A DNA stretch of 24,316 bases from Candidatus Abyssobacteria bacterium SURF_5 (GTDB lineage: Bacteria > Abyssobacteria > SURF-5), in the NCBI GenBank assembly GCA_003598085.1, contig QZKU01000078.1, positions 1 to 24,316 on the forward strand, in the 5' to 3' direction. Below the pieces are notes generated by a model, which was given only the letters and a program-made list of their open reading frames with translations, had not been told where the DNA came from and ran no database searches. This document shows positions 1 through 24,316 of the stretch, piece after piece (positions within the stretch are counted from its first letter, which is position 1; every line of letters starts with the position of its first letter). A program made the position numbers and the translations under genes.

Positions 1-92
1 CACATTCCCACAACGCCTACTACTGCTGATTCGCTTCGCACCTTTAAAGACAAAGACCAAAGAAAAGAGCATTTTACAGAAATTTCTTGACA

Positions 93-1043
93 TTACTTTG
101 TTCCGACGAAGGTCTTGATTTTCAGGTTCTGCTTGAGCGGCTTGAAGAAGAGTTCGATTTGCCACCTCTCCTTATATATGGATGCAATCGTGCTTGCGGC
201 AAAACGACGGATGTTGGTCAGGAGAACAATTTCTCGCTCGTTTTCTTCGTTCCACACCACAATTCTCCTGAGCAGCCGGGGATAATTATGTCTGGTGCGC
301 TGTCCGGTGAGCTTTATGATCTCGTCCTTTCTGACGTTGCTTCGCGAAGGCGGTTGCTGCTGCACCACCCATTCATAATCCAAATTTTCCTTCGCGCGTG
401 TCACAAAAAATACTCCTTCCGCATTCCAGCGCGCAAGCATGCGGAAATCGGTATAAGCCGCGTCCATGACGACGATGGTCTCCGGTTCAAAGCTCAATGT
501 TTGAGCGGCTGTCACATCATGCGTCTTTCCATCAGTCACCAGCGCCCAACGCGGCAGATACCCCTGATGGTCCAGTTGCAGGTGCAGTTTGATTGCTCCC
601 TTGGCGCGCCGAAAATGCGCCCAGTCAAATACCTTCAGACACAAGTCGACCACGGTAGTGTCAAGGCTTATGAGGGGATTCTTGAAGCGAAATTTCCGTC
701 TCTTTGTCACTGCCAAATTCCTGCAACTTACCAGCAGGTCTTCGAAAACCGACTGATACACCTGCCAAGGGCGATGTCCATTGGCGTAGGCCAAGGTGGA
801 ACGCGAGGGCGCTCCTTTCAGGCCAAGATGAACAAGCTTCCCCATCGCTGTGGCCAGTCCGCCGCAGATTTCCCGAAGCGAGTTGGCAGATCCCATCTGA
901 CAAAACAGCATAGCTACAAATTGGTCCCAACAGGAAAATCCTTTGACGCATCTTTCCGCGCGATGCTTTTGCACAGCCGAAGCAAAACGTTTACGATCAA
1001 CCAGCGAGAGGACTTGCGAAAAACAGCTTGCAACTGTTACCAT
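93..1043 (-). CDS. IS4-family transposase (DUF4372-type N-terminus), C-terminally truncated
   Basis: DDE transposase that would cut and paste an IS4-type element. I chose the ATG at 1043 because GGAGGTG (1048-1054) sits just upstream; the open frame extends to 1079 without such support. The N-terminus (residues about 1-60, with CVKGFSCWDQF) resembles the DUF4372 domain of IS4-group transposases. The catalytic residues appear to be D128 (SLDTTVVDLCL), D194 (VVMDAAYTDF) and E297. The IS4 signature Y(2)R(3)E(6)K is intact as Y290, R293, E297 and K304. The frame stops after KTFVGTK at residue 316, where relatives usually continue for about 50 more residues, so the 3' end looks lost. No terminal inverted repeats or target duplication could be found, so the element's borders are undefined. 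It is probably an inactive remnant. Confidence 0.88.
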   Translation of the reverse strand: MVTVASCFSQVLSLVDRKRFASAVQKHRAERCVKGFSCWDQFVAMLFCQMGSANSLREICGGLATAMGKLVHLGLKGAPSRSTLAYANGHRPWQVYQSVFEDLLVSCRNLAVTKRRKFRFKNPLISLDTTVVDLCLKVFDWAHFRRAKGAIKLHLQLDHQGYLPRWALVTDGKTHDVTAAQTLSFEPETIVVMDAAYTDFRMLARWNAEGVFFVTRAKENLDYEWVVQQQPPSRSNVRKDEIIKLTGQRTRHNYPRLLRRIVVWNEENEREIVLLTNIRRFAASTIASIYKERWQIELFFKPLKQNLKIKTFVGTK

Positions 1044-1267
1044 AAGACACCTCCGGTTCGTGAGTGGAAGCGGCTTCAAGCCGCATCATGTTTTGGATAA
1101 CACGATTCTACTCCGAACCGGTTTTTTTTGAAAATTATCTTGGACAAGAGTGATTTCCGATTTTGGATTGAAAAGGAGGAAGTCTTTTGTTTTAATAACA
1201 TCCTGTCAACTAGGCATGTCCTTCATGAAAATCGTCAAAGAAATTCGAGAAATTGCAGGTAAGTAGT

Positions 1268-2173
1268 ATGGAGACTAACGCTATCAATAACATCCTTATT
1301 CTTGGCGCCGGCACGATGGGCTCGCGCATCTCGCTTGGGTGCGCTTTGAATGGATATAATGTCACCCTCTACGACATCTCCGAGCAAGCTCTTCAAGGGG
1401 TGGAATTTCGGCACCAATTCATGGGCGAACGGTGGATTACGGAAAATGTGACTACTCGGGAAGATATCGAGAACTGCTTGCAGCGCATCAAGACGTCCAC
1501 CGATCCGGCTGAGGCGGCGGCCGATGCCGACCTGTTGATCGAGGCCGTCTCGGAGAGAATCGAGCTGAAGCACCGGGTATTCAAGCATTTTGATTCGCTT
1601 TGCCCGGCGAAAACGATTTTTGTTTCAAATACCTCATCGTTGCTCACCAGCGAGATGGAGACGGCTGTCGAACGGAAAGACAGGTTTGCCGCGCTGCATT
1701 TTCACGGCTACAAGAGCGTGGTCGATATCATGAAGGGGACGGCCACATCCGACGAAACGGTGGACATACTCAAGAAGTTCTGCCGCAGCATGGGCGAACT
1801 TCCGATCGTGATGCTCAAGGAGAAGGAAGGATTCCTGCACAATTCGATGTTCATCGCGTGGCTCGAATCGGCTCTGTGGCTGGCGGCCGGCGGATTCGGC
1901 ACCGTTGAGGACATCGACCGCTCCTGGATGAAAGTGCACAAGAGCGTTTACGGCCCGTTCGGCGCGCTGGATATCGTTGGGCTCGACGTGGCCCGAGATA
2001 TCGGCAACGGATTAAAGAACAAGGGTTTTGGCGGCCATTGGGAGGAAATCGAGAAATTTCTCCAACCGTATATCGACCGCGGCCACCTCGGCCTCAAGAC
2101 CCTGCAGGGATTCTATTCATATCCCGATCCGGCCTTCATGCAGCCGGACTTTCTTGATGGAAAGCAGGGTTAG
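1268..2173 (+). CDS. 3-hydroxyacyl-CoA dehydrogenase family protein (divergent subclass)
   Basis: 301 residues, NAD-dependent dehydrogenase of the 3-hydroxyacyl-CoA/3-hydroxybutyryl-CoA type, expected to interconvert 3-hydroxyacyl-CoA and 3-oxoacyl-CoA in the cytoplasm. A Rossmann fold opens the protein (ILGAGTMG, residues 11-18), SNTSSL lies at 120-125, and the C-terminal helical domain carries GPFGALDIVGLD (229-240) and GFYSYPDP. The usual HFFNP catalytic segment is replaced by H144-FHGYKSVVD-153. This resembles a subclass I recall with HFH...VVDIMPH motifs, but it is a few residues shorter here, with Asp where Glu is usual. Substrate is therefore uncertain. The ATG at 1268 fits the fold start; a TTG at 1253 in the same frame is possible, and no strong ribosome site marks either. 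It stands alone, convergent with the next gene. Confidence 0.85.
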   Translation: METNAINNILILGAGTMGSRISLGCALNGYNVTLYDISEQALQGVEFRHQFMGERWITENVTTREDIENCLQRIKTSTDPAEAAADADLLIEAVSERIELKHRVFKHFDSLCPAKTIFVSNTSSLLTSEMETAVERKDRFAALHFHGYKSVVDIMKGTATSDETVDILKKFCRSMGELPIVMLKEKEGFLHNSMFIAWLESALWLAAGGFGTVEDIDRSWMKVHKSVYGPFGALDIVGLDVARDIGNGLKNKGFGGHWEEIEKFLQPYIDRGHLGLKTLQGFYSYPDPAFMQPDFLDGKQG

Positions 2174-2247
2174 GCCTTTCTCGCAACCGCAAACACGCAA
2201 AGAGCACAGCGCGGAGTAGCCGCAACCAAACTATTTGGAACACGAAT

Positions 2248-2269
2248 CCTTCGGCAAGCTCAGGACAGG
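2248..2269. repeat. Short dispersed-repeat-like motif (CTTCGGCAAGCTCAGGACAG)
   Basis: The intergenic sequence after the dehydrogenase gene contains a motif of the CTTCGRCAAGCTCAGGACAGG type. From memory, such motifs recur in intergenic DNA of many environmental bacterial genomes. Only one copy lies in this window, so its repeat status rests on recollection, not on internal evidence. The rest of 2174-2354 has no coding signal. Confidence 0.3.
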
Positions 2270-2331
2270 TTTTACGAATTTGCCGAGTTACGCGAATGAA
2301 GCCTCTTCTTTTCGCCGTTCCTGCTCCGCCC

Positions 2332-2350
2332 GCGGCGCTGCCGCTCGTCT
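2332..2350 (+). terminator. Weak hairpin between convergent genes, possible terminator
   Basis: GCGGC (2332-2336), loop GCT, GCCGC (2340-2344) form a tight GC stem followed by a loosely T-rich tail (TCGTCTTTCCTT). It lies between the stops of two convergent genes, a logical terminator position, but the T tract is poor and the stem is only 5 bp. Confidence 0.25.
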
Positions 2351-2354
2351 TTCC

Positions 2355-4025
2355 TTACGGTGATACCTCAAAATCAAAATGATCCTCATCCATCATAGGA
2401 TTTGCGCCGACGTAGGCATTATAGGTATAGTTGCCCACCGGGCTTCTGTTGGGAACCGCATGCGTCAGATGACGGGTATAGCCTGAAAAAGGTTCCAACA
2501 TCACAATCACCCCGTAAAACGCTCCAGTTGGAGGATATATAGTTCCATCGGGCAGCGTGACATTTGTCCAGTAAACGACGGCTTGCGGCTCTCCGGTGTT
2601 ATTGACAGCCGTTGCCGTATATCCAAGAGTGCCCATGGGCGGGATCACGACCGCATCGGGAACCAGATGCAGGCTCACGAGAAGGAATTCGTCGGCCCCC
2701 ATATCGAAACCAAACCCATGTGGGCGGTTATCTCCGTCGACATCGTCGTAGATTCCGGCGTCGGTGGCTGAGTCGATACAGGGTGATCCCCACGACAGAT
2801 GAAAATCATCGGGCCCAATAAAAAGAGGCGCCGCATCGATGTTATTCTCTCCCCAGACAAGGGCGCCTCCGCCATCGACATACGCGGTCGCCTCTCCGCC
2901 CTCGACATCGCTGTAGTCGACGGAGGCCGCTGCGCCGTAGCGAACAGCCATTTCCGGTCCAAACGTTGCGTCGTCATTCCAAAAGATACTGTTGGTGATG
3001 GTGGACGGCGGAAGGCTGTAATCGGCGTAAAAATAAATTCCTCCACCCATCAAAGCCATATTTTCGCCGATGCTGCAGTGGGTAATAATTGGGGAGGAAT
3101 TGCGGCAACAGATGCCGCCGCCGTAGCTATTGACCACATTATCTTTGATGATGCAGTTGGTTACCGAAGCGGAGGAATCGATGATATACATACCGCCGCC
3201 GCAATTAACGGCCCAATTTTCGCTGATGTCGCACCCGGTCATCTCCAATGACGCAGAAGAGCTGCAGAGACCCCCGCCCTCGTACACCGCCGCGTTGCGG
3301 CTGAGGACGCATTTTGAAAGCGTCAGCAGGGAATTTGAGCTATAGATACCGCCGCCTGCAGTCGTCGAAGTGTTACCCGTGATATGAGAGTCTTCAATTA
3401 TCGATAAAGGGGAAGCGTCGCAAAAAATCCCTCCGCCGTAGTTCGAGCTGTTCTCGACAATCTCGCAGCCGCTTATGGTCGGTGAAGAGTTGGATAGAAA
3501 TACCGCGCCGCCGTAAAGAAGAGATGCATTCTCGCTCAAAGTGCAGCCGATAATGACGGGCGATGATAAAGAGCCGCAGTGAATTCCGGCGCCCTCAACA
3601 GCCATGCATCCGGTAATCGTACAATTGCTGATGGTGGGCGAGGAAGAGTTGTAGCATATTATTCCCGCTCCCACGCTCTCGTTGCCGTGCATGATCGTGA
3701 AGCCGCTGATTACCGAATCAGCCGTTTCGCCGGAGTTCAAGACAAACGCCCTGCCCTCGTACTGGCAGTCAATGATGCATCCCGTTGGGCCGTTTTCCGA
3801 CCGCAAGATTATCGCCTTCCCTTTGAACGAGAGGTTTTTGTTGCCGTCCCCCGTATAAACGCCATCTCGGACGACTATTTCGTCGCCGGCCGTGGCGATA
3901 TCGAGGGCTGCCTGAATGGTCGAGAAGTCATCAGGCACGTAATACATATCGGCTTGAGCTGGTCCCGGTTCAGATACAACGAGCATTAGAACAGCTACCA
4001 TCAGAATCACTTTCCAACTTGACAT
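2355..4025 (-). CDS. Exported right-handed parallel beta-helix repeat protein
   Basis: 556 residues. The ATG at 4025 is preceded by AGGAGGC (4031-4037) at good spacing, which favours it over the ATG at 4055. A signal peptide is visible (MSSWKVILMVAVLMLVVS, likely cleavage after AQA at residue 25). Residues about 28-100 look like the N-terminal cap of DUF1565/beta-helix proteins (STIQAALDIATAGDEIVV). About ten imperfect repeats of roughly 24 residues follow (pattern SSPTISNC...ENSA...GGGIYC), the usual coil period of parallel beta-helix folds. The last 110 residues (from about LVSLHLVPDAV) look like a separate beta-sandwich. No sortase, autotransporter or membrane anchor is seen, so the protein should be periplasmic or secreted. 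Many relatives bind or cleave polysaccharides, but no catalytic residues can be assigned, and function is unknown. Confidence 0.88.
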   Translation of the reverse strand: MSSWKVILMVAVLMLVVSEPGPAQADMYYVPDDFSTIQAALDIATAGDEIVVRDGVYTGDGNKNLSFKGKAIILRSENGPTGCIIDCQYEGRAFVLNSGETADSVISGFTIMHGNESVGAGIICYNSSSPTISNCTITGCMAVEGAGIHCGSLSSPVIIGCTLSENASLLYGGAVFLSNSSPTISGCEIVENSSNYGGGIFCDASPLSIIEDSHITGNTSTTAGGGIYSSNSLLTLSKCVLSRNAAVYEGGGLCSSSASLEMTGCDISENWAVNCGGGMYIIDSSASVTNCIIKDNVVNSYGGGICCRNSSPIITHCSIGENMALMGGGIYFYADYSLPPSTITNSIFWNDDATFGPEMAVRYGAAASVDYSDVEGGEATAYVDGGGALVWGENNIDAAPLFIGPDDFHLSWGSPCIDSATDAGIYDDVDGDNRPHGFGFDMGADEFLLVSLHLVPDAVVIPPMGTLGYTATAVNNTGEPQAVVYWTNVTLPDGTIYPPTGAFYGVIVMLEPFSGYTRHLTHAVPNRSPVGNYTYNAYVGANPMMDEDHFDFEVSP

Positions 4026-4070
4026 ATTCCGCCTCCTACTCTGTTCGTTCCACATTCAGCCGATGACGAG

Positions 4071-4133
4071 GGGGACATAAAAGGTTGAGGGGACATAAAG
4101 GGTTGAGGGGACGAAAGTAAAAGAAAGGGGACA
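4071..4133. repeat. Four GGGGAC(A) units, 18-20 bp apart
   Basis: GGGGAC starts at 4071, 4089, 4107 and 4127, giving spacings of 18, 18 and 20 bp. The first two units share GGGGACATAAA(A/G)GGTTGA almost exactly. They lie downstream of the minus-strand promoter at 4164-4193, so they would be transcribed as TGTCCCC repeats in the leader of the beta-helix gene. Related motifs recur at 17210-17238 in the opposite orientation. Confidence 0.7.
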
Positions 4134-4163
4134 TCAACTTTGTACTAATTATCTTGTAGAGCA

Positions 4164-4193
4164 ATTATATTATGGTCTTTTTCCGGATGTCAA
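4164..4193 (-). promoter_or_regulatory. Sigma70-type promoter for the beta-helix gene
   Basis: Read on the minus strand, TTGACA (4193-4188) and TATAAT (4169-4164) are both exact consensus hexamers, separated by 18 bp. Transcription should start near 4157, giving a leader of about 130 nt before the ATG at 4025. That leader contains the GGGGACA repeats. Confidence 0.7.
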
Positions 4194-4285
4194 GGGAAAG
4201 AATCATTATTAAGAAAAAAATTTATCTTTTAAACGATGGAAGGTCCCGGCAATTCTCATGCAAGAACAATTGTTGACTGAATTCC

Positions 4286-4315
4286 GCAAATGGAGCCAGT
4301 CCCCTTCGCATTTGC
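4286..4315. repeat. Palindromic unit with 7-bp stem and AGTCCCCTT loop
   Basis: GCAAATG (4286-4292) pairs perfectly with CATTTGC (4309-4315) around a 16-nt loop containing AGTCCCC, the complement of the GGGGACT form of the neighbouring repeats. This looks like a REP-like palindromic unit related to the GGGGACA family. Confidence 0.5.
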
Positions 4316-4409
4316 CAGTCTCCGTCGCGACCGTCAAACAGATTGAGTGCCCCGTCCTTTGGCTTTCACCGCTTATGTGTGCGATAATAATAATTGAGCG
4401 GATAATTTT

Positions 4410-4438
4410 TGGGCGGAAAGGATAGACCGTTTCGCCCA
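4410..4438. promoter_or_regulatory. Hairpin in the putA leader
   Basis: TGGGCG (4410-4415) pairs with CGCCCA (4433-4438). Inside this, AAA/TTT and GG/CC continue the stem with one bulged G on each side, and ATAGA closes the loop. No T tract follows on either strand, so it is not an ordinary intrinsic terminator. It ends 62 nt before the putA ATG and could be an operator or leader structure. Confidence 0.4.
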
Positions 4439-4500
4439 CATGCGCGTAAAATGATCCAACCTGCTGAATGACAAGCATCTAGAGAGGAGCATGTGTCTGA

Positions 4501-7452
4501 ATGCGTTCGCCTGCAATGGACGCGAGTGCGCTGGAATTGCGGACAAAGGCGATAGGGTACCGCCTGTTTTCAGACGTTGAGGAGAAGGCGCCTTCCATTT
4601 TTCAATCGCAATGGTGGGAAAACCAGTTGCTCGAATGGGCGATGAAAAACAGCGCGATGAAGACGCAGATGTTGCGTTTTGTCGACATTTTTCCCGCGTT
4701 GCACACACCGCGCCAGATCGTGAGCCATCTCCGGCAATATTTCCCGAGCTCGAACCGCGAGTTCCCCGCGTTCCTGCGCATCGGGCTCGAGGCCGCCAGC
4801 CCGACGGCGGTCTCTCGGTCTCTTCTGGCGAGAGAAACCGCCGCTATGATGACGCGGATGGCGCGCAAGTTCATCGCCGGCGCCGACATCGAGGAAGCGC
4901 TCGGCGTCCTGCGAAACATACGCGCCGAGGGCATGACGTATACGCTCGATCTGCTCGGCGAGGCGGTTGTGAGCGAGGTCGAAGCCGATCGTTACATGGA
5001 CGACTATATAAGAGTTTTGGGGATTCTCGGGGCTCATGCCGACCTTGCGACGCACAATATCTCGATCAAACTCTCGTCACTCTATTCTCAGTTCGATCCG
5101 CTCAACGAGTCCGGCAGCAAACGCATAGTAAAACAGCGCCTGCGCCAAATCTTCAGGGCCGCAAGACAAATTGGCGCCTTTGTGAACATCGATATGGAGC
5201 AATACGCCTTCGGCGGGCTGACGCTTCGCATCGCAAAGGAATTCCTTGAAGAGGAAGAGTTTCGCGATTTTCCGGATGCAGGCGTGGTAATACAGGCGTA
5301 TCTGCGCGAGTCGGAGGCGATGCTGGAAGACGTAATCAGATGGGTGCGGCGGCGAGGGACGCCGATAACCGTTCGCCTGGTGAAGGGGGCTTACTGGGAT
5401 TTCGAACTAATTCACGCCCGCCTGATGGATTGGCCTGCGCCGGTTTTCAAGAAGAAGAACGAGACCGACGCCAACTTCGAGCGCTTGACGGGAATCCTGC
5501 TGCGGAATTATCCCGCGATCAAGACAGCGATAGGAAGCCATAACATCCGCAGTATTGCGCATGCAATGGCGTGCGCGGAATCACTGGGGATCGAGCCGTC
5601 CGGCCTGGAGTTCCAGATGCTGTTCGGGATGGGCGATTCGATCAAGCGCGCGATCCTCAAGTCGGCTTATCCGCTCAGGGTGTACACGCCGATCGGCGAA
5701 TTATTGCCGGGCATGGCTTACCTGGTGAGGCGGCTGCTCGAAAACACATCGAATGAGTCGTTCCTGCGCCAGGATTATTTTATGGGGGTTCCGCCGGAGG
5801 AGTTGCTGAAGAATCCTCAGGATTCAGAGCCGGCGGCCGTGCTTTCTCGAACGCCGCCCAAGCGTTCCGTCGATGAATTTGAAAATGAGCCTCTCACCGA
5901 TTTCTCGCGAGTGGAGTCCGTTGACAAGATGAGGAAGGCGCTCGATGCAGTTGCGGCCGAATTGGGCAGGACATATCCGATGGTAATCGGGAAAGAGAAG
6001 CTCGAGGGGAAGGAGATCGCCGTGTCGATCAACCCCTCGCGTACCGATCAAGTTGTGGGGAGGATCGCGCAGGCTTCGATTGCGGACGCCGACCATGCGC
6101 TCCAGACAGCGCAGATCGCATTCGAGGCATGGCAGGCTGTGTCGCCTGAGAACCGCGCAAAATATCTGTTTCGGGCCGCGGAAATCATGGCGGCTCGGCG
6201 AGTTGAGCTTGCGGCCCTCAAGGTGTACGAGGTCGGCAAAGGCTGGAGGGAGGCCGACGCGGACGTAGCCGAGGCGATCGATTACCTCAGGTACTACGGC
6301 CGCCAGATGATTCGGTTGAACGCGCAAACGCTCACGGCCCGCCTGCCGGGCGAAACCAATGAGTATATCTACCGCGGGCGCGGGGTTGGATTGATAATCG
6401 CTCCCTGGAATTTCCCGCTCGCGATCCTTACCGGCATGTCGTCGGCCGCAGTTGTCGCGGGAAACGCGGTGATCCTGAAACCGGCGGAGCAGTCGCCGAT
6501 TATCGCGGCCCACCTGATGCAGATATATGAAGAAGCGGGTATTCCGGCCGGCGTAGTCAACCTGCTGCCGGGGCCGGGTCAGCCGCTGGGCGAGTATCTG
6601 GTGAAAAGCCCCGACGTCTCCTTTATTGCGTTCACTGGCTCACAGGAGGTCGGCCTTCGGATCGACCGGCTCGCGGCGGAGCATCCGGCGCGAAACGCCG
6701 TAAAGCGGGTGATCGCCGAAATGGGCGGCAAGAATGCGGTGATAATAGACGAAAGCGCCGATCTGGATGACGCGGTTCTGGGCGTGACCGCTTCGGCTTT
6801 CAGTTATCAGGGGCAGAAGTGTTCGGCGGCTTCGCGGGTCATCGTGCTCGATAGTGTATATGATACATTTCTGCCGCGCCTGATCGAGGCGGCACGGAGC
6901 CTGAAGGTGGGCCCGGCGGAGGACCCGGGCGCGCAGGTCGGCCCTGTCATCGACAACGACGCTTTGCAGAAGATACTGGGATACATCAAGCTTGGGAAGG
7001 AGCAAGCCAGGCTCGTGCTTGAAACCGACGTGTCCCACCTGAGAGATGGTTTTTATGTCGGTCCGACTATTTTTGCGGATGTTGCGCCCGAGAGCCCTCT
7101 GGCGCAGGAGGAGATATTCGGACCGGTTCTGGCGGTCATTCGAGCCCGAGATTTTGAAGATGCGCTTCATATTGCGAATGCCACGAGATTCGGTCTGACG
7201 GGCGGCCTGTACTCGAGGACGCCGAAGCACGTGGAGCTTGCGCGCCGCCGTTTTCTGGTCGGCAATCTGTACATCAATCGCAAGATAACGGGTGCGATCG
7301 TCCGGCGGCAGCCGTTTGGGGGGTTCAAGATGTCGGGCGTCGGCTCGAAGGCGGGCGGGCCGGATTATTTGATCCAGTTCATGCTCCCCCAGACGATTAG
7401 CGAGAACGTGATGCGGCGCGGGTTTGCGCCGCTGGAGGAATACGATGTATAG
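4501..7452 (+). CDS. putA: Bifunctional proline dehydrogenase / L-glutamate gamma-semialdehyde dehydrogenase (PutA)
   Basis: 983 residues. Oxidises proline to P5C with FAD, passing electrons to quinone, then oxidises glutamate semialdehyde to glutamate with NAD+. A TGA lies immediately in frame before the ATG at 4501, and AGGAG (4485-4489) precedes it, so the start is well fixed. The proline dehydrogenase barrel covers about residues 120-440, with VRLVKGAYWD (291-300) and Y407/R410/R411 in AYLVRRLLEN, the tyrosine and arginine pair that bind the proline carboxylate in E. coli PutA. The aldehyde dehydrogenase half covers about 500-970: PWNFP (635-639), FTGSQEVG, Glu740 in EMGGK and catalytic Cys774 in GQKCS, spaced 34 apart as usual. 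It lacks the N-terminal DNA-binding domain of enteric PutA and any long C-terminal extension. It overlaps the next gene by 8 bp, so translation is probably coupled. Confidence 0.97.
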   Translation: MRSPAMDASALELRTKAIGYRLFSDVEEKAPSIFQSQWWENQLLEWAMKNSAMKTQMLRFVDIFPALHTPRQIVSHLRQYFPSSNREFPAFLRIGLEAASPTAVSRSLLARETAAMMTRMARKFIAGADIEEALGVLRNIRAEGMTYTLDLLGEAVVSEVEADRYMDDYIRVLGILGAHADLATHNISIKLSSLYSQFDPLNESGSKRIVKQRLRQIFRAARQIGAFVNIDMEQYAFGGLTLRIAKEFLEEEEFRDFPDAGVVIQAYLRESEAMLEDVIRWVRRRGTPITVRLVKGAYWDFELIHARLMDWPAPVFKKKNETDANFERLTGILLRNYPAIKTAIGSHNIRSIAHAMACAESLGIEPSGLEFQMLFGMGDSIKRAILKSAYPLRVYTPIGELLPGMAYLVRRLLENTSNESFLRQDYFMGVPPEELLKNPQDSEPAAVLSRTPPKRSVDEFENEPLTDFSRVESVDKMRKALDAVAAELGRTYPMVIGKEKLEGKEIAVSINPSRTDQVVGRIAQASIADADHALQTAQIAFEAWQAVSPENRAKYLFRAAEIMAARRVELAALKVYEVGKGWREADADVAEAIDYLRYYGRQMIRLNAQTLTARLPGETNEYIYRGRGVGLIIAPWNFPLAILTGMSSAAVVAGNAVILKPAEQSPIIAAHLMQIYEEAGIPAGVVNLLPGPGQPLGEYLVKSPDVSFIAFTGSQEVGLRIDRLAAEHPARNAVKRVIAEMGGKNAVIIDESADLDDAVLGVTASAFSYQGQKCSAASRVIVLDSVYDTFLPRLIEAARSLKVGPAEDPGAQVGPVIDNDALQKILGYIKLGKEQARLVLETDVSHLRDGFYVGPTIFADVAPESPLAQEEIFGPVLAVIRARDFEDALHIANATRFGLTGGLYSRTPKHVELARRRFLVGNLYINRKITGAIVRRQPFGGFKMSGVGSKAGGPDYLIQFMLPQTISENVMRRGFAPLEEYDV

Positions 7453-8659
7453 CGAGACGGTTGAGATACGGGGGCATTTTATCGATTCGTTGCTGCTGCC
7501 GAAGATACTCGACGACATCCTGCAAAACGGGGCGGAATTCGTTGTCGAAGAGCTGAGAGTCGGGAAGCGGCGAGCGGATCCCAGTTATGCCCGCGTCAGG
7601 TTGACCTCGAAAGATGCCGCGGCACTCGACAAACTGCTGAAGAGGATCAGGCAGCACGGAGCGACACTGGTGCATGAGCAGGATTGCGAGTTGGCGAAGG
7701 CGGAACAGGATGGCGTTTTCCCCGACGGTTTTTATTCGACCACGAACCAGCAGACATTTGTCCGGCTGAACGGAAAGTGGATGGCGGTGGAGAGGCCGGA
7801 GATGGATTGCGGGATCAGGGTTTTGCCCGATAAGGCGGGGGCCGCGTGTGTTCCTTTTACGGATCTGCGCGCGGGCGACCTGTTTGTGGTCGGCCATCAC
7901 GGGGTGAAGATTGAGCCGCTCGAGCGGCCTTCGAAGGAGGATGTATTCAGTTTCATGTCGAGCGTGGTCTCGACGGAAAAACCGAAGGGCACTGTCGCGC
8001 GTGATATTGCAAGGAGTTTCCGCGACATGCGTTACCGCGGGCGCAAGATACTGGCGGTGGCCGGCCCCGCGGTTGTTCATACCGGCGCGGCGCCGCAGTT
8101 CGTGAAGCTGATCGAATCAGGCTATATCAACTTGTTGTTTGCCGGCAATGCGCTCGCCGCTCACGACATCGAATATGCTCTGTTCGGGACTTCGCTGGGC
8201 GTATATCTGGACCGCGGCATCCCGGCAGAGCACGGTCACGAGAACCACATGCGCGCGATCAACACGATCAGGAAATGCGGCGGCATCCGCCAGGCGGTCG
8301 AGCAGGGCGTGCTTAAAAAAGGAATTATGCACGCCTGCGTCAGGCACGGCGTTCCTTTCCTGCTCGCCGGCTCGATTCGGGACGACGGACCGCTGCCTGA
8401 TGTGATTACTGACGTGATTGAGGCCCAGCAGCGAATGAGGAGCATGCTGAGCGAAGTCGGGATCGCGTTGATGGTTGCGACCACATTGCATTCCGTCGCC
8501 GTCGGCAACCTTTTGCCCGCCACTGTCAAGACGATCTGCGTCGATATCAACCCGGCCGTGGTTACCAAGCTGGCCGATCGCGGCTCGTTTCAGGCGCTCG
8601 GCATCGTAACCGATGTTGAGCCGTTTCTTCGCGAGCTGTGCCAGGAATTGAATGTGTAG
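7445..8659 (+). CDS. Ornithine cyclodeaminase, TIGR00300/AgrE C-terminal type (LOR/SDH conserved domain)
   Basis: 404 residues. The ATG at 7445 overlaps the putA stop and follows GGAGG (7434-7438). The protein matches the archaeal and cyanobacterial family containing the LOR/SDH bifunctional-enzyme conserved domain (residues about 1-110), followed by a nucleotide-binding region ending in CVDINPAVVTKLADRGS and VTDVEPFL. Members include archaeal ornithine cyclodeaminase and the C-terminal half of cyanobacterial ArgZ/AgrE. They convert ornithine to proline and ammonia and are unrelated to the mu-crystallin type. A position between a proline oxidase and an arginine-degrading enzyme fits this activity exactly. 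The function is inferred from family memory and context; older database names for this family are vague (TIGR00300 family protein). Confidence 0.88.
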   Translation: MYSETVEIRGHFIDSLLLPKILDDILQNGAEFVVEELRVGKRRADPSYARVRLTSKDAAALDKLLKRIRQHGATLVHEQDCELAKAEQDGVFPDGFYSTTNQQTFVRLNGKWMAVERPEMDCGIRVLPDKAGAACVPFTDLRAGDLFVVGHHGVKIEPLERPSKEDVFSFMSSVVSTEKPKGTVARDIARSFRDMRYRGRKILAVAGPAVVHTGAAPQFVKLIESGYINLLFAGNALAAHDIEYALFGTSLGVYLDRGIPAEHGHENHMRAINTIRKCGGIRQAVEQGVLKKGIMHACVRHGVPFLLAGSIRDDGPLPDVITDVIEAQQRMRSMLSEVGIALMVATTLHSVAVGNLLPATVKTICVDINPAVVTKLADRGSFQALGIVTDVEPFLRELCQELNV

Positions 8660-8718
8660 GACGGCGGGGAAGAAAACTGCTGCTTCCGCAAACGTGATTG
8701 AGGAGTGAAATTCTGTTT

Positions 8719-9582
8719 ATGAAGTTTTCCCTTTTCATGTGCTCGCCGGAGTACTACGGCATCGAGTATGAGATCAATCCGTGGATGAGTTTACAGCGAC
8801 AGGCGGACCGTGCTCTTGCGCGGCGCCAGTGGGAGGCGCTTTACGGGCTTCTAACGGGTGAAATTGGAGTGAAGGTGGAATTGATCGAGCCGGCGCCTGG
8901 TTTGCCGGACATGGTATTCACCGCAAACGCCGGAATCGCGCTGAACGGCGATTTTATTTCGAGCAATTTCCGCAACAAAGAGAGGCAGGACGAGAGCCGG
9001 CACTTCAAAGACTGGTTCAAGAAAAAGGGGTATCGCATTTTCGAGCTTCCGCCCCACCAGTTTTTTGAAGGGGAGGGGGATCTTCTTTTCGCAGGCGACA
9101 CTGACGCTTACGCGGGCTACCTGATTCGTTCCGACGTGTACTCGCATGCGGCTGTCGCGGAGATGCTCGATCGGCGGGTGGTCTCGCTGGAACTGGTGGA
9201 CGGCCGGTTCTACCATCTCGATACCTGTTTTTGCCCACTGAATGAAAAAAGCGTTGTTTATTATCCAACCGCATTCGACACATATGCCCGTCAGGTGATC
9301 GAGGCGAATTTCCCCGATCGGATCGAGTTGACGGAGGAAGAGGCACTTCAGTTCGTGGCGAATGCAATTGTCATAGGAGACCATTACATTCAGCCGCCGG
9401 GAGGAGCAAGATACTTGCGCCGGGCCCTCCAGGAGCGCGGGTTTGAGGTGCACGAGTTGGAGATGTCGGAGTTTATGAAAGCGGGCGGCGCGACCAAATG
9501 CCTGGTTCTAAAACTGGCGGAGACATCTGAGGGCGCCTCCGGCTCGGTGAGGGATTGGAGCCTTTTTCGGGAAAAAACTTGA
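8719..9582 (+). CDS. Arginine dihydrolase (ArgZ/AgrE N-terminal type, guanidine-modifying superfamily)
   Basis: 287 residues, expected to hydrolyse arginine to ornithine, CO2 and two ammonia. The ATG at 8719 matches the family start (FxMCSPEYY); AGGAG at 8701-8705 is rather distant, and an in-frame TTG at 8698 is a weaker alternative. The fold is the pentein of arginine deiminase and dimethylargininase. Visible motifs are EINPW (N20), PGLPDMVFTANAG (N70), FFEGEGD (E117), FYHLDTC (H166) and GGATKC (C261). As I recall, Synechocystis ArgZ uses Asn71, Glu118, His168 and Cys264, a near-exact match; deiminases carry Asp where N70 stands. Cyanobacterial versions are fused to ornithine cyclodeaminase, whereas here that partner is the preceding gene, 59 bp upstream. 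A dimethylargininase-like activity remains possible. Confidence 0.87.
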   Translation: MKFSLFMCSPEYYGIEYEINPWMSLQRQADRALARRQWEALYGLLTGEIGVKVELIEPAPGLPDMVFTANAGIALNGDFISSNFRNKERQDESRHFKDWFKKKGYRIFELPPHQFFEGEGDLLFAGDTDAYAGYLIRSDVYSHAAVAEMLDRRVVSLELVDGRFYHLDTCFCPLNEKSVVYYPTAFDTYARQVIEANFPDRIELTEEEALQFVANAIVIGDHYIQPPGGARYLRRALQERGFEVHELEMSEFMKAGGATKCLVLKLAETSEGASGSVRDWSLFREKT

Positions 9583-9607
9583 CAATGGGCCTGCTTCGTC
9601 ATATAAT
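9579..9607 (+). promoter_or_regulatory. Consensus sigma70 promoter for the cytochrome cluster
   Basis: TTGACA (9579-9584) and TATAAT (9602-9607) are both exact consensus with the ideal 17-bp spacer. The -35 box overlaps the stop codon of the arginine dihydrolase gene. Transcription should begin near 9614, about 285 nt before the first cytochrome start, which separates the cytochrome cluster from the arginine operon as its own unit. Confidence 0.85.
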
Positions 9608-9899
9608 GAGCACAAATTCAATCGACATTATGCAGAAGTGGGCCGTGTCCGGTTGCGGAGGTGACAGCAGCGAGATATCGATTGTAATAGACCTTCCCAA
9701 AGATGCTTGGCAAGCGGCGGACCCATCCGAATCCGTCATGATCGGCGACTCAGCCGGCCCAATTCGGAAACCGACCAAGTAGTCCGTCACATCTCATCAG
9801 TGGGAGAGCGGGAAACTCTAGTGCCTGCCTTTTCACTGACACCCCGGCTTGCAACAATTCAAGGAAAACAAAAGTGAAAAATCGCATTGGAGGATCCCT
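9608..9899 (+). other. Long untranslated leader of the cytochrome operon
   Basis: About 290 bases without a convincing gene. Several small inverted repeats are present: TCCG/CGGA (9648-9659), CGGC/GCCG (9743-9756), and TCAGTG (9797-9802) with CACTGA (9834-9839), which encloses AGAG/CTCT (9805-9819). GTGAC (9661-9665) could also pair with GTCAC (9786-9790) at long range. I do not recognise a known riboswitch. A 58-codon frame beginning at 9606 overlaps the -10 box and is unlikely to be real. Confidence 0.45.
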
Positions 9900-11051
9900 T
9901 TGAGCGCGCGCTGCGTCAGGAAAATCGGTATCGTTATTATTTGTTGTGTCATTGTCGGAGCGTTTTCCGGCAGTTATGCTCAGATGCGGTTGACGCCTGA
10001 ACCGGAGGGGCCGGTTCAATTTCAATCGAGCAGAACCTGCGCCAAATGTCATCTCGATATACACCGAATCTGGAAGGAATCTCTTCATGCACGGGCTCTT
10101 GAGGATAACATTTTTCAATCCGCTTTCATGATGGCAATCAAGCAGGAGGGCGATCAGGTTCGCAGTGTTTGTCTTGGCTGTCATGCTCCCACCACACTGA
10201 TAACAGGCGACATGCTGATCGAGCAATCGATCACATCGGAAGCGATCACATGCGATTTCTGTCACCGGCTTTCGAATATACATCCGGCGGCCGGGCCGGT
10301 CGCCATTACGTCGGGGGAAGAGAAGTATGGTCCGCTCCCGTCGCAGGAGTTGGCTGATTCACATCCGACCGTATATTCGGAGACTTTCAAAAAATCAGAT
10401 TTTTGCGCCACATGTCATCAATGGACCAACCGTCACGGGATCGCGATTCTGGACACCTATCGCGAGTGGTCTCAGGGGCCGCATCCGGCAAAAGGCGTGC
10501 ATTGCCAGGACTGCCATATGCCGCTTGTTAAGGGTGCGGTTGCGGCAGGCGCGGAAAAGGGCGGGATGATCAATTCTCATGATTTGGCGGGGGGCCATTC
10601 GATCACGCAGGTAGCCTCTGCGGCTGAGGTGAAGGTCGTATCCGTAACGCGCGTTGCGTCTGGCATACGCGCAGTTGTGGAAGTGAGCAATGTCGGTTCG
10701 GGTCACATGGTGCCGACGGGAATGCCTTCGCGGGCGCTCGCGCTCGAAGTGGACCTTCTGGACGCGAAGGGGGCGGTGGTCGAGCGTCAGGAATACGTAT
10801 TCAAGAAGACGGTTCTCGACAGCGAGTACAACGAGCTGACCAGCGATGCCGACCTGATTCTGAATGGAGCGATAATCACCAAAGACAACAGGATTCCGCC
10901 CGGCGGCTCGATATCGATCCCGTTTGATTTTGCTGCCGCCCCGAAAAAGAGTTACAGCGTGAGCGCGCACCTGCGCTACCGGTATAATCCTCTGATTCTG
11001 CAGGAGGAGCAGATCAGCATCGATATGGGCGCAGATGTGAAATCCTTATAG
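9900..11051 (+). CDS. Pentaheme c-type cytochrome, exported
   Basis: 383 residues. I place the start at TTG 9900 because GGAGG (9892-9896) is ideally spaced and a signal sequence begins there (IGIVIICCVIVGAFSGSYA, likely cleavage after residue 27); the frame runs open back to 9849. Five CXXCH haem sites occur at residues 47-51, 91-95, 118-122, 169-173 and 202-206, in an arrangement like the cytochrome c-554 group of multihaem proteins. The remaining 170 residues lack haem motifs and look like a beta-sandwich, with the GSGHMVPTGMPSR segment common in such cytochromes. It is the first gene of the quinol-oxidase cluster, 17 bp before the Rieske gene, and probably carries electrons in the periplasm. 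Whether it also has a catalytic site is not visible. Confidence 0.92.
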   Translation: MSARCVRKIGIVIICCVIVGAFSGSYAQMRLTPEPEGPVQFQSSRTCAKCHLDIHRIWKESLHARALEDNIFQSAFMMAIKQEGDQVRSVCLGCHAPTTLITGDMLIEQSITSEAITCDFCHRLSNIHPAAGPVAITSGEEKYGPLPSQELADSHPTVYSETFKKSDFCATCHQWTNRHGIAILDTYREWSQGPHPAKGVHCQDCHMPLVKGAVAAGAEKGGMINSHDLAGGHSITQVASAAEVKVVSVTRVASGIRAVVEVSNVGSGHMVPTGMPSRALALEVDLLDAKGAVVERQEYVFKKTVLDSEYNELTSDADLILNGAIITKDNRIPPGGSISIPFDFAAAPKKSYSVSAHLRYRYNPLILQEEQISIDMGADVKSL

Positions 11052-11068
11052 GACAGGAGTTGTTGCAG

Positions 11069-11554
11069 ATGTCAAAGGTAACTGAGACGGTGTGCGAACA
11101 TCAGGTGGAGATGGAGAAGGCGCCAAAGATGCGGCGGCGCTCGTTTCTCAATTACTGTGTGGGCGCCACGTCCCTTTTGTTCGGGGGCATGTCGCTGTAT
11201 TCGGTTGCGAAGTTTCTGTTTCCTCCGGGCGCTTTCAGCGCCGAGGCGGCTGGAGAAGCGGTGACTATTCCGCTGGTGGAGCTGCCGGTAGGCTCGGCGA
11301 AGAACGTTCGTTATAAGGGGATTGCAAGCATTGTGATACGCACGAGCGAAAAGAATGTGCACGCGCTCTCGGCTGTCTGCACGCATTTGGGCTGTATCGT
11401 CAAATGGGATTCGTCCAAGCAGGTGCTTGTGTGTCCGTGCCACGCAGCGATCTTTGATATCAACGGCAACGTTGTATCCGGACCGGCGCCTCGTCCACTG
11501 GAGAGTTTTCCTGTCCAGTTTGCGCGTGACGAAATCGTAATCGGAGAAGCGTAA
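11069..11554 (+). CDS. Rieske iron-sulfur protein of a cytochrome bc/b6f-type complex
   Basis: 161 residues. It takes one electron from quinol at the Qo site of cytochrome b through a high-potential [2Fe-2S] cluster. The ATG at 11069 has an upstream GGAG (11056-11059). A twin-arginine export signal (RRRSFLNY, residues 22-29) is followed by one membrane segment (about 31-52), as expected for a folded, Tat-exported anchor. Cluster motifs are C104-T-H106-L-G-C109 and C122-P-C124-H125: Cys104, His106, Cys122 and His125 as ligands, with Cys109 and Cys124 forming the disulfide. The second box ends in HAA rather than the more usual HGS. It is directly followed by the cytochrome b gene, two bases after its stop. 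Confidence 0.95.
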   Translation: MSKVTETVCEHQVEMEKAPKMRRRSFLNYCVGATSLLFGGMSLYSVAKFLFPPGAFSAEAAGEAVTIPLVELPVGSAKNVRYKGIASIVIRTSEKNVHALSAVCTHLGCIVKWDSSKQVLVCPCHAAIFDINGNVVSGPAPRPLESFPVQFARDEIVIGEA

Positions 11555-11556
11555 GC

Positions 11557-12297
11557 ATGATCGATTTGGAAAAGAAAGAAGACGAACAGCAGAAACAGAC
11601 AGTCGAACAGCGCTCGGGGTTGCGCGAGCTTTTCGAGTTGTTTTCGCTCACCGGCTTTGTGTACGGTCCGCTGGACTCGCGGCTGAACATCCGTGAGGCG
11701 CTCGAGAAGAACCTGAAGAAGCCGGTGCCTCCGCATGTCAATTGGCTGTTCTGCTTCGGAGGAATCTCGCTGTTTCTGTTCACGATTCAGGCGGTGACCG
11801 GCATTCTCTTGCTGATGTACTACCGGCCGACGATCGCCGAGGCGTACAAGAGCGTGGTGTACATCACGAACAGCGTCCCATTCGGGTGGCTCATTCGCGG
11901 GCTGCACCATTGGGGCGCGAACCTGATGATCGTCATGGTGTTCCTCCACATGCTGCGCGTTTTCTTTTATGGCGCATACAAGCCGCCTCGGGACTTCAAC
12001 TGGGTGACGGGAGTGATGCTGCTGGTGCTAACGCTCGGCTTCGGGTTCACCGGCTATCTGCTTCCCTGGAATCAGATCTCGTATTGGGCGACGACGGTGG
12101 GGACCGAGGTTCCCGGCGCCGTCCCGTTTATTGGGACGTATCTGACGGCATTGATACGCGGGGGGCAGGCGATCGGCCAGACGACGTTGACTCGGTTTTT
12201 TGCTATTCACGTGGTGATACTTCCGCTCACGATTGGTTTTTTTCTGCTCGGACATTTTTTCATGATCCGCAAGCAGGGGATTTCGGGGCCGTTCTGA
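11557..12297 (+). CDS. petB: Cytochrome b6-type subunit (split cytochrome b, N-terminal half)
   Basis: 246 residues, a four-helix membrane subunit carrying two b haems and the quinone sites. Haem ligands are His117/His131 and His218/His233. The spacings of 14 and 15 match cytochrome b6 rather than mitochondrial-type cytochrome b (14 and 14). Cys66 in PPHVN-WLF-C-FGG sits exactly where Cys35 of cytochrome b6 covalently holds the extra haem c(n), so that haem is predicted here too. Helix-end motifs are conserved (TGYLLPWNQISYWA, SGPF at the C-terminus). A polar N-terminal extension of about 50 residues precedes the conserved part and is longer than in plant or cyanobacterial b6. The ATG at 11557 comes two bases after the Rieske stop. 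Confidence 0.96.
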   Translation: MIDLEKKEDEQQKQTVEQRSGLRELFELFSLTGFVYGPLDSRLNIREALEKNLKKPVPPHVNWLFCFGGISLFLFTIQAVTGILLLMYYRPTIAEAYKSVVYITNSVPFGWLIRGLHHWGANLMIVMVFLHMLRVFFYGAYKPPRDFNWVTGVMLLVLTLGFGFTGYLLPWNQISYWATTVGTEVPGAVPFIGTYLTALIRGGQAIGQTTLTRFFAIHVVILPLTIGFFLLGHFFMIRKQGISGPF

Positions 12298-12320
12298 AGG
12301 TGGGAAGGAGCCGTATTTTC

Positions 12321-12749
12321 ATGATAGACGAGGCCAAAGAAGACCGGCGTGCGGAAGGCGACCCGTTTTTTCCGCACCACATGCTCGAGCAGGGAATGGT
12401 GATTTTCATCGTGCTGGGGGTTCTGGTGCTGCTGGTCATGATGTGGCCTGCGCCGATGGAGCCGCCGGCCGACCCATTTAATACGCCGGAACACATCAAG
12501 CCGGAATGGTATTTTCTTTCGGCCTACCAGGGACTGAAAGTGGCGGAGTATTTTGCGTTTCTGGGCGATTGGGCGCCGAAAGTGCTGGGCATCCTGGGGC
12601 AGGGAGTGGGCATCCTGTTGCTCATTTTACTGCCGTTTCTCGACCGCAATCCCGAGCGTCACCCGCGCAAAAGGCGCTTTGTCATCGGCGTAGGGATTCT
12701 GGTGATCATAATGCTTGCGGCACTGACTATTTGGGGGAAGCTTTCGTGA
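12321..12749 (+). CDS. petD: Cytochrome b C-terminal subunit (subunit IV type)
   Basis: 142 residues. It completes the split cytochrome b with three membrane helices (about 26-42, 88-107 and 120-138). The Qo-site motif PEWY is at 61-64 within NTPEHIKPEWYF; its glutamate accepts a proton from quinol. The ATG at 12321 has AAGGAG (12305-12310) upstream. The open frame extends far to the left inside the petB gene but is out of frame with it and is not coding there. A charged N-terminal stretch (DEAKEDRRAEGDPFFPHH) replaces the start usual in chloroplast subunit IV. The stop overlaps the GTG of the next cytochrome, indicating coupled translation. Confidence 0.94.
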   Translation: MIDEAKEDRRAEGDPFFPHHMLEQGMVIFIVLGVLVLLVMMWPAPMEPPADPFNTPEHIKPEWYFLSAYQGLKVAEYFAFLGDWAPKVLGILGQGVGILLLILLPFLDRNPERHPRKRRFVIGVGILVIIMLAALTIWGKLS

Positions 12750-13996
12750 AGATAAGAATTACGCGGCTGATCATTGTCTTTGTTGCCGCCGTTGTCGCCG
12801 GTTGTCTGCATCATGGGGATGCGCAGGCTCAGCCGAATTCCTGCGTGACATGCCATGAGGCGCTCGAAGACGAGCCGCTTGTGCGTCCGGCTCAGGACTG
12901 GCATGCGAGTGTCCACAAGGATGCCGGCGTCGGCTGCGAATCGTGCCACGGCGGCGATCCGTCAGTCGAGGGTCCCGAGGCAATGGCGACCGACGATTTC
13001 GTTGGGGTTCCGGCGGTTGCGCGGATTCCGGAGCTTTGTTCCTCGTGTCATTCGGATCCCGACAAGATGCGCAAATATGATCTTCGAGTGGATGAGTATG
13101 AGTTGTTTAAGAGGAGCGGGCATGGGCGTGCGCTGTTTGAGCGGGGAGACCCGAAGACAGCGACGTGCGTGAGCTGTCACGGGTCGCACCGAATTCTGAG
13201 CTCGTCGGACACGGAGTCGCCCGTTCATTACACGAACATTATCGAAACATGCGGCCGCTGCCATGCAAATAAAGACTATATGAAGCCGTACGGGTTGCCG
13301 ACCGACCAGGTGGAGAAGTACCGCAAGAGTTATCATGCGAAGGTGCTGTACGGTCTGGTTCCCGACAAGAATCCGTCGCTCGCGCCGACATGCGCGACCT
13401 GTCACACGCACAGCCCGTTGCTTCCGGCAGCGGCCGAGGTGCCGGACATCTGCGGCAGGTGCCACAGCGTGACAGCCCGCTATTACAAGGACAGTCCGCA
13501 CTTCGTTTCGCTCAATGAAGTCGGGGTGCCGCGCTGTATTGACTGTCACGGAAACCATGCGATATCGTATCCGAGCGCCGAGTTGTCCACGTCGTCCGAG
13601 AGGGGCTGCGGTTCGTGTCATGATGAAGGGACGGAGCCTTATCAGAGGGGGCAATGGATTCGGCAGCAGATGGTAGAGGCAAACCAGAAGATAGTGTTGA
13701 TGGAGCGCGAACTGGCGGACCTGGCGCATTCGGGCCGAAACCTGAGCGATCTGCAGGAACTGGCGGAGTCGTCGCGCACGAATCTGACTGAGGCGTTGCC
13801 GATCATTCACACGCTATCGGTCGAGAAGATCGAGGGAAAAGTGAAAGAGGTGGCCGAGGAGAACGAGCTTTTCGTTCAGAAGGTTTCTGCGTTCAAGGGT
13901 GAGCTTGAACGGCGAAAAACCATCCTTTCGGCGGTTTTGGCTGTTATAATAGTGAATGTGGGTTTTCTGTGGTTGAAGCGGCGATCTCTTGATTAG
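12746..13996 (+). CDS. Nine-heme c-type cytochrome with C-terminal coiled coil and membrane anchor
   Basis: 416 residues from GTG 12746, which overlaps the preceding stop (GTGA) and follows GGGGGAAG. The N-terminus is an export signal; VAGC at 17-20 could be a lipobox, or cleavage may follow AQA at 28. Nine CXXCH motifs lie at residues 33, 64, 98, 141, 169, 216, 236, 264 and 288. From about 305 to 390 the sequence is charged and heptad-like, consistent with a long coiled coil, and residues 393-411 form a membrane helix followed by KRR. The haem domain should therefore lie outside the membrane on a stalk, with the tail in the membrane. Placement in the operon suggests that it replaces cytochrome c1/f as the electron outlet of the Rieske/b complex. 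No database family name is assigned beyond cytochrome c3-like multihaem protein. Confidence 0.93.
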   Translation: MKIRITRLIIVFVAAVVAGCLHHGDAQAQPNSCVTCHEALEDEPLVRPAQDWHASVHKDAGVGCESCHGGDPSVEGPEAMATDDFVGVPAVARIPELCSSCHSDPDKMRKYDLRVDEYELFKRSGHGRALFERGDPKTATCVSCHGSHRILSSSDTESPVHYTNIIETCGRCHANKDYMKPYGLPTDQVEKYRKSYHAKVLYGLVPDKNPSLAPTCATCHTHSPLLPAAAEVPDICGRCHSVTARYYKDSPHFVSLNEVGVPRCIDCHGNHAISYPSAELSTSSERGCGSCHDEGTEPYQRGQWIRQQMVEANQKIVLMERELADLAHSGRNLSDLQELAESSRTNLTEALPIIHTLSVEKIEGKVKEVAEENELFVQKVSAFKGELERRKTILSAVLAVIIVNVGFLWLKRRSLD

Positions 13997-14159
13997 AGCG
14001 ATCAATGAGTCGGCGCTCGCCGAGCAGCTTTTCGACGATTAACTGCGTTATCACCCCCGGCTGATTTTTCCCCACTATACGGATAGTATGTCGGCCGGAA
14101 CAGTTGCGCAGATTCACCGGGTTTTTTCTTTCCTTTTTCGGAGAGAACAGAGGAGAAGC

Positions 14160-14213
14160 ATGACATCAAGGGGGCCGATCAAATGGACAGATCTTTGTTG
14201 CGCAACAAATTAA
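14160..14213 (+). CDS. Possible 17-codon upstream reading frame overlapping the NapC-type gene
   Basis: ATG 14160 has a better ribosome site (GAGGAG, 14150-14155) than the NapC-type ATG at 14183. It reads 17 codons (MTSRGPIKWTDLCCATN) and stops at TAA 14211-14213 inside the next gene in another frame. It may be a leader for coupled translation or chance. No family is recognised. Confidence 0.25.
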   Translation: MTSRGPIKWTDLCCATN

Positions 14214-15670
14214 GTCTCATCGGCATAGGATTGGCAATCATCTCGTTTTTTCTTGCTGTCTATCTTCTCGCGCTCAGCATGTTCGCGAGGGACACGAATC
14301 CCTATACCGGCATCATCACCTTCTTTGTGCTTCCGATGCACATTATCTTTGGCGTCTTCCTGATAATTCTCGGGATGATTCTTGAACGGCGCAGAAGACG
14401 TCGGCAGGCGCCGGAGGAGATCCCGCTGTTTCCGGTCATCGATTTCAATTCACCGCGAACGAGGCGGTACCTTTTCTGGACGGTTGGTCTTTTTGTCGGC
14501 TTCCTCCTTTTCAGCGCGGTCGGCAGCTATGAGGCGTATCATTTCACCGATTCCACCACTTTCTGCGGGCGCATCTGCCATCAGGTGATGGAGCCGGAAT
14601 TCACCGCGTATCAGAATTCGCCGCACGCGCGTGTTGCGTGCGTCGATTGCCATATCGGGCCGGGCGCCGACTGGTTCGTTAAATCGAAGATGTCCGGAAT
14701 GTATCAGATATTCGCAACGACGTTCCATACCTATCCCCAGCCGATTCCCACTCCGATTGAAGACCTGCGTCCGGCACAGGAGACGTGCGAGCAATGCCAT
14801 TGGCCGAAGCAGTTCTACGGAGCGGTCCAGAAGGAAATTCATCATTTCATGGCGGACGAAGAGAACACGCCGTGGACAATCAATCTGCTGTTAAAGGTGG
14901 GCGGCGGCAACCCGACCTACGGCGAGGTAGGCGGCATCCACTGGCACATGGCGATCAGCAACAAGATCGAATATATTGCCACCGACGAGGCTCGCCAGGA
15001 GATCGCATGGATACGGCAGACGGATCCCGACGGGCGGGTCACGATTTATCAGTCCGAAGAAGCGCCGCTCGAGGGAAGTCCCGAGAGCTACGAAATCCGC
15101 ACTATGGACTGTATCGACTGCCATAATCGGCCGACTCATATCTTCCGTTCGCCGAGTGCGGCGATGAATATCGCACTGCAAACGGGCAAGATCGACCGCT
15201 CGCTTCCCAACATAAAGGAACGCGGCGTCGATGTGCTTGCGGCGAAGTACGAGACGAAAGAGGCGGCGCTTGCGGCCATCTCCCAAGAGATAGACGCCTA
15301 TTATCAGGAAAATTATCCTGATATCTATTATGCCAAGCCGACTGAAATCACGAAAGCCATCGATGCAATAAAGACCATTTATGGCGACAACTTCTTTCCA
15401 TACATGAATGCCAGGTGGGACGTGTATCCCGAGAATGTCGGACATTTCATCTGGAAGGGGTGCTTCCGCTGTCACGACGGCAAACATGTGAGCGAGGAGG
15501 GAACAGCGATTAACAACGACTGCGACTCCTGCCATGTCATCATCAGCCAGGGGACCGGAGAGCAGAAAGCGGTTTCCCTCGATGGGCTTGAATTCAAGCA
15601 CCCGGTTGACATCGGCGAGGCGTGGAAGGAGATGAACTGTAGCGAGTGCCATACCGGCGCTCTGCCGTAA
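14183..15670 (+). CDS. NapC/NirT-family multiheme cytochrome c with seven haem sites
   Basis: 495 residues, a membrane-anchored cytochrome likely to exchange electrons between quinones and periplasmic partners. Two membrane helices (about 11-34 and 43-67), a basic loop (ERRRRRR) and a third helix (96-115) precede the haem region. The first haem site is CGRICH (128-133), with three rather than two residues between the cysteines. Normal CXXCH sites follow at 153, 202, 310, 427, 447 and 486. The segment from SYEAYHF to CVDCHIGPGADWFVKSK is typical of large NapC/NirT-like proteins. A TGG/ATG alternative start is excluded by frame; GGGGG (14170-14174) precedes ATG 14183. It is 186 bp after the nine-haem gene and is followed by a strong terminator, so it ends the cytochrome region. 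Confidence 0.93.
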   Translation: MDRSLLRNKLSLIGIGLAIISFFLAVYLLALSMFARDTNPYTGIITFFVLPMHIIFGVFLIILGMILERRRRRRQAPEEIPLFPVIDFNSPRTRRYLFWTVGLFVGFLLFSAVGSYEAYHFTDSTTFCGRICHQVMEPEFTAYQNSPHARVACVDCHIGPGADWFVKSKMSGMYQIFATTFHTYPQPIPTPIEDLRPAQETCEQCHWPKQFYGAVQKEIHHFMADEENTPWTINLLLKVGGGNPTYGEVGGIHWHMAISNKIEYIATDEARQEIAWIRQTDPDGRVTIYQSEEAPLEGSPESYEIRTMDCIDCHNRPTHIFRSPSAAMNIALQTGKIDRSLPNIKERGVDVLAAKYETKEAALAAISQEIDAYYQENYPDIYYAKPTEITKAIDAIKTIYGDNFFPYMNARWDVYPENVGHFIWKGCFRCHDGKHVSEEGTAINNDCDSCHVIISQGTGEQKAVSLDGLEFKHPVDIGEAWKEMNCSECHTGALP

Positions 15671-15699
15671 AGAAGAAATCGACTGTGCCAGAGCACGCG

Positions 15700-15734
15700 A
15701 TGGGGCGCATGAAAGTGCGTCCCATTTTCTTTTT
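15700..15734 (+). terminator. Rho-independent terminator after the cytochrome cluster
   Basis: ATGGGGCGCA (15700-15709) pairs over all ten positions, with one G-U, with TGCGTCCCAT (15716-15725) around the loop TGAAAG. The run TTTTCTTTTT (15725-15734) follows directly. It lies 30 bp after the stop of the seven-haem gene. Confidence 0.9.
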
Positions 15735-15816
15735 GATCACACAGCAGCATTATGCGCGTCGGACCTGATGGGCCGCCCGAATGCGCGCCGCTCATACGCC
15801 ATATCTCCACCGGTAA

Positions 15817-15846
15817 TTGAATTTGCGTCAAGAATGGTGATATGCT
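15817..15846 (+). promoter_or_regulatory. Possible promoter for the small membrane protein and deacetylase genes
   Basis: TTGAAT (15817-15822) and TATGCT (15841-15846) are each four-of-six matches to sigma70 hexamers, with 18 bp between them. The pair lies between the terminator and the next gene, where a promoter is needed. Confidence 0.3.
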
Positions 15847-15932
15847 GAGGCGAGTTTTTCAGCATGTCTCTGCCGATCCGGTTCCTTGGTGAAAAAGCCG
15901 ATTCGCCTGCCGTATGGGAAAGGGGGTCCTCG

Positions 15933-16328
15933 ATGTTTATCGTCCTTCTCCTCGTTACTTTTCTGACTGCAGCCCTTGTTTCCTTCATTGTGGTGCGTGC
16001 TTTCAGCGATCCGATTTCTCGAATTCTCGAACGCATCATCTCCGACCAGATAGCGGAGGTATGGGCAAAATACCTCAGGTTCGCCATTTATGTGGTCGGG
16101 ATATCGGGCGGAGTCCGCATTTACGAATTGCAGCGATATATCACTCCGGAGAGGGAAGCGGAAGCTCCCATTCCATTAACGGCCGAACGTTGGGTGCTCG
16201 AGCTGTACCGGACTGTGATCGAGTCGCTTCAATCAATAGCATGGATGCTTCTCGTATTTTTTGTATTCGCCCTGATCGCCTATGTGATCGTGAAGATTTT
16301 CGAGGCGAAAAGAAGTGCGGGGCAGTGA
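15933..16328 (+). CDS. Small two-helix membrane protein of unknown function
   Basis: 131 residues. The ATG at 15933 follows AAAGGGGG at good spacing; the frame is open back to an ATG at 15864 that lacks a ribosome site. A first membrane helix (about residues 2-22, FIVLLLVTFLTAALVSFIVV) is followed by an amphipathic region of about 65 residues with ISRILERIISDQIAEVWAKYLRF and VGISGGVRIYELQRY. A second helix (about 105-125, IAWMLLVFFVFALIAYVIV) precedes a basic tail. No family was recognised. It lies just before the LmbE-like gene and may share its transcript. The composition suggests an integral inner-membrane protein. Confidence 0.75.
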   Translation: MFIVLLLVTFLTAALVSFIVVRAFSDPISRILERIISDQIAEVWAKYLRFAIYVVGISGGVRIYELQRYITPEREAEAPIPLTAERWVLELYRTVIESLQSIAWMLLVFFVFALIAYVIVKIFEAKRSAGQ

Positions 16329-16337
16329 TTTTAGGAT

Positions 16338-17066
16338 TTGAAGTTGCAAAAGCATACAGCCAGGAATCAATTGCACCCGGCGCTCATCATTGCGCCTCAT
16401 CTTGATGATGCCGCTTTTTCACTCGGGTCGGCGCTTTTGGCCGGGAGTCTTGGGGCGATGCCGCGAATCCTCGTCGTTTTTTCCCGCTCCAATTATGCGA
16501 TTGAAACGCCCGGCACCGGCGATGTCGAAGTGGTTACGCAGGTGAGAAAGAAAGAGGAGGAAGCTGCGGCCGGTCAGATGCAGGCTGTGGTTGAGTTTCT
16601 GGATTTTGGAGAGCCGCTGGTAAGAGGCGCGTGTCGCGAGTTCCATGAGATTTTCAACAAGGACTTTGATCCGGTGACCGACCCCGTTTTTGAGCCGGTT
16701 CGAAATAAGGTGGTGAACATAATAGACGAACTGCAGCCCACTCTTGCGGTGTTCCCGCTTGCGATCGGGAATCATCTCGATCATATCATGCTGAACAGAA
16801 TCGGGCTGAGCCTTCTTGCCGCCGGCGGAACACGCGTGATGTTTTTTGAGGATCAGCCGTATGCGGGGCTGCTCGATGAAGAAGATATCGTACGAATTGG
16901 AAACAAATTAAACAGGAACCTGAAGCCGTATCCGATTCCGGGGGTTGAATTGGAGAGGAAACTCCTTTTGTTGGAGATTTACAAATCGCAATTGAATGCA
17001 ATCGATTTTGAGCTGGTCAGACGGTATCATGCTGTGCGCGGGCTCGAGCACATGTGGGGGATGTAA
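16338..17066 (+). CDS. PIG-L/LmbE-like deacetylase family protein
   Basis: Up to 242 residues. LmbE-like enzymes are zinc-dependent N-deacetylases acting on N-acetylglucosamine-containing glycolipids, thiols or antibiotic intermediates. The metal-binding motif appears as APHLDDAAFSLG (residues 19-30; PHPDD in most members), with a second histidine motif NHLDH near 150. No ATG is available at the start: TTG at 16338, 16344 and 16371 are candidates. AGGA at 16362-16365 suits TTG 16371, which would begin just before the ALIIAPHLDD strand; AGGA at 16333-16336 suits 16344. I list the longest form. The Pro-to-Leu change in PHPDD still leaves the His and Asp ligands. The substrate cannot be predicted from the neighbours. 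Confidence 0.85.
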   Translation: MKLQKHTARNQLHPALIIAPHLDDAAFSLGSALLAGSLGAMPRILVVFSRSNYAIETPGTGDVEVVTQVRKKEEEAAAGQMQAVVEFLDFGEPLVRGACREFHEIFNKDFDPVTDPVFEPVRNKVVNIIDELQPTLAVFPLAIGNHLDHIMLNRIGLSLLAAGGTRVMFFEDQPYAGLLDEEDIVRIGNKLNRNLKPYPIPGVELERKLLLLEIYKSQLNAIDFELVRRYHAVRGLEHMWGM

Positions 17067-17476
17067 GAGCAGCGCTTTTTCCAATGGGCATAGGGAATTG
17101 CTCCGGGGACGGAGAGACCTTCCGACAGGGGGAATTCTGTGCAACAATACAAGGACCGAAAGCTTTACTGAAAAGAATCAAAATATAATAACGATTTAAA
17201 TATGGTCTCTGTCCCCATATTTTCTGTCCCCATATTTTGAGACAGATGAGTGACCGCTTCCGTGGTGATTCGGAGCTTGCATCTTGCGTTGCCAAAATGA
17301 TATGGTATTTCCACCCTGGAAACGCATGATTTTCCACCTCATTCAGCTATGCGGGGCGGGCATCGGGAGTGGAGCGCCGGCGGTTGAGGCGTAACCCCCC
17401 GAGGCGGCCCCCGGCGGCCATTATCGGAAATTTTACAGTCTCCGATGCCAGATAATTGACATGAAGGGGAGGCGAC
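17067..17476. other. Intergenic region upstream of the FrhB-ior operon
   Basis: About 410 bases without a supported gene. Contents are a small hairpin CTCCG-GGGA-CGGAG (17101-17114), an AT-rich patch with TATAAT at 17184-17189 but no good -35 box, two TGTCCCC repeats (17210-17238), and a GC-rich stretch (17370-17420) with CCGGCGG twice. No clear promoter or riboswitch is visible for the operon downstream. Confidence 0.55.
17210..17238. repeat. Two TGTCCCCATATTTT units, 15 bp apart
   Basis: TGTCCCCATATTTT begins at 17210 and again at 17225. On the other strand these read ATATGGGGACA, the same GGGGACA core as the repeats at 4071-4133 but inverted relative to them. Confidence 0.6.
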
Positions 17477-18595
17477 ATGATGCAAGAGTTGCTCAACAAG
17501 GGTCCGGACGAACTGCAGGCGGAAGTGCAGCAGGCCGATCTGTGCACCACCTGCGGCATGTGCGCGGGCCTGTGCCCGTATATTAAGGAGATGGAGGAAC
17601 GCGTTGCGGTGATCGACCGCTGCGGCCGCAGCGACGGGCGCTGTTACAAGTTCTGTCCGCGAACGTTCACCGATCTCGATGCTCTCGATGAAAGCGTCTT
17701 CGGTGCGCCGCGATCGGACGCGGTGCTGGGATCGTACCGCTCGCTATCGATGGTGAAGGCGGGCGACGCTGCGGTTCACGAAGCCGGGCAGTACGGCGGC
17801 GCCGTATCCGCTCTTTTGATACACGCGCTGAAGAAGCACATGATCGATGCGGTATTGCTGACAAAATATTCCGAGCGCAAGCATGCGCTGCCGCAGCCGA
17901 TGATCGCGCGCAATCGGCGGCAGGTGCTCGCGTGCGCCGGCTCGAAATACACCGCCGCGCCGACGCTGAAAGCTTTGCGCGAGCTGCTCGAGAGCGGCGA
18001 AAAAGTCGCCGTGGTGGGGCGGCCGTGCCAGGTGACGGCGGTCCGCAAGATGCAATTGTACGACGAGAGTCCGGAAGTTAAGAACATATCGTTGGTGGTC
18101 GGGCTGTTCTGCCTGTGGGCGCTTGATTACAAGCGTTATTCGTACTATCTCGGGCAGCAGGTGGATTTGAAGAAAATCCGCAAGATCGACATCCCGAAGA
18201 ATGACGATTTCATCGTTTACACCGACAACGGCAACGTGCGCGTGCCAATCGAAAAGATCAAGAGCTTCATCCGCCCGACGTGCCAGCTTTGCATGGATGT
18301 CACGTCCGAACTCGCGGATATCTCGCTTGGCTCGACCGAATGGAAAGACGACTGGAACACGCTGCTTGTTCGCAGCGAGGCGGGCGAGCGGTTAGTGAAC
18401 TCTGCGGCGAGGGCGAAAGCGGTCGGGCTGCAGAAGTTCCCGGCGGAGCGCGAGGCGATTCTGCGCGAGGCGGTGGGCAACAAAAAGCGGCGGGTGCTGA
18501 AAGAGTTATCCCAACGCGGCAACGAGAATATGCCGCTGTTGTACCTGAAGATGAGCGTGGAACAGCGCAGTCTCCTGGAAGGAGGGTCGAAATAA
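17477..18595 (+). CDS. FrhB/FdhB-like iron-sulfur flavoprotein (coenzyme F420 hydrogenase/dehydrogenase beta-subunit family)
   Basis: 372 residues. The ATG at 17477 follows GGGGAGG. Family members are FAD and [4Fe-4S] proteins that move electrons between ferredoxin-like partners and F420 or other acceptors. The N-terminal cluster motif is C23-TT-C26-GM-C29-AGL-C33-P, followed by cysteines 49, 56 and 60 (CGRSDGRCYKFCP). The central domain carries GRPCQVTAVRKM, and the later motif RPTCQLCMDVTSELADISLGS is characteristic of FrhB. It overlaps iorA by one base (TAATG), so it is almost certainly co-translated with the oxidoreductase. The likely role is to take electrons from, or give them to, the IorAB ferredoxin domain. 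F420 use is not shown by the sequence, since the family also serves F420-free bacteria. Confidence 0.92.
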   Translation: MMQELLNKGPDELQAEVQQADLCTTCGMCAGLCPYIKEMEERVAVIDRCGRSDGRCYKFCPRTFTDLDALDESVFGAPRSDAVLGSYRSLSMVKAGDAAVHEAGQYGGAVSALLIHALKKHMIDAVLLTKYSERKHALPQPMIARNRRQVLACAGSKYTAAPTLKALRELLESGEKVAVVGRPCQVTAVRKMQLYDESPEVKNISLVVGLFCLWALDYKRYSYYLGQQVDLKKIRKIDIPKNDDFIVYTDNGNVRVPIEKIKSFIRPTCQLCMDVTSELADISLGSTEWKDDWNTLLVRSEAGERLVNSAARAKAVGLQKFPAEREAILREAVGNKKRRVLKELSQRGNENMPLLYLKMSVEQRSLLEGGSK

Positions 18596-20535
18596 TGTTG
18601 GACATATTACTCGATGAGCCGGGCAGAAAGGTTCTGCTGATGGGAAATGAGGCGATTGCCCGCGGAGCCATCGAGGCGGGCGTCAAATTTTGCGCCGCGT
18701 ATCCCGGCTCGCCTTCCTCGGAGATAATCGGGACTCTTTCGCGCCCTGAAGTGGCGGAGACTTTCGGGCTGCACGCCGAATGGTCGACCAATGAGATTGT
18801 GGCGCTCGAGGCGGCCGCCGGAGCGTCGTTCGGCGGTTTACGCGCCATCTGCGCGATGAAACAGAACGGCATCAATGTGGCCTCGGACTTCCTCATGTCG
18901 GTCATCATGTCGGGCTGCAAGGCGGGCATGGTTTTGGTGGTTGGCGACGATCCGGCCGGGCATTGCAGCAACAACGAGATGGACTCGCGCTCGTTTGCGC
19001 GGATGCTGGATGCGCCGCTGCTCGAGCCGGGCAGCATCCATGAGGCGAAGGAAATGACGCGGTGGGCGTACACGCTCTCGGAGGAACTCGAGATGCCGGT
19101 GATCGTTCGCAGCGTCACGCGGATTTCACACGCGCGCGGCGACCTGACGCTCGGCGAGATCAGCAAGATGCAGGTCGCTCCGCGCTTCGAGCCGTACGAC
19201 CGGTTCCTCTCGCTCGGGACGCTGACGCATTCGGTGCTGCACGGGCGTCTCGAGAAGGCGCGCGAGCTTTACGAGAAGTCCGAATTCAACAAATACGTCG
19301 GCCCGCCTGGAGCCGAGATGGTAATTATGACGTGTGGCACGGGCTGGCTTTACTCGCTCGAGGCGGTGCGAACGCTGGGGCTGGAAAATGAGGTAGGCAT
19401 CCTGAAGCTGGGGACGACGTGGCCGCTTCCGAACAATTTCATATTGGAGAACCTGAAGGGGGTCAAGCGCGTGTTGTTCGTCGAGGAGATCGATCCATTC
19501 CTCGAAATGAACGTGAAGAGCCTGTTGGCCGATCACATCGGGACGGATCTCGAGATCATCAAGTTCTTCGGGAAAGGCTCGGGGCACGTGCGCAGCCGGT
19601 TCGGGCCCGCCCTCGGCGAGATCGACCCGGATATCGTCGTGCGCGCGCTTGCGGAGGTGAAGGGCGTAGAATATCAGGCCCGCACCTCCGACTACGCCGA
19701 GCAGGCGAAGCAGTTCTTGAGCGACTATACGGCCGACCGCGACCTTGCTTTCTGCGCCGGTTGTCCACATCGGGCCTCGTACTGGGTGATGAAGAATGCG
19801 CTCGCGCTCGATGGGCGCGGCGGGTTTGTGCTGGGCGATATCGGATGTTACGGAATGGGAGCGGGCCGTTCGGGCTACTTCATAAATCGGACGCTTCATT
19901 GCATGGGTTCGGGCGCGGGCGTCGCCTGCGGTCTCGGCAATCTTGGCAAGTTCGATTTTAATCAGCCCGTGGTGGCGGTGATGGGCGATTCCACCTTCTT
20001 TCACGCCACGATTCCGGCGCTGGTGAATGCACGTTACAACGGCGCCAAGTTCACCAGCGTCATTCTCGATAACTCAGCGACTGCGATGACCGGTTTCCAG
20101 CCGCATCCGGGCATCGGCGTCAATGCGCTTGGCAATCCTGCGACGCAGGTGAGCATTGAGGAGGTCTGCAAGGGGCTTGGGTTCCACGTCGAGATCCGGG
20201 ACCCGTTCGTCGTTGACGAAGCAGTCGAGGCATTATACGATCTGATGCAGCGCGATGATGCCAGCATCCTGATTTTGAGGCGCACATGCGGGCTTGTGGC
20301 CAGCCGGCAGAAAAAGAAAGACAAAGTGCGTGTGAATCCCGACAAATGCAAGGGGGACGCCTGCGGCTGCGCTCGTTTCTGCACGCGCACGTTTGGATGC
20401 CCGGCGCTCATCTGGGATCAGAAGAATCAGCGGGCGACGGTGGACGAGGTCGTGTGCACGGGCTGCGGCGTATGCGCCTATCTCTGCCCGCAGCACGCCA
20501 TCGAGGTGCAGAAGGCCGAGGAGTTGGTATCATGA
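18595..20535 (+). CDS. iorA: Indolepyruvate ferredoxin oxidoreductase, alpha subunit
   Basis: 646 residues. With IorB it oxidatively decarboxylates indolepyruvate and other aryl-pyruvates to aryl-acetyl-CoA, reducing ferredoxin; this is the step after transamination of aromatic amino acids. The ATG at 18595 overlaps the previous stop and follows GGAGGG. The pyrimidine-binding half comes first (AAYPGSPSSEI, residues about 33-43). The thiamine diphosphate region contains GDIGCYGMG (414-422) and GDSTFF (464-469) with DNSATAMTG. The C-terminus is a two-cluster ferredoxin domain: cysteines 585, 590, 592, 596 and 602, and C621-TG-C624-GV-C627-AYL-C631-P. The first cluster box is expanded compared with the usual CxGCxxC form. 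It overlaps iorB by four bases (ATGA). Confidence 0.97.
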   Translation: MLDILLDEPGRKVLLMGNEAIARGAIEAGVKFCAAYPGSPSSEIIGTLSRPEVAETFGLHAEWSTNEIVALEAAAGASFGGLRAICAMKQNGINVASDFLMSVIMSGCKAGMVLVVGDDPAGHCSNNEMDSRSFARMLDAPLLEPGSIHEAKEMTRWAYTLSEELEMPVIVRSVTRISHARGDLTLGEISKMQVAPRFEPYDRFLSLGTLTHSVLHGRLEKARELYEKSEFNKYVGPPGAEMVIMTCGTGWLYSLEAVRTLGLENEVGILKLGTTWPLPNNFILENLKGVKRVLFVEEIDPFLEMNVKSLLADHIGTDLEIIKFFGKGSGHVRSRFGPALGEIDPDIVVRALAEVKGVEYQARTSDYAEQAKQFLSDYTADRDLAFCAGCPHRASYWVMKNALALDGRGGFVLGDIGCYGMGAGRSGYFINRTLHCMGSGAGVACGLGNLGKFDFNQPVVAVMGDSTFFHATIPALVNARYNGAKFTSVILDNSATAMTGFQPHPGIGVNALGNPATQVSIEEVCKGLGFHVEIRDPFVVDEAVEALYDLMQRDDASILILRRTCGLVASRQKKKDKVRVNPDKCKGDACGCARFCTRTFGCPALIWDQKNQRATVDEVVCTGCGVCAYLCPQHAIEVQKAEELVS

Positions 20536-21143
20536 AAAACAACGACTGCTTGAACGTGATAATCACCGGCGTAGGCGGCCAGGGCAACATTCTGGCATCC
20601 CATATCCTTGCGAGCGCGGCGATCAATGACGGCTATCAGGTCGTTATCGGCGAGACGTACGGTCAATCGCAGCGCGGCGGCGCAGTCATGAGCCACGTGC
20701 GCATCTCAAAAGACGTCTCTGTGGGCCCGCTTATTCCGACGGGGAAAGCGGACGTCATAGTTGCGCTCGAGCCGATGGAGGCGCTTCGCGTGGCGGCATG
20801 GTATGCGAATCCGCAGACCAGATGCATCGTGAATCCGCGCCCGAATTATCCGCTGATGGTGTTATACGGTGCGCAGGAATATCCTGCGGTCGAGGAGTTG
20901 ATGAAGCGGTTGAAGGAGATAACGGCGGAAGTGAAGGTTGTGAAGGGGACGGAATTGGCGAAGGAGGCCGGCGAAGCGATGGCGTCGAACGTGGTGATGG
21001 TTGGCGCGCTCGCCGGTTCGGGCTGGCTGCCGATCCCGGTCGAAAAGTTCACCGGCGTGCTCAAGGATGTCATTCCCCGCAAAGTGCTTACGATCAACCA
21101 GAAGGCCTTCGAGCTGGGCATTGCCGGAATCAGACAAGCCTGA
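20532..21143 (+). CDS. iorB: Indolepyruvate ferredoxin oxidoreductase, beta subunit
   Basis: 203 residues, gamma-type domain of 2-oxoacid ferredoxin oxidoreductases that completes the CoA-binding side of the IorAB enzyme. The ATG at 20532 overlaps the iorA stop (ATGA), with GAGGAG about 8 bases upstream. Diagnostic features are the opening glycine-rich strand GVGGQGNILASHIL (residues 13-26), GETYGQSQRGGAV (41-53) and the VNPRPNYPL segment. Length and motifs are those of a normal, complete IorB. It is the last gene of the operon; a terminator-like hairpin follows 15 bp after its stop. Confidence 0.96.
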   Translation: MKNNDCLNVIITGVGGQGNILASHILASAAINDGYQVVIGETYGQSQRGGAVMSHVRISKDVSVGPLIPTGKADVIVALEPMEALRVAAWYANPQTRCIVNPRPNYPLMVLYGAQEYPAVEELMKRLKEITAEVKVVKGTELAKEAGEAMASNVVMVGALAGSGWLPIPVEKFTGVLKDVIPRKVLTINQKAFELGIAGIRQA

Positions 21144-21157
21144 CAGCTCTCGTGGAC

Positions 21158-21210
21158 AAGAAGGGGGTCACGTGTGCCAAAGACGCAGCGGTTGACCCCC
21201 GCTTCTTTTT
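21158..21210 (+). terminator. Rho-independent terminator of the ior operon
   Basis: AAGAAGGGGGTCA (21158-21170) pairs with TGACCCC (21193-21199) and CTTCTT (21202-21207), with a two-base bulge and a 22-nt loop. T residues run from 21206 to 21210. The stem is long enough to be a real terminator and spans the GTG (21174) that would otherwise extend the next gene. Confidence 0.7.
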
Positions 21211-21215
21211 CCGAG

Positions 21216-22379
21216 ATGACGTCTTCTCGTGAACGGGCACATGACATTGACTGGCTGAGAGTGCTCGCGGTCCTGCTGCTGATCCCCTATCATTCAGCAG
21301 TGATCTTTGCCCGCCCCTACGTCTCGTATATCAAGCAAGAGCCTAATGCCGCGTTCGAGGCCTTTGCCTACTTCATGAACCAGTGGCATATGGCGCTCCT
21401 TTTCTTGCTCTCTGGCGTGGGTGCATGGTATTCATTGGAATCGCGGGTTGGACGTCAATATCTGGCGGAGCGAATCAAGCGGCTTGTGGTCCCGCTCGTT
21501 TTCGGGACGTTCGCCATCGTGCCGGTCCAGGTATATTTCCAGCGGCTGTATTATCACGAGTTTTCCGGCTCAATCGTTGAGTTTTATCCGCGCATATTCG
21601 CAGGTATCTATCCTCACGGGAACTTCACGTGGGGCCAGTTGTGGTTTTTGGCTTATCTCTTTGTTTTCTCCGTGCTTCTCCTACCGGTTTTTCTGCACTT
21701 CAAGACCAATCGAGGTCGCATGTGGACATCGAGAGCGGCCGCCTTCTGCAACGGGCGTCTCGTTTTCCTTGCGCCCGCAATCCCGTTCATGCTGGCGCAG
21801 GCGCTTCTTCGGGCGAAATGGCCGGGATTCCAGAACCTTTACAATGATTGGGCCAACTTCGCCTTCTATATGACGGCATTTCTTTATGGCTACCTGCTTT
21901 TCTCTGTTTCGGATTTTCGACAAGTGGTAGCCAAGAGGCATGCCGTTTCACTTGCCCTCGGGATCGTCTCAATGGGCATTATTTTGGGTTTGCGCCAAAC
22001 GGGGAATGCGCCTTCCCCCGGGTATTCAGCCTCCTGGATTCTCTTTATGCTCCTCCATGGGTTCAGCTCGTGGTGCTGGCTTGTGGGGCTGCTTGGGCTC
22101 GGTCGGAAATACTTGAATTTCGACACTCCCCTTATCCAATATGCAAGCGAGGCGGTTTTGCCGTTTTACATTTTGCACCACGCCGCCATTGTTGCCGCTG
22201 CATTTTTCGTCCTCAAATTTGAGGCTGGCGTCATGGTCGAATTCATAAGTATCAACATCCTCTCGTTTATCTTAACCATTTGTTTCTACGAGTTCCTGAT
22301 CAGGCGACTAGATGTTTTTAGAATTCTGTTTGGGATGAGGGCAAAGCGGCCCGTTGTGGTTCAGAACGCAATAAGCTGA
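21216..22379 (+). CDS. Acyltransferase 3 family membrane protein
   Basis: 387 residues from ATG 21216. Acyltransferase-3 proteins are multi-helix inner-membrane enzymes that O-acylate sugars or glycans at the cell surface. The start DIDWLRVLAVLLLIPYHSAVIF, with its conserved histidine, is diagnostic, and about ten hydrophobic helices follow (for example WHMALLFLLSGVGAWYSL, GQLWFLAYLFVFSVLLLPVF and LPFYILHHAAIVAAAFFVL). The frame is open back to a GTG at 21174, but that start lies inside the terminator stem whose GGGGG imitates a ribosome site. ATG 21216 puts DIDWLR ten residues in, as is usual, though no Shine-Dalgarno precedes it. The acceptor substrate is unknown. A methyltransferase gene follows 15 bp later. 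Confidence 0.88.
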   Translation: MTSSRERAHDIDWLRVLAVLLLIPYHSAVIFARPYVSYIKQEPNAAFEAFAYFMNQWHMALLFLLSGVGAWYSLESRVGRQYLAERIKRLVVPLVFGTFAIVPVQVYFQRLYYHEFSGSIVEFYPRIFAGIYPHGNFTWGQLWFLAYLFVFSVLLLPVFLHFKTNRGRMWTSRAAAFCNGRLVFLAPAIPFMLAQALLRAKWPGFQNLYNDWANFAFYMTAFLYGYLLFSVSDFRQVVAKRHAVSLALGIVSMGIILGLRQTGNAPSPGYSASWILFMLLHGFSSWCWLVGLLGLGRKYLNFDTPLIQYASEAVLPFYILHHAAIVAAAFFVLKFEAGVMVEFISINILSFILTICFYEFLIRRLDVFRILFGMRAKRPVVVQNAIS

Positions 22380-22394
22380 AAAGGGGGAAAACAC

Positions 22395-23069
22395 GTGGAG
22401 ACGAAACATAGATACGCCGACCTGCGCGAGAGCCCGGCGTCCATAAATCTGTTTTTCGACAGGGTCGGCCCCTGGTTTTACTCGTTTTATTTCACCGCGA
22501 TCGGATATCGTGCGTCTCTAAAATACTTGATTCGGGCCAACCTGGACCTGCTCGGCCTGAAAGAGGGCATGAGGATACTTGATGCGGGCATCGGGACGGG
22601 CTTTTTGACGGTGAATCTTTTGAGAGAGGCTTCAGAGCCTCTGGAAGTGTTCGGTCTGGATTTCTCGCCGGGGATGCTGCTCGGATTGAATCGACGCCTT
22701 ACCAGATTGGGCCTTGAGCGCCGTGTCAGGCTGCACCTGGCGGATATGCGGCAGATGCCGTTTGCCGACGCATCATTCGACCTGGTCATTACCTCCGCCG
22801 CTATGGAGTATTTGCCGGAGGTGTGGGAGGGCATCTCCGAATGCGGGCGCGTCCTGCGTCCGGGCGGAAAACTTCTCTTCATCGCCACGCGCAACAGTTT
22901 GATGGGTAAGATGATAGCCGCTACATGGAGAAACAAGGTTTTAGAGCCGGCGCATGTCATTCGCGGCATGAATCAGGCCGGCATCACCGCCATTGAAACC
23001 CTCCGTTTTCCGTGGTATTTTCCTCACGTCAATTCTTGGGGGATGGTTCTCCTCGGGTGTAAGGATTGA
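22395..23069 (+). CDS. Class I SAM-dependent methyltransferase
   Basis: 224 residues from GTG 22395, with AAGGGGG (22380-22386) at good spacing. A Rossmann-type methyltransferase of the Methyltransf_11/UbiE-like group: motif I ILDAGIGTGFL (61-71), acidic residue after strand 2 in VFGLDFSPGML, LADMRQMPFADASFDLVI (motif III region) and LRPGGKLLFIA after motif IV. About 60 N-terminal residues (LFFDRVGPWFYSFYF) resemble the lid of lipid and quinone methyltransferases. The substrate cannot be deduced. It lies 15 bp after the acyltransferase gene and probably shares its transcript, which hints at a joint role in lipid or surface modification. Confidence 0.9.
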   Translation: METKHRYADLRESPASINLFFDRVGPWFYSFYFTAIGYRASLKYLIRANLDLLGLKEGMRILDAGIGTGFLTVNLLREASEPLEVFGLDFSPGMLLGLNRRLTRLGLERRVRLHLADMRQMPFADASFDLVITSAAMEYLPEVWEGISECGRVLRPGGKLLFIATRNSLMGKMIAATWRNKVLEPAHVIRGMNQAGITAIETLRFPWYFPHVNSWGMVLLGCKD

Positions 23070-23150
23070 GACACCGTAAGCATTACCCCTTCCAGCAAAT
23101 TCCTTCGGTAGTCAAGCTTTGCATGCGTTCTACCTTCTTCTAAGCAGATT

Positions 23151-23156
23151 ATAATG
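23151..23156 (+). promoter_or_regulatory. Possible -10 box upstream of the DUF2231 gene
   Basis: TATAAT at 23151-23156 is an exact -10 hexamer about 60 bases before the DUF2231 start, but no acceptable -35 box is found at 16-18 bp. The 147-base gap after the methyltransferase suggests a separate promoter. Confidence 0.3.
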
Positions 23157-23216
23157 CCCGCCGATTTTCATTTTCTATCAAATTTCTGCATATTATTTGA
23201 AAAGGAGGTGTTGCAG

Positions 23217-23663
23217 ATGAGAACTCCCGCAAGCGTTGGAAAACACCCGATACATCCGATGGTTGTCGCGTTTCCGATCGGTCTATGGGTTTTTTCGCTG
23301 ATACTTGATGTTCTTTATATCATTGGTTGGGGCGGAGATATTTTGAACGATGTGTCGTATTATGCGATCTTGGGCGGGATAATCGGAGCGGTGTTCGCGG
23401 CGGTTCCGGGATTTGTCGACTATCTGTCTCTCCAGGGGCACAGCAAGACAATTGCGACGTGGCATCTGATCGCCAATGTGAGCGCGCTCGGGATGTTCGC
23501 GATAAGTTTTGCGCTGCGGGCGGTGGACAGGCCGGTCCTGACCGCGCCGTTAATTCTTTCGCTGATCGGGGTGGCGCTGATTGGTGTTGGCGGCTGGCTG
23601 GGCGGAGAACTGGTGTACGTGCACGGGGTGGCGGTCGAGTCGCCGGAAGAGCATGAACATTAA
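23217..23663 (+). CDS. DUF2231 family membrane protein
   Basis: 148 residues. The ATG at 23217 is preceded by AAAGGAGGTG, the strongest ribosome site in the window, which rules out the upstream in-frame ATG at 23154. The motif GKHPIHPMVVAFPIGLW at residues 8-24 is the hallmark of DUF2231. Four hydrophobic helices follow: about 20-38, 48-65, 82-100 and 107-127. Histidines in the first motif and in the HSKTIATWH segment might bind a metal or haem, a suggestion sometimes made for this family. The C-terminus is acidic and ends EEHEH. Function is unknown; relatives often lie near redox or stress genes. Confidence 0.92.
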   Translation: MRTPASVGKHPIHPMVVAFPIGLWVFSLILDVLYIIGWGGDILNDVSYYAILGGIIGAVFAAVPGFVDYLSLQGHSKTIATWHLIANVSALGMFAISFALRAVDRPVLTAPLILSLIGVALIGVGGWLGGELVYVHGVAVESPEEHEH

Positions 23664-23674
23664 TTTTGGACTTT

Positions 23675-23684
23675 GGACTAGTCC
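23675..23684. repeat. 10-bp perfect palindrome
   Basis: GGACTAGTCC is self-complementary and follows TTTGGACTTTGGAC just after the DUF2231 stop. It may be an operator-like site or chance; the GGAC/GTCC letters resemble the tandem array 50 bp further on. Confidence 0.3.
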
Positions 23685-23721
23685 GCTAAAGCGCCCCCCA
23701 CCTACTCCCCTATAACCGCGG

Positions 23722-23794
23722 TATCCGACAAGTCCGACCGGTCCGACAAGTCCGACCAGTCCGACATGTCCGAGGCGGCCAAGCGGTCCGACCC
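23722..23794. repeat. 9-bp tandem repeat GTCCGACNN
   Basis: GTCCGAC begins at 23732, 23741, 23750 and 23759 in exact 9-bp steps, with degenerate copies at about 23722 (TCCGACAA), 23768 (GTCCGAGG) and 23786. The two variable positions change between units (CG, AA, CA, AT). It lies between the DUF2231 gene and the convergent kinase-like gene. Confidence 0.85.
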
Positions 23795-23802
23795 GCATAT
23801 TG

Positions 23803-24219
23803 TCAGCATTCTTGGCAGGAAGACGCGACAGGCAGAGTAATTACGACGGTGGTTCCTTCCTGAGGTTTACTCTTAATGGTAAATCGTCCTTTATGCGCCT
23901 CGATTATCTTCCTGCAAATGGCGAGACCGAGGCCGGTGCCTTTGGACTTGCGGGTAAAGAACGGCTGGCAGATTTTCTTCAGGGTTTCCTCATCCATACC
24001 TGCGCCCGTGTCCGATATCTGGATTTGGCATACGTTGTCAGCGCCTTGCTGAAACATCGAGGCGATCCTCAAGGTACCCTCGCCGGCCATGGCATCAATA
24101 GAATTTGCAATAAAATTCACGAGTACCCTCACTATTTTCTCGGGATCGACCCAGATTTCACCATCTTCCAATTCAAGATTAATTGAAACGGCGGAGGGCG
24201 GGGCGGGTATTCTTCTCAC
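23803..24219 (-). CDS. Histidine-kinase HATPase domain, N-terminal part missing
   Basis: 138 residues from GTG 24219. The ATP-binding domain of a sensor kinase is nearly complete: N-box [16 protein letters not shown]1 box DTGAGMD, F/G2 boxes [15 protein letters not shown], and the closing strand [13 protein letters not shown] codon stands directly before the GTG in frame, and no frame in 24220-24316 continues with a phospho-acceptor (HisKA) domain. The gene is therefore either a stand-alone ATPase domain or, more likely, the remnant of a kinase broken by a frameshift or deletion. There is no evident ribosome site before 24219. The bases to the window end are AT-rich and show no gene. Confidence 0.8.
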
Positions 24220-24316
24220 TCATTTTCGACAGTTTGAAAAATTAAGCTATTTTGTATCAAGAACTTACAGAGACAGAAAAAGCTCTAGGCACTACATTTT
24301 CTCTGGCTCTCTCTGC

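Follow-up and report, generated by a model that had tools for sequence, protein, structure and literature searches.

A predicted arginine-to-glutamate operon that pairs PutA with a separately encoded ornithine cyclodeaminase and ArgZ-type dihydrolase

In the cyanobacterial enzymes ArgZ (Sll1336, Synechocystis) and AgrE (Alr4995, Anabaena), an arginine dihydrolase (DH) and an ornithine cyclodeaminase (OCD) are joined in that order in a single chain, which acts in partnership with PutA to convert arginine, on balance, to glutamate. Asn71 of ArgZ is reportedly important for the second of the two hydrolyses. AstB, the succinylarginine dihydrolase, likewise hydrolyzes a guanidino group twice, as proposed here for DH; it acts on succinylarginine in another pathway and was absent from our sequence matches. 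Ornithine cyclodeaminases of the TIGR00300 family are known from archaea (Methanococcus maripaludis; 3c2q), and a standalone ArgZ-like hydrolase for arginine breakdown, Rv2323c ('DdaH'), is found in the roc cluster of Mycobacterium. In M. tuberculosis, which lacks a recognizable arginase, Rv2323c is induced by arginine and needed for growth on it, and its knock-out lowers the arginine-derived 13C-excess in proline from 49.8% to 6.4% (PMC4569260).

The window, that is, the whole stretch of 24,316 nucleotides of Candidatus Abyssobacteria bacterium SURF_5 that was analyzed, resembles ArgZ/AgrE in having counterparts of the two enzyme halves with their active-site Asn and Cys, in the partnership with PutA and, as predicted from the genes, in the net conversion of arginine to glutamate. 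It differs in that the two enzymes are encoded by two genes in the order OCD-DH, in that its OCD belongs to another tree lineage, and in that putA is part of the same operon. Like the mycobacterial cluster it has a standalone hydrolase; in the latter cluster, however, ornithine goes to an ornithine aminotransferase (broken in M. tuberculosis), whereas the window is predicted to send ornithine to OCD. The window OCD is a full-length member of the same family as the archaeal enzyme but has an arginine hydrolase and PutA as its partners.

The three genes lie head to tail exactly as an earlier, sequence-only reading of this DNA had described them, with the first two overlapping (by 8 bases, the OCD start codon lying inside the end of putA) and with OCD and DH together amounting to the 691 residues it had given (Table 1). 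The ribosome-binding motif of OCD is situated 6 bases 5′ of its start; the gap between OCD and DH is 59 bases, and a GAGGAG motif precedes the DH start by 13 bases. Pattern matching identified a perfect sigma-70 consensus on either side of the three genes. The TTGACA of the downstream site contains the stop codon of DH; this site is probably the promoter of the cytochrome unit that follows and would delimit the operon at its 3′ end. The upstream site is probably the promoter of the gene at 2355-4055 and would delimit the operon at its 5′ end. The two sites together suggest that the operon ends at DH and that the downstream cytochrome genes form a separate unit. A DDE transposase with a DUF4372 domain is located at the contig edge (93-1079, minus strand).

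Table 1. Features of the arginine locus and OCD-fragment genes found at other loci of the survey (L numbers); coordinates without a prefix are those of the window.
Feature	Position	Strand	Remarks
putA	4501-7452	+	ATG 4501, stop 7452; 983 aa
OCD (TIGR00300 ornithine cyclodeaminase)	7445-8659	+	ATG 7445, stop 8659; 404 aa
DH (ArgZ-type hydrolase, predicted)	8719-9582	+	ATG 8719, stop 9582; 287 aa
Ribosome-binding site of OCD	7434-7438	+	GGAGG within putA, read from sequence
Candidate promoter	9579-9607	+	TTGACA-17-TATAAT, 12/12 sigma-70 consensus; overlaps DH stop codon
Candidate promoter	4164-4193	-	12/12 sigma-70 consensus; points away from putA
OCD-fragment genes upstream of DH	L129:7744-7974; L134:3536-3763; L185:7452-7748; L117:7751-7987		LOR/SDH domain

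The putA product is a bifunctional proline dehydrogenase/glutamate-semialdehyde dehydrogenase by its sequence: a single chain contains the PutA_N (PF18083), Pro_dh (PF01619) and Aldedh (PF00171) domains, the score exceeds the TIGR01237 cut-off, and the closest structure is that of a bifunctional PutA (5ur2, E 1e-282). A NapC/NirT-type cytochrome c, which may take electrons from the quinol made by proline oxidation, is encoded directly after DH in the sister genera (L069:10488-12005 and L070:7194-8708) and 4.6 kb downstream of DH in the window (14183-15670). Further along (17477-21143) are an FrhB-like protein and then the alpha and beta subunits of an indolepyruvate ferredoxin oxidoreductase (both below the model cut-offs), probable amino-acid catabolism genes near the arginine operon.

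The second protein scores 531 bits against TIGR00300 (cut-off 410.8) over positions 2-404 of 407, and contains LOR/SDH and ArgZ-like_C domains. Its closest structures are the C-terminal halves of AgrE (6lrf) and ArgZ (6juy), with E values of about 1e-99, together with the archaeal OCD. NCBI names the family nickel-pincer nucleotide-dependent, and the protein is expected to be an ornithine cyclodeaminase that uses this cofactor. In the host genome, LarC and LarB are neighbors on contig 145, and contig 121 carries LarE. Among the 386 genomes of our sample, LarC is present in 27 of the 28 that carry TIGR00300, as compared with 165 of the other 358 (46%; Fisher p 4e-8, a value that ignores shared ancestry), and a LarB gene lies one to four genes downstream of DH in nine Nitrospirota loci (one representative annotated, the rest assigned by sequence cluster). 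OCD is thus linked to the nickel-pincer cofactor, whose genes the host possesses, and is predicted to bind it.

The hydrolase has the pentein, or guanidine-modifying, fold, a point settled by its identity of about 44% to ArgZ-type enzymes whose structures have been solved. Its best structural match is the N-terminal domain of ArgZ (6jv0, E 1e-70), with AgrE also close. Both proteins are, as had been claimed, homologous to the two halves of ArgZ/AgrE, and they are so over their full length. The best NCBIfam model is the arginine dihydrolase NF052232, for which DH scores 285 bits, below the cut-off of 450, as do its Nitrospira and Vampirovibrio relatives. OCD and DH are separate open reading frames, each with its own start and stop, and their scores of 285 and 415 bits fall short of the cut-off of the bifunctional ArgZ/AgrE model NF052231 (1025 bits). 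DH likewise falls below the cut-offs of the arginine deiminase model PF02274 (21.9 versus 22.8 bits) and of all three dimethylargininase (DDAH) models (267 of 300, 58 of 340 and 27 of 450 bits). The two pair-type members that were checked, DH and its Nitrospira defluvii relative, lie under every relevant NCBI model cut-off.

In its active site, DH retains Asn20, Asn70, His166 and Cys261, of which Asn70 and Cys261 align with the ArgZ positions altered in N71S (6juz) and C264S (6jv1), the changes being read off alignments to those structures. Among the 110 DHs of the survey described below, Asn70 is conserved in 108 and Cys261 in 109; a myxococcotal DH (L143:7992-8801) has Ser at the position of Asn70, the same change as in the laboratory mutant ArgZ N71S. 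In five dimethylargininase- or deiminase-like homologs, position 70 is Asp and the INPWM motif that carries Asn20 is missing. DH is predicted to be an ArgZ-type arginine dihydrolase with ornithine as its product. Two relatives (L089:8701-9483 and L090:8422-9204) that fall under NF045659, the 'dimethylargininase' model of Mycobacterium and Rv2323c, keep the ArgZ-type Asn, and the second, 37% identical to Rv2323c, adjoins an ornithine aminotransferase (TIGR01885, 459 bits, over the cut-off). The name of this model is probably wrong, and we infer that Rv2323c would itself be a dihydrolase.

A domain-wide sample of 386 genomes, in which the hydrolase occurs in 31 and TIGR00300 in 28, was combined with a scan of named genomes into a survey of 110 loci; because the scan contributed the best 80 of at least 573 DH relatives, the survey leans to proteins close to the window DH. 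A TIGR00300 sequence lies directly upstream of DH on the same strand in 60 of the 110 loci and downstream in none. Of these pairs, 55 hold at least 160 residues of TIGR00300, and in those 55 loci the median distance between the two genes is 33 bases. At least seven phyla are represented (Nitrospirota, Verrucomicrobiota, Planctomycetota, Omnitrophota, Chloroflexota, Myxococcota and Armatimonadota), which does not bear out the supposition that the pair is rare; we found no description of the paired form in the literature on TIGR00300, nickel-pincer OCD, or dihydrolase plus cyclodeaminase. The order putA-OCD-DH recurs in the family's two other genera (L069 and L070; 65-77% identity) and in an unrelated lineage (L078). 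This recurrence, together with an OCD-DH order that has no exception in 60 loci, argues that the arrangement is not due to chance. Genes for PutA are near the pair in eight survey loci: they share its orientation in L078 and in all three genera of the family, and are divergent in L113, L124, L130 and L132.

Some DHs stand without OCD, so the ornithine they are predicted to form need not always end as proline. Apart from the ornithine aminotransferase neighbor of L090, such DHs can adjoin argD-like aminotransferases together with an aldehyde dehydrogenase; like that neighbor, these enzymes use up ornithine or compounds related to it. Within the larger neighbor clusters of the survey loci, no citrulline-using partner was seen beside DH; that the partners take ornithine argues for ornithine as the DH product. 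In three Melainabacteria loci and one Verrucomicrobia locus, the gene directly upstream of DH is short and encodes just the N-terminal 75-150 residues of OCD, comprising the LOR/SDH domain without the catalytic part (Table 1), and this fragment may serve DH.

Could the pair be a cyanobacterial fusion gene that was broken and re-ordered, or else the direct ancestor of that fusion? Pair and fusion draw on the same two enzyme families and the five fused DHs form a single clade in the DH tree, yet this clade is set apart from the window's group. In an OCD tree with an archaeal root the fused enzymes join lone OCDs (support 98/93); opposite them stands a group (99/82) that takes in every paired OCD and a few lone OCDs. 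A tree forcing fused and paired OCDs together was rejected (AU p = 0.02), the root being one partial archaeal sequence taken from the alignment and the tested group having been named after the first tree. With that root and that choice of group, the trees place the two layouts on different OCD lineages and indicate that the paired one was likely assembled separately; the description of the locus as a fusion split and reversed is not supported, and descent in either direction is unlikely. Melainabacteria with a full split pair had been considered as the ancestor of the fusion and were dropped, since only the OCD fragments stand beside their DHs. Nor was a restriction of fused forms to photosynthetic cyanobacteria upheld, as two of the five genomes with a fusion lack PsaA/B (photosystem I). 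A standalone OCD (L101:8274-9506, genome G162) falls inside the fused clade in a genome without a DH match, which likely reflects loss of the dihydrolase half or transfer.

Two further alternatives concern the chemistry. If the hydrolase were a dimethylargininase or a citrulline-yielding arginine deiminase, its adjacency to OCD would be incidental. Its 267 bits against the M. tuberculosis dimethylargininase model, near the cut-off of 300, and its shortfall against the arginine dihydrolase model are compatible with such an assignment. Citrulline, however, is not expected to be a substrate of OCD, which nevertheless adjoins DH in 60 of the 60 oriented cases; position 70 is Asn rather than Asp; and the check for clustering with dimethylargininases separates DH from the classical enzyme (E 2.6e-5, versus 1e-70 for ArgZ), the M. 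tuberculosis protein, whose family is itself ArgZ-like, being the nearer one. We regard this possibility as very improbable. Alternatively, the operon could run to proline as an end product, an osmolyte or a biosynthetic one, rather than to glutamate: OCD would make proline in a single step, and putA is absent from the vicinity of many pairs. In all three genera of the window's family, however, putA overlaps or closely precedes OCD, and the host has a biosynthetic proC, so that a purely biosynthetic role for OCD is unnecessary. Proline as the end point is accordingly improbable for this locus.

The favored reading is that of an arginine-catabolic route. DH would hydrolyze the guanidino group of arginine twice to give ornithine, CO2 and two molecules of ammonia; OCD, with the nickel-pincer cofactor, would convert ornithine to proline with release of a third ammonia; and PutA would oxidize proline to P5C, with FAD relaying the electrons to quinone, before oxidizing P5C with NAD+ to glutamate. 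The gene set needed to carry arginine to glutamate, as had been proposed, is complete and homologous to ArgZ/AgrE plus PutA. The proposed bypass of arginine deiminase, arginase and ornithine aminotransferase also fits the host genome, in which none of the three was recognized: no arginine deiminase was found; no ornithine aminotransferase exceeded the cut-off, the best match being argD; and two ureohydrolases both score over the agmatinase cut-off, one of them being far under that for arginase at a lower threshold (94 versus 227.6) and the other having no arginase among its matches at the stricter threshold used. An ornithine carbamoyltransferase-like gene, read by eye, follows argD, so that some free ornithine might be turned back into arginine, a return also proposed for cyanobacteria (PMC8262935). 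From the identity of the genes, their conserved order, the active-site positions and the genomic cofactor pathway, with substrate, products, direction of flux and co-transcription predicted, we consider it likely, with good confidence, that the three genes constitute an operon for the conversion of arginine through ornithine and proline to glutamate, and that the paired layout, which many phyla share, probably arose as a separate assembly rather than from a broken-up fusion.

The arginine dihydrolase route has been described in cyanobacteria, and Nitrospira, planctomycetes, Verrucomicrobiota and Omnitrophota are among the groups that have the gene pair. We lean, somewhat beyond even chances, toward the view that a nickel-pincer OCD followed by a standalone dihydrolase makes up an arginine route that is widespread in bacteria and came together independently of the fusion, and that the mycobacterial 'dimethylargininase' belongs to the same dihydrolase family. 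Because the two pair-type members that were checked fall under the model cut-offs, arginine catabolism has probably been missed in many genomes. The pair would make arginine breakdown depend on a nickel cofactor. As a natural system of two proteins, it is also one against which the benefit of fusing them, ornithine channeling or release, could be tested.
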